Source: Mesorhizobium sp. Root102 (GTDB lineage Bacteria; Pseudomonadota; Alphaproteobacteria; Rhizobiales; Rhizobiaceae). From it: 64,000 nt of DNA. The notes under the pieces were generated by a model, which was given only the letters and a program-made list of their open reading frames with translations, was not told where the DNA came from and made no database searches. Where the stretch lies: positions 51,206 through 115,205 of the forward strand of contig NZ_LMCP01000015.1 of NCBI RefSeq assembly GCF_001425625.1. The letters run 5' to 3'. This document shows positions 1-64,000 of the stretch, piece by piece; position 1 is the stretch's first letter; every line of letters starts with the position of its first letter. Position numbers and translations under genes: made by a program.

Positions 1-770
1 GAGCCGGCGAGACGAACGGTCGAGGTCGAGGCGTTCTGCTCGTGATCGGCGTGCAGGATGAAGATGCGCTCCATGGCGCGCGCCAGCACCGGGTTGATCT
101 TGTATTCCTCACACGGCACGGCAAAGCACATGTGCAGGAAGTTGGCGGCGAAATTCAGCTCGTTCTTCGGGTAAATGAAGGGCTGGCCGATGTGGTATTT
201 GTAGGCCATCGCCGCGATCGTCGGCATCTTGGCGATCAGCCGCATGGAGGCAACCATGCGCTGGTAAGGGTCGGAGATGTCGGTGGAGTCGTGGTAGAAG
301 GCCGACAGTGCGCCGACCACGCCGCACATCACCGCCATCGGATGCGCGTCACGGCGGAAGCCGGTGAAGAAGCGCGACATCTGCTCGTGCACCATGGTGT
401 GGCGCGTCACGCGGTAATCGAAATCGTCCTTCTGCGCCTTGGTCGGCAATTCACCGTAGAGCAGGAGATAGCAGACCTCGAGGAAGTCGCCGTGTTCGGC
501 CAATTGGTCGATCGGATAGCCGCGGTGCAAGAGGATGCCTGCGTCGCCGTCGATGAAGGTGATTTCGGATTCGCAGCTTGCCGTCGAGGTGAAGCCGGGA
601 TCGTAGGTGAAGGCACCGGTGGTGGAGTAGAGCGAGGCGATGTCGATGACATCGGGCCCGACCGAACCGCTTCGCACCTTGAATTCGTGGGTCTTGCCAG
701 CGAATTCAAGCGTTGCCGTGGCCTCCTGGGTCTTGCCGCCCAAATCCAGTTTCTTCGCAGCTTCGGTCAT
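1..770 (-). CDS. gltA: citrate synthase, N-terminal part (cut by window edge)
   Basis: Citrate synthase condenses acetyl-CoA and oxaloacetate at the entry of the TCA cycle, in the cytoplasm. The reading frame starts with ATG at 770, after AAGGAG seven bases upstream, and runs off the left end of the window. About 256 of the roughly 430 residues usual for the family are present. The N-terminal beta-rich segment of type II (Gram-negative) citrate synthases is visible, followed by the family stretches [17 protein letters not shown] and the region around [14 protein letters not shown], which carries a catalytic histidine. It lies downstream of gltX on the same strand, with a gap of 184 bases that could hold its own promoter. 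The identification is secure; the C-terminal catalytic residues are outside the window. Confidence 0.95.
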
Positions 771-954
771 TGCAAACTCCTTGTTGTTTCCTCATGCCGG
801 CAAAGGCAAAATTCTGCAAAGCGACACGTCGAAATCACCGCTATGCGCGTATTCGCCACCGCATTTCAGGAGGTGCGTGCCAGATTGGGCCAAGGCCTAA
901 TGTTGCACTGCGAAACCCGCCTTTCAATGCCAATCTTCTTGGGCCAGTTTGCTC

Positions 955-2379
955 CTAATCGATTTGATCTTCTATGCGCGCCAGGCTTTCCTCGCGACCG
1001 AGCACGGCAAGCACATCGAACACGCCCGGCGAGGTGCTCTTGCCGGTCAAAGCGGCGCGCAAAGGCTGGGCCACGGCGCCGAGCTTGTGGCCACCAGCCA
1101 CTGCAACCTCGCGGATCGCGGCCTCCGCTGCAGCGGCCGTCCACTCACTTGCAAGCGCGTTCAAAGCTTCGTGAGCGCCGCGCAGGATCTTGCGGGCATC
1201 GTCATTGAGCAGAAGGGCGGCCTTGTCATCGATCGGCAGCGGTCGCGTGGCAAACAGGAAGGCTGCGCCATCGACGAGTTCGACCAGCGTCTTGGCGCGC
1301 TCCTTCAGGCCCGGCAGTGCTGCCAGCAACTGCGCCTTGTTGCTGTCGTTCAGGCGCGAAGCCATCGCCGGGCCACCCTCGAGATAGGGCAAGGTGGCGA
1401 TGAAGATGTCGAACAGCTCGACGTCGCTCATACGGCGCATATGCGCGCCGTTGATCGCCTCGAGCTTGGCGAAGTCGAAGCGGGCCGCGCCCTTGTTGAC
1501 GTCGCCGATGTCGAACCAGGAGATCATGTCCTTGATCGACATGATCTCGTCGTCGCCATGGCTCCAGCCGAGGCGCGCCAGGTAGTTGAGCAGCGCCTCC
1601 GGCAGGTAGCCCATGGCGCGATAGGCCTCGACGCCGAGCGCGCCGTGCCGCTTCGACAACTTGGCGCCATCGGCGCCGTGGATCAGCGGGATATGCGACA
1701 TGGACGGCACCTCCCAGCCCATGGCGTTGTAGATCACAGTCTGGCGGGCGGCATTGGTCAGATGGTCGTCGCCACGGATGATGTGGGTGACGCCCATGTC
1801 ATGGTCGTCGACGACGACGGCATGCATATAGGTCGGGTTGCCGTCCGAACGCAGGATGATGAAATCATCGAGATCCTTGTTGGGAAAGCGCACCTCGCCC
1901 TGGACGCGGTCATGGACGATGGTCTCGCCCTCGGTCGGCGCCTTGATGCGGATGGCGCCCTTGGCGCCTGCAGGCGCCTCTGAGGGGTCGCGGTCACGCC
2001 AGCGGCCATCATAGCGGGGCGGCAGGCCCTTGGCTCTGGCGGCCTCGCGCATTGCCTCCAACTCGGCCGGCGTCGCGTAGCAATAATAGGCCTTGCCCAT
2101 GCGCACCAGTTCCTCGGCTACCTCGCGGTGGCGCGGCGCACGCTCGAACTGCGACACCGGCTCGCCGTCCCAGCTGAGGCCGAGCCAGGAAAGTCCGTCA
2201 AGAATGGCAGCGGTGGCGGCTTCGTTGGAGCGTTCGCGGTCGGTGTCCTCGATGCGCAGCAGCATCGTGCCGCCGGTGTGCTTTGCATACAGCCAGTTGA
2301 ACAGCGCCGTGCGCGCCCCGCCTATGTGCAGGTAGCCGGTGGGCGAGGGGGCAAAACGGGTGACGACCTTGTCGGACAT
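955..2379 (-). CDS. gltX: glutamyl-tRNA synthetase
   Basis: Class I aminoacyl-tRNA synthetase that charges tRNA-Glu. I place the start at ATG 2379 ([15 protein letters not shown]), because the family begins here and upstream in-frame codons give low-complexity sequence. The product is 474 residues, the usual length. The HIGH-type motif is HIGG at residues 18-21, and the KMSKS-type motif is KLSKR in the segment [17 protein letters not shown]-terminal anticodon-binding half follows. The gene is divergent from the comEC-like gene, whose start lies about 100 bases away. Many alphaproteobacteria carry two gltX copies, so this may be one of two; nothing here decides whether it also charges tRNA-Gln. 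Confidence 0.96.
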
Positions 2380-2481
2380 GGAACTCTCGGAAACCATCTG
2401 AAGCGGGGTGTTGTCGCGCGGACTTTCGCGCGCCCGGCGTTCATGTAGCATAGGGTGTCGAGGGCGCAAGGGGCAGACCCG

Positions 2482-4944
2482 ATGGCTGGACGAAGCCGGG
2501 GCTCGGATCAGGGCGAGGACGCCGCTATTGGCGTCAGCGAACGGTCCCTCTTTGCGCCTCTGCCAGCCCCGCTGCCGCCGCCGTCGCCCCTTGTGCCGGC
2601 TCCCGGCAAAGCGCCCGTACAAGCGGATGTCGCCGCCTCTATTCCAGTTGCCGAAACCGACAGGGTCGTGCGCGTGCGCCGGCGAATCGGCCGGATTTCA
2701 CTGCGTCGCCTGCGCCACAGCGTAGCCACTGCGGCTGGCCTGGAACTCGACCGAGGCATCGCTTTCCTGCTGGTGCCGGTCTGTCTGGCAGTCGGAGCGA
2801 TCGGCTACTTTTCGCTGGCGGCGGAGCCTGACTTTGCCAAGCCCGTCGCGGTCGTCGCCCTTGCCGCCCTATGTGCGGGGGTCTCGCGTTCCTGGCCAAA
2901 GACCCATCTGTGCTTCATGGCGGCACTTTTGTGCGCGCTGGGTCTGCTCGCTGCAAAGGTCGAGACATGGCGGGCAGGCACACAGATGCTGGGTTCGGAA
3001 ATCTCGACGCAGGTGACCGGCCGGGTTGTCTCGCTCGACCGGATGGAGACCGGTCGCGTCCGGCTGACCATCGACGTGACGTCGACCGCAAGGCCGAAAT
3101 TGCGCTATGCGCCGGAGCGGGTGCGGCTTTCGGCACGAAAGATCCCGGCAGACACAACCGCCGGGTCCCTGATCACGGGATATGCCAAGCTGTTGCCGCC
3201 GACGGGTCCGGTGCGGCCGGACAGCTACGACTTCTCCTTCGACAGTTATTTCGCAGGCATCGGCGGCAGCGGGTTCTTTCTCGGCAATCCAAAGCTTGTC
3301 GTCACTGATGACGGCGACATGCCGCTGTCGGCCCGCCTTTCCTCTCGCGTGGAAAATGCCCGTGAAGCGATTGCCGATCATATCAGGGCCAGCGTCGGTG
3401 GCGCCGAAGGCGAGATCGCCGCTGCGCTGATCGTCGGGGTGCGCGCCGGCATTCCCGATGAAATCAATGAAGCGATGCGGCGTACCGGCATCTACCACAT
3501 TATCTCCATCTCCGGGCTGCACATGGCGCTGGTCGCCGGCACCATCATGGGTTTGCTGCGCGGTGCCTTCGCCTTGTTCCCGGACTTTTCCGCGCGCCGT
3601 CCGGTCAAGAAATATGCCGCCGCCGCGGCATTGCTCTCGATCGCCGCCTATCTCATCATCTCAGGCGTCGTGGTTGCCGCCGAGCGCAGCTTCATCATGC
3701 TGGCAGTGATGCTGATTGCCGTGCTGTTCGATCGGGCAGCACTCACCATGCGCAATCTGGCGATCTCGGCGATCGCCGTCATCGTGGTGTCGCCGCATGA
3801 AGTGGTCGGCCCAAGTTTTCAGATGTCGTTCGCGGCGACTGCCGCGCTGGTCGGCGCCTATGCCGGCTGGTCGGATCATCGCGCGGGGAAAACCAGACCG
3901 CCTCCGCCAAAGCGATCCTTACCTGGCTTCCTGACGCGAAAGTTCCTGCTGGCGGCGGGTGGCCTTGCCATGACCTCGATCATCGCCGGCAGCGCCACTG
4001 CGCTGTTTGCCATCTGGCATTTTCAGCGCGTGTCGCCGCTCAGCCTGTTTGCCAATCTGGCCATCATGCCGATTGTCTCGGTCGTTATGCTGCTTGCCGT
4101 GATCAGCGCACTGACGATGCCCTTTGGCGCCGATGGACCTTTTTTGTATCTGATGGGCGAGGGCCTGACGGCGATGGTCACCATATCGGCGTGGATCTCC
4201 GAGCGTTCGCCTGTCGATGGGGTCGGATTGATTTCGCAGCAGTCTGTCCTGCTGGTGGCGATTGCCCTGGTCATCGCGACGATGGCGACGACACGGCTGC
4301 GGCTCGCGGCTCTTCCCTTTGCGCTTGCCGGCCTGCTGACCGTCTCGGATGCGCGCACGCCCGACGTGCTGATCTCGGAGGACGCCCGACTGGTTGCGTT
4401 GCCGATCGGCGGCGGCGAGCTCGCCGTCAGCCGCGCACGGCCGAACGAATTCACCGTCGACAACTGGAAACGCGCACTGACATCCGAAACCATCGTCGTG
4501 CCGGAGGTGTTCGACAAGGGCGATGGGCAATTCGAGATCGCGGATGCCCCGGAACTGCCGCCGGGATCGCCGTTCTATTGCACCTCGGGCGTCTGTCTGG
4601 CCAGGCACACGTCCGGTGCGATCATTGCCTATGTCGAAGACCGAAAAGACACCTGGAAAGCCTGCGGCTTTGCCGAGCTGATCGTTGTCAATGACGCCAC
4701 GGCCTATGACGCCTGTCACAATCCGCTGGTTCTCGTCATCACCAAGCGACAACTGGCTCGCAAAGGCAGCGCTGCCATCTTCTTCGATCGCCAGTCGGCG
4801 ACCACGCCAGCAACCGTCAGCTTCGCGGTGGACAGGCCTTACCGGCCCTGGCATGTACAACGCAAATTCTCACGCGAGGCGAGGGGACTGCCGCCCTTCA
4901 AGGGACCAGAGAAGCCAGTGGTTAAACCGCAGCCACCTCAGTAG
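2482..4944 (+). CDS. ComEC/Rec2-family membrane protein
   Basis: Polytopic inner-membrane protein of the ComEC/Rec2 family, whose well-studied members form the DNA channel of natural transformation. ATG 2482 is preferred (AAGGGG seven bases upstream) over GTG 2455, giving 820 residues. After a Pro-rich cytoplasmic start come a hydrophobic DUF4131-like segment, the family hallmark [15 protein letters not shown] near residue 345, and a long run of membrane helices up to about residue 620. The last 200 residues are soluble. They contain four cysteines but no HxHxDH signature of the metallo-beta-lactamase nuclease domain found in Bacillus ComEC. The 3' end overlaps the convergent lexA by seven bases. 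A role in DNA uptake here is inference only. Confidence 0.88.
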
Positions 4945-5675
4945 CGGCGGATCAGGCCGACGAGCTTGCCTTGCACCTTGACCCTGTCCGGGCCGAAAAT
5001 ACGGGTTTCATAGGCTGGATTGGCGGCTTCGAGAGCAATCGAGGCGCCCTTGCGGCGGAACCGCTTCAGCGTCGCTTCCTCTTCATCCACCAGCGCCACG
5101 ATGATTTCGCCGGGGCTCGCCGTATTGGCATTGCGGATTATGACGGTATCGCCGTCGAAGATGCCGGCATCGATCATCGAGTCGCCCTTGACCTCAAGGG
5201 CATAGTGCTCGCCGCCCATGATCATGTCCGGCGGCACAGAAATCGAATGCGTCTGATGCTGGATGGCATCGATCGGCACACCTGCCGCGATGCGGCCCAT
5301 CACCGGGATCGAAATGGCGGAGACCACGTCGTCGTCATTGCCGGCCGAAGACATCCGCGAAGGCGCCGGCTTGAGCTGCCGGCCAAGGCCGCCTTGACCA
5401 AGACTGCCCTGGATAATGCTTGGCGAGAACTTTTTTGCCGCGTTGAGGCCGGGCGCGATCGAATCCGGCAGCCGCAACACTTCCAGCGCGCGTGCCCGGT
5501 TGGGCAGCCGCCGAATGAAGCCGCGCTCCTCTAGAGCTGTGATTAGCCGGTGAATCCCGGATTTGGAGGCAAGATTGAGCGCCTCCTTCATCTCGTCGAA
5601 GGATGGCGGAATGCCGCTTTCCTTCAGGCGTTCATGGATGAACATCAGCAGTTCGTGTTGCTTGCGCGTCAGCAT
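4938..5675 (-). CDS. lexA: LexA, SOS repressor and self-cleaving protease
   Basis: Transcriptional repressor of the DNA-damage (SOS) regulon, inactivated by RecA-stimulated autoproteolysis. The start at ATG 5675 ([10 protein letters not shown]) gives 245 residues, somewhat longer than the E. coli protein because of a linker at about residues 75-120. The N-terminal winged helix covers about residues 1-65. The scissile bond is Ala131-Gly132 in GRIAAGVP, and the catalytic dyad is Ser166 (GDSMID) and Lys204 (ATLKRF). An alphaproteobacterial SOS box lies about 60 bases upstream of the start codon, so autoregulation is expected. In several Rhizobiales lexA directly follows moeA; here the kynurenine genes separate the two. 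Confidence 0.96.
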
Positions 5676-6121
5676 GGCGGCCCCCAAGGTACCGGAAATC
5701 AGAATCAGAAAAACAAACCCAGAACAAACACTATCTGTTCCAGTTGTGTTCCGCAACTGTTTAAAGTTTAATGAATTTGTTAAGATGGCGGAAATTTTTC
5801 GGTGTTGGAAAACGGGCCTCGTTGACGACTGTCTGCCGTCACGTTGCGCTTTCTGGCATTGAAATTGTTATGGTTAATGGCCTGTGGTCCATGCCGAGCT
5901 CAGTGTTGGCATGAGCTGTCGATAGGCCCCTCGAATGTGGGTATTTCAGCTTTTCGGGCGTTCGTTCGCAGTGAACGAAACGAAGCCAAAATGCCAACCT
6001 TGGTTAATTATCGCGGCTGGCGCTGGCCCCCAGCAATGAACGCATTTGCGAGCTGGAAATTCGTCCCTCGGTCATATGACTTGGGGAGAGCCGGCGACGA
6101 CAGATCGTCGAAAGGGCTGCG
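5676..6121. other. non-coding gap between lexA and kynU
   Basis: This stretch holds the lexA promoter region with its SOS box (5737-5751). The rest is AT-richer than the surroundings. At 5959-5982 an imperfect inverted repeat (CGTTCGTTC, short spacer, GAACGAAACG) could be a regulator site or the end of the kyn transcript, but it lacks a T-tract. I see no convincing gene here; the short open frames carry no recognisable motifs or good ribosome-binding sites. Confidence 0.6.
5737..5751 (-). promoter_or_regulatory. SOS box (LexA operator) of lexA
   Basis: The direct repeat GTTC-N7-GTTC is present exactly (GTTC, spacer CAGTTGT, GTTC). This is the known LexA-binding consensus of alphaproteobacteria. 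It sits 62 bases upstream of the lexA start codon, where autorepression would act. Confidence 0.85.
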
Positions 6122-7369
6122 TCAGGTGACAGCCTCCTTGACGGCGAAACGCTGGTCCTTCCATGCACCCGTGCGCAGAATGTCTTCCAGCACCTCGACC
6201 GCCAGCCACACATCCTTGTAGCCGACATAGAGCGGTGTGAAGCCGAAACGGATGGTCGATGGCGCGCGGAAATCACCGATCACCCCACGCTCGATCAGCG
6301 CCCGCATGATTTGATAGCCGTGATCGTTATGGAACGACACTTGGCTGCCGCGCTTGGTCGCGTCGCGGGTGCTCTCCAGCGTGAGACCATAGGCGCCGCA
6401 CTTCGCTTCGACGAGCTGGATGAACAGTTCCGTCAGCGCGACGCTCTTCTTTCGCAATGCCGCCATGTCGACGTCGTTCCAGATGGCAAGCGCGCCTTTG
6501 AGCGCCCGCATCGACAGGACCGGCTGCGTGCCGCACAGAAAGCGGCGGATGCCGGTGCCGGCAACATAACCCTGTTCGAAGGCAAAGGGCCGCGCATGCC
6601 CCCACCAGCCACTGAGCGGCTGGCTGATATCGCCGTGGTGGCGCTTTGCGGCATAGATGAAGGCAGGCGCGCCCGGACCGCCGTTGAGGTACTTGTAGGT
6701 GCAGCCGATGGCGAAATCGGCATTTGCATGGTCGAGCTCGACCGGCAGAGCGCCCGCGGTGTGGCAGAGATCCCAGATGATCAGCGCTCCGGCCGCATGA
6801 GCCTTGCGCGTCAGCGCCGCCATGTCGCGCAGTTCACCCGATTTGTAATTGACGTGGTTGACCAGCACCACCGCGACGCTTTCGTCGATCAGCTCTTCGA
6901 TGGTTGGCGCGTCGACGCCAGCGAGGCGCAGCACGACGCCATCCCGGGTCGAGGCCACGCCTTCGGCGATGTACAGGTCGGTGGGAAAACTATCACCCTC
7001 GGCGACGATGGCCAACCGGCCGGGCCGCATCTCCAGCGCCGCATGCAGCACCTTGTAGATGTTGGTCGACGTCGTGTCGCAGACGACGGTCTGGCCGGCC
7101 GCGGCTCCGATCAGGCGTCCGATCTGGTCGCCGAGTTCGATCGGCATGTCGAACCATCCGGCTGTGTTCCAGGCTCGGATGAGATCCTGGGCCCATTCCT
7201 GGGTCGCCGCCTGCTGCAGCTCGCCAAGAACGGCATGCGACGCTGCCCCCAGTGAATTGCCGTCGAGATAGATCACCCCCTCTGGCAAAATGAAACGATC
7301 GCGCATGGCATGCAGCGGATCCGTGGCATCCATCGCTTCGATTGCAGCCAGATCAGGAATTCCACCCAT
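6122..7369 (-). CDS. kynU: kynureninase
   Basis: PLP enzyme that splits L-kynurenine into anthranilate and alanine. The product is 415 residues, the usual length. The PLP-binding lysine is Lys226 in the segment GCTYKYLNGGPG, and the fold-type I aspartate lies upstream in IIWDLCHTAGA (Asp200). It is the last gene of the minus-strand run ligase-kynA-kynU, with a gap of 76 bases to kynA. The context gives a complete route from tryptophan to anthranilate and probably anthraniloyl-CoA. The start codon is not backed by a strong ribosome-binding site, so a few residues are uncertain. Confidence 0.95.
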   Translation of the reverse strand: MGGIPDLAAIEAMDATDPLHAMRDRFILPEGVIYLDGNSLGAASHAVLGELQQAATQEWAQDLIRAWNTAGWFDMPIELGDQIGRLIGAAAGQTVVCDTTSTNIYKVLHAALEMRPGRLAIVAEGDSFPTDLYIAEGVASTRDGVVLRLAGVDAPTIEELIDESVAVVLVNHVNYKSGELRDMAALTRKAHAAGALIIWDLCHTAGALPVELDHANADFAIGCTYKYLNGGPGAPAFIYAAKRHHGDISQPLSGWWGHARPFAFEQGYVAGTGIRRFLCGTQPVLSMRALKGALAIWNDVDMAALRKKSVALTELFIQLVEAKCGAYGLTLESTRDATKRGSQVSFHNDHGYQIMRALIERGVIGDFRAPSTIRFGFTPLYVGYKDVWLAVEVLEDILRTGAWKDQRFAVKEAVT

Positions 7370-7445
7370 GGTCAGTCAGTCCTCGGTTGTTCGCGAAGGG
7401 TTTTCCGCCACAGACGCGTCCCCTCGGTGTGCCTGAATTTCGATG

Positions 7446-8282
7446 TCAGAGCCTTGTGCGGACCGTCCACAGCTCCGGGAACAGCACGACCTCGAGCATC
7501 TTCTTCAGATACGAAGCACCCGACGTGCCGCCGGTGCCCCGCTTCAGGCCGATGATGCGCTCGACCGTGGTAACGTGATTGAAGCGCCAGCGGCGGAAAT
7601 AATCCTCGAAGTCGACCAGCTTCTCGGCCAGTTCGTAGAACATCCAGTAGCGCTGCGGATCGCGGTAGATGGTCTGCCAGGCGACCAGGACCTCTTCATT
7701 TTCGGTTCGCGTCTCACGCCAGTCCGTGCGCCTGGCATCGGCGCCGATGTCGAACCCGTTGCGCGCCAGAAGCAGCAGTGCCTCGTCATAGAGCGAAGGC
7801 TCGGCCAGGATCGCCTCCAGCTTCCCGCTGAGGTCCGGCCGGTGCTTATGCGGCCCGAGCATGGCCAGGTTGCGGTTGCCGGCCATGAATTCGATGGCGC
7901 GATACTGCCAGGACTGAAAACCCGAGGACTGGCCGAGCGCATCGCGGAACTCGGTGTACTCGCTGGGCGTCATCGTCCGCAGCACGTCCCAGGCATTGTT
8001 CAGTTGCTCGAAGATGCGCGCGACGCGCGACAGCATCTTGAAGCTCGGCTCGAGCCGGTCGGCGCGGATGGAGCGGATCGCAGCGCCAATCTCATGCAGG
8101 GCGAGCTTCATCCACAGTTCGGAGGTCTGATGCTGGATGATGAACAGCATCTCGTCATGCGCCGACGACAGCGGCGTCTGGGCCTCCAGCACTTTCTCCA
8201 GGTGCAGATAGTCGCTGTAGGACATGCGCTCCTTGAACGACATCTGCGCGCCTTCGGACGCCGGATCGTAGGGCTCGCTCAA
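7446..8282 (-). CDS. kynA: tryptophan 2,3-dioxygenase
   Basis: Haem enzyme that opens the indole ring of tryptophan to give N-formylkynurenine, the first step of the kynurenine pathway. It is 278 residues, as usual for bacterial enzymes. The distal histidine segment ([14 protein letters not shown]) and the proximal haem-ligand histidine ([12 protein letters not shown]) are both visible. Its ATG overlaps the stop of the upstream CoA ligase gene by four bases (8279-8282), which indicates translational coupling. kynU follows on the same strand. Confidence 0.97.
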
Positions 8283-9904
8283 TTGATTTTCTCCGTACGC
8301 AGCCGGAAGCGCTGGATCTTGCCGGTCTGGGTCTTGGGCAGAGCGGCGATGAATTTCACTGACCGTGGATATTTGTAAGGGGCGATCGTCGCCTTGACGT
8401 GGTCCTGCAGGCGCTTGGTGGTCAACGCGTCAGGGGCCACGCCCTGCGCCAACACGACATGCGCCTCGACAATCTGGCCGCGCTCGGCATCGCCGGCGCC
8501 GATGACAGCGCATTCGGCGACGTCCGGATGCGACAGCAGTGCCGCCTCGACCTCGGGGCCGGCGATGTTGTAGCCGGCGCTGACGATCATATCGTCTGAG
8601 CGCGCGGCGAAATGGAAGAAGCCGTCCTCGTCCTGCGTGAAGGTGTCGCCGGTGAGGTTCCAGCCTTCGCGCACGTAGTCCTTCTGCCTGTCATCGGCCA
8701 TGTAGCGGCAGCCGGTCGGGCCACGCACCGCCAGCCTGCCGGTCGCACCGCGCGGCAGTTCGCGCATCTCGTCGTCGACGATGCGCGCCTCGTAGCCGCC
8801 CACCGGCTTGCCGGTCGACGCAGGCTTCATGTCGCCAAAACGGTTGGAGATGAATATGTGCAGCATTTCGGTGGCGCCGATGCCGTCGAGGATCGGCTTG
8901 CCGGTCTTTTGCGTCCACTCTTCGAAGACGGGAGCGGGCAAGGTTTCGCCGGCCGAAACGGCGACGCGCAGCGACGACAGGTCGGCCCCTTCGTCCATGG
9001 CCTTCAGCATTGCGCGGTAGGCAGTGGGCGCGGTGAAGGAGATGGTTGCTTTGTAGGTCTCGATGATGTGGATCATGTTGGGCGGCGTCGCCTGTTCCAG
9101 CAGCGTCGCCGCCGCACCGAAGCGCAGCGGGAAAATGGCGAGCCCGCCAAGACCGAAGGTGAAGGCCAGCGGCGGCGAGCCGACGAAGATGTCGTCCGGC
9201 GTCACCTGGAGGATTTCGCGGGCGTAGGCGTCGGCGATGATCAGGAGGTCGCGGTGGAAATGCATCGTCGCCTTCGGCACGCCTGTCGTGCCCGAGGTGA
9301 AGCCAAGCAGCGCGACGTCGTCGCGGCCGGTGTCGACGGCGCTGAACGTCACCGGCTTGTCGAGAGCGGCACGATCGAGTTCGGCATCATGGTTGGCGGT
9401 GCCGTCGAAACCGATGACCTGTTTGAGGAATGCGCTGTCCTTGGCGCAGGCGGTCATCTCGTCCATCAGCCTGGTGTCGCAGAGCGCGACGGTGATCTCC
9501 CCCTTGTCGACGATCTTGGCGAGTTCGCCGGCGCGCAGCATCGGCATGGTGTTGACGACCACGGCGCCGACCTTGGTGGCTGCCAGCCAGCAGGCGACCA
9601 TGGCGGGGTTGTTGGCCGAACGGATCAGCACCCGGTTGCCCGGCTTGACGCCATAATTCTCGACCAGCGCGTGGGCCAGCCTGTTCGTCCAGTCGGACAG
9701 TTCCTTGTAGGTGCGGCGGCGGCCGTTGCCGATCAGCGCGGTGTGGTCGCCCAAGCCTTTCTCGACCAGCCGGTCGGTCAGTTCGACGCCGGCGTTGAGG
9801 CGTTCGGGATAGTCAAAGCCATCGAGCAGGATATCCGGCCATTGTTCCGGCGGCGGCAGGTGATCGCGCGTGAACGTGTCGATATGCGCTGAAGGCCCAA
9901 GCAT
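8279..9904 (-). CDS. AMP-dependent acyl-CoA ligase, probably 2-aminobenzoate-CoA ligase
   Basis: ANL-superfamily enzyme that activates a carboxylic acid to its CoA thioester via an acyl-adenylate. I place the start at ATG 9904 (MLGPSAHID), giving 541 residues. The nucleotide loop [19 protein letters not shown], the A5-type motif GIGATEMLH and the C-terminal catalytic lysine region [14 protein letters not shown] are all visible. The sequence resembles benzoate/2-aminobenzoate-CoA ligases. Anthranilate as substrate is inferred from cotranscription with kynA and kynU, whose combined product is anthranilate. No anthraniloyl-CoA monooxygenase is present in the window, so the next step must be encoded elsewhere. 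Confidence 0.85.
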
Positions 9905-10217
9905 GTCGCCGCTATCCCGTCTGCTGGACGGCCAGTGCGCGAGGCGCCTGGCCGGATGTGGTGGATCTAAAGGTCCTGCTTTTGAGGAGGCTTCGTGAGA
10001 CCGTCGCACCTGCTCGGGATGCCCCCCAGAAAGAGTGCACATCTGCAGGTTTTGGGCCGCACAGCGGACCTCCCATTGTCGGCTGTTCGTCGGGGCAGGA
10101 TCGCATCAGTCGAAATTTGTTTCAAGCCTAAAATGTTTTTGTTCTGGAGCATTGACGCACGGCACGGCGGTGGCCATTGCTAGCGCAGAAACGATACCAT
10201 TCCGGGGGAGGGTGCCG
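9905..10217. promoter_or_regulatory. divergent control region of the tryptophan-catabolic genes
   Basis: This 313-base gap separates the ligase-kynA-kynU run from the divergent hydrolase gene. At 10120-10133 there is an imperfect palindrome, TTTCAAGCCTAAAA (10 of 14 positions symmetric), in a locally AT-rich stretch. It could be an operator for a regulator encoded elsewhere. I see no gene in the gap. Confidence 0.4.
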
Positions 10218-11048
10218 ATGCTCGAACGTCACATTGCCGATTGGGACAGCGCCTATGCCAACGGCGCGAACATCGCCGGCAGCGACCGCTGGCCAGCCGC
10301 CTGGGCGGAACCGGCGCAAGCGTTTCGCAATGCGCTTTCGGCAGAGGGCCGGGCACGGCTCGACATTGCCTATGGTGACGGACCGCGCAATCGGTTCGAT
10401 CTTTTCCTTCCCAAGGCCGCTCCCAAGGGGCTCGTGGTGTTCATCCATGGCGGTTACTGGCTGGAGTCCGACAAGAGTACCTGGTCGCACCTAGCCAATG
10501 GCGCGGTCGGCAATGGCTTCGCCGTGGCGATGCCCTCCTACACGCTGTGCCCGGACATACGCATCGCCGGCATCGTCAGCGAAATCGGTGCGGCGATCGG
10601 CAAGGCAGCGGCAATGGTCGGGGGACCGCTGATGCTGACCGGACATTCGGCCGGCGGCCATCTTGCCAGCCGCATGATAACGACAACCACGCCTCTGACG
10701 GCCGATGTGGCGCGGCGCATACGCCATGTCGTTTCAATCTCAGGCGTTCATGATTTGCGTCCGATCATGCGCACCGAGATGAACGCGACACTGGCCATCG
10801 AGGAGAAGGAGGCGCTGGCGGAAAGCCCGGCCCTGCTGCGTCCCATGAATGGGACCCGCATCACTTGCTGGGCCGGTGGTGGCGAGCGCGCCGAGTTCCT
10901 GCGCCAGAATGCGTTGCTTGCCAACATCTGGACCGGCCTTGGCGCCACCACCAGCGCCGTGGTCGTGCCCGATCGGCATCATTTCGATATTGTCGACGGC
11001 CTTGCCGATCCGGCGCATCCGCTGACCCGGACGTTGATCTCGGAATAG
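10218..11048 (+). CDS. alpha/beta-hydrolase, probable kynurenine formamidase (KFase type)
   Basis: Predicted serine hydrolase of 276 residues, starting at ATG 10218 behind GGGGGAGG. It has HGGYW at residues 77-81 (oxyanion-hole motif) and GHSAG at 142-146 with nucleophile Ser144. A histidine segment (VVPDRHHFDIVDGL) lies near the C-terminus. HGG-x-W is the signature of the animal and yeast type of N-formylkynurenine formamidase, whereas classical bacterial KynB is an unrelated metal-dependent cyclase-like protein. Its position divergent from kynA and kynU makes hydrolysis of N-formylkynurenine the likely role. It could also be another arylesterase. The following moeA is convergent. Confidence 0.75.
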   Translation: MLERHIADWDSAYANGANIAGSDRWPAAWAEPAQAFRNALSAEGRARLDIAYGDGPRNRFDLFLPKAAPKGLVVFIHGGYWLESDKSTWSHLANGAVGNGFAVAMPSYTLCPDIRIAGIVSEIGAAIGKAAAMVGGPLMLTGHSAGGHLASRMITTTTPLTADVARRIRHVVSISGVHDLRPIMRTEMNATLAIEEKEALAESPALLRPMNGTRITCWAGGGERAEFLRQNALLANIWTGLGATTSAVVVPDRHHFDIVDGLADPAHPLTRTLISE

Positions 11049-11096
11049 AGCCAAGATCATTTTATCTTCTGTTATTAATGGCTTGCCTGCGATTCC

Positions 11097-12302
11097 TCAG
11101 CGCAGCATCAGCACGCTGCAAGCTTCGCCCGCAGCCGCTGCCGGGGCAAACGGCGCCCGCACGATCAGCCCGTTGGCGTCGGCCAGCATTCTCAGCATCG
11201 AGGAATCCTGGATTCCGAACGGCGTCGCCACCAGCGCGCCGTCATCTTCCCTGACCACGGCCCGCACATAGTCCTGGCGCAGGTCGTTGGCCGGCATTGC
11301 GGTGCCCAATCGCGCCGGGCGTATGTCCTGTCGATGATTGCGGCCGCCGAGCCGCGCCAGCAGCGGCTTCAGGAACAGCTGCGAGCAGACCAGGCTCGCC
11401 ACCGGGTTGCCGGGCAGGCCGATGCACCTGATATCGCCGAGGCGCCCGAACATCAGCGGCTTGCCGGGGCGCATGGCGATCTTCCAGAAGCCGAGCGTCA
11501 TACCTTCGCCGGTCAGTACGTCGTGGATCAGGTCGTGATCGCCGACCGAGGCGCCACCAAGCGTGACGATGACGTCCGCACCGGCCGCAACCGCTTGTCT
11601 GACCAGCGCGGCGATGGCCTCCTTGCGATCGGCGGCAATGCCGAGATCGAGCGCGCGGGCGCCGACCGATTGCGCTGTCGCGGCGACACCATAGGCATTG
11701 GAGGAGACGATCTGGTCCGGCCCGAGATCGCTGCCGGGCGGCAACAATTCGTCGCCGGTGGCGATGATGGCTACCAGCGGCCGTTTTACCACGCTGACCC
11801 GGGGATGGTTGGCCGATGCCGCCAACGAGAGCGCCGCCGGGTCGAGCACGCGGCCTTGTTCCAGCAGCGCGTCGCCTTTCGAAAAGTCGAGGCCGATGCG
11901 GCGGATGTTGCGTCCTTCAGCGGTGGGTTCGATCACTTCGATGTCGCCGTCACCGAGATCCCGGACATTTTCCTGGATGACGATGGTATCGGCGCCTTCG
12001 GGCAGCGGCGCGCCGGTGAAGATGCGCACGGCCTGTGCCTTGCCGACCGTGCCGTCAAAACCACGCCCGGCCGGCGCCATGCCGATCACTGAAAGCCGCG
12101 ACGGCACCGACGCCACATCCTTGGCGCGGGCCGCGTAGCCATCCATGGCGGAAGCATTGAAAGGCGGTTGGGTGCGCAGCGAGACGACCGGTTCCGCCAG
12201 CACGCGATCCGCGGCCTCGAAGAGCGGAACGCTTTCACCGGCCAGCGGCGCAGCGCCTTCCAGCAGGCGCTCGAGCGCCTCGGCGACCGGAACCAGCGCC
12301 AT
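11097..12302 (-). CDS. moeA: molybdopterin molybdenumtransferase
   Basis: Inserts molybdate into adenylylated molybdopterin, the last step of basic molybdenum cofactor synthesis. The start at ATG 12302 shares one base with the moaC stop (TAATG), giving 401 residues, the family length. Visible family stretches are NASAMDGYA near residue 60, the central MoCF-biosynthesis domain with TGDELLPPGS and TLGGASVGDHDL, and the C-terminal domain IV. It is the last gene of the ppiD-trpD-trpC-moaC-moeA run. Its overlap with moaC makes coupled translation very likely. Confidence 0.95.
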   Translation of the reverse strand: MALVPVAEALERLLEGAAPLAGESVPLFEAADRVLAEPVVSLRTQPPFNASAMDGYAARAKDVASVPSRLSVIGMAPAGRGFDGTVGKAQAVRIFTGAPLPEGADTIVIQENVRDLGDGDIEVIEPTAEGRNIRRIGLDFSKGDALLEQGRVLDPAALSLAASANHPRVSVVKRPLVAIIATGDELLPPGSDLGPDQIVSSNAYGVAATAQSVGARALDLGIAADRKEAIAALVRQAVAAGADVIVTLGGASVGDHDLIHDVLTGEGMTLGFWKIAMRPGKPLMFGRLGDIRCIGLPGNPVASLVCSQLFLKPLLARLGGRNHRQDIRPARLGTAMPANDLRQDYVRAVVREDDGALVATPFGIQDSSMLRMLADANGLIVRAPFAPAAAAGEACSVLMLR

Positions 12303-12784
12303 TAGGAACTCGCCTTGTAGTCGCCCGACTTGCCGCCGGTTTTTTCGACCAACCGGATGCCGGAGATGACCATCGCACGATCCACCGCCTTGGCCATGTC
12401 GTAGATGGTCAGGCAAGCCACAGAGGCGGCCGTCAAAGCTTCCATCTCTACGCCCGTCTTGCCGGTGACACGCGCAAGTGCTGTGACTTTCAGGCCGGGC
12501 AAAGCATGGTCCGGCTCGATGTCGACGGAAACCTTGGTCAGCAGCAGCGGATGGCAGAGCGGGATCAGTTCATGGGTCTTCTTAGCCGCCATGATGCCGG
12601 CGATCCGCGCGGTGCCGAGCACGTCGCCCTTCTTGGCGTTGCCGGCGAGGATCATCTTCAGGGTCTCGGGCTGCATCGCGACAAAGCCTTCGGCGATTGC
12701 CGTGCGCGTCGTCTCTGCCTTGTCGCCGACATCGACCATGTTGGCCTCGCCCTGGGCGCCAAGATGGGTGAGGGTGGCAGTCAT
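12302..12784 (-). CDS. moaC: cyclic pyranopterin monophosphate synthase
   Basis: Converts the MoaA product 3',8-cyclo-GTP into cyclic pyranopterin monophosphate. It is 160 residues, the usual size. The conserved [18 protein letters not shown] segment and the C-terminal [10 protein letters not shown] region with the KTGGKSG ending are visible. The start lies two bases after the trpC stop and the gene ends inside the moeA start codon, so all three are probably on one mRNA. moaA, which feeds it substrate, lies about 29 kb away at 41.2-42.2 kb. Confidence 0.96.
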
Positions 12785-12786
12785 TG

Positions 12787-13599
12787 TCAGATAACCTCGA
12801 CTGGCGCCTTGCCTGTCAGCAGCAGGTGCGTCGCCGTGGTGACGTCCTGCTGCCGCATCAGGCTCTCGCCGACAAGGAACGTGCCGATGTCGCTCTTTTG
12901 CAGTCTGAGGCAGTCGTTATGCGAGAAAATACCGCTCTCGCTGACCAGCAAGCGGTCGGCCGGCACCATCGTCGCCAGCCGCACCGAAGTGTCGAGGCTG
13001 GTCTCGAATGTGCGCAGATTGCGGTTATTGATGCCGATCAGCCGCGACGACAGTTTTAGCGCGCGCTGTGTCTCGGCCTCGTCATGCACTTCGATCAGCG
13101 CATCCATGCCGAGTTCGAACGCTGTCGTTTCGAGGTCGCTGGCCAGGGCGTCGTCGACGCTTGCCATGATGATCAGGATGGCATCCGCGCCCCAGGCGCG
13201 GGCTTCGAAGACCTGATACGGATCGAACAGGAAATCCTTGCGCAGCGCGGGCAGGGCGACGGCGGCTCGCGCCCTGGTGAGAAACTCCGGCGCGCCCTGG
13301 AAGGACGGCGCGTCGGTCAGCACTGAAAGACAGGCAGCACCACCCTTGGCATAGGCCTGCGCCAGCGCCGGCGGGTCGAAATCGGCACGGATCAGGCCCT
13401 TGGACGGGCTCGCCTTCTTGATCTCGGCGATCAGCGCAAAGGCGCCGGATTTGCGCTTCGCTTCGAGCGCGGCAAGAAAGCCGCGCGGTGCGTCCGCATC
13501 CTTCGCCCGCGCCTTGATTTCGGCGAGCGGCACGCGTGCTTTTGCCGCCGCGATCTCATCGCGCTTGTAGGCCTCGATTTTGCGAAGAATGTCAGACAC
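12787..13599 (-). CDS. trpC: indole-3-glycerol phosphate synthase
   Basis: TIM-barrel enzyme of tryptophan synthesis that closes the indole ring. It is 270 residues, a monofunctional TrpC without fused TrpF. The phosphate- and substrate-binding stretches [26 protein letters not shown] and the late [12 protein letters not shown] are typical. It lies three bases after trpD and two before moaC on the same strand. The arrangement trpD-trpC-moaC-moeA is a recognised alphaproteobacterial gene order. Confidence 0.97.
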
Positions 13600-13602
13600 G
13601 TT

Positions 13603-14613
13603 TTATCCGTTCGAAATCTCGACCAGCCTGTCGAGCACTTGCAGGGCCCGGCCGCTGTCGATGGCCTGTACGGCTGCCGCGATGCCGTCGGTTAGCGTCG
13701 TCGCCTTGCCGGCCACCACCAGCCCGGCGCCGGCATTCATCAGCACGGTGTCCCGGTAGGCGCCGGCAGCGCCGCCCAGCATGTCGCGCAATGCCTTGGC
13801 GTTGTAGGCCGCGTCACCGCCGCGCAATTCATCCTTGGTATGGCGCGCCAGCCCAACCACTTCGGGCGTCAGCGTGAAGCTGCGGATCTCGCCGCCGATC
13901 AGTTCGGCCACCTGCGTCTCGCCGGTGGTGGTGATCTCGTCATAGCCGTCGCCGTGGACAACCCAGGCATGCTCGGTGCCCAGCGCCTTCAGCGTCTCGG
14001 CCACCGGCAGGATCCACTCCGGCAGGAACACGCCGACCATCTGCCGCTTGACACCGGCAGGATTGGAAAGAGGCCCTAGCAGATTGAAGATGGTGCGGGT
14101 GCCGAGTTCGACGCGGGTCGGACCGACATGCTTCATCGCCGGATGGTGCGCGGGCGCGAACATGAAACCGACGCCTGCCTCATGGATGCAGCGGCCGATG
14201 AATTCGGGCGAGATGTCGATCTTGACGCCGAGCGCAACCAGCACGTCGGCGGCTCCTGTCAGAGACGACAGACCACGATTGCCATGCTTGGCGACCGGTA
14301 CACCGCTGCCGGCAATGACGAAGGCCGATGCCGTCGAAATGTTGACGCTGTGGGAATTGTCGCCGCCCGTGCCGACGATATCGATGGCGCCGTCCGGTGC
14401 GTCGACGCGCAGCATCTTGGCGCGCATAGTGGCGACGGCGCCGGAAATCTCGCTCACCGTCTCGCCGCGCACGCGCAACGCCATCAGGAAGCCGCCGATC
14501 TGGCCGGGCGTGGCGTCACCCGACATGATGATGTCGAAGGCCTCGCGCGCTTCCTCGAAGGAAAGCGCGCTTCCGGTCGCGACTTTGGCGATATGGGTTT
14601 TCAGCGCGCTCAT
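13603..14613 (-). CDS. trpD: anthranilate phosphoribosyltransferase
   Basis: Transfers the phosphoribosyl group of PRPP to anthranilate in tryptophan synthesis. It is 336 residues. The PRPP-binding segment [21 protein letters not shown] and the following [17 protein letters not shown] are clear. Its start codon overlaps the stop of the upstream ppiD by four bases (ATGA). No trpE or trpG is in the window. Anthranilate is both substrate here and product of the nearby kynU, so the two pathways would oppose each other if expressed together. Confidence 0.97.
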
Positions 14614-16502
14614 CTTGTCGAGGCTTGGGCAACGGCGGCCTGATCGATGCGAACGTCGTACTGCGTTTGCAACTGCGCCACCAGTTGATCGAGCAGATCA
14701 TCCGACATGCCGGAAGTGAAGGATTTCTGCGCATCGTCCGGCACCGAGCTGGCATCGGCCCCCGCGGGCTCGAACACTTCGGCGACCTTGTACAGGATCT
14801 GCCCGTCGCCGGTGGGCGAGGGGATCAAGCCGGAGCCGCCTTCGCCGACGCCGAACATCGCTGCCGCACCCTCCTTGCCGAAATCGACATCGTCGGCCTC
14901 GCGCTTGACGCCGCGCTTGGTCTGCTTCTCCAGCTTGAGCTCACTGGCAATGACGTCGAGCGTGGCACCGGCCTTGAGCCGCTTTTCGAGCTCGTCCGCC
15001 TTGGCGGCGAGCCGCTTGGTGGTCTCGGCCGCCGTCCAGTCGGCGACGGCTTTCTGACGAACCTCGTCCAGCGTGCGGTCGCGAGCCGGCGTGACAGAAG
15101 CCACTTCGTAGAAGACAAAACCATTGTCCGCCGTGGTCAAAGGTTCGTTCTCCGTGCCGGGTTCGGCGTCGAAGACAGCCTTGATCAGCTCCGGCGATTG
15201 CGGCAGGTCCTTGACGATGCTTGCGTCGGGCCGCAGGCCGCTACGGTCGATGGCGTCGATGGTGATGAGCTTCAGCTTCAGCTTGGTGGCGGCGTCGGCC
15301 AGCGAACCGCCGGCGGCGCGGGTATCTTCATAGCGGTCACGCACGTCCAGAAGGATGCGGCTTGCCTCGCCCAGCGCCAGGTCCTTGCGGATCTGGTCGG
15401 ACACCTCGGTCAGCGGCTTCACCACCTCGGGCTTGATTTCGGTGACGCGCAGCAGCACCGGGCCAAAGGCGCCCTGCACGACCTGACTGACTTCATTGGC
15501 ATTGAGCGCGAAGGCTGCGTCGGCGACAGCCTTGTCGGCGATCTTGTCCTTGGCCAGCGTGCCGAGCAGCGTATCGGCCGGGGTCTTGCCTTCCGCAGTG
15601 ACGAGCTTGTCGAAGGTGGCGCCGGCCTTGAGCGAATCGAGCGCAGCCTTGGCCGCATCCGGCGTCTTGAACACAAGCTGCTCGATGGTGCGCAGTTCCG
15701 GCGTGGTGTAACGCGCCTTGTTCTTGTTGTAGTCGTCGCTGACTTGTTGGTCGGTGACGGCGGTCGTATCCATGATGTCGACCGGTTCAAGCCTGACATA
15801 GGAGAATTTGCGGTATTCGGGTGCCGCGTATGTCTTCTTGTTTGCTTCGAAATAGGCCGAAAGCACGCTGTCGGACGGCGCCTGGATCGGCTCGACCAGT
15901 GCCTTGGGCAGTATCAAATAGTCGATGGTGCGGTCTTCGCCGCGATAGAGCGCAACCGCCTTGAAGAAAGTTTCCGGAGCCTTGAGGCCATCCGAAACCG
16001 CCTCGACGATCTGCTGGCGCACTGCCACCTGGGCACGGTTCTTGAGATAATCCTCGGGCCGCATGCCAATCTGGCGCAGCATGTATTCGAATGTTTTGCG
16101 GTCGAACTGACCGCCTGGCCCCTTGAAGGCCGGATCTTCGCGCGTCAACTCGGCCAGCCGGTCCTTGGACAGTCCGAGGCCCAGCTTGCGGGCCTGTTCA
16201 TCGAGGACGGCGCCCGAGACGAGCTGGGCCAGCACCTGGTTGTCGACGCCGAGCGCCTTTGCCTGTTCGTGGCTGAGACGCTGGCCGAACTGCTGCGACA
16301 TGACGGCGAGCTGGCGATCATAGGCGAGGCGGTATTCGTTGATCGACACTTTGGTGCCGCCGGCGGTTATGACCGAATCATGGCCGGCGAAACCGCCCAT
16401 CAGCCGTCCGGAAATGCCCCAGACCAAAAAGCTGAGCACCAGCAACACCAACAGCCCCTTCGCGACCCAGGTGCCTGCCGCGCTTCTCAATATACCAAGC
16501 AT
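14610..16502 (-). CDS. PpiD-like periplasmic peptidyl-prolyl isomerase/chaperone
   Basis: Predicted membrane-anchored periplasmic folding factor of the SurA/PpiD family. The start is ATG 16502 ([12 protein letters not shown]), giving 630 residues; longer forms run into the tpiA region and are implausible. One N-terminal transmembrane anchor spans about residues 13-35, followed by a SurA-like N-domain at about 40-190 and a parvulin-type rotamase region at about 260-370 ([18 protein letters not shown] to [15 protein letters not shown]). A C-terminal helical part follows. The gene opens the trp-moa run and overlaps trpD by four bases. It is divergent from tpiA. Confidence 0.9.
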
Positions 16503-16646
16503 TTTTACTTCCGATTTATGCGCATTTTCGCATGCGCCGAGTCTGAAACAAGCGCAATAGCGCCCTTCCGGTCCACTGTCGATTGCTTTGTGGCCTGATT
16601 TTGGTAGTGAGAGCCAGAGCCCGATATCGCCCGGAGAAGCAAACCC

Positions 16647-17414
16647 ATGACACCAGGAATTCGCCCGCTCGTCGCCGGCAACTGGAAAATGAACGGCACC
16701 AATGCCTCGCTCAACGAGCTCAGGATGATCGGCAACGGTTTCATGAGTGGGCTCGATGCGGAGACCGAAGCGCTGGTTTGCGTTCCCGCGACCCTGCTTG
16801 CCCACGCCGCGGAGATCCTTTCGCGCACGCCGGTGCATGCCGGCGGTGAGGATTGCCACACCAAGGAGAGCGGCGCCTACACCGGTTGCATCTCGGCGGA
16901 AATGCTGAAAGATGCGGGCGCGAGCCATGTCATTGTTGGCCATTCCGAATGCCGCGAGCAACGCGGCGAGGATGACGCGACGGTCCAGGCCAAGGCCTCC
17001 GCCGCCTGGCGCGCCGGGCTTGTGGCCATCATTTGCATTGGCGAGACGCAGCAGCAGCGTGAATCGGGCGCCGCGCTGGACGTGCTGTCGCGGCAGGTCG
17101 ACGGCTCGGTGCCGCCAAGCGCCACCCCGTCCAACACCATCATCGCCTATGAGCCGGTATGGGCGATCGGCACCGGCCTGACGCCGACCGCCGCCGATGT
17201 GGCCGAAGCACACGCACATATCCGCGCAAGGCTGTCGGAAAAACTCGGCAGCGTCGCGGCAAAGGTGCGCATTCTCTATGGCGGCTCGGTCAAACCCTCC
17301 AACGCGGTCGAACTGCTCGGCGTCAGGAATGTCGACGGCGCGCTGGTCGGCGGCGCCAGCCTGAAAGCAGCGGACTTTCTCGCCATCGCCGAGGCGTATC
17401 GCAATATTGCTTGA
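16647..17414 (+). CDS. tpiA: triose-phosphate isomerase
   Basis: Interconverts dihydroxyacetone phosphate and glyceraldehyde 3-phosphate in glycolysis. It is 255 residues. The substrate lysine lies in VAGNWKMNG (residues 8-16), the catalytic histidine in GHSECRE and the catalytic glutamate in [11 protein letters not shown]; the phosphate-binding GGSVKP segment is also present. GAGAAGC at 16634 serves as a plausible ribosome-binding site. The order tpiA, secG, pyrG is common in alphaproteobacteria. Confidence 0.97.
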
Positions 17415-17584
17415 AGACATTCGCCCCGCCGGACAGGGCTTTCGGTGTCGGAAATCGTTGCAAAGGGCGGGTTGCTTCCCATATTCCGGCCACGGGCTTG
17501 GAAATGCCGTCAAAGCATTGTATTGAGCCGCCTCCAATTCACCGGTCGTGTCCGCGGCCGGGCAAGGCCTTGCCAGGATAAACT

Positions 17585-18055
17585 ATGGAAACCGTACTGA
17601 TCGTCATCCATCTCATGGTCGTGCTCGCCCTTGTCGGCGTGGTGCTGCTGCAGCGTTCCGAAGGCGGCGGCCTCGGCATCGGTGGCGGATCCGGCTTCAT
17701 GACCGCGCGTGGCGCGGCCAATGCGCTGACGCGTGCGACGGCGATCCTGGCGGCCGCCTTCTTCGCCACGTCGCTGACACTGTCGATCGTTGCCCGCTAC
17801 GGCGAGAAGCCGATCGACATCCTCGACCGCGTGCCGGCGACATCGGATGGTGCCGGCAAGGGTGTGCTCAACCAATTGCCCGGCACGACCACCCCGGCGC
17901 CTGCCGGCACCACCACGCCGACGCCGCCGTCCGGCAATGATGCCGCGGCTCCGGCGACTGCCCCGGCCACGGCGCCTGCGGCTGGTTCGACGCCGCCGAC
18001 AACCAATGGCGCCGCTCCCGCGGCGCCGGCGACCCCGCAGGTCCCGAACCAGTAG
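17585..18055 (+). CDS. secG: SecG, preprotein translocase subunit
   Basis: Small subunit of the SecYEG inner-membrane channel for protein export. The product has 156 residues. The first about 75 are a typical SecG: helix 1 at 4-22, the loop LLQRSEGGGLGIGGGSGFM and helix 2 at about 52-72. The rest is a long tail rich in Pro, Ala and Thr (about 75 residues) that is absent from E. coli SecG but common in rhizobial homologues. A stable hairpin follows the stop. Confidence 0.93.
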   Translation: METVLIVIHLMVVLALVGVVLLQRSEGGGLGIGGGSGFMTARGAANALTRATAILAAAFFATSLTLSIVARYGEKPIDILDRVPATSDGAGKGVLNQLPGTTTPAPAGTTTPTPPSGNDAAAPATAPATAPAAGSTPPTTNGAAPAAPATPQVPNQ

Positions 18056-18070
18056 TCTTCGGCGCCTTAA

Positions 18071-18105
18071 GCCGCGATCTGTGGTCGTTTGAACACAGTC
18101 GCGGC
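18071..18105 (+). terminator. stable hairpin after secG
   Basis: The arms GCCGCGA-CTGTG and CACAG-TCGCGGC pair with one unpaired T on one side and a loop of about ten bases. No T-tract follows on either strand. It may stabilise the 3' end or act as an inefficient terminator rather than a classical intrinsic one. Confidence 0.45.
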
Positions 18106-18266
18106 AAATGCAGCAAAATCACGAAGATTCGACTGGGTGAGGCGCGGCCCCACGCTTGAGGCGTCCGCGCTTATTCGACTATAGATTGCGCGCGGCATTT
18201 CCGGCGCCCTTGGGGGGCGCTGGGCGACGCCGTGGGCAACAAGCATAGAACGATCGGATCTTCGCC

Positions 18267-19391
18267 ATGCAGCTTCGCAGCTTCATCTTCCTGGGACTTT
18301 GCGCCGCACTCGGCATGAGTTCCCCAGCCTTCGCCGGTGCGCCGGCAAATATGGCCGCACCTTCAGTTGAGAAAACCGGCGCCATCAATGTCGCCGTCAA
18401 GAGTGATGCGTCGCAATTGAAGCTCCTCAAGAAGAAGAAAAACCCGACACCGGACGACCTCGCCCAGATCAAGAAGATCGAGGCCAAGATCGTTGCCGAC
18501 AAGGAGGCCGCCAAAGCCAAGGCACTCGAAGCCAGGAAACTGGCAATGCGCGAGGCGGCCAAGGCAAGGGCTGACGCGGAACGGCAGGCGTTCCTGGCGA
18601 AGAAGGGCAAGAGCGCACCGGCAACCGAGGTGGCCGATGCCAAGCCGGCCAAGAAACAGGCTGCCAAGATCATCGAGCCAATCGAACCGATCGCGCCGAT
18701 CCAGTCGGCAGAGCCGCTTCCGGCGGAGGCGATGAACGTCGCCTTGACCGGCAACAATGGCGAGCTGCGCAGTGAGGTCATCGGCCAGAAGCAGCCGAGC
18801 AGCGGCGGTCTGTTCGCCGGCCTCTTCGGCGGCACCTCGTCCTCTTCATCGATTTCATATCTCCCCGAGACACGGGCCCTCGACCAGGCTCTCGCCAAGA
18901 GAGAAGCCAAGAAGCAGTTCAAGGTGAAGCCGGAATTCGTGCCGCAGGACGTGGAATTCAGCGGTTACGATGCCGGCACCATCGTCATCGACACCAGCGC
19001 GCGACGCCTCTACCTCGTCGAATCGTCCTCCACCGCGCGCCGCTACGCCATTGCGGTCGGCCGCGAGGGCCTGCAGTTCAAGGGCACGGTCGCGGTCGGC
19101 GACAAGCAGGAATGGCCGCGTTGGATCCCGACGCTGGATATGCAGAAGCGCGAGCCGAAGCATTACGGCCAGTACAAGGATGGCATGCCCGGCGGTGGCC
19201 AGAATCCGCTCGGCGCGCGCGCCATCTATCTCTATGACGGCAAGAAGGACACGCATCTGCGCATCCACGGCACCATCGCGCCGCAGTCGATCGGAACCAG
19301 CGCCTCGAATGGCTGCTTCCGCATGATCAACGAGCACGTCATGGACCTCTACAGCCGCGTCAGGGTAGGCACCAAGGTCGTTATCATCTGA
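18267..19391 (+). CDS. L,D-transpeptidase (YkuD domain), secreted
   Basis: Predicted periplasmic enzyme that forms L,D-crosslinks in peptidoglycan or attaches proteins to it. It is 374 residues. A signal peptide at 1-24 ends in SPAFAGA. A highly charged Lys/Ala/Glu region at about 50-115 is likely a coiled coil. The YkuD domain runs from about residue 235 to the end, with His334 in RIHGT and catalytic Cys350 in SNGCFRM. The common motif has SHGC; here Asn replaces that histidine, a variant I believe is frequent in rhizobial paralogues. It lies between secG and pyrG and is followed by a good terminator. Confidence 0.9.
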   Translation: MQLRSFIFLGLCAALGMSSPAFAGAPANMAAPSVEKTGAINVAVKSDASQLKLLKKKKNPTPDDLAQIKKIEAKIVADKEAAKAKALEARKLAMREAAKARADAERQAFLAKKGKSAPATEVADAKPAKKQAAKIIEPIEPIAPIQSAEPLPAEAMNVALTGNNGELRSEVIGQKQPSSGGLFAGLFGGTSSSSSISYLPETRALDQALAKREAKKQFKVKPEFVPQDVEFSGYDAGTIVIDTSARRLYLVESSSTARRYAIAVGREGLQFKGTVAVGDKQEWPRWIPTLDMQKREPKHYGQYKDGMPGGGQNPLGARAIYLYDGKKDTHLRIHGTIAPQSIGTSASNGCFRMINEHVMDLYSRVRVGTKVVII

Positions 19392-19410
19392 CGTTTCCAT
19401 CATTCTGCCG

Positions 19411-19440
19411 AAAGGGCCGGCTCAGCCGGCCCTTTTGTTT
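19411..19440 (+). terminator. intrinsic terminator after the L,D-transpeptidase gene
   Basis: A perfect 8-bp stem GGGCCGGC/GCCGGCCC with a TCA loop (19414-19432) is followed directly by TTTTGTTTTG. It is placed 22 bases after the stop codon, so it should end this transcript before pyrG. Confidence 0.85.
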
Positions 19441-19525
19441 TGCCCTGTTCACGACCCGAGCGCCTTCTTGGGAAAAAGCCTTCGCGGCGGTTTTTTCTCT
19501 GGCGGAATCAATCCGGCCGCGTTAA

Positions 19526-21166
<1,641 letters not shown>

Positions 21167-21179
21167 CCGGCCGCGCTCG

Positions 21180-21725
21180 ATGCAGACCTATGTCGCGCTG
21201 CTCTACAGCATCATCCTGGGCGAGGGGCGACGGGTCGTCATGGCCGATCTCAAGGCCATGGCGGAACAGCTCGGGCTGAAGAACCCGCGGACCTTGGTGG
21301 CGACCGGCAATCTGGTCTTCGAGGCGCCGGCAACTGATATCGCCGATCTGGAGCAGCGGCTGGAAGCAGCCTTCGAAAAGACCTTCGGCCGCCATGTCGA
21401 CATCATCGTGCGCAATGCGCAGAACTGGCTGACGCTTGCCGCCGGCAATCCGTTCCCGGCCGAATCAGCCTTGGTGGGCGACCAGGTGGCGGTACGGGTG
21501 ATGCGCGAGCCTGCACCCGTGGACGCCGTAGCAGCGCTCCAGGCCTATGTCGCCGAGGACGAGAAGGTTGTGTCGGTCAGCGGCGACATCTGGGTCGTCT
21601 TTTCGCGCGCGAGGCCAAGCTCGCGGCTTCTTGCGGCGACCAACCACAAACGCATGGGCATCGGCACCTCGCGCAACTGGAACACCGTGCGCAGACTGGC
21701 CGAGATGGTGGACAGTAGGCAGTAG
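21180..21725 (+). CDS. DUF1697 family protein
   Basis: A 181-residue protein of the DUF1697 family. Family features are the N-terminal YVALLYSIILGEGRRV segment, the LKAMAEQLGLKNPRTLVATGNLVFEA block, and the C-terminal RNWNTVRRLAEM ending. Members are small cytoplasmic proteins of unknown function. It starts 14 bases after pyrG and could be read through from it. The stop is followed by a short direct repeat of CTACTGCCTACTG type. Confidence 0.8.
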   Translation: MQTYVALLYSIILGEGRRVVMADLKAMAEQLGLKNPRTLVATGNLVFEAPATDIADLEQRLEAAFEKTFGRHVDIIVRNAQNWLTLAAGNPFPAESALVGDQVAVRVMREPAPVDAVAALQAYVAEDEKVVSVSGDIWVVFSRARPSSRLLAATNHKRMGIGTSRNWNTVRRLAEMVDSRQ

Positions 21726-21758
21726 GCTCCCTAACACCTACTGCCTACTGCGTCATTT

Positions 21759-23216
21759 TCAAGCCTTTGCCGTCTTCGCTCCAGCGCCCAAAGCGGCGGT
21801 GCGCAGCACATAGTAGATGATGCCGGCAATCGCCACGCCGAAGAACCAGCCATAGACTCCCCACCAGGACGGCAGCCAGTTGGTGAAGTTCGGCAGGATC
21901 GACGAGAAGATGGCGCCGATGCCGGCGGCGATGAAGGCATTGACGTGCCAGCCGCCCTGGAAGCGGAACTCGCCGTCCTCGCGATAGAGCGCCTCGACGT
22001 CGACCTCGCCTTTGCGGATCAGATAGTAGTCGACCATCATCACCCCGAAGATCGGCCCCATCGTCGCGCCGATGATGTTGACGAAGGAGGCGGCACTGCC
22101 TTCCCACGGTGCGAAGGGATAGAGCAGCAGGGCGATCACGGCTGCGATATAGCCCCCCTTCTTGAAGTCGATCTGCCTGGGAAAGACGTTGGAGAAGTCG
22201 AAGGCCGGCGAGACGAAGTTTGCCACCACGTTGATGCCGAGGGTTGCTATCGCAAAGGTCAAGGCTGCGAGCGCTGCCAGGAACCAGCTGTCGAATTTCG
22301 CCGAGATCTGGTCGGGATGCAGCAGCACTTCGCCATAGACGTCAAAGGCGGCAATGGTGGTGACGCCGGCGACCAGCGAGAACAGGATCAGGTTGATCGG
22401 CAAGCCCCAGATGTTGCCCTTGCGCAGCGATGCCTTGTCCGGCGCGTAACGGGCGAAATCGCAGAAATTGAGATAAAGCGCGGAAAAGTAGGTGACCCAG
22501 ATCGCCGCCACCGCAAACAGCGACGTCCACGATCCCGGCGTGCCCGGCACGCCTGCATCCTTGGTCTTGTCCAGCAGCACGTCCATCGGAATGTCGCTGG
22601 TGAAGGCAAATCTCCCGGATTTGACGCAGAGATAGATCGCCAGGATCAGCATCATCACCCACACGGCAGGGCCGGCCCAGTCCTGGAAGCGGCGCACCGT
22701 TTCCATGCCGTTCTGGATGATCAGCAGTTGCAGCGCCCAGATGACCACGAAGCAGATCACCTCCAGGCCGGTGTGGCCGAGGAAATGCGTGTTGGCGTTG
22801 AAATCGGCGAACCATTGCGAGCGGATCAGCAGCGCAACGATCGCGCCGGAGGCGGCGGCCGTCTGTGCGCCGTACCAGAAGCAGGCGACGACGGCGCGCA
22901 CCAGCGCCGGTATGTTGGCGCCCCAGATGCCGAAAGAGGCGCGGGCAAGCACGGGGTAGGGCACGCCGGTCTTCACGCCGGCATAACCGACCATGTTCAT
23001 CAGCGCATAGATGATCAGCGAGCCGATACCGATGGCGATGATGAAGTTGACGAAGCCGCCGCAGAACAGAAACAGGCTGGCGGCCAGATAGTAGCCCCAG
23101 AGGCTGTGAACGTCCGACGTCCAGACGTTGAAGATCGAGAATGGTCCCCAGTTTCGAACTTTGGCTGGGGCCAGATCCTCGTTGTATAGATCAGGTGAAG
23201 CACCCTGTATTGTCAT
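21759..23216 (-). CDS. NCS1-family nucleobase/allantoin-type permease
   Basis: Predicted cation-coupled transporter for purines, pyrimidines, hydantoins or related compounds in the inner membrane. ATG 23216 is chosen because AGGGGAAC stands just upstream; the product is 485 residues with about 12 membrane helices. The N-terminal NWGPFSIFNVWTSDVHSLWGYY segment and the GVPYPVLARASFGIWGANIPALVR block are NCS1 hallmarks. No catabolic enzyme for such substrates is adjacent, so the substrate cannot be named. Confidence 0.88.
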   Translation of the reverse strand: MTIQGASPDLYNEDLAPAKVRNWGPFSIFNVWTSDVHSLWGYYLAASLFLFCGGFVNFIIAIGIGSLIIYALMNMVGYAGVKTGVPYPVLARASFGIWGANIPALVRAVVACFWYGAQTAAASGAIVALLIRSQWFADFNANTHFLGHTGLEVICFVVIWALQLLIIQNGMETVRRFQDWAGPAVWVMMLILAIYLCVKSGRFAFTSDIPMDVLLDKTKDAGVPGTPGSWTSLFAVAAIWVTYFSALYLNFCDFARYAPDKASLRKGNIWGLPINLILFSLVAGVTTIAAFDVYGEVLLHPDQISAKFDSWFLAALAALTFAIATLGINVVANFVSPAFDFSNVFPRQIDFKKGGYIAAVIALLLYPFAPWEGSAASFVNIIGATMGPIFGVMMVDYYLIRKGEVDVEALYREDGEFRFQGGWHVNAFIAAGIGAIFSSILPNFTNWLPSWWGVYGWFFGVAIAGIIYYVLRTAALGAGAKTAKA

Positions 23217-23382
23217 TGCAATGTTCCCCTTTTGCAGCACGCGCCCTCACGCGTTGGCCGCATGCAGGGTAAGCCTGACGCTGGGGAACGGACAAGCAAC
23301 CTATTTGCCGGCTTTGGCCTTAAAGATATTCAATGAGAACTGCGATTATCGATGCGACCCAATGGTGGGTCACCACCGATGA

Positions 23383-24216
23383 TTCGAATTTCGACGCCTG
23401 ACCGTGCGGCGCGGCGATAGGTCGGGCTGGTTGGCGAATCCGGCTGCGGCAAGTCCACGCTGGCGCGCTGCCTGGTGAGGCTCTACGACATATCGGACGG
23501 CCAGCTCCTGTTCGAAGGTGACGACATCACTTCCAAGCCGCTGTCCGACCTCCGGCCGCTCCGGCGCCGCCTGCAATGGTTTTCCAGGACCCGTCGGCTT
23601 CGCTCAATCCGCGCCGGCGCGTCGGCAACCTGGTGGCCGAGCCGCTGCGTATCCATAGCAAGCTTTCGTCGAGCGAGATCAACAAACGCGTCGCGGAACT
23701 GTTCGACCTCGTCGGGTTGCTGCCGGATCATGTCATGCGGCATCCGCATGAATTTTCCGGCGGACAGCGCCAAGGTGTCGGCATCGCTCGGGCCATTGCA
23801 TTGAACCCCGATCTCGTCGTGGGGCGCAAATCGTCAACCTGCTAGCCGATCTGTAGGAGAAGCTGCAGCTCACCTACATCTTCATCGCCCACGATCTCCC
23901 TGTCGTACGCCAGGTGTCGACCCGCATCGCGGTAATGTATCTCGGCTCGATCGTTGAGGAAGGGCCGGCGGAGGAAGTGTTTGCAGCACCTGCCCATCCC
24001 TACGGCCAGGCGCTGATCTCGGCGGTTCCCGTCGTTGAGACGACGCGCAAGCGCGTCATCCTGACCGGCGACGTACCGAGCCCGCTCAAGCCGCGATCCG
24101 GCTGCCGTTTCCATCCCCGATGCCCGATCGCGGTCGAGCGCTGCCGCAACGAGCGACCGCAGCTGAGGGAATATCGACCCGGCCGCAAAGTGGCCTGCCA
24201 CTTCCCGACGGTTTAG
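23383..24216 (+). pseudogene. decayed ATP-binding gene of an oligopeptide/dipeptide ABC transporter (DppF/OppF type)
   Basis: Three reading frames together spell one DppF-like ATPase. Frame changes occur near 23419 (before VGLVGESGCGKST, the Walker A) and near 23575 (LRRRLQ then [13 protein letters not shown]), each explained by loss of one base. Near 23822 about 40 bases are missing: the sequence jumps from ALNPDLVV straight to [10 protein letters not shown], deleting the Walker B and D-loop. A TAG replaces an expected CAG at 23854. The signature [14 protein letters not shown] and the C-terminal oligopeptide-type zinc-like tail ([13 protein letters not shown]) are still readable. The 5' end is also missing. 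No partner permease is next to it. Confidence 0.88.
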
Positions 24217-24334
24217 CCGGCATCCATCGACCAAAGATTCTTCAATAATTCTGTTTTCGGCGTGGAACAAACCGTCGGAAGGGGCGTTTCGTAGAGTTCG
24301 ATCAAGCGGTATCGCGGTCGACCGGGAGGAAATG

Positions 24335-24634
24335 ATGGATCTGCAGTTCTTTTCGCCCGTGAGGATTTCGCGCGGGCAGGGTCATCCTGCTGAAGAAGTC
24401 GATAGTGTTGCCGAGGCCATGGTGTTCTTGCGGAAATGGCCGACGGGACGGCGCGGTCCGGTCTATCAGTGCGCGCTGAATTGCTGCTCGGCCGCCTTGT
24501 CGGGCCAGATGTCGGCGGAGGAAGCAAGAAAAGCGTTCACAGGCTTTGCCCGCATCACGCGCCTTCTCGATGATGATATGGCGTTGCCGGTCGCTGGCGA
24601 AAGCATGGCAAGCGTGCACGCCCTGCGGCGGTAG
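24335..24634 (+). CDS. DUF982 family small protein
   Basis: A 99-residue protein with the DUF982 pattern: V-x-x-A-x-x-FL-x-x-W-P near residue 25-40, then CALNCCSAALSGQMSAEEARKAFTGFA. This family is largely confined to Rhizobiales and its function is unknown. I choose ATG 24335 because GGAGG is five bases upstream; ATG 24332 is too close. It stands alone between two pseudogenes. Confidence 0.75.
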   Translation: MDLQFFSPVRISRGQGHPAEEVDSVAEAMVFLRKWPTGRRGPVYQCALNCCSAALSGQMSAEEARKAFTGFARITRLLDDDMALPVAGESMASVHALRR

Positions 24635-24754
24635 GCGCCTGTTGTCTTGACGGTCTTGCAAGGTCTCGCGCCATGGCGGCGCGGGTCGTGTTTTGCGATG
24701 CGCTCCGGAAATAGTGGGCATCGAAAGTTCGGCCGGTCAAAGGTCCGTCTCCAC

Positions 24755-24900
24755 ATCGATCACCGCGTCCAATCGATCACCGCGTCCGGTTCGAACAGGG
24801 CGGTCATGCCGTCGACATCGCCCGCATGCTGCCGCGAAACCAGCAGGGGCTACAGTTGCTGGGGATCGTAGACAGGCTTTCTGTCTGCTGGGTCGCCCAT
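24755..24900 (-). pseudogene. remnant of a SnoaL/NTF2-like gene
   Basis: From ATG 24900, with GGAGGT eight bases upstream, the frame reads MGDPADRKPVYDPQQL and then TAG (24852-24850). It continues as HAGDVDGMTALFEPDAVID, which is typical of SnoaL-like polyketide-cyclase folds. The frame breaks at a 17-base tandem duplication (ATCGATCACCGCGTCC at 24755-24770 and again at 24772-24787), after which similarity is lost. The intact start and ribosome-binding site suggest recent decay. Confidence 0.6.
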
Positions 24901-25057
24901 GTTGACCTCCGCTGCGCTTTCAAACCAAACCCTAACGCAAACCCTTCGCCCCGTCCGTGACAGGTCGCGGAATTTTCTGGATCAGCGTTGCCACCGATCG
25001 GCGGCCTCAAAAGGCGGCGGTTGAAAGAAGCGGCAAATAGGCTAAATAGGCGCCGCA

Positions 25058-26080
25058 ATGGCCCGATTTGGCCGACCTCGATTGGACGACATGCGGGAAG
25101 CAAAGCTTGCCATAGCGCCCATGATGGACTGGACGGATCGGCATTGCCGATTCTTCCACCGCCAGCTGACGAGCCGTGCGCTGCTCTACACCGAGATGGT
25201 GGTGGCCGACGCGGTCATCCATGGCGCGCGCGAGCGGCTGCTCGGTTTCGATGCAGCGGAACATCCGGTCGCCCTGCAACTCGGCGGCTCGGATCGCGAA
25301 AAACTTGCCGAGGCGGCGCGCATCGGCGAGGCTTTTGGCTATGACGAGATCAACCTGAATGTCGGCTGTCCGTCAGACCGCGTCCAGTCGGGTACGTTCG
25401 GCGCCTGCCTGATGAAGGTGCCGGACCTCGTCGCCGGCTGCGTCGCGGCGATGAAAGCGGCGGTGACAATTCCCGTCACCGTCAAATGCCGCATCGGCGT
25501 CGACGACCAGGATCCGGAACCGGCCCTCGATGCGCTGGCGGATGGTGTTTTCGACGCCGGCGCCGACGCGCTGTGGGTGCATGCGCGCAAGGCGTGGCTG
25601 GAAGGGCTGAGCCCCAAGGAGAACCGCGACATTCCGCCGCTCGATTACAACAGGGTCTATCGGCTGAAGGCCAGAAAACACAACGAGTTCATTGGCATCA
25701 ATGGCGGCATTCTGTCGATTGAAGAGGCTCGGACGCATCTCGACCATGTCGATGGCGCTATGCTTGGCCGTGCCGCTTATCACACGCCCGGCATTCTGGC
25801 CGGCGTCGATGCCGCTTTCTACGGTGCTCAGTCCGAGCCGTTCGATTTCGCCGCGCTGATCGATGTGATGGCGGACTATGCGGCACGCCATATCGAGCAG
25901 GGCGGGCGGCTTGGCCACGTCACGCGTCATATGGTCGGGCTGTTCCACGGTTTGCCCGGTGCGCGCCGCTACCGCCAGATCCTGTCCACCGACGCGACCC
26001 GACCCGGAGCCGGACCGGACGTGCTTAAAGCGGCTTTCGCCGCCGTCGATTTCGGTGGAGCAGCAGCCGAAGCGGCTTGA
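25058..26080 (+). CDS. dusA: tRNA-dihydrouridine synthase A
   Basis: FMN enzyme that reduces uridines in the D-loop of tRNA. It has 340 residues from 25058; ATG 25091 (MREAKLAIAPMMD) would give 329 and is equally possible, as neither start has a strong ribosome-binding site. The barrel starts with IAPMMDWTDRHCRFF. The catalytic cysteine lies in NVGCPSDRVQSGTFGACLM, and the NGGI segment for phosphate binding is present. Convergent with the protease gene at 26091. Confidence 0.94.
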   Translation: MARFGRPRLDDMREAKLAIAPMMDWTDRHCRFFHRQLTSRALLYTEMVVADAVIHGARERLLGFDAAEHPVALQLGGSDREKLAEAARIGEAFGYDEINLNVGCPSDRVQSGTFGACLMKVPDLVAGCVAAMKAAVTIPVTVKCRIGVDDQDPEPALDALADGVFDAGADALWVHARKAWLEGLSPKENRDIPPLDYNRVYRLKARKHNEFIGINGGILSIEEARTHLDHVDGAMLGRAAYHTPGILAGVDAAFYGAQSEPFDFAALIDVMADYAARHIEQGGRLGHVTRHMVGLFHGLPGARRYRQILSTDATRPGAGPDVLKAAFAAVDFGGAAAEAA

Positions 26081-26090
26081 GCTTCGAGAA

Positions 26091-26795
26091 TCAATCCCTG
26101 AGGATCATGCGGTCGCCGCGCACGTCGAAGCCCGACAGTGAACTGATGAAGTTCATGCCGAGCAGGGACTGGCTGAGCATGCCGGGTGCGGCGATCATGA
26201 CCGGCATGTTCCTGCGCACGATACCGCCGATCGCAATCTCATCGGTTTTGACGGCCGCGGCGCGCGCCATGCCGTTGGCGGTCGAAACCGGTATTGTGTA
26301 ATTGAGCGCCGCTGGATTGAACCCGGCGGCTTGCGCATCCTGCGACGTCAGCACGGTGCTGGTCGCGCCGGTGTCCACCACGGCTCGGATCGGGTTGCCG
26401 TTGACCAGGATGCGCGCTTCGAAATGGCCATTGTCCGCCTTGTCGAGCGTCACCGTGGCGTGACCGTCTTCGACGCCGAGGGCCAGCGGGCTGCCGGGAA
26501 CAAGGCCAGCGGTCACGCGGCTGGCCACATCCTGCAACTCATAACGATACTGGTAGCCGGCGATCAGCGCGAGCACGATCGCCACCCAGGCGCCGAGGTT
26601 GCGGGCCATGGCGCCCAGGGGCCTGCCCGAGCGAAGCAGGCCTGCGCCGATGAGGGCGCCAAAGGCGCCGAGCCAGATCAGCCGGCTGAAATCATAATTT
26701 TCGACGCCAAACGTGCTGCCGGCGGAATCGTTGAGCATCAGCAAGACTGCTCCCACCCCGATCGCGGCCATCAGTATCCAGAACAGTCGGCTCAT
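26091..26795 (-). CDS. retropepsin-like aspartic protease, membrane-anchored (TIGR02281 type)
   Basis: A 234-residue protein with about three hydrophobic segments (about residues 2-22, 38-56 and 66-83) followed by a single-domain aspartic protease. The catalytic motif is AVVDTGATSTVLT, with a later LLGMNFISSL segment that resembles the family's second conserved region. Clan AA proteases of this type are common in alphaproteobacteria; their substrates are mostly unknown. The next gene upstream (DUF1289) ends eight bases before its start region, so the two probably form an operon. Confidence 0.82.
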   Translation of the reverse strand: MSRLFWILMAAIGVGAVLLMLNDSAGSTFGVENYDFSRLIWLGAFGALIGAGLLRSGRPLGAMARNLGAWVAIVLALIAGYQYRYELQDVASRVTAGLVPGSPLALGVEDGHATVTLDKADNGHFEARILVNGNPIRAVVDTGATSTVLTSQDAQAAGFNPAALNYTIPVSTANGMARAAAVKTDEIAIGGIVRRNMPVMIAAPGMLSQSLLGMNFISSLSGFDVRGDRMILRD

Positions 26796-26802
26796 CCGCG
26801 CC

Positions 26803-27036
26803 TCACGAAAGCGCGTCGCGTTCGCGCGCCATGCGGGCGCGGCGCGTTTCCCGGCGCGGCCGGCGCTCGACCGTTTCCAGCCGGGCAGGCAATTCAGCCA
26901 TGACGCTGCGGCGCGTTTCCGGCGTCATCCCGATCCAGCCGCCGATTTCCTCGCGCGTGCGGCCGCACCCGAAACAGAAGCCGGTTTTCATGTCGATCGA
27001 ACAGACCAGGATGCAGGGAGATTCGATGGCCGTCAT
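26803..27036 (-). CDS. DUF1289 family small cysteine-rich protein
   Basis: A 77-residue protein with the DUF1289 pattern [27 protein letters not shown]: four cysteines (C-x3-C, C-x2-C) that may bind a metal, then [20 protein letters not shown]. The function is unknown. It is upstream of, and seven bases from, the aspartic protease gene on the same strand, and divergent from cobT. Confidence 0.85.
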
Positions 27037-27233
27037 GACTTTCTCTTGGGCTTCCGACCGGAACCCCGTGTTCCATCACCACATGGTGCAACGGCAAAGC
27101 CAATGCAAGCCCCCGCGATTGCGCCCTTCGCGGCCAGCTTTGCGTCAAATGCAGGACCATGATCCAGGAGGTTGTGCCAACCACGCAAGGCGGCTATGCC
27201 GCTCATCAACTCCAGGGAATGATTGACAACGAG

Positions 27234-28232
27234 ATGACCAGCGCGCTGCCTTTCGACGATTTCCGCAACCTGCTGGCCAATCTGCCGGCGGCCGATACGA
27301 CAGCCAAGGCCCGCGTGCGCACGCTGTTTGCCAAGGCCGACAAATCAAGCAATTCGCTTGGCCGCATCGAAGACATCGCCGCGTGGCTGGCCGCCTGGAG
27401 CGGGCGGGCTCCGCCCGCGGTGACAAGACCACTGATGGCGGTCTTTGCCGGCAATCATGGTGTTGTCAGGCACGGCATTTCGCCACGGCCGGTGGCGGCG
27501 ACCGTCAATGCGGTCGAGCTTTGTGCTGCCGGAGGTGCTGCGATCAACCAGATCTGCATTGCCAACGATCTCGGGCTGAAGGTTTTCGATCTTGCCCTGC
27601 ACATCCCGACCGCCGACATCACCGAAGACGCCGCACTGGATGAGCGCGGCTGTGCCGCCACCATGGCCTTTGGCATGGAAGCGATCGCGGGCGGTACCGA
27701 TCTCTTGTGCCTGGGCGATCTCGGCGTCGGCAACTCCACCGTCGCCGCAGCCCTGTTTGCAGCGCTGTTCGGGGGCAGGGGCGTCGACTGGGTCGGCCAG
27801 GGGTCGGGCGCCGATGCGGCGATGCAGTTACGCAAGGCGGCGGTTGTCGATGCGGCGCTGGCCTTTCACGGTGGCCATCTCGGCGACCCGCTCGAGGCGC
27901 TGCGCCGGGTCGGTGGCCGTGAGTTCGCGGCAATCGCCGGCGCCATCCTTGCCGCGCGGATGCAGAAGATTCCGGTGCTGCTCGACGGGCTCGCTGCAAC
28001 GGCCGCCGCAGCGGTGCTGCACGCCGCCAACCCTGCCGCGCTCGAGCATTGCCTGCTCGCCAGCCTGTCGCCAGAGCCCGCACACGCCCGCGCCGCCGAA
28101 CGGCTAGGCCTGCGCCCGTTGCTTGATCTGGGCATCGGCCATGGCGAAGGGGTAGGGGCCGCTCTTGCCGCGGGCCTGGTCAAGGCCGCCGCGCTGACCA
28201 GTTCGGGCATGGCTGCGGCTGCGCGCGGCTAA
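27234..28232 (+). CDS. cobT: nicotinate-nucleotide-dimethylbenzimidazole phosphoribosyltransferase
   Basis: Activates dimethylbenzimidazole for the lower ligand of cobalamin. Starting at ATG 27234 (MTSALPFDDF) the product is 332 residues, close to the family's 335-350; upstream in-frame starts at 27219 and 27159 exist. Family stretches are GRIEDIAAWLAAW, FAGNHGVV, GDLGVGNSTVAAAL and the C-terminal LDLGIGHGEGVGAALA; the catalytic glutamate is in that last segment. No other cobalamin gene and no cobalamin riboswitch is visible nearby. Confidence 0.93.
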   Translation: MTSALPFDDFRNLLANLPAADTTAKARVRTLFAKADKSSNSLGRIEDIAAWLAAWSGRAPPAVTRPLMAVFAGNHGVVRHGISPRPVAATVNAVELCAAGGAAINQICIANDLGLKVFDLALHIPTADITEDAALDERGCAATMAFGMEAIAGGTDLLCLGDLGVGNSTVAAALFAALFGGRGVDWVGQGSGADAAMQLRKAAVVDAALAFHGGHLGDPLEALRRVGGREFAAIAGAILAARMQKIPVLLDGLAATAAAAVLHAANPAALEHCLLASLSPEPAHARAAERLGLRPLLDLGIGHGEGVGAALAAGLVKAAALTSSGMAAAARG

Positions 28233-28265
28233 GCACCTGGCACACTTGCATCTCAACGACTTCGC

Positions 28266-29786
28266 CTACCGCCGTCGCGCCGCAACCGCTGCTGTAGGCA
28301 GTGCGGGCAATTCCTCCATCACCCGGCTCAGCGGGAAGATGGCGATCGCCTCTGTCCCTTCGCGCAGCTTGGAATGAAGCTCGAACTCGCCGCCATGCAT
28401 GGCAAGCAGGCCTTGCACGATCGGCAGGCCAAGCCCGGTGCCCTGCTCGGCGCTCTTGATGGCGATCGAACCCTGGCCGAAGGCTGAGAGCACTACCGGG
28501 ATTTCGTCTTCCGGTATGCCCGGGCCATTGTCCTTGATCGAAATGTATTGCCCGCCGCCCGCCGTCCAGCCGACGCGGACGCGGATTTCGCCGCCGGTGG
28601 CGGTGAATTTTATCGCATTCGACAGAAGGTTGAGCGTGATCTGCCGCACCGCCCGCTCGTCGGCGAACAGGCGGGGCAACTGATGCTCGAAATCCTGGAC
28701 GACGCGGATGTCCTTGTTGCGCGCCCTCAGTTCCATCATGTGACAGCAATCCTCGACGATGTTCAGCAGCATCACCGGCTCTTCATTGAGCTGGTAGCGG
28801 CCAGCCTCGATGCGCGACAGGTCGAGGATCTCATTGATCAGGTCGAGCAGATGCTGGCCGGATTCATGCACGTCGTGGGCGTAGTCGCGATAGGTGGGAT
28901 TGCTCATCGGCCCCAGCACCTCGTTCGACATCACCTCGGAAAAGCCAAGAATGGCATTGAGCGGCGTGCGCAGTTCGTGGCTCATCGAAGCGAGGAACCG
29001 TGATTTCGCCAGATTGGCGTCTTCCGCCCGCCGCCGCGCCTCGTCGGACATCGATTTCGCCGTCTCCAGCTCGGCGATCAGCGCATCCTTTTCAGAGCGG
29101 AACGACAACACCATCAGGGACGAGCGGTTGAGGTGGCGGGACACATAGGCAAAGAAGGGCAGCGACACTACCAGCAACCCGGCCATGATTACCTCAACCG
29201 GCATCCACAGTTTGAACCCAACATAGGCATAGAGCGCCACCGGAACGGCAAACGTCGCCAACAGCGCCCCGCCCAGAGATGAGGTCATCACCGCGGTCGC
29301 CGCCATGGCGAAGAGCAGCACCACGGCCTTGACCAACTGGAACTGGTCGATCTGGCAGGCGCCGCAGCCAAGCCAGACGAACCAGGCCCAGCCGAGGCCG
29401 CAAAGGAAATGGCAGATCAGGAATTCCCGTCGTGTTTGCAAAGGGTTGAGGTCGGAAGCTTCAGTGCGCTCAATGCGCCGCGCCATGAAGGCGACGACGG
29501 TGTAGCAGGTCAGTGTGAACAGCGCCCAGAGCCCGATCTCGTTGCCGACGCCGGCCAACCGGCCAGCAGCCGCGATCGCCAGGATGAGAAGCGGGATGGC
29601 GATGGCGCCGCTTGTCATTGCGCGGGCGTGGAGCTTCAGCAGTTCGCGATCGAAATCGGGATTGCCGGCCTGCTGCGAAAGACGGTCACGCGTCTTGCGC
29701 ACCGCGCGCGCCACATCGCTGTTGCGATGAGGTTTCCTGCGGTCCACAATGAACTTGTCCGCTGTGTTCGAGCGTTGCAAGGGCAT
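28266..29786 (-). CDS. membrane sensor histidine kinase, PleC/DivJ-like
   Basis: A 506-residue kinase (ATG 29786). About six membrane helices fall between residues 60 and 230. A short coiled coil (SEKDALIAELETAKSMSDEARRRAEDANLAKS) leads to the H-box FLASMSHELRTPLNAILGFSEVM. The ATPase domain shows the N-box (RQITLNLLSNAIKF), the G1 box (IKDNGPGIP) and the G2 box (GTGLGLPIVQGLL). The H-box closely matches the PleC/DivJ/PdhS group that phosphorylates the cell-cycle regulator DivK in alphaproteobacteria, but a specific role is inference. No response regulator gene is adjacent, as is usual for that group. Confidence 0.85.
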   Translation of the reverse strand: MPLQRSNTADKFIVDRRKPHRNSDVARAVRKTRDRLSQQAGNPDFDRELLKLHARAMTSGAIAIPLLILAIAAAGRLAGVGNEIGLWALFTLTCYTVVAFMARRIERTEASDLNPLQTRREFLICHFLCGLGWAWFVWLGCGACQIDQFQLVKAVVLLFAMAATAVMTSSLGGALLATFAVPVALYAYVGFKLWMPVEVIMAGLLVVSLPFFAYVSRHLNRSSLMVLSFRSEKDALIAELETAKSMSDEARRRAEDANLAKSRFLASMSHELRTPLNAILGFSEVMSNEVLGPMSNPTYRDYAHDVHESGQHLLDLINEILDLSRIEAGRYQLNEEPVMLLNIVEDCCHMMELRARNKDIRVVQDFEHQLPRLFADERAVRQITLNLLSNAIKFTATGGEIRVRVGWTAGGGQYISIKDNGPGIPEDEIPVVLSAFGQGSIAIKSAEQGTGLGLPIVQGLLAMHGGEFELHSKLREGTEAIAIFPLSRVMEELPALPTAAVAARRR

Positions 29787-29861
29787 CAAAACTTCAATTT
29801 ATACGAGCAGCGGTTTCCAAGTGTTAAGCTACGTTCGAATGATTAACCAACCGTTTGCCAT

Positions 29862-30482
29862 ATGAGCCGATCCTGGTCGCCGAGGCCGCGCCGGCGATAC
29901 GTTGCGCCACCCAGAAGCCTGTGGCGCCGGCTGGTGGATTACGGGCTTACATCAATCATTCTCGGGCTGCTGATCCTGCTGGCGGCCCGCCTCGACCGGG
30001 TTGAAACCCGCAAGACGCAGGGCGTGGCAATCATCAATGACGGCGATTCGATCACGCTTGGCACTGAGCGCATCCGCATGCGCGGCATTGATGCTCCGGA
30101 GTATACGCAGACTTGCCGCAGGAACGGTGCCGACTATCCCTGCGGCACGCTTGCGCGTCAGTCGCTTGTGCGCCTGATCGCCGGCAAGCCCGTCTCCTGT
30201 ACCGGCTGGCAGCGTGACCGTTATGGCCGGCTGCTCGGCGACTGCACCGCCGGCGGCAAGGATCTCAACCGCGCGCAGGTCGAGGCGGGCTGGGCGGTTG
30301 CCTATGGCGATTTCGAGAGCGAGGAAGCCACCGCCCGTACGGGAAAGGCCGGAATCTGGGCGGGAACATTCGACCAGCCGCAAGACTGGCGCGACAGGCA
30401 TCACGGCGAAGTCGTAGAGAGAAAGCACGGCACGCTGGCGTCGATCGGCGATGCCGTGCGCGAGATTTTTCGCTTCTGGTGA
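29862..30482 (+). CDS. thermonuclease-like (SNase) protein, membrane-anchored
   Basis: A 206-residue protein with an Arg-rich N-terminus and one membrane helix at about 28-44. It is followed by a staphylococcal-nuclease fold: DGDSITLGTERIRMRGIDAPE, then GRLLGDC and a C-terminal KAGIWAG segment. Positive-inside topology puts the nuclease domain in the periplasm. Catalytic arginines are plausible at RIRMRG and RDRYGR. It is divergent from the histidine kinase and precedes the GST gene by 42 bases. Confidence 0.82.
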   Translation: MSRSWSPRPRRRYVAPPRSLWRRLVDYGLTSIILGLLILLAARLDRVETRKTQGVAIINDGDSITLGTERIRMRGIDAPEYTQTCRRNGADYPCGTLARQSLVRLIAGKPVSCTGWQRDRYGRLLGDCTAGGKDLNRAQVEAGWAVAYGDFESEEATARTGKAGIWAGTFDQPQDWRDRHHGEVVERKHGTLASIGDAVREIFRFW

Positions 30483-30524
30483 TACCCGTCCTGGAACTGG
30501 AACCGAGAACGAACGGAGGATAGA

Positions 30525-31136
30525 ATGAAACTCTTCGACGGTGGGCGGGCGCCCAACCCAAGGCGGGTCCGCGTTTTCCTGGCCGAGAAAGGCATCGAGG
30601 TTCCACAGGTGCCCATCGACATGGGCGCGCTGGAGCACAGACAACAGGCGGTTAGCTCGCGCAATCCCTTGCAACGCCTTCCGGTGCTGGAACTCGACGA
30701 CGGCACCGTCATCACCGAATCCGTCGCCATCTGCCGCTATTTCGAGGAGCTGCATCCGGAACCCGCTTTGTTCGGGCGCGGCGCGCTCGGCAAGGCGCAG
30801 GTCGAGATGTGGCAGAGACGGATGGAGTTCAATTTGCTCAGTTGTGTCGCGCAGGCCTTTCGCCACATCCATCCGGCCATGAAGGAATGGGAAATCCCGC
30901 AGATCCCCGAATGGGGTGAGGCCAACAAGCCGAAGGCCGTGGAGTTCCTCGGGCTGCTGGACGGCGAACTGGGCAGCCGGAAGTTCATCGCCGGCGACAG
31001 CTATTCGATCGCCGACATCACTGGCCTGATCGCCGTCGACTTCATGAAGCCGGCACGCATCAAGGTGCCGGATGAATGCGCGAATGTGTTGCGCTGGCAT
31101 CAGGCCGTCTCCAGCCGTCCGAGCGCATCAGCCTGA
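30525..31136 (+). CDS. glutathione S-transferase family protein
   Basis: A 203-residue cytosolic GST. The N-terminal thioredoxin-like domain has the glutathione-binding ITESVAICRYFEEL segment; the helical C-domain has the SIADITGLIAVDFMK motif of the GST fold. CGGAGGA upstream of ATG 30525 supports the start. The downstream uracil-DNA glycosylase gene starts two bases after the stop, so the two are probably cotranscribed. The substrate is unknown. Confidence 0.88.
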   Translation: MKLFDGGRAPNPRRVRVFLAEKGIEVPQVPIDMGALEHRQQAVSSRNPLQRLPVLELDDGTVITESVAICRYFEELHPEPALFGRGALGKAQVEMWQRRMEFNLLSCVAQAFRHIHPAMKEWEIPQIPEWGEANKPKAVEFLGLLDGELGSRKFIAGDSYSIADITGLIAVDFMKPARIKVPDECANVLRWHQAVSSRPSASA

Positions 31137-31138
31137 GA

Positions 31139-31756
31139 ATGACTGTCGAACTCGAAAGCTTGACTGCCACGGTCCGCGCTTGCCGCATCTGCGTGGAGAA
31201 CCCGGTCGGCAAGCCGTTGCCGCACGAACCACGCCCGGTGTTGCGACCATCGTCCAGCGCCCGAATCCTGATCGCCAGCCAGGCGCCGGGGACCAAGGTG
31301 CATCTATCGGGTATGCCGTTCACCGATGCCTCCGGCGACCGCCTGCGCAGCTGGCTGGGCGTGACGAGTAGCGAATTCTACGACATCGAAAAGTTCGCCA
31401 TCGTGCCGATGGGCTTCTGTTTTCCCGGCCAGGACGCCAAGGGCGGGGACCTGCCGCCGAGGCGCGAATGCGCGCCGGCCTGGCGCGCGCCCTTGATGGC
31501 CTTGATGCCACGGGTCGACCTGGTGCTGACGATCGGCATCTACGCGCAATCCTGGCACATGGGTGCGGCGCGCCGGCCTTCACTGACGGAAACGGTGATG
31601 GACTGGCGCGCCATCTGGGAGAATTCCGTCGGCCTGAAAGTGCTGCCGCTGCCGCATCCGTCGTGGCGCAACACCGGCTGGCTGAAGAAGAATCCATGGT
31701 TTGAAATGGATTTGCTGCCTTTTCTGCGTTCGGAAATCCGCTATCGCCTTAGTTGA
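31139..31756 (+). CDS. uracil-DNA glycosylase family protein
   Basis: A 205-residue member of the uracil-DNA glycosylase superfamily, starting at ATG 31139 right after the GST stop. It begins with CRIC (C-x2-C), has ILIASQAPGTKVHLSG where family 4 enzymes have G-E-A-P-G, further cysteines in GFCFPGQ and RREC (17 apart), and ends with HPSWRNTGWLKKN, the conserved H-P-S motif. The cysteine spacing suggests a 4Fe-4S cluster. The Ser-Gln in place of Gly-Glu may mark a divergent subgroup with altered specificity. Confidence 0.78.
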   Translation: MTVELESLTATVRACRICVENPVGKPLPHEPRPVLRPSSSARILIASQAPGTKVHLSGMPFTDASGDRLRSWLGVTSSEFYDIEKFAIVPMGFCFPGQDAKGGDLPPRRECAPAWRAPLMALMPRVDLVLTIGIYAQSWHMGAARRPSLTETVMDWRAIWENSVGLKVLPLPHPSWRNTGWLKKNPWFEMDLLPFLRSEIRYRLS

Positions 31757-31817
31757 CCTTTCAGCAAGAAATCACTCGCTTTTTGCCCGATCAGCAGAAT
31801 TTCTTTCTTGTGAAAGG
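31757..31817. promoter_or_regulatory. long inverted repeat upstream of the Lrp-type gene
   Basis: CCTTTCA-G-CAAGAAA (31757-31771) is mirrored by TTTCTTG-TGAAAGG (31804-31817), 14 matching positions with a 32-base loop. It begins at the glycosylase stop and ends 47 bases before the lrp-type start codon. It may be the Lrp autoregulatory site or a transcript end; the sequence alone does not decide. Confidence 0.5.
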
Positions 31818-31864
31818 CCTGGATAAGGCAGAGTATAGGCAATCTATTCCCTTGGGAGCACGAT

Positions 31865-32356
31865 ATGGATCGCCTCGATAGAAAAATTCTCCGTCTCTTG
31901 CAGGAGGACGCGACACTCGCGGTCGCCGATGTCGCCAAAAAAGTCGGGCTGTCGACGACGCCTTGCTGGAGGCGCATCCAGAAGCTCGAGGAAGAGGGCG
32001 TCATCAAGCGGCGCGTTGCCATTCTCGACCATGAAAAGGTCAATGTGCGCGTCACTGTCTTCGTGTCGATCCGTACCAATTCGCACAGCCATGAATGGCT
32101 GCGGCGTTTCTCGGAAGTCATCCAGGAGTTTCCCGAGGTGGTCGAGTTCTACCGCATGAGCGGCGACGTCGACTATCTCCTACGCGTCGTGGTGCCCGAC
32201 ATTGCTGCCTATGACGCCTTCTACAAGCGGCTGATCGCCAAGATCGAAATCCGTGACGTGTCTTCGTCCTTCGCCATGGAGCAGATCAAGTACACCACGG
32301 AAATTCCGCTCGACTACATGGTGCTGGACAAGGAATCGGGTGCCAACGCTGCCTGA
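31865..32356 (+). CDS. Lrp/AsnC-family transcriptional regulator
   Basis: A 163-residue regulator. The N-terminal helix-turn-helix is LDRKILRLLQEDATLAVADVAKKVGLSTTPCWRRIQKLEEEGVI, and the C-terminal RAM ligand-binding domain includes VVEFYRMSGDVDYLLRVVV. Members respond to amino acids. GGGAGCACGAT stands before ATG 31865. The target is not evident; the inverted repeat upstream suggests autoregulation. Confidence 0.93.
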   Translation: MDRLDRKILRLLQEDATLAVADVAKKVGLSTTPCWRRIQKLEEEGVIKRRVAILDHEKVNVRVTVFVSIRTNSHSHEWLRRFSEVIQEFPEVVEFYRMSGDVDYLLRVVVPDIAAYDAFYKRLIAKIEIRDVSSSFAMEQIKYTTEIPLDYMVLDKESGANAA

Positions 32357-32383
32357 GCTTGGCCTTGCACAAGGTTGTCCCGC

Positions 32384-32953
32384 TTAGTTCTTCTTTTTGT
32401 TGAGGAAACTCCAGGGCGAGTTCACCGGCAGCGTAATGGTGTCCGGCACGCTGTCGACGGCGGCCACCTCTGCCTTGCGCACCGTGTAGCCGGATTGGAT
32501 GACGCTGACGCCGTCGAGAATGAACAGCTGGCTCTTCTCCATGTCCGGCTTCAGCGCCCCGGTGACGGCGACCGGCTGGTAGGCTTGCGACATCTTGTAG
32601 GGGTGAGCCGGCGTGACCAGAACGATCTGGTTGGGCGGCGGCGTCGGCATGTGGCTGCAGGCCCCCGTCCACGGCACCAGCAGGAACTGATAGACGAGAT
32701 CACCATCGCGATCGACGGGTAATGCATAGCCGGCCAACTGAATGCTTTTGTCCTGCAGATTGAGGGACAGCGTCTCGCCATGGTCGGGCAATTTTGCCGC
32801 GATCATCGGCAGCCCGACGTTTTCGGCGGCGGATTGCGTGGCCGGGCGCAGATCCTTCCAGAATATGTGCGCGGTCTCGGCCGAGGCATCGGCGGTAGCG
32901 GACACAAACAACGCAGCCGCGAGCACTATGGTTGATCTGATGAGGTTGCTCAT
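32384..32953 (-). CDS. DUF3299-like secreted protein
   Basis: A 189-residue protein, start ATG 32953 (MSNLIRSTIVLAAALF). A signal peptide at 1-26 ends in ADASA. The mature part has the DUF3299 features: HIFWKDLRPA near the start, IQLAGYALPVDRDG, FLLVPWTGACSHMPTPPPNQIV (one conserved Cys-x-His) and the later YQPVAVTGALK. The family is periplasmic and of unknown function. It is convergent with the Lrp gene. Confidence 0.75.
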   Translation of the reverse strand: MSNLIRSTIVLAAALFVSATADASAETAHIFWKDLRPATQSAAENVGLPMIAAKLPDHGETLSLNLQDKSIQLAGYALPVDRDGDLVYQFLLVPWTGACSHMPTPPPNQIVLVTPAHPYKMSQAYQPVAVTGALKPDMEKSQLFILDGVSVIQSGYTVRKAEVAAVDSVPDTITLPVNSPWSFLNKKKN

Positions 32954-33000
32954 TGGCCGCTTCCTTTGGATCTGGAGTAAAGACGCCGCTGCCAATGACG

Positions 33001-33582
33001 TCAACGCTTGAGCCGCATCACATGCCGGCGAGAGCCGGCCATCCCAGTCTCTTGGAACCCACGAGCCGCGAACATGTCGCGAAAGCCCATGAAACTGTAA
33101 CCCGGCGACGCCTGATCGACCGGGTAAGCCTCGATCGTTCTGGCGCCCTTGGCGAAGGCGTGGCCTATCGCCGCGTCGAGCAGCGCCGACGCCAACCCGC
33201 CGCCGCGCAAGGCTCTCGGCACATAAAAGCAAACGATCGACCACACGCCGGTCTCGCTGTCGTCCTGCTGCCGGGAAAGCCGGCGATAGGTCTGGCGCGG
33301 CGCAACCGAGCACCAGCCGACGGTTTTGCCTTCAACCTGGGCGAGGATGCCGACGGGTGTATCGGCCTCGATGAGCGAAATGATGGCCCGTTTCTTTTCG
33401 TCGTTCGGGACATGCTCGCGGCTGGGAAGGTTGCGCCAGGCCATGCACCAGCAATATTTCGGCCCGCCCGGCTGCTCGAACAGGTTTTCGAAATCGGCGC
33501 GTGTCGATCGCGTCACCTCCGAGAAGCGGATTTCCGGTCCGTCAGCTTTTCCTGGCGGCGATCCGCGCGAGCGTCTTGGCAT
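33001..33582 (-). CDS. GNAT-family N-acetyltransferase
   Basis: A 193-residue acyltransferase fold. The acetyl-CoA-binding motif is CFYVPRALRGGGLASALLDAAIGHA (R/Q-x-x-G-x-G/A type), followed by a FMGFRDMFAARGFQE segment. The start at ATG 33582 overlaps the 3' end of the upstream DNA-repair gene by 41 bases; the first 15 residues could be an artefact of too early a start. The substrate is unknown. Confidence 0.8.
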   Translation of the reverse strand: MPRRSRGSPPGKADGPEIRFSEVTRSTRADFENLFEQPGGPKYCWCMAWRNLPSREHVPNDEKKRAIISLIEADTPVGILAQVEGKTVGWCSVAPRQTYRRLSRQQDDSETGVWSIVCFYVPRALRGGGLASALLDAAIGHAFAKGARTIEAYPVDQASPGYSFMGFRDMFAARGFQETGMAGSRRHVMRLKR

Positions 33583-34246
33583 TGGTCAGTTCCCTCACTG
33601 CGTCCTTGCCGATCCAGCGCGCCGTCCTGTCGGTCGACTGCGCCAGTCGTTCGGCGACAGCAAGGGCAGCGCCGTGCATATTTATGGATCGTTTGCCGAT
33701 CGACCGGAGCGCCCAGTTCACGGCTTTCTTCACGAAATTGCGGCTGTCGGTGGCATGCGCTTCGATGATCGGCAGGAAGGCGAGAAAGGTCACGTCCGGC
33801 TCCTTCTTCCGGTGAACGACAGACCAGGCCATCATGGCAAAGGCCGTGCGTCGAACGAATTCCCGCTCGTCGGCCGCGAATTCGGCGATCAGTTCTTTCC
33901 AGGCGTCCGTATCGACAAAGAGGTCCGAGACGCCATCGACGATGTCCCAGGAGTCGAAACTGGCCGCCCATCTTCTTGCATCTTCAGCAGAAAACCGCTG
34001 CGGGTCAGCCGTGACGGAAGCGATGAACTGCGCCTCCATGATATCAGTCGCCCACAGCTCGAAGGCGCGCTCGTGGTTGCGCTTGATCTTCCTGGCAATC
34101 TGTCGCTGCACGCCGTGCGAGACACCGAGCGCGCGGTCGATCTTGATACCGTAACGCACCATGCCGAGGCGGTTCTCCTCCGAGCCGATGGCGCACAAGT
34201 GGGCGACAATTTCCCCGGCACTGGACTGAGGCGAGAGTTCTGCCAC
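33542..34246 (-). CDS. DNA alkylation repair protein (AlkD-like, HEAT repeats)
   Basis: A 234-residue all-helical protein of the DNA-alkylation-repair family, which removes bulky or positively charged alkylated bases. Visible features are MVRYGIKIDRALGVS, LWATDIMEAQFIASV and the DAWKELIAEFAADEREFVRRTAFAMMAW repeat-like helices, then FVKKAVNWALRSIGKRS. It ends inside the GNAT gene and starts nine bases after the stop of the dehydrogenase gene, so all three may be one transcript. Confidence 0.85.
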   Translation of the reverse strand: MAELSPQSSAGEIVAHLCAIGSEENRLGMVRYGIKIDRALGVSHGVQRQIARKIKRNHERAFELWATDIMEAQFIASVTADPQRFSAEDARRWAASFDSWDIVDGVSDLFVDTDAWKELIAEFAADEREFVRRTAFAMMAWSVVHRKKEPDVTFLAFLPIIEAHATDSRNFVKKAVNWALRSIGKRSINMHGAALAVAERLAQSTDRTARWIGKDAVRELTNAKTLARIAARKS

Positions 34247-34255
34247 CGCAGAAAC

Positions 34256-35125
34256 CTATTTTTCGAGACGCGCCAGCAGCGAAGACGTGTCCCAGCGCTT
34301 GCCGCCCATCGCCTGCACATCCTTGTAGAACTGGTCGATAAGTGCGGTCACCGGCAATTTGGCGCCGTTGCGGTCGGCTTCGGCCAGGCAGATGCCAAGG
34401 TCCTTGCGCATCCAGTCGACGGCGAAGCCGAAATCATATTTGCCGGCATTCATCGTCTTGTGGCGGTTCTCCATCTGCCAGGAACCGGCGGCGCCCTTGG
34501 AAATCACCTCGATCACCTTCTCGATGTCGAGCCCGGCCTTCTTGCCAAAATGGATGCCTTCGGCCAGACCCTGCACGAGGCCGGCGATGGTGATCTGATT
34601 GATCATCTTGGTGAGCTGGCCGGCACCGGCCGACCCCATCAGGCCGACCATGCGGGCAAAGGCATCGATGACGGGCCTGGCCCTGTCGAAAGCGTCCTGC
34701 TCGCCGCCGACCATGACGGTCAGCACGCCATTCTCGGCGCCGGCCTGGCCGCCGGAGACCGGCGCGTCGAGAAACGAAAAACCGCCAGCTTGCGCCGCCG
34801 CCGCCAGTTCGCGCGCAACCTCGGCCGAGGCCGTGGTGTTGTCGATGAAGACCGCCCCCTTCTTCATCGATTTGAAGGCGCCTTCCGGACCCGTGGTCAC
34901 CGAACGCAAATCGTCGTCATTGCCGACACAGGAGAAGACAAAGTCCTTGCCCTCGGCGGCCTGCGCCGGTGTCACCGCCACACTGCCGCCATGCTGGCCA
35001 ACCCATTGCTCAGCCTTAGCCTTGGTGCGGTTGTAGACGGTGACGTCGTGGCCGCCCTTGTTCTTCAAGTGCCCGGCCATCGGATAGCCCATCACACCAA
35101 GACCGAGAAATGCAACAGATGCCAT
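34256..35125 (-). CDS. beta-hydroxyacid dehydrogenase (3-hydroxyisobutyrate dehydrogenase family)
   Basis: A 289-residue NAD(P)-dependent oxidoreductase. The Rossmann motif is FLGLGVMGYPMAGHL at residues 5-19, the substrate-binding signature is FLDAPVSGGQAGAENG, and the catalytic lysine is in LTKMINQITIAGLVQGLAE. Candidates are 3-hydroxyisobutyrate dehydrogenase, tartronate semialdehyde reductase or a glyoxylate reductase; the neighbours do not decide. The 214-base gap upstream carries a dispersed repeat. Confidence 0.88.
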   Translation of the reverse strand: MASVAFLGLGVMGYPMAGHLKNKGGHDVTVYNRTKAKAEQWVGQHGGSVAVTPAQAAEGKDFVFSCVGNDDDLRSVTTGPEGAFKSMKKGAVFIDNTTASAEVARELAAAAQAGGFSFLDAPVSGGQAGAENGVLTVMVGGEQDAFDRARPVIDAFARMVGLMGSAGAGQLTKMINQITIAGLVQGLAEGIHFGKKAGLDIEKVIEVISKGAAGSWQMENRHKTMNAGKYDFGFAVDWMRKDLGICLAEADRNGAKLPVTALIDQFYKDVQAMGGKRWDTSSLLARLEK

Positions 35126-35171
35126 GAGCCTAACCTTCAGAATGGAAACGAAATTTGCTGCGAAAGCTCCA

Positions 35172-35220
35172 GAGCAATTCCAGGAAAAGTGTGAAGCGGT
35201 TTTCCATCCGGAATTGCGTC
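35172..35220. repeat. dispersed palindromic repeat, copy A
   Basis: GCAATTCC at the left and GGAATTGC at the right bracket GGAAAAGTGTGAAGCGGTTTTCC. Read on the minus strand the centre is GGAAAACCGCTTCACACTTTTCC, the shared loop sequence of copies B, C, D and E in this window. Confidence 0.7.
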
Positions 35221-35339
35221 AAAACAAGAAGATAGAGCGGTTCGGCGTTTCTATAAATCGACGAACCGTTCTAGGCTCTGCGCTCAATTCGTCAAGACGC
35301 GCATGGCCAGATCGACTGGTGCAGCCGAACTGAAAATGG

Positions 35340-36161
35340 TCAGCGTTTCAGGTGAATGGTGATCCGCCGCTCGATCCATTCGATGCCATGGCGCAAGATC
35401 TCGACCATCACCAGATAGACAAGGGCGACCCAGATATAGGCCTGAATATCGAAGGAGTTGGCGAAGGCGAGCTTTGCATTGCCCATCAGATCATAGACCG
35501 TGATGATGGCGACGATGGCGGACGCCTTGACCATCAGGATCAGTTCGTTGCCGTAGGGCCGCAAGGCGACGATCAAGGCCTGCGGCAGGATGATCTTGCG
35601 CAACGTCTGCAATTTGTGCAGGCCAAGCGAGGCCGCGCCTTCCCATTGTCCTCGTGGCACGCTCTCTATGGCGCCGCGCAGGATCTCGGCCTGGTAGGCG
35701 GCCGTGTTGAGCGCAAAGGCAAAGACACCGCAGTTGAACGCGTCCTTGAAAAAATCCCAGAGGCCAACCGACTGGAGTTCGATGCGGAACGAGCCCAATC
35801 CGTAGTAGACCAGATAGGTCTGGACCAGCAGTGGCGTGCCGCGGAAGAAATAGACGTAGCAATAGGCGAGGCCGGACAGGATCCGGTTGCTGGACATACG
35901 TCCATAGGCAACAGGCACCGACAGCATCGCGCCGAGCACCATCGATATGGAAACCAGCGAGAGCGTTACCCCAAGCCCGCGCAAATAGGCCGGCGCATAT
36001 TTGGCGAAGAACTCGGCGTTCCAGGCAAAATAGAGATAGCTGACGATGCCGAGGCCGAACAAAATCCACAGGCAGACCAGCGCATAACCGACGATACGCC
36101 TGCGCGGCCAGCCGCGCGCCCGTGGCGGGGGCCGTTCGACCATGGTGGCTGTGGCGCTCAT
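35340..36161 (-). CDS. amino-acid ABC transporter permease (HisM/GlnP type)
   Basis: Inner-membrane permease of a polar amino-acid ABC importer, 273 residues. Five or six helices are visible, and the EAA loop that docks the ATPase is EGAASLGLHKLQTLRKIILPQAL. The N-terminus is longer than usual (about 40 residues, Pro/Arg-rich). It overlaps the first permease gene by four bases (36158-36161). No ATP-binding gene follows, which is unusual for this family. Confidence 0.9.
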   Translation of the reverse strand: MSATATMVERPPPRARGWPRRRIVGYALVCLWILFGLGIVSYLYFAWNAEFFAKYAPAYLRGLGVTLSLVSISMVLGAMLSVPVAYGRMSSNRILSGLAYCYVYFFRGTPLLVQTYLVYYGLGSFRIELQSVGLWDFFKDAFNCGVFAFALNTAAYQAEILRGAIESVPRGQWEGAASLGLHKLQTLRKIILPQALIVALRPYGNELILMVKASAIVAIITVYDLMGNAKLAFANSFDIQAYIWVALVYLVMVEILRHGIEWIERRITIHLKR

Positions 36162-36877
36162 CGCTGGGCCTCCCGCCGGCCAAGCGAGCGCAGAATTGCG
36201 CTGGTGGCGAAGGACGACATGACGGCCAGGCCAAGAAAGACCAGGGAGGCAACGCCGAAGAACAGAAAAGCGTGCTTGGTGACGCGGGCGGCGATGCTGG
36301 CATTGCGCAGCGTCTCGGCCAGGCCGACGACCGATACCAGAGACGTGTCCTTGAGCAGGCTGAGCCAGCAGTTCTCCAGGCCGGGAAACGCGATGCGCAG
36401 CAGTTGCGGCACGATCACCTTGCGCATGGTCAGCCAGTTCGAAAGACCGATGGCATAGCCACCCTCATACTGGCCTTTGGGAATGGCGCGGAAAGCGGAA
36501 AGGAAAACCTCGCTGGCATAGGACGAGAAGATCAGCGCAAGCACGATCATGCCGGCAACGAAGCTGTTGACGTCGATGGTGGCGTCCGGCCGGAAATACC
36601 TGACGAGATGCTGCAGCAGGATCGGCATGCCGAAGAAGAACAGGAAAAGCGTCACCAACTCCGGCAGGCCGCGAAAGACCGTGGTGTAGATGTTGGCGGC
36701 AAGGCGCAGCGAAGGTTCTTCGGACTGCTTGGCGAGTGCAATGAAAAAGCCGATCGCCAATCCGATGGGCAGGGTGGCAAGCGCAAGCGCAACGGTGATC
36801 AGTGCGCCATAGGCAATATCGTCAAGCCAGCCTTCGGGTCCCCAACTGAGAAGTGTCCATATGCTCTGGGCTGGCAT
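36158..36877 (-). CDS. amino-acid ABC transporter permease (HisQ type)
   Basis: A 239-residue permease that should pair with the next one. The N-terminal half has AYGALITVALALATLPIGL, and the EAA loop is EGGYAIGLSNWLTMRKVIVPQLLRIA. The gene lies 80 bases after the binding-protein gene, behind a strong hairpin that probably lowers its expression relative to the binding protein. Confidence 0.9.
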   Translation of the reverse strand: MPAQSIWTLLSWGPEGWLDDIAYGALITVALALATLPIGLAIGFFIALAKQSEEPSLRLAANIYTTVFRGLPELVTLFLFFFGMPILLQHLVRYFRPDATIDVNSFVAGMIVLALIFSSYASEVFLSAFRAIPKGQYEGGYAIGLSNWLTMRKVIVPQLLRIAFPGLENCWLSLLKDTSLVSVVGLAETLRNASIAARVTKHAFLFFGVASLVFLGLAVMSSFATSAILRSLGRREAQR

Positions 36878-36913
36878 TGACCGGTCTTATCTCCACGTGT
36901 TCCCGAGACGAAT

Positions 36914-36945
36914 AAAAAGACGGCGGGGAAATTCCCCGCCGTCTT
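36914..36945 (-). terminator. hairpin between binding-protein and permease genes
   Basis: A perfect 14-bp stem (36917-36930 with 36932-36945) with a one-base centre, followed on the minus strand by TTTTTATT. This is an intrinsic terminator or attenuator. Partial readthrough into the permease genes is the usual arrangement in such importers. Confidence 0.85.
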
Positions 36946-36957
36946 GACCCTGGTTTA

Positions 36958-37743
36958 TCAGGACTCGGCGCCGTAGACGTCGAATTTGAAGTACTTGTCG
37001 TTGATTTCCTTGTATTTTCCATTGGCGCGGATGGCGTCGATCGCCGAATTGAGCTTGTTGACCAGGTCGGTCTCGCCCTTGCGCACGGCAATGCCGGCGC
37101 CAGGCCCAAAGATCTCGACCGGTTGCGGCGAAGGCTGGCCGAGAATCTTGCAGCAGGCGCCATCAGGCGAATCCAGAAACTGCTGCAGCACGACGATATC
37201 GTCCTCGATGGCATCGAGGCGACCATTGGCGAGATCTGCCTGCTCCTCGGGGCTGCTCGGATAGCCCTTGACGGTGCTGTCGGTGTAGGTCTTCGAGGCA
37301 TAGTTGAAATGCGTGGTGGTGGTGGCGACGCCGATGGTCTTGCCGGCGAGATCTTCCTTGGTCACGCCCTTCAGCGTGCTGTCCTTGGGCACGGCGATCG
37401 CCGACGGCGTGTTGTAGTATTTGTTCGAGAAGTCGACCTTCTCCTTGCGCTCCGGCGTGATCGACATGGAGGCGACGATGGCGTCGAATTTGCCGGCCTG
37501 GAGGGCGGGAATGATGCCGTCCCAGTCCTGGGCGACGAAGGTGCACTTGACCTTCATCTCATCACAAAGCGCCTTGGCAATGTCGATGTCGAAGCCCACG
37601 AGTTGGCCGTCTGACGTCAAATTGTTGAATGGCGGGTAGGCGCCTTCGGTGCCGATCTTCAGGGTCTTTTCCTGGGCTTGGGCTACGCCGAGCGTCAGCA
37701 GCGCGGCCGATGCGGCAAGCGCGATACGCAGTGAAATACGCAT
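36958..37743 (-). CDS. periplasmic amino-acid-binding protein (HisJ/ArtJ type)
   Basis: Substrate-binding protein of the importer, 261 residues from ATG 37743 (AGAGAGGA upstream). The signal peptide is at 1-22 (ending VAQAQ). The family signature is GFDIDIAKALCDEM, followed by DAIVASMSITPERKEKVDFS. One pair of adjacent cysteines (DGACCK) lies near residue 197. The fold and similarity suggest basic or polar amino acids such as lysine, arginine, ornithine or histidine; the exact ligand is not readable. Confidence 0.92.
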   Translation of the reverse strand: MRISLRIALAASAALLTLGVAQAQEKTLKIGTEGAYPPFNNLTSDGQLVGFDIDIAKALCDEMKVKCTFVAQDWDGIIPALQAGKFDAIVASMSITPERKEKVDFSNKYYNTPSAIAVPKDSTLKGVTKEDLAGKTIGVATTTTHFNYASKTYTDSTVKGYPSSPEEQADLANGRLDAIEDDIVVLQQFLDSPDGACCKILGQPSPQPVEIFGPGAGIAVRKGETDLVNKLNSAIDAIRANGKYKEINDKYFKFDVYGAES

Positions 37744-37900
37744 GATGGTCCTCTCTTTATGATCCCGGCCGTCGTTCCGAACGGCTCTATGGGGCGGTGC
37801 TTTTGACCGCCCGCTGGCGCGATACTCCCACTCTTTCCAAGAAAAAAGCAACTGCAAAACCACAAAAATGGGCAAGGCTATTCTGCCGCTGCGTCAACGC

Positions 37901-38410
37901 TCAAGCAACGAGCCCCGTGGTGCGCTCGATGAAGTCGGCTATCGACTTTGCATCGTCGAGGTCGAACACCGGCAGGTGCTCGCCTTCAACCGCAAAATCG
38001 GCGGCGACGGCGACGATGTTGGGATCACCCGCCGAAAGCGGCGTGCGGTCCTTCGCTTCCAGCCGGCGGGTTTCGACCTTGCTGTGGGTTTCGCGCTTGT
38101 AGCCTTCGACCAGCACCAGATCGCAAGGCGCAAGCCGCGACAGAATAGCCTCCAGCGTCGGCTCATCCTCACCGCGCAACTCATGCATCAAAGCCCAGCG
38201 GTTTCCGGACACGATCGCCACTTCGGTGGCGCCGGCCTGCCGATGGCGGAAGCTGTCGGCGCCCGGCTTGTCGATGTCGAAGTCATGATGGGCGTGTTTC
38301 ACCGTCGACACTTTCCAGCCGCGCCAGACAAGTTCGGTGACCAGTTTTTCGGTCAATGTCGTCTTGCCGGAGTTTTTCCAGCCGGTGATGCCGAAGACGC
38401 GTCTGTTCAT
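37901..38410 (-). CDS. mobB: molybdopterin-guanine dinucleotide biosynthesis protein B
   Basis: A 169-residue GTP-binding adaptor of molybdenum cofactor maturation. The P-loop is GWKNSGKTTLTEKL at about residues 10-23, and DLVLVEGYKRE follows. Its start overlaps the mobA stop by four bases (38407-38410). It acts with MobA to form MGD cofactor. Confidence 0.95.
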   Translation of the reverse strand: MNRRVFGITGWKNSGKTTLTEKLVTELVWRGWKVSTVKHAHHDFDIDKPGADSFRHRQAGATEVAIVSGNRWALMHELRGEDEPTLEAILSRLAPCDLVLVEGYKRETHSKVETRRLEAKDRTPLSAGDPNIVAVAADFAVEGEHLPVFDLDDAKSIADFIERTTGLVA

Positions 38411-39039
38411 GGTTTCATGCTCTGCAACAGACGCTTGGCCCGGACAAGGTCGTCAGGCTCGTTGATGTTGAAGAAAGGATCAATCGGGTGGCCTGCCGAT
38501 TGCAGAATCGGGAATTCGACATCGACAAAACCGTTCCGGTCGATGAAAGCCGACACCCGCCTGTTGTCCTCGTCGACCAGAAAGTGCCGCAAGGCGTCGC
38601 GGCAGTCCATCGGCCAGAGCGCGAAGGTCGGGTGCCGCTTGCCGGCCGAGCAAGCGACGGCAATCGCAGCGGGGCGTTGATCCTTGGCGGCAGCCAGCCG
38701 TTCGACGAGATCCGGCGGCAGGAAGGGCGTGTCGCCGGCAGCGGTGACAATCGCCTTGCAAGCCGTGTTGGCAACAGCCCAGTCCAGGCCAGTCAGGATT
38801 CCGGCAAGCGGCCCGGCAAAGCCGGTCACCGTGTCGGCAAGCACCGACAGGCCAAAGCGCGAGAACCGTGCCGGGTCGCCATTGGCGCTGAGCGCCAGGG
38901 GGGCGATCTGTGGGCTGAGGCGCGAGACGACCTGGTCAAGCACGCAGCCGCTGCCAAGCGGCAACAGGCTCTTGTCGCCGCCGCCCATCCGTCTTGATTG
39001 GCCACCGGCCAGAATGATCCCCGCAATGTCTCGCTTCAT
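38407..39039 (-). CDS. mobA: molybdenum cofactor guanylyltransferase
   Basis: Attaches GMP to molybdopterin, giving the MGD form needed by the DMSO-reductase family. It is 210 residues. The nucleotide-binding start IILAGGQSRRMGGGDKSLLPLG is diagnostic, and VTAAGDTPFLPPDL carries the metal-binding aspartate. Coupled to mobB. Confidence 0.95.
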   Translation of the reverse strand: MKRDIAGIILAGGQSRRMGGGDKSLLPLGSGCVLDQVVSRLSPQIAPLALSANGDPARFSRFGLSVLADTVTGFAGPLAGILTGLDWAVANTACKAIVTAAGDTPFLPPDLVERLAAAKDQRPAAIAVACSAGKRHPTFALWPMDCRDALRHFLVDEDNRRVSAFIDRNGFVDVEFPILQSAGHPIDPFFNINEPDDLVRAKRLLQSMKP

Positions 39040-39095
39040 GCCATGAAGCCTGTACGCCAGCCGCCGGAAATCACAAGAACCTTCAAGTGACCTGG

Positions 39096-40016
39096 CTAGA
39101 TTCCGTCGGGCACCATGGTCGGTCCCGTGCTTTCGGCAACGATCTTTCGCCGGCCGACGATCCGCTCGCGGTAGAGCGCGTAGAGGCCGGAGCCGATGAT
39201 GATCGTGGCGCCGACGATCATCGGCAGATCGGGAATATCGGCGAAGATGAATAGGCCAAGCAGGATCGACCAGATCAGGGCCGTGTAGCGGAACGGCGCG
39301 ATGAAGGAGATGTCGCCCGCCCGCATCGCCATGATGATGAACTGGTAGCCGATCAGCACCAGCACCGCAGCCAATGCCAGCAGAGCCGTGCCATTACCCG
39401 TCATCGGTGTCCAGCCGCCCATCGGCGACAACAGCGCCGCACCGACAATTGTCATGGCCAGCGCGGTGGCGGTCGACACCAGCAATGTCGGAATGGCCTT
39501 GGGGATCCGCTTGGTGGCAAGATCGCGCACCGCACAACAGGCGACGCTGGCCAGCGCCGACAGCGAGTAGATGCTGAACCCTTCGAAACCAGGCCGCACG
39601 ATGATCAGCACGCCGGCAAATCCGATGGCGATGGCCAGCCAGCGTCGCCATCCGACAGTCTCGCCGAAGACAAGTGCCGCCCCCATCGTCACCGCCAGCG
39701 GCAGCGCCTGCAGCACCGCCGAAACATTGGCGATCGGCAGATGGGCGAGGGCGACGAGAAAACTCACCGTGGCGCCGGCCTCGCCGAACACGCGCAAGGC
39801 CACCAAAGGCTGCAGCATCGAGCCTGGACGGGCGAGCGCGCCGCGCTGCCAGGCGAGCAAGCCGACGAAAAGCGAAGCGAAAGCGCCACGGATCAACATG
39901 ACCTGCGCCATGTTCATCGACTGCGACGAGTATTTGGTGATGGCGTCGTTGAGGCAGAAGCCGGCCATCGCCACCACCATGAACAACGCGCCGCGAAGAT
40001 TTGGAGACAGGGGCAA
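39096..40016 (-). CDS. EamA/DMT-family transporter
   Basis: Inner-membrane protein with two EamA repeats (about ten helices). The probable start is TTG 40016 (LPLSPNLRGALF, 306 residues), because the residues further upstream are not membrane-like; ATG 39980 would cut into helix 1. Visible family stretches are AQVMLIRGAFASLFVGLL and, in the second half, FIAPFRYTALIWSILLG. The ligand is unknown; relatives export amino acids or other metabolites. Confidence 0.82.
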   Translation of the reverse strand: MPLSPNLRGALFMVVAMAGFCLNDAITKYSSQSMNMAQVMLIRGAFASLFVGLLAWQRGALARPGSMLQPLVALRVFGEAGATVSFLVALAHLPIANVSAVLQALPLAVTMGAALVFGETVGWRRWLAIAIGFAGVLIIVRPGFEGFSIYSLSALASVACCAVRDLATKRIPKAIPTLLVSTATALAMTIVGAALLSPMGGWTPMTGNGTALLALAAVLVLIGYQFIIMAMRAGDISFIAPFRYTALIWSILLGLFIFADIPDLPMIVGATIIIGSGLYALYRERIVGRRKIVAESTGPTMVPDGI

Positions 40017-40083
40017 GACGACTACCGGTTCCGCTTCGCAGCAAGCCTGTAACAGCCGGAGATGAAACAGCAACAGCAAAGGG

Positions 40084-40111
40084 CTGGGCCACAGGGTTGT
40101 TTGTGGCCCAG
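40084..40111 (-). terminator. hairpin after the small secreted protein gene
   Basis: CTGGGCCACA pairs perfectly with TGTGGCCCAG over an eight-base loop. It lies 26 bases past the stop of the minus-strand gene at 40137. Only CCCTTT follows, so termination would be weak. Confidence 0.5.
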
Positions 40112-40136
40112 AGACTCCCTGCAATGGCGGCAGAGC

Positions 40137-40496
40137 TTACTTCTTCGGCGTCAGCACCTCGGTGCCATTGCCTTCCTTGCCGGCGATCGTCCACAGGCCA
40201 TGCAGCGAGCCGTCGTCCATCACCTTGTAGACGACAAGGCCGATATCCTTGTCCATGACATAGCCGGCGGAGAAGGCGTCATCGTTGCGCATGCAGATGC
40301 CATCGGAAGATGAGCCGCCCGTCTCCCAGTGGATCGTGCAGGTCGTTCCGCTGGTCAGCGCGATGGTTGCCTCGCCGCCATAGGGTGATCCATCGAAGTT
40401 GGTGCCGGCGACGGTATAGGTGCCGCCGATCGACTGGGCTGCCGCGGGCACGGCCGCGAGACCAAGCAATGCAAGAGAAAGAACGAGTTTGTGCAT
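40137..40496 (-). CDS. small secreted protein of unknown function
   Basis: A 119-residue protein, start ATG 40496 (MHKLVLSLALLGLAA). The signal peptide is at 1-20 (ending VPAAAQS). The mature part is a short beta-rich domain with two cysteines (TTCTIHW and DGICMRN), probably a disulphide, and Gly-rich turns (GGTYTVAGTNFDGSPYGGEATI). I do not recognise a named family with confidence. It has its own hairpin downstream and no functional partner nearby. Confidence 0.75.
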   Translation of the reverse strand: MHKLVLSLALLGLAAVPAAAQSIGGTYTVAGTNFDGSPYGGEATIALTSGTTCTIHWETGGSSSDGICMRNDDAFSAGYVMDKDIGLVVYKVMDDGSLHGLWTIAGKEGNGTEVLTPKK

Positions 40497-40636
40497 GATG
40501 TATATTCCCCCCAGTTGGATGAAAACCGTCCCAGAGCGAACGCTAGGCCGGAACGGGCGCACGGTAAATCAGGTGACCATCGCGGATACAGATTTGTTCG
40601 CCGTGTGGCCGAAAATGCTCATAGAGCCCCGAAACC

Positions 40637-41110
40637 TCACGGCCCCTTGAGACTGCCGGCGATGGCACCCACCAGCGGGTCGTATTTCGACTTCAGGGCC
40701 GGCGGGTAGTCGACCCACACCGTGCGGATGACACCATCTTTGCCGAACAGGCGCCGCTCGTAAAAGATCTTTCCATCCTTCAAGCCCGACAGCACCGCCC
40801 AGTCCTTTGCGGCCTTGCCGTAGGTGACCTTGTAGCCCGGTTCCTGGCTTGCCTTCTCCGCTGCGACAAAGCCTTTCGGCGTATCGTCGTCGACGTTGAG
40901 GATGCCCGAGCAGATCAGGCTGGCGCCATCGGCGCTCAGCCACACCTGTCCGTCGCCATTGTCCGGTTCAGGCTGGCGATCGGTGAAGACATCGTCGGGA
41001 AAGGTGCAGACGGTGCCGAAGCGCTCGTTCACATAGGTGAACGGCGCGGCAATTGCGGTGCTCGCCGCGAGCGCAGCGAAAAACGTCCCGATTGAAAAGA
41101 ACCGCCGCAT
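40637..41110 (-). CDS. secreted protein of unknown function
   Basis: A 157-residue protein, start ATG 41110 (MRRFFSIGTFFAALAA). The signal peptide is at 1-21 (ending AIAAPF). The mature part has two cysteines (GTVCTFP and ASLICSG) and a C-terminal block ERRLFGKDGVIRTVWVDYPPALKSKYDPLVGAIAGSL, which recurs in small rhizobial exported proteins as far as I recall. It is upstream of the gene at 40137 by about 140 bases. No function can be assigned. Confidence 0.75.
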   Translation of the reverse strand: MRRFFSIGTFFAALAASTAIAAPFTYVNERFGTVCTFPDDVFTDRQPEPDNGDGQVWLSADGASLICSGILNVDDDTPKGFVAAEKASQEPGYKVTYGKAAKDWAVLSGLKDGKIFYERRLFGKDGVIRTVWVDYPPALKSKYDPLVGAIAGSLKGP

Positions 41111-41166
41111 GTCTTGCCCCCAAGTCGATGACCGCACGGCAATTCTTGGGCAGATCGGCGGCAAGG

Positions 41167-42162
41167 TCAGCCGCCAGTGACGCTCATATGGCGCGATACC
41201 GATGGGCGGCTGGTGCGGCGGTCGATGATGAAGTCATGGCCTTTCGGCTTGCGGCCGATCGCTTCGTCTATTGCCGCGGCGACCAGCTCGTTGCCTTCGG
41301 AGGCTCGCAAGGGCGCGCGCAGGTCGGCGGCGTCCTCCTGGCCGAGGCACATGTAGAGCGTGCCGGTGCAGGTCAGCCGGACGCGGTTGCAGCTTTCGCA
41401 GAAATTATGTGTCATCGGCGTGATGAAACCGAGGCGCCCGCCGGTCTCGGCGACATGGACGTAACGGGCGGGGCCGCCGGTCTTGAAGGGAATGTCGGTC
41501 AGCGTGAACTGGCGTTCCAGCGACGCGCGCAGCAGCGACAGTGGCAGGTACTGGTCCGTGCGGTCGCCCTCGATCTCGCCCATCGGCATGGTTTCGATGA
41601 CCGTCAGGTCCATGTCACGGCCATGCGCCCAGCGCATCATTTCAGGCAGCTCGGCGTCGTTGAAATCCTTCAGCGCCACCGCGTTGAGCTTGACCTTCAG
41701 CCCGGCCGCCTGGGCGGCATCGATGCCTTGCATGACCTTGTCGAGATGGCCCCAGCGCGTGATCTTGTGGAACTTGTCGGCATCGAGCGTATCGAGTGAG
41801 ACGTTGATGCGCTTGACGCCGCGATCGGCGAGTTCGGCGGCAAAGCGCGACAGCTGCGAGCCGTTGGTGGTCAGCGTCAGTTCTTCCAGCGCGCCGCTGT
41901 CGAGATGCCGCGACAGCTGGCGCACCAGATGCATGATGTTCTTGCGAACCAGCGGCTCACCGCCGGTCAGCCGCAGCTTCCTGACACCCTTTTCGATGAA
42001 GACCGTGCAGAGTCGGTCGAGTTCTTCCAGCGACAGCAGGTCTTTCTTCGGCAGAAAGGCCATGTCCTCGGCCATGCAATAGGTGCAACGGAAATCGCAG
42101 CGGTCGGTGACCGACACTCTGAGGTAGCTGATCGTGCGGCCGAAAGGATCGATCATGTCCAT
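41167..42162 (-). CDS. moaA: GTP 3',8-cyclase
   Basis: Radical-SAM enzyme that starts molybdenum cofactor synthesis from GTP. It is 331 residues. The N-terminal cluster motif is CDFRCTYC, the C-terminal second cluster is [15 protein letters not shown], and the protein ends in GG, as needed for activity in MoaA. The GGEP segment ([10 protein letters not shown]) is present. It is divergent from the DUF971 gene. Confidence 0.96.
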
Positions 42163-42360
42163 GCTTCAAGCGCTTCCCGTGGCCGTGAACGGCGTCGTTG
42201 TATACCGCTATGTGATACGATACGGCCTGCCATTCAAGATAGCGCCTTTCGATCTTTGGTAACATTCCTGCGCCGACATCGCATGTCGGTCGGCTCAAAG
42301 AGCCTTTTCCCGTTTGGCGAAGCGGCGTAGGGAAGGGTGGACGACACGGGATCGAACATC

Positions 42361-42714
42361 ATGACCGCCCCGAAAGAACTCCGGGTCTCAAAGGACCGCA
42401 AACTGCTGTCCGTCACCTTTCCCGATCATCAGCCGTTCGAACTGCCGGCGGAGTTGTTGCGGGTCGCCTCGCCATCGGCCGAAGTGCAAGGCCATTCGCC
42501 CGAACAGCGGGTGACGGTTCCCGGCAAGCGCAATGTGGCGATCCTGAAGATCGAGCCGGTCGGCAACTATGCTGTCCGCATCACCTTCGACGATTTCCAC
42601 GACACCGGCATCTTCACCTGGAATTACCTGCACACGCTCGGCCACGAGAAGGATGCACGCTGGGACGCCTATCTGGCCGAGCTTGCGGAAAAGGGCTTGA
42701 GCCGGGACCGTTAG
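42361..42714 (+). CDS. DUF971 family protein
   Basis: A 117-residue protein of the DUF971 family, the N-terminal domain also found in gamma-butyrobetaine hydroxylases. Visible are ELRVSKDRKLLSVTFPDHQPFELPAELLRV, the IEPVGNYAVRITFDDFHDTGIFTWNYLH block, and the C-terminal YLAELAEKGL. The start is ATG 42361; GTG 42337 is also open. Such proteins are often linked with iron-sulphur or cofactor genes; the neighbourhood here is molybdenum cofactor genes. Confidence 0.85.
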   Translation: MTAPKELRVSKDRKLLSVTFPDHQPFELPAELLRVASPSAEVQGHSPEQRVTVPGKRNVAILKIEPVGNYAVRITFDDFHDTGIFTWNYLHTLGHEKDARWDAYLAELAEKGLSRDR

Positions 42715-42726
42715 GGTAAGGAGATA

Positions 42727-42774
42727 GAGCATGATGTCGTCCGAAAACCGCTCACACTTTTCGGCATCATGCTC
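42727..42774. repeat. dispersed palindromic repeat, copy B
   Basis: A near-perfect palindrome: GAGCATGATG at the left, CATCATGCTC at the right, and inside CCGAAAA/TTTTCGG around CCGCTCACAC. It lies 13 bases after the DUF971 stop and may serve as that gene's transcript end. Confidence 0.8.
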
Positions 42775-42838
42775 CCGACGCCGTCGTCAAAGCGTCATCG
42801 ATGTGGAGTAGCGCCGGCAAAGGTTCGGAGGCGAAAAC

Positions 42839-43450
42839 ATGTCCGTCATCACCACGGTCGAGCAGCTCGAGGCGCTCTATGGCGTTCCAGGCGAGGCCTC
42901 CCTGGTCAAGGAACTCGACCACGTCATTCCAGAGTATGCCGCCTTCATCGAAGCCTCACCCTTCGTCGCGCTGGCAACCAGTGGCCCTGAGGGGCTGGAC
43001 TGTTCGCCGCGCGGCGATCTCGCCGGCTTCGTGCGCATCCAAGATCCGAAAACGCTGATGATGCCGGATCGTCGCGGCAACAACCGCGCCGATTCGCTCA
43101 GAAACATCATCCGCGACCCTCGCGTCGGCCTGCTGTTCCTGGTGCCTGGCTCTGGCACGACGCTGCGCGTCAATGGCCGCGCTCATATCACCACGGATAC
43201 AACGCTGTGCGCGTCATTCACGGTGGACGGCAAGGCGGCCCGTTCAGTGACCGTCGTCGACGTCGATTCGGTCTATTTCCAATGCGCCCGCGCCATTGTC
43301 CGTTCCGAACTCTGGAACCCGGCAAGGCACGTCGACCCGAAGTCGCTGCCGACGCCCGGACAGATCCTGGAAATCACCAGCCGCAAGAATATCGACGGCG
43401 AGACCTACGACAAGGAATGGCCGGAGCGGGCGAAGAAGACGATGTGGTAA
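42839..43450 (+). CDS. pyridoxamine 5'-phosphate oxidase-like FMN-binding protein
   Basis: A 203-residue split-barrel flavoprotein. FVALATSGPEGLDCSPRGD, the RRGNNRADSLRNIIRDPRVGLLFLVPG block and the C-terminal PERAKKTMW ending are typical of the family of general PNPOx-like proteins, which bind FMN and often act on unknown substrates. GGAGGC precedes ATG 42839. Convergent with the marR gene. Confidence 0.85.
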   Translation: MSVITTVEQLEALYGVPGEASLVKELDHVIPEYAAFIEASPFVALATSGPEGLDCSPRGDLAGFVRIQDPKTLMMPDRRGNNRADSLRNIIRDPRVGLLFLVPGSGTTLRVNGRAHITTDTTLCASFTVDGKAARSVTVVDVDSVYFQCARAIVRSELWNPARHVDPKSLPTPGQILEITSRKNIDGETYDKEWPERAKKTMW

Positions 43451-43468
43451 GTCTGAGCTGAAGGGCCG

Positions 43469-43921
43469 TTACGCCTCCTTCAGCACCTCATAGATCTTGC
43501 GCATCTGCTCGCCGATCATGTCGCACTGTTCCGGCGTCGACTGGCTCATCGCCTTCTCGATCAGCGCCATATGCACTTTCAGCGCCTGCATCAGCAGCGC
43601 CTCGCCGGCCTCGGTGAGTGCAAGCCGCAAGATGCGCTTGTCCTTTTCATCGCCTTCGCGGCGCAGCAGCCCACGCGCCTCCAACTGCGGCAGCAGCATG
43701 GTGATGTTGGAGCGGCCGACAAGCAGCTTGCGGGCAAGGTCGTGCTGCGACATGCCGGGATGGCGGTAGAGGTTCATCAGAACGTCGAGCTGCGCCGGCT
43801 TCAGGTCGAGCGGCGCGAGCTTCACCGCCAGCGTGCGCTCCAGCACATGGCAGGCACGCGCCACCGCGACCCAGTTGCGAAAACGCGGGTTGTCCCAAGG
43901 TAGCTCTTGTTTATTGTTCAT
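43469..43921 (-). CDS. MarR-family transcriptional regulator
   Basis: A 150-residue winged-helix regulator. The DNA-binding part is LDVLMNLYRHPGMSQHDLARKLLVGRSNITMLLPQLEARGLLRREGDEKDKRILRLALTEAGEALL. It is divergent from an alpha/beta-hydrolase gene. Two palindromes in the 47-base gap, one overlapping its own start codon, suggest it represses itself and the hydrolase. The inducer is unknown. Confidence 0.92.
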   Translation of the reverse strand: MNNKQELPWDNPRFRNWVAVARACHVLERTLAVKLAPLDLKPAQLDVLMNLYRHPGMSQHDLARKLLVGRSNITMLLPQLEARGLLRREGDEKDKRILRLALTEAGEALLMQALKVHMALIEKAMSQSTPEQCDMIGEQMRKIYEVLKEA

Positions 43922-43949
43922 CTTTGAACTATTATGTTCATGCTTGAAC
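43916..43949. promoter_or_regulatory. two tandem palindromic operators of the MarR-type regulator
   Basis: GTTCA-tctt-TGAAC (43916-43929) and GTTCA-tgct-TGAAC (43936-43949) are both perfect in their arms and lie exactly 20 bases apart, about two turns of DNA. The first contains the start codon of the MarR-type gene (43921-43919). This is a textbook layout for a dimeric repressor. Confidence 0.8.
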
Positions 43950-43968
43950 GTATGGATGGATTCTCACT

Positions 43969-44877
43969 ATGGCATCATTCGGGCTGAAGGTCATCCGGGG
44001 CGTGTTTGGTGCGGCCGAGCGTGTCGCGCCACGCCTGACCGGGCGCGCGGCGTTCGAATTGTTCTGCCGCACGCCGAGCGTCAAGGCGCTCAGCGATGGC
44101 GAACGCCGCGCCATCGACCGTGCTGCCGAGTTCATGACCGAGGCGCGTCATCACCGGCTGAAGACCGCGACCGGCTGCGTCATGGTGCACGAGTTCCGGC
44201 CGGAGTCGGGCAGGGCGGCCGCCGGCACGGTGCTGGTCGTCCATGGCTGGCGCTCGCGCACCGAATATATGCGCGCATTGATCGAAGGCTATCGCGCCGC
44301 CGGCTACAGGGTTGTTTCGCTTGACCTGCCAGGCCACGGCCAGTCGCAGGGCCGGCGGTTGAACATGGTCAATGCGGTGGATGCGGTGCGGGTTGCCGGC
44401 GAGTGGTTCGGTCCCTTCGTGGCGGCGGTCGGTCATTCCTTCGGCGGCGCCGTGGCCGCCAATGCCATCGCCGGCTCGGTCAAGAACATTCCGCCGCTGG
44501 CGGCCGGATGCCTGGTGCTGATTGCGGCGCCCAGTTCGCTGCCGGCAATCTTTGCCGACTTCAGCCGCATGCTCAATGTCGGCCCGCGCTCGCAAGCCGC
44601 CATGGCGGACCGGGTCGAACATCTTTCCGGCCGGCCGCTGCACGAATTCACCGGCGACCGCCAGCTTGCCCACGCGCCGGTGCCGACCCTGGTCATCCAC
44701 GCACCGGACGACCGCGAGGTATCGGCCGATCATGCAAGGCGCTACGCCGGTGCCGGCGGCCATGTGCGGCTTTACTGGGCCGATGGGCTCGGCCACCGCC
44801 GTATCCTTGCGGACAAGGGTGTGGTCGAACGCGCGGTCGGCTTCGTGATGCATCGAGAGCCGTCGCTGCTGCATTGA
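43969..44877 (+). CDS. alpha/beta-hydrolase
   Basis: A 302-residue hydrolase. The core starts with VLVVHGWRSRTEYM (oxyanion region), the nucleophile elbow is AVGHSFGGAVAAN, the acid lies in LVIHAPDDREVS, and the histidine in DGLGHRRIL. It resembles esterase or lysophospholipase-type proteins. It is probably under the control of the divergent MarR-type repressor. The substrate is unknown. Confidence 0.87.
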   Translation: MASFGLKVIRGVFGAAERVAPRLTGRAAFELFCRTPSVKALSDGERRAIDRAAEFMTEARHHRLKTATGCVMVHEFRPESGRAAAGTVLVVHGWRSRTEYMRALIEGYRAAGYRVVSLDLPGHGQSQGRRLNMVNAVDAVRVAGEWFGPFVAAVGHSFGGAVAANAIAGSVKNIPPLAAGCLVLIAAPSSLPAIFADFSRMLNVGPRSQAAMADRVEHLSGRPLHEFTGDRQLAHAPVPTLVIHAPDDREVSADHARRYAGAGGHVRLYWADGLGHRRILADKGVVERAVGFVMHREPSLLH

Positions 44878-44889
44878 GCGGCGGTCGAC

Positions 44890-45285
44890 CTATTTCTTCT
44901 TCTCGCCTGGTTCGACCGGCAGTCCGGCCGCCTTCCAGGCGGTGTAACCGCCAAGGATGTGCTTGACCGGCGAAAGCCCCATGTCCTGCGCCGTCTTGGT
45001 GGCCAGGGCCGAGCGCCAGCCGCCGGCGCAGAAGAAGACGAAGCTCTTTCCCGAGGCGAAGAATGGCTTGTGGTAAGGGCTTTCAGGATCGATCCAGAAT
45101 TCCAGCATGCCGCGGGTGACATGTTTGGCGCCGGGAATCCTGCCGTCGCGTTCGACCTCGCGAGGGTCGCGCAGATCGACGAAGATGGTGTCTTCATCGT
45201 CGAGCAGCCCGGCTGCTTCCTCCGGCGAAACCACCTCGATCTCGGCGTTGGCCTCGTCCAGCAGTTCGCGATAACCCTTTTTCAC
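44890..45285 (-). CDS. single-domain rhodanese-like protein
   Basis: A 131-residue sulphur-transferase fold from GTG 45285, with GGGAGGGA upstream; longer forms are low-complexity. The active loop is FFCAGGWRSA with Cys86 as the persulphide-forming residue, after FVDLRDPREVERDGRIPGAKH. A Trp in the loop (GGW) is seen in some rhizobial members. The protein is cytoplasmic and its sulphur partner is not evident. Confidence 0.88.
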   Translation of the reverse strand: MKKGYRELLDEANAEIEVVSPEEAAGLLDDEDTIFVDLRDPREVERDGRIPGAKHVTRGMLEFWIDPESPYHKPFFASGKSFVFFCAGGWRSALATKTAQDMGLSPVKHILGGYTAWKAAGLPVEPGEKKK

Positions 45286-45361
45286 GCTCTCGTCCCTCCC
45301 GACCTTGTTGGCCCCAGTGTTGCTGGCAAGTCCGGATTTCGAGCACACCGGCCGGCGTTTG

Positions 45362-45976
45362 TCACGCCGCGTTGATACCGGCCATTGTCTTCCAGGCAGC
45401 CAAGGCCCCGGCCACGGTTGCCAGCAGGGCAACGTGCGATGCACCGTCGCGCGCCTGGATCGACATGCCGTGCTGAACCGTGGCGAAGAAGGTCGCGGCG
45501 GCGGCGCAGTCGAAATCCGCCGGCAGTTCGCCTTCGGCGACGCCGCGCTCTAGACGCTTCCGCAGGGCGCTGTGGTTTTCGGCGCGGCGGCGACGCAGAT
45601 CGTCGCAGATGGCGCCGCGGCTCGAATCCTGATGCAGCGCGCCGAGCGCGATCAGGCAACCCTGCGGGCGATCGGTCTGCGCATAGGCTTTCGCCGTCAG
45701 GCACAGAAATTGTTCGATCGCCAGCCGCGCGGTCGGTGCTTCCTCAAGCGCCAGCCAGATGTCGGCCCCCTCGGTGCGCGAATAAAGCTCCGTCGCCTCG
45801 AGGAACAGCGCCTCCTTGCTGCCGAAGGCGGCATAGAGGCTGGGCGAGTTGATGCCCATGGCGGCGGTCAACTCGCTCATCGATGCGCCTTCGTAGCCAC
45901 GGGCCCAAAAGACCTCCATCGCGCAGCGCAGCGCCGAGGTTCGATCGAAGGTGCGGGGGCGGCCTCGTTCCGACAT
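45362..45976 (-). CDS. TetR/AcrR-family transcriptional regulator
   Basis: A 204-residue regulator from ATG 45976. The N-terminal HTH is at about residues 10-55 (ALRCAMEVFWARGYEGASMSELTAAMGINSPSLYAAFGSKEALF). The C-terminal ligand domain has RPQGCLIALGALH, common in the group that controls a divergent short-chain dehydrogenase. An inverted pair of TATGTATCGATCA sites lies between the two genes. Confidence 0.92.
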   Translation of the reverse strand: MSERGRPRTFDRTSALRCAMEVFWARGYEGASMSELTAAMGINSPSLYAAFGSKEALFLEATELYSRTEGADIWLALEEAPTARLAIEQFLCLTAKAYAQTDRPQGCLIALGALHQDSSRGAICDDLRRRRAENHSALRKRLERGVAEGELPADFDCAAAATFFATVQHGMSIQARDGASHVALLATVAGALAAWKTMAGINAA

Positions 45977-45993
45977 GATGCTCTTTTCTGTGT

Positions 45994-46056
45994 TGATCGA
46001 TACATAATTCAGTTGACGCCGGCGGGCAAGGCTGAGAGATATATATGTATCGATCA
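45994..46056. promoter_or_regulatory. inverted operator pair between the TetR-type and SDR genes
   Basis: TGATCGATACATA (45994-46006) and its exact reverse complement TATGTATCGATCA (46044-46056) lie 50 bases centre to centre in the 99-base divergent gap, one close to each gene. Each contains the symmetric core ATCGAT. They are the likely binding sites for the TetR-type repressor on both promoters. Confidence 0.8.
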
Positions 46057-46075
46057 TTACAAAAAGGAGAAATCG

Positions 46076-46822
46076 ATGTCATCCAACCAACTGGGGGGCA
46101 AGGCCGCGCTCGTCACCGGCGGCAGTCGCGGCATCGGTGCTGCGATCGCGCGACGGCTCGCGGCCGACGGCGCCAGCGTCGCGCTGACTTATGTGCATGG
46201 CGAGGAGCAGGCCCGCTCTGTTGTCGCCGAGATAGAGGCCAAGGGTGGCCGCGCCATCGCGATCAAGGCCGACAACCGCGATGCCGTGGCCATAGACAAG
46301 GCCGTGGATGACGCCGTGACGGCGTTCGGCCAGCTCGACATCCTGGTCAACAGCGCCGGCATCTGGCGTGCCGCGCCGATCGATACGCTGTCGCTCGCCG
46401 ATTTCGATGAAACCATGGAGGTTAATCTCAGAGCCCCGTTCATCGCCTCGAAGGCGGCGGCCGCGCATATGGGCGAGGGCGGCAGGATCATCTCGATCGG
46501 CAGCAATCTTGCCGAGCGGGTCACCGACACCAGTCTTGGCGCCTATTCAACCAGCAAGGCGGCGCTGGTCGGCCTGACCAAGGCGCTGGCGCGCGACCTC
46601 GGTCCACGCGGCATCACCGCCAATGTCGTTCATCCCGGCTCGACCGACACCGACATGAACCCGGCTAACGGCCCGCATGCCGAACACCAGCGCCAGAAGA
46701 TGGCGACACCGCGCTTCGGCAAGGCCGAGGACATCGCCGGCATGGTCGCCTGGCTGGCAGGCCCGGAGGGCCGTTTCGTCACCGGCGCCGCGCTGACCAT
46801 CGATGGCGGCGCCAACGCCTGA
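46076..46822 (+). CDS. short-chain dehydrogenase/reductase
   Basis: A 248-residue classical SDR starting at ATG 46076 behind AAGGAGA. The cofactor motif is VTGGSRGIGAAIA at 13-25, then VNSAGIW, the catalytic Ser in IGSNLAE, and Tyr/Lys in AYSTSKAAL. The C-terminal TGAALTIDGGANA is typical of 3-oxoacyl-ACP-reductase-like members. It is probably controlled by the divergent TetR-type gene and followed by a hairpin. The substrate is unknown. Confidence 0.92.
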   Translation: MSSNQLGGKAALVTGGSRGIGAAIARRLAADGASVALTYVHGEEQARSVVAEIEAKGGRAIAIKADNRDAVAIDKAVDDAVTAFGQLDILVNSAGIWRAAPIDTLSLADFDETMEVNLRAPFIASKAAAAHMGEGGRIISIGSNLAERVTDTSLGAYSTSKAALVGLTKALARDLGPRGITANVVHPGSTDTDMNPANGPHAEHQRQKMATPRFGKAEDIAGMVAWLAGPEGRFVTGAALTIDGGANA

Positions 46823-46838
46823 TTGCAAGGCATTTCGC

Positions 46839-46866
46839 GGCTGGAGCGCAAACACCCGCTCCAGCC
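46839..46866 (+). terminator. hairpin after the SDR gene
   Basis: GGCTGGAGCG pairs perfectly with CGCTCCAGCC over an eight-base loop, 17 bases past the stop. No T-tract follows, so it may be a weak terminator or a stabiliser. Confidence 0.5.
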
Positions 46867-47029
46867 GTCACGATGTTGTGAAACCGTTCTGCAACAGGCG
46901 TTCCAAAATTTATGAAAGCTTAACGAAATCGGTATGAATCAGTATAGTCGCGCCGTACATCCGCCATGCGGTGAGCGGGACGATCTAGCGTGCGGAACGG
47001 GAACCGGTTGCGGCCGGAGCGGGTGATCC

Positions 47030-48916
47030 ATGAAATTCCTCGGAAACAAAGCAACCGTGGTGCCGCTGATGGCGATCACGGCAACGCTCGCTTTCGGTGT
47101 GCCTCAGGCAGGCGCGCAGGGGCTCTTCGACATGCTTTTCGGCGGTGGCGTCAAGCGCCCGCCGCAAGGCGAGTTTCCGCCCCCGCCACCGAAACACAAG
47201 CCGAAGGCGCCGGCCAGTGGCGGCGGTGGCGGTGTGAGAATCAGCAGCCCGTCCTACTACACCTATAAGGCCGACCGGCTGGTTCGCGTCGACTTCTCGG
47301 CGTTGGCCGCGACACCAGAGCCGGCGGCACCGCAGGACGCGGCTTTCGTTCCGTCGGCCACGGGCGCCGCGTTTCGTGATGCGGTTGCCAGCTTGGGCGA
47401 CTACGAACTCTTCGCCGAGCCCGACATCGCCAAGGCGCTGATCGCCTATTACTCGGCCAATCCGGATTTCATCTGGGTGACCGGAACCAGCCTCAACAGC
47501 CGTGCGCAGGACGCGGTGCGCGTCCTTGGCGAGGCTTCAAGCTATGGCCTCACGCCGGCCGACTATACGGTCGAAGTGCCCGCCGCCGGTACATCGACGG
47601 CCGACGCCAACGCGCAACTGAAAGAGCTCGTCCGGTTCGAGATGGCGCTGTCGGCACGCGTGCTGCGCTATGCCCATGACGCCCAGAACGGCCGTGTCGA
47701 GCCCAACCGCATGACCGGCTACTATGATTTTCCGGCCAAGCCGCTCGACTTGCAAGGCGTGCTGAAGACACTGGCGCATACCCAGGAAGTGCGCACCTAT
47801 CTCGAGTCGCGGCATCCGCAGAATGCGGAATACCAGGCGCTGCGCGTCGAACTGGAATCGCTGCAGGCCAGTGCGGAAAACGAAATCGTCGTCGACCCCA
47901 AGCTGCTGCTGAAGCCGGGCGAAATCAGCCCCGAACTGCCGAAGCTGCTGACCCTGATCGCGCGCAATCTTGATGACGAGATGGGCGGCGCCTATGGCGA
48001 GGTCCTGTCGAGGCTGGCCACCAGCGAAGTCTATGACCCGCAACTGGTTCCAGTCGTCAAGGCCGTGCAGCAGAAGGCAGGCATGAAGGGCGACGGCGTC
48101 ATCGGGCCGCGCACCGTTGCGTCGCTGGCCGGCACATCCAAGGCCGACAAGCTGCTGAAGGTGGAAGTGGCGCTGGAAGAGCTGCGCTGGCTGCCCTCCG
48201 ATCTCGGGAGCCCGCGTGTCTTCATCAACCAGCCGGCGTTCACCGCTAGCTACATCGACAATGGCGAGGAGAAGCTGAAGACGCGTGTCGTCATAGGCCG
48301 GACCACCAATCAGACCGCTTTCTTCTTCAAGGAGATCAAGCAGGTCGATTTCCATCCCTATTGGGGCGTGCCGCAGTCGATCATCGTCAACGAGATGCTG
48401 CCCAGACTGCGCAACGATCCGGGCTATCTCGACCGGGCCGGCTATGAGGTGACCGATTCGCGCGGCAAGCGCATTCCTTCGTCGGCGGTCAACTGGGGCG
48501 CCTATGGCGCCAACATTCCTTACAGCGTGCGCCAGCAGCCGAGCGAGGCGAACGCGCTGGGCGAGCTGAAGATCCTGTTCCCCAACAAGCACGCGATCTA
48601 CATGCACGACACGCCGCAGAAATCATTCTTCCAGCGTGATATGCGCGCGCTCAGCCATGGCTGCGTGCGGCTGCAGGACCCGCGCGGCATGGCGGCCGCG
48701 GTGCTCGGCACCTCGGTGGACGACATCGCCGAGAAGCTGAAGCACGGCCACGCGACCGAGAATGTGACACGCACGATCCCGGTCTATGTCGCCTATTTTA
48801 CCGCCTGGCCCGACATGTCCGGCAAGGTCGAATATTTCGGCGACATCTACGACCGCGACTCACGGCTCAAGCAGGCCCTGGACGCCACGGAAGCGGTACG
48901 TTCGCCTTCGAGCTGA
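47030..48916 (+). CDS. L,D-transpeptidase, YcbB/LdtD type
   Basis: Predicted periplasmic peptidoglycan L,D-transpeptidase, 628 residues. A signal peptide at 1-31 ends in AGAQG, and a Pro-rich stretch follows (about 50-70). A scaffold domain spans about 90-330, a peptidoglycan-binding segment (VVKAVQQKAGMKGDGVIGPRTVASL) about 345-370, and the YkuD catalytic domain about 400-560, with the motif SHGCVRLQDP and catalytic Cys545. This matches the layout of YcbB. Together with the gene at 18267 the window encodes two L,D-transpeptidases, in line with the strong use of L,D-crosslinks by rhizobia. Confidence 0.92.
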   Translation: MKFLGNKATVVPLMAITATLAFGVPQAGAQGLFDMLFGGGVKRPPQGEFPPPPPKHKPKAPASGGGGGVRISSPSYYTYKADRLVRVDFSALAATPEPAAPQDAAFVPSATGAAFRDAVASLGDYELFAEPDIAKALIAYYSANPDFIWVTGTSLNSRAQDAVRVLGEASSYGLTPADYTVEVPAAGTSTADANAQLKELVRFEMALSARVLRYAHDAQNGRVEPNRMTGYYDFPAKPLDLQGVLKTLAHTQEVRTYLESRHPQNAEYQALRVELESLQASAENEIVVDPKLLLKPGEISPELPKLLTLIARNLDDEMGGAYGEVLSRLATSEVYDPQLVPVVKAVQQKAGMKGDGVIGPRTVASLAGTSKADKLLKVEVALEELRWLPSDLGSPRVFINQPAFTASYIDNGEEKLKTRVVIGRTTNQTAFFFKEIKQVDFHPYWGVPQSIIVNEMLPRLRNDPGYLDRAGYEVTDSRGKRIPSSAVNWGAYGANIPYSVRQQPSEANALGELKILFPNKHAIYMHDTPQKSFFQRDMRALSHGCVRLQDPRGMAAAVLGTSVDDIAEKLKHGHATENVTRTIPVYVAYFTAWPDMSGKVEYFGDIYDRDSRLKQALDATEAVRSPSS

Positions 48917-49004
48917 TTAAAGCGCTTCGCGTCGACGCGCTTTAAAGTCTTTGGTTTGCGCGTGTCGTTGTCCCAAAACCGCTGCGCACTTTTGGGCGAC
49001 ACGC
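48917..49004. repeat. dispersed palindromic repeat, copy C (double hairpin)
   Basis: First a 9-bp hairpin (TTAAAGCGC, 48917-48925, with GCGCTTTAA, 48937-48945). Then a longer palindrome at 48960-49004: GCGTGTCG/CGACACGC outside, CCCAAAA/TTTTGGG inside and CCGCTGCGCAC as loop. The inner part matches copies A, B and E. It sits between the convergent transpeptidase and membrane-protein genes and can act as a bidirectional transcript end. Confidence 0.75.
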
Positions 49005-49005
49005 A

Positions 49006-49488
49006 CTAGCGCTCCAACAGCGGCCGTTGAAAGCCGGCGTCTCGCCCGGCGATCAGCCAATAGATCAGCCCGGCGACAAGGCCGGCAGCGGCAATAATGC
49101 CGATGTCGGCCCAGCGTTCCGGATCCATATCCTCCGGCGCGCTTGGCCAGATCAGAGCGAAGCCGCCGACCGCGGCAGCGGCGCCGAAGACCATATGCAG
49201 CAGGAAGTTGCGCAACGAGAAGAACTCGGCGATCAGCGCGAAGATCAGCGTCTGCAGGGCGGTCACCACAATCGTCAGGAAATAGACGAACATGCCGAGC
49301 GGCGGCACCACCAGGACCGCGATCGGCGAAACGCCCATGACGTCGAAATAGTCGGGCGCGTTGGGCAAGGAACTGAGCGCGCCATAGATCGCCGCAACGG
49401 CGATCAGACCTGCCAGCACCGACACAAAGTAGCCGGCTAATATCATCAATATACGCTTCAGTATGTGCTTCGCAGTCGCCATGCCCAT
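49006..49488 (-). CDS. membrane protein of unknown function
   Basis: A 160-residue protein with four predicted helices (about 12-38, 52-75, 79-108 and 127-147). The loop APEDMDPERWADIG is acidic. ATG 49488 and ATG 49482 are both possible behind GGGGG. No conserved catalytic motif or known family is recognised. It is convergent with the L,D-transpeptidase gene, and its 3' end abuts repeat C. Confidence 0.7.
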   Translation of the reverse strand: MGMATAKHILKRILMILAGYFVSVLAGLIAVAAIYGALSSLPNAPDYFDVMGVSPIAVLVVPPLGMFVYFLTIVVTALQTLIFALIAEFFSLRNFLLHMVFGAAAAVGGFALIWPSAPEDMDPERWADIGIIAAAGLVAGLIYWLIAGRDAGFQRPLLER

Positions 49489-49635
49489 CCCCCAATGCGG
49501 CGTCTAGGCGACAGTCAGCCATCAAAGCGAGACTGACGCAAGGGGAGGTGCCCCTTGGCAAGTCGCGGGACACGAAGCGGGCTGGAGCGGCTCTCGTTTC
49601 ATGGAAACGCAGAACCGCTGCAGCTCTTGTTTGAG

Positions 49636-49680
49636 GCAATTCCGGACGGAACCGTCTTACACTTTTCCTGGACGTCCTTT
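49636..49680. repeat. dispersed palindromic repeat, degenerate copy D
   Basis: GCAATTCCGGACGGAACCG followed by TCTTACACTTTTCCTGGACGTCC matches copy A in order and spacing but with several changes. It lies 24 bases after the stop of the PepSY-like gene (minus strand), in a 215-base gap without genes. Confidence 0.55.
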
Positions 49681-49703
49681 AAACCCGTCGTCTGTGGGGA
49701 CCC

Positions 49704-49961
49704 CTATTTTGGCTCGGCCGTCACGGGATCGTAGGTGATCTCGACCTTCGCCTTGTCCGACGTGTAGTAGGTGACGGTGTAGGCGCCACTATCCCAGTCG
49801 ACCTCTTTCACATAGCGAAAGCCGTCGCGTCGCTCGACCTTGGCGATGATCTCCGACAATTTCTTGGCATTGGGCGGCGGCAACGGAGCATCGTCCGCGG
49901 CCAAAGCCGGCCCACCGGCGAGAAGAACGGCGACGCTGGTCGCCAGCAGAAATCTGGACAT
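49704..49961 (-). CDS. small secreted PepSY-like protein
   Basis: An 85-residue protein with a signal peptide at 1-21 (ending ALAAD). The mature part, LSEIIAKVERRDGFRYVKEVDWDSGAYTVTYYTSDKAKVEITYDPVT, has the PepSY pattern of a helix then paired strands. Such domains are thought to inhibit or modulate proteases, or bind metal; the role here is unknown. It stands alone in its transcript. Confidence 0.75.
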   Translation of the reverse strand: MSRFLLATSVAVLLAGGPALAADDAPLPPPNAKKLSEIIAKVERRDGFRYVKEVDWDSGAYTVTYYTSDKAKVEITYDPVTAEPK

Positions 49962-50104
49962 GGCTTTCCCTCAAGGTTTTGTCGGACAGAAACTCGCAGG
50001 CGTGCCGGTTTGTTCCGCAGCTGGAATGCATGACCCCGACGATGTCCCCAACTGATGTGGAGCGCATCACGCTTGCTACCTGCTCGAGGGGCCGCCCGCT
50101 TAAC

Positions 50105-50338
50105 TTACGCGGCGCGTCGTTGAGCGGGGTGGAGACCTGAACGGGTTCTACGAGGGTCGACGGCGGTCACGATGCCGTGGTGGTGATCGCAATAGACGCG
50201 GTCCGTCGAGGTTGGCCCGGCACAAAAACGATAGCCGCCGGGTACTGACCGGTCTTCGCTCACCGGGAAGCGGCACTGATAGAGGCCTAGCTGAATGAGG
50301 GGGACGTCTCTCGAAGTTAGTCTGATATTTTCACGCAT
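50105..50338 (-). CDS. small protein resembling the C-terminal tail of GcrA
   Basis: A 77-residue protein. The central pattern QLGLYQCRFPVSEDRSVPGGYRFCAG, then RVYCDHHHGI, puts three cysteines and histidines in the order C-R-x-P, F-C, Y-C-x-H-H. This resembles the C-terminal part of the alphaproteobacterial cell-cycle regulator GcrA, without its N-terminal DNA-binding part. It may bind a metal. The start codon is not preceded by a strong ribosome-binding site. A real gene is likely but not certain. Confidence 0.5.
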   Translation of the reverse strand: MRENIRLTSRDVPLIQLGLYQCRFPVSEDRSVPGGYRFCAGPTSTDRVYCDHHHGIVTAVDPRRTRSGLHPAQRRAA

Positions 50339-50683
50339 GGTTTTTCAGGTTCCTGGTTCATGGCCATTGCCGGCTGACGGCCGCTGTGCGGCCGCGTCAG
50401 GGCGAGCTTCTCTCGTCTTGGAGGGCTGTGGATCACAATATGGTGTTGGTCGCAGCGTCAATGAAGCCCGAGGCCCTGCTTTCGGAAGCCAATTGTTGCG
50501 ACTTAAGGCCACACATACCGTTGGGGTGGGGGTGGCTTGTGGGGCCCCCCAACGCGCTGTGCACTTTTCGGGAGCGAAACCATTTTGTCAGCAGACAGCG
50601 TGGTCGCGTCCCAGAGCATCTCTCCGAACCGTTGCGCCGGTGCTATGATGTGCCTGCATGATCAGACAGCAGGGATACGAGGC
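50339..50683. other. gap without a convincing gene
   Basis: This stretch contains two short GC palindromes and a fragment (GTGCACTTTTCGGGAGCGAAACC) that loosely recalls the loop of the dispersed repeats. An open frame of about 90 codons crosses it but has no motif, signal or good start. I see nothing else to annotate. Confidence 0.5.
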
Positions 50684-51040
50684 ATGCCCGAAGTCACCCG
50701 CCGTACACTTCTTGCGTTCACCGCCGCCGTAGCCTCGGTCGTTGAACCGACGTTTGCTGAGGCGGAAGGTGCCTCACCCGAATTGCGGGCGCTGATCGGA
50801 GCCCATGAAGCCACCTATGTCGGGCTTCACAGGGTTGTTCATCAAGCGGGCAGCAGCAGCCACGAACGCAAGAGGGCAGACCGGATTGAACAGGAAGCAT
50901 TGCTGGCCATCTGCTCCTATCCCGCGATCAGCCGAGGCGACCGACGGGCCAAGGCCGATTACCTGTTGACCGTTGAGGCTCGGGGTGAACTCGACCTGGA
51001 AGAGCACATGCAGGCCATCCTGCACTCGATGAAGCGCTGA
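50684..51040 (+). CDS. hypothetical protein with a possible Tat-like signal
   Basis: A 118-residue protein, start ATG 50684 (MPEVTRRTLLAFTAAVASVVEPTFAEA). The twin arginine followed by a hydrophobic stretch suggests a Tat or Sec export signal at 1-26. The rest is helical and charged (GAHEATYVGLHRVVHQAG, RADRIEQEALLAICSYP), with no catalytic motif that I know. Small proteins of this layout recur in Mesorhizobium accessory regions. The function is unknown. Confidence 0.6.
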   Translation: MPEVTRRTLLAFTAAVASVVEPTFAEAEGASPELRALIGAHEATYVGLHRVVHQAGSSSHERKRADRIEQEALLAICSYPAISRGDRRAKADYLLTVEARGELDLEEHMQAILHSMKR

Positions 51041-51085
51041 TCGCGGCTCGACCGGCGCAGAGCTTGGACCCATCAACAGGAGTTC

Positions 51086-51388
51086 ATGCGCGGACTCCAG
51101 GCTATCTCGCCACCTTCCATTACTGCGACTACGCATCAGTGGCTAACGTGCGAAGCGGTCAGCGACCTGGCGGGCAAATGGGAGGTGAGGCTCGATGAAG
51201 CCCCATCCCGTGTGCAGCAAGCCAGGGCGCTGGAACCGGAACGCTACACGGTCTGTTGCGCCGACGACCGTATCGAGGTTTCGTTCTGGGATCTCGAGCA
51301 GATGACGGTGCGGCGCGGCTCCAACGTCTGCCAGTTCCAGAGCTACGGTTCTTGCTTTCTTACCGCTGCGGGATGGGCAGCAGATTAG
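51086..51388 (+). CDS. short hypothetical protein
   Basis: A 100-residue frame with four cysteines, including CCADDRIEVSFWDLEQMTV. It starts 45 bases after the preceding gene on the same strand. No signal peptide, family or ribosome-binding site is clear, and base use is not strongly coding. It is listed as possible only. Confidence 0.3.
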   Translation: MRGLQAISPPSITATTHQWLTCEAVSDLAGKWEVRLDEAPSRVQQARALEPERYTVCCADDRIEVSFWDLEQMTVRRGSNVCQFQSYGSCFLTAAGWAAD

Positions 51389-51413
51389 CCTTCCGCGCTG
51401 CAAAAACGAGCAC

Positions 51414-51893
51414 TCACACGGTCAAAAAAGGTATATGAAAGGCTTTTCGTTCATAATTCAGTTCGCGAAAAGCGATTCTCAGGCTGGCGGCTTTGGATTT
51501 AATTTCTACCACTCTTGCCGGATCAGCCGCGCGATCTTTGACGTCAAAATTGTCGCCTGTTGCAGCCTGACGAAAATTAAGAAAAGCGCTATCAATCCTC
51601 ATCTTCGAATTATGGACGCGCGAGGTCACAAAATTCGCAAAAACGTTGATGTCGTGCAAAGAGCTAATTGTGCTGTCGACTTCTGGAGATAGCGGATCAC
51701 CGGGTTGCATCCATACGGAAGACGCCTTGGAAACGCACTCTGCGGTCATCTGTTCAAGTTCGGCTAGGGTGGCATCTATCATCTGCGTGTTGGCGGTAAA
51801 GCGCTGTTGAATCGCCAGCCCAGCGAGGCCGACTAACCCCGACGCGATGCCACCAAGCACCGAGATGAAAAAGGTCTCAGCGCCGTCCGCCAT
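51414..51893 (-). CDS. membrane-anchored hypothetical protein of the STAS/GHKL cassette
   Basis: A 159-residue protein with one N-terminal membrane helix (about 8-28, FISVLGGIASGLVGLAGLAIQQ) and a helical cytoplasmic part, probably a coiled coil at about 30-55. No known domain is seen. It overlaps the DUF4325 gene by 17 bases (51877-51893), and its codon use is AT-richer than the housekeeping genes around. Coupling to the two upstream genes suggests that it belongs to the same system, perhaps as output or membrane anchor. Confidence 0.65.
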   Translation of the reverse strand: MADGAETFFISVLGGIASGLVGLAGLAIQQRFTANTQMIDATLAELEQMTAECVSKASSVWMQPGDPLSPEVDSTISSLHDINVFANFVTSRVHNSKMRIDSAFLNFRQAATGDNFDVKDRAADPARVVEIKSKAASLRIAFRELNYERKAFHIPFLTV

Positions 51894-52230
51894 CGCTTGC
51901 TTTGCTGACGTGAAAATTGATGTCAGAAATGTATATGGAAAAGTCGGGTGACGCTCTGAGTGTTATGCGTCGCTGAAATTCTTCCCGCGACCACTTCATC
52001 TCCCGTACCAACCCGCCGAATGCCTCCTCTAAAAAGGAGGACGGGTAGCCACGCGTACCGTCCATCTCTATTGTGAGATGATCGTTCTCGGCCAAGGCCG
52101 GAATGAGAACTTCCTCTCTAAATTTCTGCCCAGAAGCGGGCCCATCGGTGTAATATCTGCCACCAGGCGTTCTGGAGAATTCATTGAGAATGTTGATCGT
52201 CCGCACACGGTTCCTCTGCGCAACGGTCAT
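51877..52230 (-). CDS. STAS-like DUF4325 protein
   Basis: A 117-residue protein. The start at ATG 52230 makes an ATGA overlap with the ATPase stop; GTG 52245 is a longer alternative. The family pattern is TPGGRYYTDGPASGQKFREEVLIPAL, then HLTIEMDGTRGYPSSFLEEAFGGLVREM, which matches the strand-helix order of STAS-like DUF4325 domains. These are found next to, or fused with, GHKL-type ATPases, which suggests partner switching (antagonist and kinase), but I know of no biochemical proof. It lies between the ATPase and a membrane protein. Confidence 0.75.
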   Translation of the reverse strand: MTVAQRNRVRTINILNEFSRTPGGRYYTDGPASGQKFREEVLIPALAENDHLTIEMDGTRGYPSSFLEEAFGGLVREMKWSREEFQRRITLRASPDFSIYISDINFHVSKASDGGRR

Positions 52231-53354
52231 TTCGAGATACTCCACTCAATCAGCGTGCCGCCCAAGGCGACCCTATGGTTCGTGGCCGTGATAACACCGC
52301 GCACGCTATCATATATCGCTTCGCCAGTCCCGCTGATAATTCTCAGGTAGCCGCGATGATGGTCTAAAATCCTCATCATTGTGGGTAGGCCGTTACCGCG
52401 ACCTTGCAATGTCGTTCTCGTCCGCCCGTATTCCATCGCTGCCTGAATCATTTGAGCATCGTCTGTCGTTCCGCCAATTGCCGCCAGCGCCCCACGAATG
52501 CCTTCCCATATCGTCGCTCGTGGCAAGGTGCGTGGAATGCCGACGCCCATGTCATACACCGCTGCCGTCAGCGATTTCGAAGCGCGGTCGTATGAGCCAG
52601 ACATAAACCAAGTCCCAGGCGCAACGCCAAACCATTCGTCCGGTTCCAAATAGGCGTGTTGCTTCGAGTTTTTCAGGGCCTCAATGAGCCCGTCGTAGAT
52701 GAAATTGTCAGCGTTTATCGGGCCCGAAATTTCGGCCAGATGCTCTAACAGGTCGTCACATTTGGCGCCGATAACGTCTGTGTCGCTGCGGTACTTCAGG
52801 ATTTGAACTGGATGGCTGGCCGGGAGGTCGACAGGTGCGGGTCTGTCAGGCGTATCCAGAAAATCGAACAGTCCAAGACTGCGGAACAAATAAGCAATTT
52901 CAGGTCGCCAAAGCCTATCGCGCACAATTTTAAGCCTTCGTCCAACAAACTGCTGCCAGCGATACAACTCCGCCGCCAGAACGAGCGATGCCCCTGGCGA
53001 CGCATGCTGGAAAGCCTCGAAATCAACGCCTCTGGGAAGTTCAGACGGGATTTTGTCACGGTAAATCTGAAAGCGAAGGTGAGCAAAAAATGAAGCTACT
53101 TCTTCGTAGTTTTCTCGAAGCGAAAAATTTGCAGGAGGCTGAATGTAAAGATATGATTTACGTCGACTCCCTCTTTTGATCTTCATTTCAGGCGGAGCAA
53201 CGTCAGCGGGAGGCTGTGGCAGCCTCGGCTTGGCGTCATAAGTCTTTCCAACAACTGGGGTAGGAACATGAAAGTGGCGAGCCTGTTGGCGCCTCCTTTC
53301 ATTGGCTGCTCTCAAATAATGCCAGTTCTTCCATGCAAGATTGGGCCTTTTCAC
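52227..53354 (-). CDS. STAS-like plus GHKL ATPase protein
   Basis: A 375-residue protein. The first about 70 residues are basic and Pro-rich. Residues 85-165 hold a STAS-like stretch (GVDFEAFQHASPGASLVLAAELYRWQ). Residues 210-375 form a GHKL ATPase with N-box Glu225/Asn229 (DGLIEALKNSKQHA), G1 box Asp268-x-Gly-x-Gly (YDMGVGIP) and G2 box GRGNGL at 318-323. There is no H-box, so it is not an ordinary sensor kinase. It is the first gene of a three-gene run with overlapping ends, and its start lies about 320 bases from tRNA-Val. GC content is lower than in the flanks. The function is unknown. Confidence 0.75.
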   Translation of the reverse strand: MKRPNLAWKNWHYLRAANERRRQQARHFHVPTPVVGKTYDAKPRLPQPPADVAPPEMKIKRGSRRKSYLYIQPPANFSLRENYEEVASFFAHLRFQIYRDKIPSELPRGVDFEAFQHASPGASLVLAAELYRWQQFVGRRLKIVRDRLWRPEIAYLFRSLGLFDFLDTPDRPAPVDLPASHPVQILKYRSDTDVIGAKCDDLLEHLAEISGPINADNFIYDGLIEALKNSKQHAYLEPDEWFGVAPGTWFMSGSYDRASKSLTAAVYDMGVGIPRTLPRATIWEGIRGALAAIGGTTDDAQMIQAAMEYGRTRTTLQGRGNGLPTMMRILDHHRGYLRIISGTGEAIYDSVRGVITATNHRVALGGTLIEWSISK

Positions 53355-53676
53355 TCAACGGCACCTCCCGATGCAGCGTTGGGGGCAGATAGTCGTCCAA
53401 GTCAAGCCCTCGCTACGCAGCCCGCGGCTGGCAAGTCGTGGACGGCAGTACAATACTAGAGACCTCGAGGACGAGGAAGGCGCGTTTCAATTCCGGGTGG
53501 ATCGAGGTGCGCGTGTTAGGCCGCGAACGGCTCGGGAACAGATTCCCCGGATTTTCCCGAATGCCGGGCCGAGTTCCGCTTGCGTTCGTCGGGTGATGCC
53601 GAGCAGCTTTATGCAATTTCGTTCGCGAAGTTTACGCGAAAACGGCGCAAAACATGGCCTTATTGTGCATTGGGAA
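53355..53676. other. gap between the STAS/GHKL cassette and tRNA-Val
   Basis: No gene is convincing here. Open frames on both strands lack motifs, and the one entering the tRNA yields the peptide that tRNA genes commonly produce in translation. I looked for a repeat of the tRNA 3' end that would mark an attachment site and found none in 50-53.7 kb. Confidence 0.5.
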
Positions 53677-53751
53677 TGGTGGGCGATGCAGGGATTGAAC
53701 CTGCGACCCCACCCGTGTGAAGGGTGTGCTCTCCCGCTGAGCTAATCGCCC
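53677..53751 (-). tRNA. tRNA-Val (anticodon CAC)
   Basis: On the minus strand the acceptor stem GGGCGAT/ATCGCCC, D-arm GCTC/GAGC, anticodon stem CACCC/GGGTG with loop TTCACAC (anticodon CAC, codon GTG) and T-arm GCAGG-TTCAATC-CCTGC fold normally. Discriminator A and CCA are encoded (53680-53677). The gene is 75 bases with CCA. Confidence 0.95.
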
Positions 53752-53922
53752 GCTCGTTGCCCAAAGGCCAAGCGAGCCGCGATATAAGGGAGGCAGGTGC
53801 GGGAAGTCAAGGCGGTGTCGGGCGTTCTGACAAGGTCGATTTATGGCCCCCTCGGGCCTGTCTCCGACAAGACGCCCGTCGCTTCCCCAGGGCAATCGCA
53901 TATGGATTCTTGCGAAGAAGGA

Positions 53923-54063
53923 CCCCCGCCCTAACCCTCCCCACAAGGGGGAGAGAAGCTGCCGCGTGCTCTTCATCTTTGCGGTCAAAACGTCGGCAAT
54001 TTTGCTGAGATCAGCGCCGACGGGATCTCCCTCCCCCTTGTGGGGAGGGGTTAGGGGTGGGGG
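53923..54063. repeat. MITE-like element with long inverted ends
   Basis: A 31-base arm at 53923-53953 (beginning CCCCCGCCCTAACCC) is mirrored by 54031-54063 (ending GGGGTTAGGGGTGGGGG) with only single-base insertions and one substitution. The centre of about 77 bases has no gene. It sits in the 365-base gap between tRNA-Val and gph. The arm CTCCCCCTTGTGGGGAGGG is, as I recall, a frequent intergenic repeat in rhizobial genomes. Confidence 0.7.
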
Positions 54064-54116
54064 TATTTGTAGGGCGCACGCCTTTGCCCTTTGCGATTGC
54101 CTTGGCCGCTTCCCCC

Positions 54117-54800
54117 TCACTGTCCCGCAGCGGCGATCAGCCTCTGCGCCAGATCGAGCGTCAGCGCGTCGAAATGCGAGATCACCGCCGAAGGTTCGAA
54201 CTCGCGCACATGGCGGTCGGTGTAGCCGAAATCGACCGCCACCACCGGAATGCCGGCGGCCTTGGCGGTGTCGATGTCGGTTTGCGAATCGCCGACCATC
54301 AGCGCGCGATGCGCGTCGCCGCCGGCCAGCTTGATGGTCTCGGTCAGATGGCGCGGATCGGGCTTGCGGAAGGCGAACGTGTCCTGCCCGGCGATGGCCG
54401 CGAAATGCCTGGTCAGGCCGAGCGCCTCGATCAGCGCCAGCGAGTTGGCTTCGTATTTGTTGGTGCAGATGGCCAGGAGATAGCCGGCCTCCTCGAAGCG
54501 CGCGATCGCCTCGACGACACCGGGGTAGGGGCGCGATTTGCCGGGGATGTTGATTGTGTAGTGGTCGAGGAACAGTTTCAGCAGCCGGTCGTGCTCCGCG
54601 ACATCGAGCGATCGCTGCTGGGCCGCATGCGCCCGCTCGATCATCACCCGGCCGCCGTGACCGACAAAGCGCCTGAAACCGGCCTCGTCGACCGCCGCGA
54701 GCGCGCTGGCGGCAAGGCTGTGGTTCAAGCTGTCGAGCAGGTCCGGCGCTGTATCGATCAGCGTACCGTCGAGGTCGAACACGATGATCGGTCGGGTCAT
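54117..54800 (-). CDS. gph: phosphoglycolate phosphatase (HAD family)
   Basis: HAD-superfamily phosphatase, 227 residues from ATG 54800. Motif I is VFDLDGTLIDTAPDLLDSLN with the nucleophilic aspartate, motif II is in LLAICTNKYEANS, and motif III/IV is HRALMVGDSQTDIDTAKAAGIP. It removes phosphoglycolate made by DNA repair or photorespiration-type reactions. The fold also covers other sugar phosphatases, so the substrate is by similarity. Confidence 0.88.
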   Translation of the reverse strand: MTRPIIVFDLDGTLIDTAPDLLDSLNHSLAASALAAVDEAGFRRFVGHGGRVMIERAHAAQQRSLDVAEHDRLLKLFLDHYTINIPGKSRPYPGVVEAIARFEEAGYLLAICTNKYEANSLALIEALGLTRHFAAIAGQDTFAFRKPDPRHLTETIKLAGGDAHRALMVGDSQTDIDTAKAAGIPVVAVDFGYTDRHVREFEPSAVISHFDALTLDLAQRLIAAAGQ

Positions 54801-54943
54801 GGTCTGTCCTGCGCAGATTTGTATAAGGGGGAGGCGATAAAGGCTGCGACGCGTCAAGGCAAGCGGGCTGGGGCAAGCCGGCCTGGCAAAGCTCGCTCAG
54901 GCAGGTCCAAGAGCCGGGCATTTCGCGGCGAACTTCCAGACAT

Positions 54944-54990
54944 GAAAAACCCGCCAAGGCGGCGGGTCGTTGGCGCAAATCAGCACCATG
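54944..54990 (-). ncRNA. candidate small RNA (possibly suhB/MmgR, alpha-r8 type)
   Basis: On the minus strand a promoter (54997-55025) is followed by TTCCCATGGTGCTGATTTGCG and then an intrinsic terminator: stem ACCCGCC/GGCGGGT (arms 54948-54954 and 54960-54966) and TTTTT. There is no open frame. The TGGTGCTGATTTG core and the CCCGCC terminator resemble my recollection of the rhizobial MmgR/suhB RNA, but I could not compare them. The predicted start near 54990 gives a short RNA of about 50 bases; a start further upstream is possible. Confidence 0.55.
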
Positions 54991-54996
54991 GGAAAA

Positions 54997-55025
54997 TATG
55001 TAGCATAGCTGCCGCCACCGGATCA
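54997..55025 (-). promoter_or_regulatory. sigma-70-type promoter of the candidate small RNA
   Basis: On the minus strand the -35 is TTGATC (55025-55020, in CTTGATC) and the -10 is CTACAT (55002-54997), with a 17-base spacer. These are close to the alphaproteobacterial housekeeping consensus CTTGAC and CTATAT. The promoter points away from rpiA and towards gph. Confidence 0.6.
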
Positions 55026-55181
55026 AGAAAAAATTCCTATCGGAGCTGTAGGGCATCGCTCTCTGTCCGCGCGTGCACAACATGCCACGCGCCAACGGCA
55101 GCAGGCCGCCGCCAAAGGCTTTGACCAGACCGGCAAAGATGCTAGGAGCCCAAAACGTCAGGTTTCGGGGCAGCAAACGGC

Positions 55182-55913
55182 ATGGATGCAAGGCAATTGA
55201 AGGTCGAAGCCGCACGCGCGGCGCTCGCCCATGTCACGGACGGCATGCGGCTCGGCATCGGCACCGGCACCACGGCCGAAGAGTTCGTGCGGCTGCTTGC
55301 CGAAAAGGTCGCCACCGGCATGACCATCGTCGGCGTGCCGACCTCGGAGCGCACGGCGTTGCTCTGCCGTGAGCTCGGCGTGCCATTGTCGACGCTGGAG
55401 GAAACACCCGAGCTCGATCTCACCATCGACGGCGCCGACGAAGTCGACCCGGAGCTGACCCTGATCAAGGGCGGCGGCGGCGCGCTGCTGCGTGAGAAGA
55501 TCGTCGCCGCGGCGTCCCGGCGCATGATCGTCATTGCCGACCGCTCGAAGATGGTCGAGACGCTCGGCCGTTTTCCGCTGCCGATCGAAGTCAACCAGTT
55601 CGGCCTGCGCGCGACCGAAATCGCGATTGCTGCCGCGGCTGAAAAGCTCGGTCTTTCCGGTCCGGTCATATTGAGGATGACGGGGGGCCAGGCTTTTGTT
55701 ACAGACGGCGGCCATTTTATCCTCGATGCATCTTTTGGCCGCATTCCGGATACAAGAGCGCTTTCGAATGCTCTGCACGCCATTCCGGGCGTGGTCGAGC
55801 ATGGTCTTTTCATCGGGCTGGCTTCAGCGGCCATCATCGCCGGCGGCGACGGTATCCAAACCGTCCATGCCGCCCGAAAACCAGGGAGTTCTACCGATCA
55901 TGATGTTGCATAA
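55182..55913 (+). CDS. rpiA: ribose-5-phosphate isomerase A
   Basis: Interconverts ribose 5-phosphate and ribulose 5-phosphate in the pentose phosphate pathway. It is 243 residues. The family stretches [44 protein letters not shown] and the [15 protein letters not shown] segment are typical. The catalytic aspartate and glutamate lie in these blocks. The last 14 bases overlap the start of the DUF2059 gene. Confidence 0.96.
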
Positions 55914-56499
55914 CCGGGTTCGCAGCCTTTGCGCCATTCTGGCGGCCTCGGCCGTTCTTGCCTTCTCTTCGCCGGCATTTTCGCAGGATGTCACGGAATC
56001 GCACCTGAAGGCCGCCCGCGCGGCGGTCGCGGCGATCCACGCGACCGACCCGTTCGACAACATCCTGCCGCAGGCGGCCGCCGCGCTAGAGTCGCAGCTT
56101 ATCCAGAAGAACCCGGACATGCAGGAACTGATCGGCAAGACGATCGCCGAGAAGGCACTGGCGCTTGCCTCGCGCCGCGCCGACCTCGAGAAGGAAGCAG
56201 CACTCGCCTACGCAAAAGTGTTCTCCGAAAAGGAACTGACCGATATCGCCGCCTTCTACAATTCCGATTCGGGCAAGAAGCTGCTCGATAGCGGCCCAAC
56301 GGTGACCCGCGACCTGGTCAAGGCAGCCGACATCTGGCAAAACGGCGTCGGCCGCGATCTCGCCCAGCAGGTTGGCGAAACGCTGGCCGCTGCGGCCAAA
56401 GCCAAGGCGCAGGCAGCACCAGCCGCGCCTGCTGACGGAGCCGCTCCGGCGGATGGCGCAGCACCCGCCGATGGTGCGGCCCCCGCGGACAACAACTGA
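55900..56499 (+). CDS. DUF2059 secreted protein with Ala/Pro repeat tail
   Basis: A 199-residue protein from ATG 55900 (AGGGAG upstream; ATG 55903 is also possible). The signal peptide is at 1-29 (ending SPAFSQ). The DUF2059 domain includes [45 protein letters not shown]. The C-terminal tail has three to four copies of a six-residue unit PADGAA, encoded by about 18-base imperfect repeats. The overlap with rpiA by 14 bases suggests coupled translation. The function is unknown; the family is common in rhizobial periplasms. Confidence 0.85.
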
Positions 56500-56520
56500 T
56501 CCTGCATTTCAAAACGGCCT

Positions 56521-56555
56521 AGAGCCCCACCCCGATGGAATCGGGATGGGGCTCT
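56521..56555 (+). terminator. terminator-like hairpin after the DUF2059 gene
   Basis: AGAGCCCCA-CCCGAT pairs with ATCGGG-TGGGGCTCT (one unpaired C and one A, GGA loop), a very stable 15-bp stem. TAGCTCTTTATTT follows, so termination is likely. Confidence 0.7.
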
Positions 56556-56567
56556 AGCTCTTTATTT

Positions 56568-56637
56568 GAGCATGATCTCTGGACAAACGGTTTCCGTTTG
56601 TCCGAGAAAACCGGATTCCACTTTTCGGGATCATGCT
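56568..56637. repeat. dispersed palindromic repeat, copy E
   Basis: Outer arms GAGCATGATC and GATCATGCT, an internal perfect hairpin (GGACAAACGG with CCGTTTGTCC, 56581-56603), then the loop GAGAAAACCGGATTCCACTTTTCGG. It shares outer arms with copy B (GAGCATGAT) and the AAAACCG...CACTTTT core with all copies, but carries an extra internal hairpin. Confidence 0.75.
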
Positions 56638-56737
56638 ATAGCGGCCATCTGCGAAAGCCCGGCTTGTCCGGGCTTTTCTTTTGATGCCTGGCAGCCTACC
56701 TGTCTCTCACATTTCTGAAGCTTGAGGGAGCCGCGTC

Positions 56738-58129
56738 ATGGCCGGTCACGACTACGATCTTTTCGTCATCGGCGGCGGCTCGGGCGGGGTGCGCGCGGCG
56801 CGCGTGGCGGCCGCGCTCGGCAAGCGTGTCGGCATCGCCGAGGAATACCGATATGGCGGCACCTGCGTCATCCGCGGCTGCGTGCCGAAAAAACTCTATG
56901 TCTATGCCTCGCAATTTCCCGAGCATTTCGCCGACGCCGCCGGCTATGGCTGGACGGTGCCGGAAGCCAGTTTCGACTGGGGGACGCTGGTTGCCAACAA
57001 GGATCGCGAGATCAGCCGGCTGGAGGCGATCTACAAGAGGAACGTCGAGGGCGCCGGCGGCGAGACCTTTCACTCGCGCGCCATGATCGTCGATCCGCAT
57101 GTGGTGCATCTTCTAGGCGAAGATCGCACCGTCACCGCCGACCAGATCCTGATCGCCACCGGTGGTCGCCCGGCGCCGCATCCGGCGCTGCCCGGTCACG
57201 AACATTGCATCTTTTCCAACGAGGCTTTCGACCTCAAGGAACTGCCCAAGGCGATCATGATCGAAGGCGGCGGCTACATCGCCGTTGAGTTCGCCAACAT
57301 CTTCCACGGTCTCGGCGTCGACACCACGCTGGTCTATCGCGGCAAGGAGATACTCAGCCGGTTCGACATGGACCTGCGGCGCATGCTGCACGAGACGATG
57401 GAGAAGAAGGGGATAAAGATCCTCTGCCATTCCGTGTCCGAATCAGTGCGCAAGCGGCCGGACGGCCGGCTCGACGCACTTCTCAGCAGCGGCAAGGTGC
57501 TGACGGTCGACCAGCTGATGCTGGCCATCGGCCGCATTCCCAACACCGAGAATATGGGCCTGGAGGGCATCGGCCTGGAGATGACCAAGACCGGTGCGAT
57601 CGCCGTCGACCAATACTCCCGCACCAACATCGACAACATCTGGGCGATCGGCGACGTCACCAACCGCGTGCAGTTGACGCCGGTGGCGATCCACGAGGCG
57701 ATGTGCTTCATCGAGACCGCCTTCAAGGGAAATCCGACCGCGCCAGACCATGAGACGATCGCCACCGCCGTGTTTTCACAGCCGGAGATCGGCACCGTCG
57801 GCCTGTCGGAGGATGATGCCGTAAAACGCTTCGCCGACATCGAAATCTACCGCGCGACATTCCGGCCGATGCGGCACACGCTGTCCGGGCGCGACGAGAA
57901 GATGCTGATGAAGCTGGTCGTCGATGGAGCGTCGAAGAAAGTGCTTGGCGCCCACATACTGGGGCCGGACGCCGGCGAGATGGCGCAGCTTCTCGCCATT
58001 CCGCTGAAAGCCGGCCTGAGCAAGGATGATTTCGACCGCACGATGGCGGTGCATCCGACAGCGGCGGAAGAACTGGTCACCATGTACAAGCCGACCTATC
58101 GCGTGAAGGACGGCGAGCGGGTGGATTGA
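56738..58129 (+). CDS. gor: glutathione-disulphide reductase
   Basis: FAD-dependent NADPH oxidoreductase of 463 residues that keeps glutathione reduced. The FAD-binding start is FVIGGGSGGVRAARVAA, the redox disulphide lies in GTCVIRGCVPKK (C-x4-C), the second dinucleotide site is IMIEGGGYIAVEFA, and the C-terminal HPTAAEELVTM carries the active-site histidine of the partner subunit. GGAG stands before ATG 56738. The adjacent mgtE is convergent. Confidence 0.95.
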   Translation: MAGHDYDLFVIGGGSGGVRAARVAAALGKRVGIAEEYRYGGTCVIRGCVPKKLYVYASQFPEHFADAAGYGWTVPEASFDWGTLVANKDREISRLEAIYKRNVEGAGGETFHSRAMIVDPHVVHLLGEDRTVTADQILIATGGRPAPHPALPGHEHCIFSNEAFDLKELPKAIMIEGGGYIAVEFANIFHGLGVDTTLVYRGKEILSRFDMDLRRMLHETMEKKGIKILCHSVSESVRKRPDGRLDALLSSGKVLTVDQLMLAIGRIPNTENMGLEGIGLEMTKTGAIAVDQYSRTNIDNIWAIGDVTNRVQLTPVAIHEAMCFIETAFKGNPTAPDHETIATAVFSQPEIGTVGLSEDDAVKRFADIEIYRATFRPMRHTLSGRDEKMLMKLVVDGASKKVLGAHILGPDAGEMAQLLAIPLKAGLSKDDFDRTMAVHPTAAEELVTMYKPTYRVKDGERVD

Positions 58130-58166
58130 ACTCCGCCGCGGCAAGGCCATTTGCACTCCGGAGCTG

Positions 58167-59531
58167 CTACAGCAGCGTTCCGCGCAGGATCACCAGCGCC
58201 ACCGAGAAATAGATCACCAACCCGGTGACATCGACCAGCGTGGCGACGAATGGGGCCGATGCGCTGGCTGGATCGAAGCCGATGCGTTTCAAGGCGAACG
58301 GCAGCATCGACCCCGACAGCGAACCGAAGGTGACGATACCGACCAGTGCCGCACCGACCGTCGTGGCGATCAGCGGCCAGTGCGGGCCATAGTCGTAGAA
58401 CCCCATATATTGCCAGAGCGCGACGCGGCAGATGCCGACCACGCCGAGCATTGCGCCGAGCACGAGGCCGGTCGGCAGCTCACGCAGCGCCACCCGCCAC
58501 CAGTCGCCAAGACCGATCTCGCGCAGCGCCATCGCCCGGATGACGAGCGACGTCGCCTGCGAGCCGGAATTGCCGCCCGAGCTCATGATCAGCGGGATGA
58601 ACAGCGTCAGCACGATCGCCTTCTCCAGCTCGCCCTCATAGCTTTGCATGGCGTTGGCCGTCAGCATCTCTGAGATGAACAGCGCGCACAGCCAGCCGCC
58701 GCGCTTCTTGATCATGGCGAGAAAGCTCATCTTCATGTACGGCTCGTCGAGGGCCTCCATGCCGCCGAAGCGGTGCACGTCCTCGGTCGTCTCCTCGATC
58801 ATCGTGTCGACGATGTCGTCGATGGTGACGATGCCGAGGATCTTACCGTGGTCGACGACCGGGACGGCAAGCAGATCGTATTTGGAGATCGTCTGTGCCA
58901 GGGTTTCGCGATCGGTCAGCGGGCTGACCGTCACCGGGACGCGGTCCGGCGCCACCGTCATGATCGAGTCATCAGGATCACCGGTGATCAACCGGCGCAG
59001 GCCGGTCGAGCGCACAAGCAGGTGCGTTTCCGGATCGACGAGATAGATCGCGTAGACGGTTTCGCGCGTCCGCTCGACCTTGCGGATGTAGTCGAGCGTG
59101 CGGCCGACGGTCCAGTCCGAGGGCACGCTGACGAACTCTGTCGTCATGATCGAAGCGGCACTGCCTTCGGGATAGCCGAGAATGGAAAGCAGTGTTGCGC
59201 GCAGCGGCGGCGCAAGCCCGCCGAGCAGCTCGGAACGGGCCGGCTCGTCGAGCTCGCGCAGGATGTCGGCGGCGCGGTCGACCGACATGGCGGTGAGCAG
59301 CTTGCCCGCCTTGGCGCGCGGCAGCGCCTCCATGAGTTCGGACGCGCCGTCAAGTTCAGGCTGATCGAAGATCTCGACCAGCCGCTCGAACGTCACTTCA
59401 CAAAGCAGTTCCGTCGCGCTTTCGCGCGGCTCCCTGTTCAGGGCCTCGACAATGTCGGCGACGTGATCGTTGGCTAGGATACGGGCGATCGCGACGGCTT
59501 CGTCGCTCGCGACGGCGGTAAATTCGTTCAT
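58167..59531 (-). CDS. mgtE: magnesium transporter MgtE
   Basis: Magnesium channel/transporter of 454 residues. An N-terminal MgtE_N superhelix (about 25-130, EALPRAKAGKLLTAMSVDRAADILRELDEP), two CBS domains (about 135-260, including VDPETHLLVRSTGLRRLITGD) and five membrane helices (about 285-450, with the SGGNSGSQATSLVIRAMAL pore signature) are visible. Magnesium bound to the cytosolic domains closes the pore in known members. The mRNA leader can form a hairpin over the start codon (see 59529-59568). Confidence 0.95.
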   Translation of the reverse strand: MNEFTAVASDEAVAIARILANDHVADIVEALNREPRESATELLCEVTFERLVEIFDQPELDGASELMEALPRAKAGKLLTAMSVDRAADILRELDEPARSELLGGLAPPLRATLLSILGYPEGSAASIMTTEFVSVPSDWTVGRTLDYIRKVERTRETVYAIYLVDPETHLLVRSTGLRRLITGDPDDSIMTVAPDRVPVTVSPLTDRETLAQTISKYDLLAVPVVDHGKILGIVTIDDIVDTMIEETTEDVHRFGGMEALDEPYMKMSFLAMIKKRGGWLCALFISEMLTANAMQSYEGELEKAIVLTLFIPLIMSSGGNSGSQATSLVIRAMALREIGLGDWWRVALRELPTGLVLGAMLGVVGICRVALWQYMGFYDYGPHWPLIATTVGAALVGIVTFGSLSGSMLPFALKRIGFDPASASAPFVATLVDVTGLVIYFSVALVILRGTLL

Positions 59532-59568
59532 GGTTCACTCCTTGCCATCCGGCAGGACATGAACCATG
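59529..59568 (-). promoter_or_regulatory. start-codon-masking hairpin in the mgtE leader
   Basis: CATGGTTCA (59529-59537), which contains the complement of the start codon, is the exact reverse complement of TGAACCATG (59560-59568). Inside, TGCC/GGCA (59543-59546 and 59551-59554) extend the stem, and the AGGAG ribosome-binding site (59542-59538) lies within the structure. In mRNA this can hide both start codon and ribosome-binding site. Whether magnesium or another signal controls it is unknown; I do not recognise a named riboswitch. Confidence 0.55.
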
Positions 59569-59803
59569 AGAGGTCACGTCTAGGCGGACGGCGGTTGCGT
59601 TCGACTGTGACTGTCGCCAGGCATGGCGCGGTGACCTTTCCGTTTGCGGGTTCCTAGTTTGACTGTCTGCAAGCGGGCGCAACATAGGAGCGCGCCTTGC
59701 CGTGTCAATCGCGGGGAGGGAGGGAAATGCCGGCGAGTGGCACAGATCGCGCGACTGTGATCGCAGGCCGCCGCATGACACGGCCGGCTCGGGTCGAAGC
59801 GTC

Positions 59804-61801
59804 TTATTTCTGCTTTAGCCGACGCGAGAAACGCAGCCACTTGTCCTCGACCGGCCTTGGCTGCGCGAGAATGGTGGTGAGCTCGACAGGCAGGGTCGGA
59901 ACCAGCGGCTTCTTGGTGGCGACGCCGTCGGCGATAGCGACGATGCTGTGATAGAATTCGCTGCCGGTCATCGATCGCGGCGCCACCGCCTCGTGCATGA
60001 CGCTGATCACCGTGACATCGGGGCAGTTGTCCTTGATGGCCTGGTGGAAAGCAATTTTACCATCGGGGTCGAGCGCGCCGGTTGCCTCGTCGAGGAACAG
60101 CAGTCCCGGCTGCTGCAACACGATACGGGCCACCACCAGCTTCTGTTTCTGGCCGCCCGACAGGACCTGATCCCAGCTTTTGCCTTCGCGGTTTTCGTCG
60201 GCCATGTGCTCGATAAAGTCGCCCAGGCCGGCCTTGTGCAGCGCGGACGCGACCTGCGCGTCGCCATGGTCGTGCTCGGAGCCGGGCAGGCAGACCAGCT
60301 GTTTCAGCGACACCGGCTGCAGCTTGACCTCCTGGGCGGCATAGAAACTCTTGACGCCTTCGGGGAAAACAATGGTGCCGCGGCCATAGGGCCACAGGCC
60401 GTTGATCGCCTTGATCAGCGAAGTCTTGCCGCAACCGGACTCGCCTTTCAGGAAGGTCCATTCGCCGCGCCGGAAGCGCAAATTGGCGGCACTGAGGAAC
60501 GGCGTGGCATCCTCGCCCTGATGCGCCAGTTCGAGCTTCTGGATGGTCAGACCGAAAACCGGGTTCTGGTTGGTATAGTGGAAGTCGGAGCAGCCGGTCT
60601 GGCTGTAGAATTCCTGCGGATGCTGGACATTCTCGATCGCGTTGGCCAGCTCGGTGACACGCTGGCTGTTGGCACGCAGCGTGGCGATGGCGGGCATGAC
60701 GTGGATGAACCACGAACACTGGCCGATCAGAGAATTGACCAGTTCGGAGCCGGTTATGTAGCCCTTGAGATCGAGGCCGTTGTGGATGAACGGCACCAGG
60801 CCTGGTCCGTAGGCGACAATGCGGGCGCCGATGAAATTGTAGATCAGCTCGAACGACATGTAGACGGTGTTGACGATGTTCAGCCGCGTCCAGGTGCCGT
60901 CGATGTCGACATAGAGCCGGCCGTGCATGGTCTTCTGGACGCCTTCCCCCTGAGACGCCGCGACATGGAAGCTGCGGCGCAGAAACGTGGTCAGTTCGCC
61001 GCGATAGCTGCCTTCGGCCTGCTGCATCCTGACGTTGAGGCGCTCGAGCAGGCTGCCGAGCTTGACCGCGATCCACGTGTTCAGCGGCACGTAGGTGGCG
61101 ACGGCCAGGAAGGCGAGGACAGCGCTGCCATAGCTGCCGAGGAACTCCAGCCCCTTCACCTCGACGGAGTTTTCGAGCAGCTTCTGGCCGACGAAATAGA
61201 GCGAAGTGGCGACGGCCAGCACGCCCATGGCGAGCCCGATGGCGCCGCCGGTCATGTCCTTGATGGATTCCTGGATGCGCTGGTCGATGTTGTCGGGGGC
61301 CGGCGCGCCGCTGCCGGTCGACGTATGCTGGGCATGGAAATGCGTATGGTTGCCATCCAGCAACGCTTCGTTGAAGCGGCTGTCCAGCCAGCCGCGCCAT
61401 TTGCGGTGCAATGTCGCCGAGACAAGGTTGCGGATGCCGGTGAAGCCGGCGTCCTTGAGCACGACCAGCAGCACGAGGATGCCGGCATTGACCAATAGCG
61501 AGCGAAGCGGCGTGGTGTTGGCGGCGTCATGGAAGAAGGCGATCGAGTTGACCAGTTCGCCGGAGGCCTCGGCGAACCAGACACCGGCCTTGCTGGAAAG
61601 CGCCGTGAGCAGCGCGATCACCAGCGTCAGTGTCCAGGCTTCCTTCCAGCGGTCCGAGACCCAGTAAGCCCGCATCAGGCCCCAGAAGCTGCGCATCGAC
61701 GATACCGGCGTCTGATGCGATCGCCCTGCGGCATCGCGAGGTGTTTTTTCCGGTACTGACTCTTGCGATGGTCTACCGACCCGAATCACGATCCCGCCCA
61801 A
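59804..61801 (-). CDS. BacA/SbmA-related ABC transporter with fused ATPase (Rv1819c/YddA type)
   Basis: A 665-residue half-transporter from TTG 61801 (GTG 61789 and ATG 61696 are also possible). The membrane part at about 40-400 resembles the SbmA/BacA fold (KEAWTLTLVIALLTALSSKAGVWF). The ATPase at about 430-620 has Walker A GESGCGKTSLIKAI, signature LSGGQKQKLVVAR and Walker B LLFLDEATGALD. BacA, the stand-alone relative, takes up peptides and affects very-long-chain fatty acids and symbiosis in rhizobia. The substrate of this fused form is unknown. Confidence 0.87.
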   Translation of the reverse strand: MGGIVIRVGRPSQESVPEKTPRDAAGRSHQTPVSSMRSFWGLMRAYWVSDRWKEAWTLTLVIALLTALSSKAGVWFAEASGELVNSIAFFHDAANTTPLRSLLVNAGILVLLVVLKDAGFTGIRNLVSATLHRKWRGWLDSRFNEALLDGNHTHFHAQHTSTGSGAPAPDNIDQRIQESIKDMTGGAIGLAMGVLAVATSLYFVGQKLLENSVEVKGLEFLGSYGSAVLAFLAVATYVPLNTWIAVKLGSLLERLNVRMQQAEGSYRGELTTFLRRSFHVAASQGEGVQKTMHGRLYVDIDGTWTRLNIVNTVYMSFELIYNFIGARIVAYGPGLVPFIHNGLDLKGYITGSELVNSLIGQCSWFIHVMPAIATLRANSQRVTELANAIENVQHPQEFYSQTGCSDFHYTNQNPVFGLTIQKLELAHQGEDATPFLSAANLRFRRGEWTFLKGESGCGKTSLIKAINGLWPYGRGTIVFPEGVKSFYAAQEVKLQPVSLKQLVCLPGSEHDHGDAQVASALHKAGLGDFIEHMADENREGKSWDQVLSGGQKQKLVVARIVLQQPGLLFLDEATGALDPDGKIAFHQAIKDNCPDVTVISVMHEAVAPRSMTGSEFYHSIVAIADGVATKKPLVPTLPVELTTILAQPRPVEDKWLRFSRRLKQK

Positions 61802-62300
61802 ACCTTTTTTCTTTTGTTACGGATGGTAACACCAATTGATCATTTTCCATTAATTTTTGAAGCTGGCCGAACGGATTACACCCAACGGCCGTTGCCAAGA
61901 GGCAACAGATGACACGCTGAAATAGGGCGGCAACAGCCGGCAAAAATCAGGATATCGTTATTGATTTCAAGCGCTTGACCTGCGGTGGCATGCCGTCGAA
62001 GAAGCTTCCCTAAGGGAAGGTTTTCACACGGTTTCGTGTACTCGAAATCGTACGGACCGCGCGATTTTCTCAAAGCGGGCTGGCCCGCACATCGGAAAAT
62101 TTGCCGTTCGTGACCTCGCCGGGTTTGCCGCTATCGTCATTGCCGGAGGCAGGAAGTGACCGGAAAATCGTCTGAGCGGCGCGTTTCGTCTTGTCGGGTC
62201 AGCTCAGGAACTGCGTTTGACAATTCATCCGTTCGGGATTGAACCTTGCCAGCATTGTCGACACCCATGCATGTCCGGTTCTCCAACAAGGAAGTTCCCA
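61802..62300. other. AT-richer gap of about 500 bases
   Basis: No gene is convincing here. The stretch includes the probable promoter of the ABC transporter, a small palindrome (CTTCCC-taa-GGGAAG, 62005-62019, followed by GTTTTC), and AT-rich patches near 61830 and 61960. A 65-codon frame on the minus strand has no motif. I do not see a riboswitch or small RNA that I can name. Confidence 0.5.
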
Positions 62301-62747
62301 ATGCTTGCACGCGCGGCCGCAGTCCTGTCCCTCATCGCCTGGCTGCCCCTCTTTGTCTCGGTACCTTTGGCCCATTCCGCCGAGCAGAGCATCCCGGCTA
62401 GCGCCGAAGGCCAGATCGAGTTCAACACGCCGTCCGGCAACATCGGCTGCATCTACACGGCAAAAGGTGGCACCAGCACCTATGAGCCGCAGGACGGCGG
62501 CCCGGAATTGAGTTGCTCGCGCGTCGAACCGAGCTACGTCACCATCATCCTCGGCCCGAAGGGGCCGGCGACACTGATCAAGAACCCAGGCGAGCAAGGC
62601 TGCTGCAGCGATGTCGACAAGCTTGGCTACGGGAACAGCTGGAGCGCAGGGCCGTTCTCGTGCCAGTCGTCAACCAAGGGACTGACCTGCACGGCCACAA
62701 ACGGCCATGGATTTTTTATCAGCAAGGCCAAGGTGACGGTGAAGTAA
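62301..62747 (+). CDS. small secreted cysteine-rich protein (DUF6636-like)
   Basis: A 148-residue protein from ATG 62301 (AAGGAAG upstream). The signal peptide at 1-27 ends near AHSAE. The mature part has the pattern FNTPSGNIGCIYT, then ELSCSR, GCCSD, FSCQSS and LTCTA: seven cysteines, probably disulphides. The TPSGNI-x-C start suits a DUF6636-type domain as far as I can judge. The function is unknown. It ends 33 bases before the convergent dsbA-like gene. Confidence 0.7.
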   Translation: MLARAAAVLSLIAWLPLFVSVPLAHSAEQSIPASAEGQIEFNTPSGNIGCIYTAKGGTSTYEPQDGGPELSCSRVEPSYVTIILGPKGPATLIKNPGEQGCCSDVDKLGYGNSWSAGPFSCQSSTKGLTCTATNGHGFFISKAKVTVK

Positions 62748-62779
62748 CGCTTGCTGTTGTCGCGGAGAGGGTGCCGGCC

Positions 62780-63460
62780 TCAGCCGACCTTTTCCAATTC
62801 GCCGCGCGCCTTGGCAGCCGCCACCTGGCGAATGGCATCGGCCAGTGTATCGGCATCCTGCGCGCCCATGACCGCGTATTTACCTTCGAGCAGGAAGCAC
62901 GGCACGCCTGTTATGCCCATGCGCGACGCGGTGGCGATCTCGGTGCGAACCGCCTCGACATCGGCGTCGGTCGGCAAAAGCGTGGCGGCCACGGATGCGT
63001 CCATGCCGGCCTCGCGCGCGGCTTCAACCAGCACGGCATGGTCGCCGATGTTGGCGCCTTCCTCGAAATTCAGCTGGAACAGGCGGCGCACAAGCCTGTT
63101 CTGCACGGCTTCGCCGGCAGCACCAGCCCAGCGGATCAGGCGATGCGCATCGAGCGTGTTCGGCGCCACCTTGATGGCGTCGAAGGCGAAGGGGATGCCT
63201 TCGGCTTCGCCCAACGGCTCGATGCGGGCATGAATCTCGCGGATGCGCTCGTCGCTGCCGAACTTGGCCAGCATGTAGTCGTGGCGATCCTTGCCTTGCG
63301 GCGGAATGGTCGGATCGAGCTGGAATGGCCGCCAACGGACATGCACCTCGGTCCCTTCGACAGCGGCGATCGCTCTGTCGAGCCGCTTCTGACCGATGAA
63401 GCACCATGGGCAGACCACATCGGACACCACATCGACGGTGATGGCGTTCAGCTCGCTCAT
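62780..63460 (-). CDS. DsbA-family oxidoreductase, FrnE-like
   Basis: A 226-residue thioredoxin-fold protein from ATG 63460 (GGAGATCGAG upstream). The active-site motif is CPWC in VVSDVVCPWCFIGQKR, and the cis-proline segment is MGITGVPCFLLEG with an extra cysteine. There is no signal peptide, so it is cytoplasmic, as is usual for the FrnE group. It lies 17 bases downstream of the peptide-binding protein gene and may be cotranscribed with it. Confidence 0.9.
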   Translation of the reverse strand: MSELNAITVDVVSDVVCPWCFIGQKRLDRAIAAVEGTEVHVRWRPFQLDPTIPPQGKDRHDYMLAKFGSDERIREIHARIEPLGEAEGIPFAFDAIKVAPNTLDAHRLIRWAGAAGEAVQNRLVRRLFQLNFEEGANIGDHAVLVEAAREAGMDASVAATLLPTDADVEAVRTEIATASRMGITGVPCFLLEGKYAVMGAQDADTLADAIRQVAAAKARGELEKVG

Positions 63461-63477
63461 CTCGATCTCCTGACTCT

Positions 63478-64000
63478 TCAGTTCGGCTTGCGCCACCAGG
63501 TCGGCAGTTGATACCCAAATATGGGCGTCTTTTGCGGATGTTCCAGATAGTTCCAGTAGGCAATCCATTGCTGCGTGTTGTGCTGCATCGGCACCATGTA
63601 GTTGCCGGAGATCAGCAGCCGGTCGAGAACGCGGACGGCGGCGACATAATCCTCCTTCGAGCGGGCGCGCAGCATCGCTTCGATTGCCGCATCCACCGCG
63701 GGATCGGCGACGCCGGCAAGGTTGAACGAGCCTTCCGTCCTCGCCGCGGCCGAACTCCATCGCCCGGTCTGCTCGATGCCGGGCGACAGCGAATTGTTGA
63801 AGCCGCTCGATCCGACCAGGACCTCGAAATCGAAGCGCTGCTTGCGCGACTGGATCTGATCGCCGTCGAGGCTGCGAATGGTGACGTCGATGCCGATCTT
63901 CTCCAGCGTGCGCTGGTAGATGCCGGCAAGACGCTCCTCGTCCTGGGAGGCGGTCAGTATCTCGAAGCCGAAAGGTTTGCCGTCGGCATCGAGCATCGTC
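63478..64000 (-). CDS. periplasmic peptide-binding protein (YejA-like), C-terminal part
   Basis: The frame enters from the right edge and ends at 63478; about 174 residues are visible. It shows the family 5 solute-binding protein features LAGIYQRTLEKIGIDVTIRSLDGDQIQSRK, the PAVDAAIEAMLRARSKEDYVAAVRVLDRLL block and a late YMVPMQHNTQQWIAYWNYLEHP with the end YGYQLPTWW. The end resembles YejA-type proteins for microcin C or other oligopeptides. Its permeases, if any, should lie beyond the window on the left of transcription, that is further upstream or elsewhere. Confidence 0.85.
   Translation of the reverse strand, partial: TMLDADGKPFGFEILTASQDEERLAGIYQRTLEKIGIDVTIRSLDGDQIQSRKQRFDFEVLVGSSGFNNSLSPGIEQTGRWSSAAARTEGSFNLAGVADPAVDAAIEAMLRARSKEDYVAAVRVLDRLLISGNYMVPMQHNTQQWIAYWNYLEHPQKTPIFGYQLPTWWRKPN

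Follow-up and report, generated by a model that had tools for sequence, protein, structure and literature searches.

Introduction

Partner switching in bacteria is known from sporulation and stress responses. The nearest known system to the locus analysed here, as far as the consulted portions of one report reach, is VapKSC (Chambers et al., EMBO J 2026; PMC13373217). According to these portions, the kinase CapK is activated by single-stranded DNA (ssDNA) and phosphorylates a serine in the STAS domain of CapS. In VapKSC the PIN toxin VapC has VapS as its antitoxin, and a Ser-to-Glu exchange in VapS abolishes binding. The vapKSC operon confers approximately 2-log protection against one phage. 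Activation of VapK could not be tested directly by the authors; the aromatic residue proposed to bind ssDNA is W68 in CapK and F54 in VapK (PMC13373217). Here we describe a three-gene locus, A-B-C, in Mesorhizobium sp. Root102. The window, that is, the whole stretch of DNA analysed, comprises 64,000 nucleotides of contig NZ_LMCP01000015.1.

Organisation of the locus

The features under discussion are the following, in window coordinates:

51414-51893, minus strand: gene C, 159 aa (ORF call, hydropathy and model)
51877-52230, minus strand: gene B, 117 aa (ORF call and PF14213 match)
52227-53354, minus strand: gene A, 375 aa, GTG start (ORF call)
53677-53751, minus strand: tRNA-Val (CAC), called by ARAGORN; the inserted DNA abuts its 3' end
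51346-53676, strand not given: approximate inserted segment with A, B and C (comparison with relatives' loci)

An original prediction, made from the sequence alone, had described three overlapping genes in an AT-rich region starting about 320 bases from tRNA-Val, and this layout is borne out. The reading frames are present on the minus strand; the ATG of B overlaps the TGA of A in an ATGA with four shared bases, B and C overlap by 17 bases, and 322 bases separate the start of A from the tRNA-Val 3' end. GC content is 0.529 in A, 0.525 in B and 0.506 in C, lower than in the flanking DNA on either side (0.621 and 0.631). Chance reading frames were ruled out, because the arrangement recurs in 123 clusters formed at 80% identity of A. 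Promoter and terminator scans at the locus remained at chance level. No model of PADLOC-DB 2.0.0 matched B or C, and none matched over most of A; a PADLOC match of A to DrmA (18.8 bits, residues 283-359, positions 182-256 of a 1750-position model) was judged spurious.

A putative kinase with a polybasic tail

By model and alignment, the product of gene A is divided as follows:

N-terminal part: polybasic tail with a helix at residues 6-27
residues ~68-175: STAS-like domain
residues ~180-375: SpoIIAB-like GHKL domain

Sequence and model point to a putative serine kinase. The Pfam match to HATPase_c is weak (14.8 bits against a cut-off of 26.4), and A matches phrog_3364 at E 5.8e-38. As first read, the protein has N, G1 and G2 boxes, and no H-box was seen in it; the six box residues E225, N229, D268, G270, G320 and G322 are invariant in an alignment of 105 rows, made of 104 of the 122 representatives and the window's A, from which rows were left out by length, contig start or source, together with L082. 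In the AlphaFold2 model (pLDDT 84.7, pTM 0.82) a single N-terminal helix, residues 6-27, is followed by a low-confidence stretch ahead of the STAS-like domain. That domain is so labelled from its predicted alternation of strands and helices and from profile alignment to VapK-like kinases, not from a fold match of its own; no helix-turn-helix (HTH) family was found in A by Pfam.

Among solved structures, the GHKL domain is closest to SpoIIAB and RsbW. SpoIIAB tops the Foldseek list for the A model at E 2.1e-3, with nothing reaching E 0.001, and VIA-align superposes residues 182-375 on it with Z 10.7 and rmsd 3.0 over 127 residues, while a sequence profile of A finds RsbW and SpoIIAB at E 0.004-0.007. 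With these two proteins as its closest solved relatives, A might be an anti-sigma kinase and B an anti-anti-sigma factor, as in classical partner switching. We consider this highly improbable, given that the constant third gene is C rather than one for a sigma factor, that the trio is spread over phages and plasmids, and that in A the kinase domain is joined to a STAS-like domain and a basic tail.

Residues 68-375 of A match a profile of six VapK-like or paired kinases with probability 99.4 and E 5e-21; these kinases come from loci found in this work, and two of the six, in L240 and L243, belong to operons whose third gene encodes a PIN protein by Pfam. The tail sets A apart from them. Over the first 50 residues of A the net charge averages +11.7 (n=120), with at least +8 in 104 proteins and +9 in the window's A, and from residue 101 onward the protein is near neutral (+0.95 per 50 residues); in 12 VapK-like or other paired kinases the corresponding charge is -7 to +1, a thirteenth, that of L260, reaching +15. 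Nucleic acid and the membrane are possible binding partners of such a tail. The column matched to the ssDNA-stacking aromatic residue of CapK and VapK, inferred without the published sequences, holds an aromatic residue in 11 of 105 A proteins and Lys or Arg in 46; since this presumed column is mostly non-aromatic, the ssDNA trigger may not carry over to A. The PIN-type kinase of L243 also has Arg there.

A DUF4325 protein with an invariant serine

The assignment of B to the STAS-like family DUF4325 (PF14213) proved correct at E 1e-14, with 54.4 bits against a cut-off of 23, and DUF4325 is the only family that Pfam found in its 117 aa. A sequence search for a solved structure of B gave none, the best match having E 0.48. 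The motif SSFLEEAFGGLVR of B includes Ser65 and lies where SpoIIAA has its phosphorylated serine; by this analogy Ser65 is the likely phosphorylation site. The residue is kept in 123/123 representative operons, but because 45 of the 123 were found with a pattern containing this serine, the fair count is 77/77 for representatives found through A, or 41/41 for those from genome contigs alone. By eye, it is also present in five further plasmid operons, and the variants TSF, RSF and SSY occur. Together with the profile match of A to VapK-like kinases, this invariance agrees with the pairing of a kinase with a STAS protein that had been proposed at the outset.

A membrane protein as third member

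Modelled at pLDDT 92.2, C consists of a 60-residue helix with a membrane segment, followed by three more helices. The third gene had been read as encoding a membrane-anchored protein, and this extends to the family: under a hydropathy cut-off, 110 of 121 third proteins have a TM-like segment (near the N-terminus in 106, stronger near the C-terminus in four), and the other 11 have weak hydrophobic segments only. The charge rule places the N-terminus outside and the helical bundle inside in 102 of the 110, with the reverse in three and a tie in five, and the bundle is thereby predicted to be cytoplasmic. A GW pair is found in 62 of the 110 membrane segments, where shuffling gives about 14, and is a family signature of C.

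Pfam returned no significant match for the window's C. In a set of 103 C proteins (102 third proteins and the window's; 130-185 aa, complete, excluding longer C proteins with a C-terminal membrane segment), it gave ten families with one weak match apiece and no PIN match at E 0.01. Foldseek found nothing for the C model at E 0.001; histidine kinase and chemoreceptor sensor domains are among the weak matches. Because of these sensor-type matches C could be an input: as a membrane helix joined to a helical bundle, it might sense, for example, superinfection or membrane stress, with B as the relay and A as the output or feedback. The bundle, however, is predicted on the cytoplasmic and not the periplasmic side, none of the matches reaches E 0.001, and the effector is expected in third position from the order of the genes and by analogy with VapKSC, so that signal flow in this direction appears quite unlikely.

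Conservation of the trio as a unit

The window's A is rare in simple searches: a single-protein search found it in 1/61 genomes, the window's own, and a pattern search of genome contigs gave 20 stretches with no relative among them. A tblastn search with A retrieved one phage and two plasmids, and in all three A is followed by B and C. A profile of four A proteins then yielded 48 and 58 loci, and a search with B 147 matches, 80 of which were used; the 186 rows of these profile scans correspond to 185 new loci, some pairs of which share one contig. The survey thus covered 188 loci and the window, in which ORFs were called and searched with A and B profiles, a copy of the window (L001) being dropped.

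B lies directly downstream of A in 179 of 185 A matches. Of the six A matches without B, three are at a contig edge and two are the leading parts of a broken A gene, with B found after the remaining part; L010 is the one genuine exception. In L010 (7094-8840) a shortened A stands right behind an integrase-like ORF, as judged by eye, and this is perhaps a decayed copy. Conversely, seven B matches have no A match upstream: four start at the first base of a contig piece, two (the first copy in L142, and L178) lie less than 0.75 kb from a contig end and have a third ORF after B, and that of L181 is not accounted for by a contig end. The viral contig L142 carries two operon copies facing each other (498-1342, plus; 1594-3323, minus), one of which keeps its A; the other lies close to the end of the contig and has B as its first gene.

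Operons with B and an A longer than 250 aa numbered 176 (those with A of 250 aa or less were dropped) and formed the 123 clusters at 80% identity. Of these clusters, 121 include a third reading frame no shorter than 120 aa, and in the other two the contig stops 27 and 0 bases beyond B. No full third ORF follows B in L137 and L139, which are near-copies of L135. With the start nearest the preceding stop chosen, which favours short distances, A and B are within 20 bases in 118/123 and B and C in 109/121. Distance matrices of A, B and C over 102 operons correlate with Spearman coefficients of 0.38-0.56, a level reached in 0/200 permutations.

A wider view was obtained from DUF4325 itself, which occurs at 31 places in 29 of 398 genomes of the phylum; 29 loci and the window were examined, one place having yielded no locus. 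Eight of these 30, the window included, show the A-B-C arrangement, their C having a hydrophobic segment (the A frame of L251 is short), and in L252 the third gene product is weakly hydrophobic. L240 (864-2639, minus) and L243 (463-2369, plus) have a PIN protein as third gene by Pfam, which is the VapKSC arrangement. The remaining loci hold kinase-STAS pairs, long fusion-like frames or unclear arrangements. The long frames containing DUF4325, of approximately 335-533 aa (L235, L237, L238, L244-L247, L249, L253 and L255), are apparently fused kinase-STAS proteins, and phrog_5816 (441 positions), whose last part is matched by B, may be of the same kind.

Kinase-DUF4325 pairs without the membrane gene, which the original prediction had set against a three-gene unit, do exist in L234, L241, L248, L250 and L263, on a separate kinase branch. 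One further pair, L260, in which a tailed kinase and B were found and C was not, is placed next to the membrane type in the tree, and by eye it adjoins a transposase-like ORF. In the kinase tree, 43 sampled kinases of the membrane type fall on one side of a branch with support 95/90 and 13 others on the opposite side, single placements being unsure because several branches are long. The L241 pair, in a genome of the same genus (G021; 1360-2766, minus), is VapK/VapS-like, with no PIN or membrane gene directly behind it; the next ORF on the same strand resembles DUF262/GmrS by eye, and the pair might regulate a restriction operon in the manner of CapKS.

These comparisons also bear on the possibility that the locus is simply a VapKSC or CapKS operon. 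Its first two proteins are the same by homology and the serine of B is conserved, but no PIN match was found among the 103 C proteins, B is a 117-aa protein with DUF4325 only, and the sampled membrane-type kinases keep to their own side of the tree. We give this identity hardly any credence, and plain VapKSC was rejected outright on its third gene.

Insertion at tRNA-Val

The tRNA-Val gene and the next gene, used as a query, match 99/99 genomes of the genus (G079 and G086 weakly), and A was found in 0/36 same-genus relatives. In 28 of 29 relatives' loci homology starts at 53670-53677, at the tRNA 3' end, and in the 29th it falls short of the tRNA. On the other side, the left flank of L191 and L200 reaches 51048/51050 and is followed by 41 or 36 bases to the tRNA, and L204, L208, L210, L211 and L213 retain the stretch 51212-51342/51346. 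Most simply, these borders suggest that about 2.3 kb carrying A-B-C was gained at tRNA-Val. No direct repeats of at least 14 bases, and no att-like repeat, were found around the insert, and no integrase was found within it. A vertically inherited house-keeping gene, which the original prediction had named as the contrary case, was rejected because A was found in none of the 36 relatives and the site holds other DNA or none in relatives.

The stretch 3' of tRNA-Val (window 50025-53676; L220-L231) is a variable site in the genus. Measured by hand in 24 of the 25 closest relatives (for G079 no partner segment was listed), the interval from the segment at 50025 to the tRNA ranges from about 80 bases in G073 to about 11 kb in G069. 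Its cargo includes DUF5677 in L225, above the cut-off, and DUF3037 and a HipA-like protein in L227, both below it; no recognised families were found in the cargo of the other tRNA-Val loci tested.

Phages, plasmids and neighbouring genes

A second query with A reached seven plasmid records, and the whole set of A, B and third gene is present in 7/7: Vibrio (2), Acinetobacter (2), Leptospira, Pasteurella and Novosphingobium. One of the Acinetobacter plasmids has a short A with an IS alongside. In the Novosphingobium plasmid (L002, 7291-7842) the C gene is missing from the distributed gene table, which is incomplete. Plasmid trios are also found near toxin-antitoxin or antirestriction genes.

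Among phages, Marinobacter phage AS1 carries the trio close to a Cro/CI gene. In the gene table of Francisella phage KIRK, in the consulted part of PMC7924643, the CI repressor is followed by a protein of 293 aa with 23% likeness to AS1, one with DUF4325 and a TM protein of 125 aa; by description these are the same trio, which is not treated as a unit in that passage. Further A proteins searched against a phage collection returned only AS1 again, with KIRK absent from the matches. Repressors and integrases occur among the neighbours of trio operons. The 140 viral neighbours considered, the nearest ones with four long ones left out, include 24 matching phrog_4 (transcriptional repressor), 13 phrog_6201 (CI-like), 11 phrog_2328, 8 phrog_1 and 7 phrog_216, and one protein can count in several of these families. 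The 143 neighbours at genome loci have fewer: 5 phrog_4, 4 phrog_1 and 4 phrog_216. PADLOC on the same 143, with eight long ones excluded, gave two proteins per family in the 25 families listed of 179, Type I restriction and mads genes among them at two proteins per family.

The evidence supports A-B-C as a coupled, mobile three-gene module in which the membrane protein is nearly always the third member, which is what had been proposed: B follows A in 179/185, the third gene is there in 121/123, and the trio is found on temperate phages and on 7/7 plasmids. The expectation about its surroundings held in part, with conserved triplets, phages, plasmids, repressors and integrases on one side, while known defence genes beside the trio look few.

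The frequent position beside a phage repressor (the phrog_4 and phrog_6201 neighbours, AS1 and KIRK) fits a prophage house-keeping switch, in which the trio would sense the state of the host and tune lysogeny or induction, and C would be a receptor or anchor rather than a weapon. The trio is also found, however, on plasmids near toxin-antitoxin or antirestriction genes and alone beside a tRNA here, settings that count against such a switch because there is no lysogeny to control. The phage region beside the repressor, moreover, also hosts accessory immunity genes. We regard the prophage switch as unlikely.

Proposed mechanism and its significance

We favour, with a probability of about 0.5, the reading of A-B-C as a mobile three-component switch, similar to VapKSC and equipped with a membrane effector. 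The simplest transfer from VapKSC would make A the kinase, B the antitoxin and C a membrane-bound toxin. At rest, B, a STAS protein acting like an antitoxin, would bind the cytoplasmic part of C and keep it inactive. A signal, perhaps nucleic acid of an invading phage sensed by the basic tail of A together with its STAS/GHKL groove, would activate the kinase, which would phosphorylate B at Ser65. Phosphorylated B would release C, and freed C may act at the inner membrane and thereby halt growth or the infection. A prophage-borne trio would then shield its lysogen from other phages. The signal is the step that transfers least surely from VapKSC.

It is tempting to go further and to see in such trios a distinct and widespread class of phage and plasmid immunity cassettes, in which a polybasic-tailed kinase of the SpoIIAB type phosphorylates one serine of a STAS antitoxin and frees a membrane effector, the GHKL-STAS pair being a general trigger for varied killers such as a PIN RNase or a membrane protein. 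This generalisation is tentative, and we would put it at somewhat under an even chance. If true, partner switching would serve as a plug-in trigger for several effectors in the conflict between phages and bacteria, and the phage trio of phrog_3364 and its neighbours would gain a testable function. Invariant Ser65, invariant N229 and the anchored C offer clean targets for point mutants, and kinase activation becomes testable, because the trio kinases have a basic tail and seem to lack the proposed ssDNA aromatic residue.

Comparison with known systems

The original prediction knew of no described system of this exact composition. No description of such a trio was found in the searched literature, with preprints and most subscription papers outside its scope, and the GHKL passages of PMC7824862 have no bearing on it; the claim needs qualification in that VapKSC, with a PIN protein third, is a close relative (PMC13373217). 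The labels that already apply, phrog_3364 for A and DUF4325/PF14213 for B, are family names without a mechanism.

With SpoIIAB/SpoIIAA and RsbW/RsbV the trio shares the GHKL fold, including an N box of the form E-x3-N-x3-H-A-Y in A, and those pairs also have a STAS substrate with a phosphorylated serine. Unlike them, the trio has no sigma factor as a constant member, A adds a STAS-like domain and a tail to what SpoIIAB and RsbW contain, and the operon adds a membrane protein.

Likeness extends to VapKSC and CapK/CapS, as far as the consulted parts of the VapKSC report describe them. As in VapKSC, there is a three-gene operon with a STAS-GHKL kinase, a short STAS protein with an invariant serine and a third gene after them, but C is a membrane protein where VapKSC has a PIN RNase. 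A also differs from the VapK-like kinases in its polybasic tail, and may differ from VapK and CapK in that the presumed ssDNA-stacking residue, in the inferred column, is not conserved. The combination of a STAS-GHKL kinase with a STAS partner bearing a conserved serine is likewise that of CapK and CapS; CapK carries an HTH. CapS, however, has a winged HTH (wHTH) and represses a neighbouring immune operon, unlike the DUF4325-only B. Because it has neither the PIN protein of VapKSC nor the wHTH of CapKS, A-B-C is to be seen as a variant of the GHKL-STAS switches that is a member of neither system.
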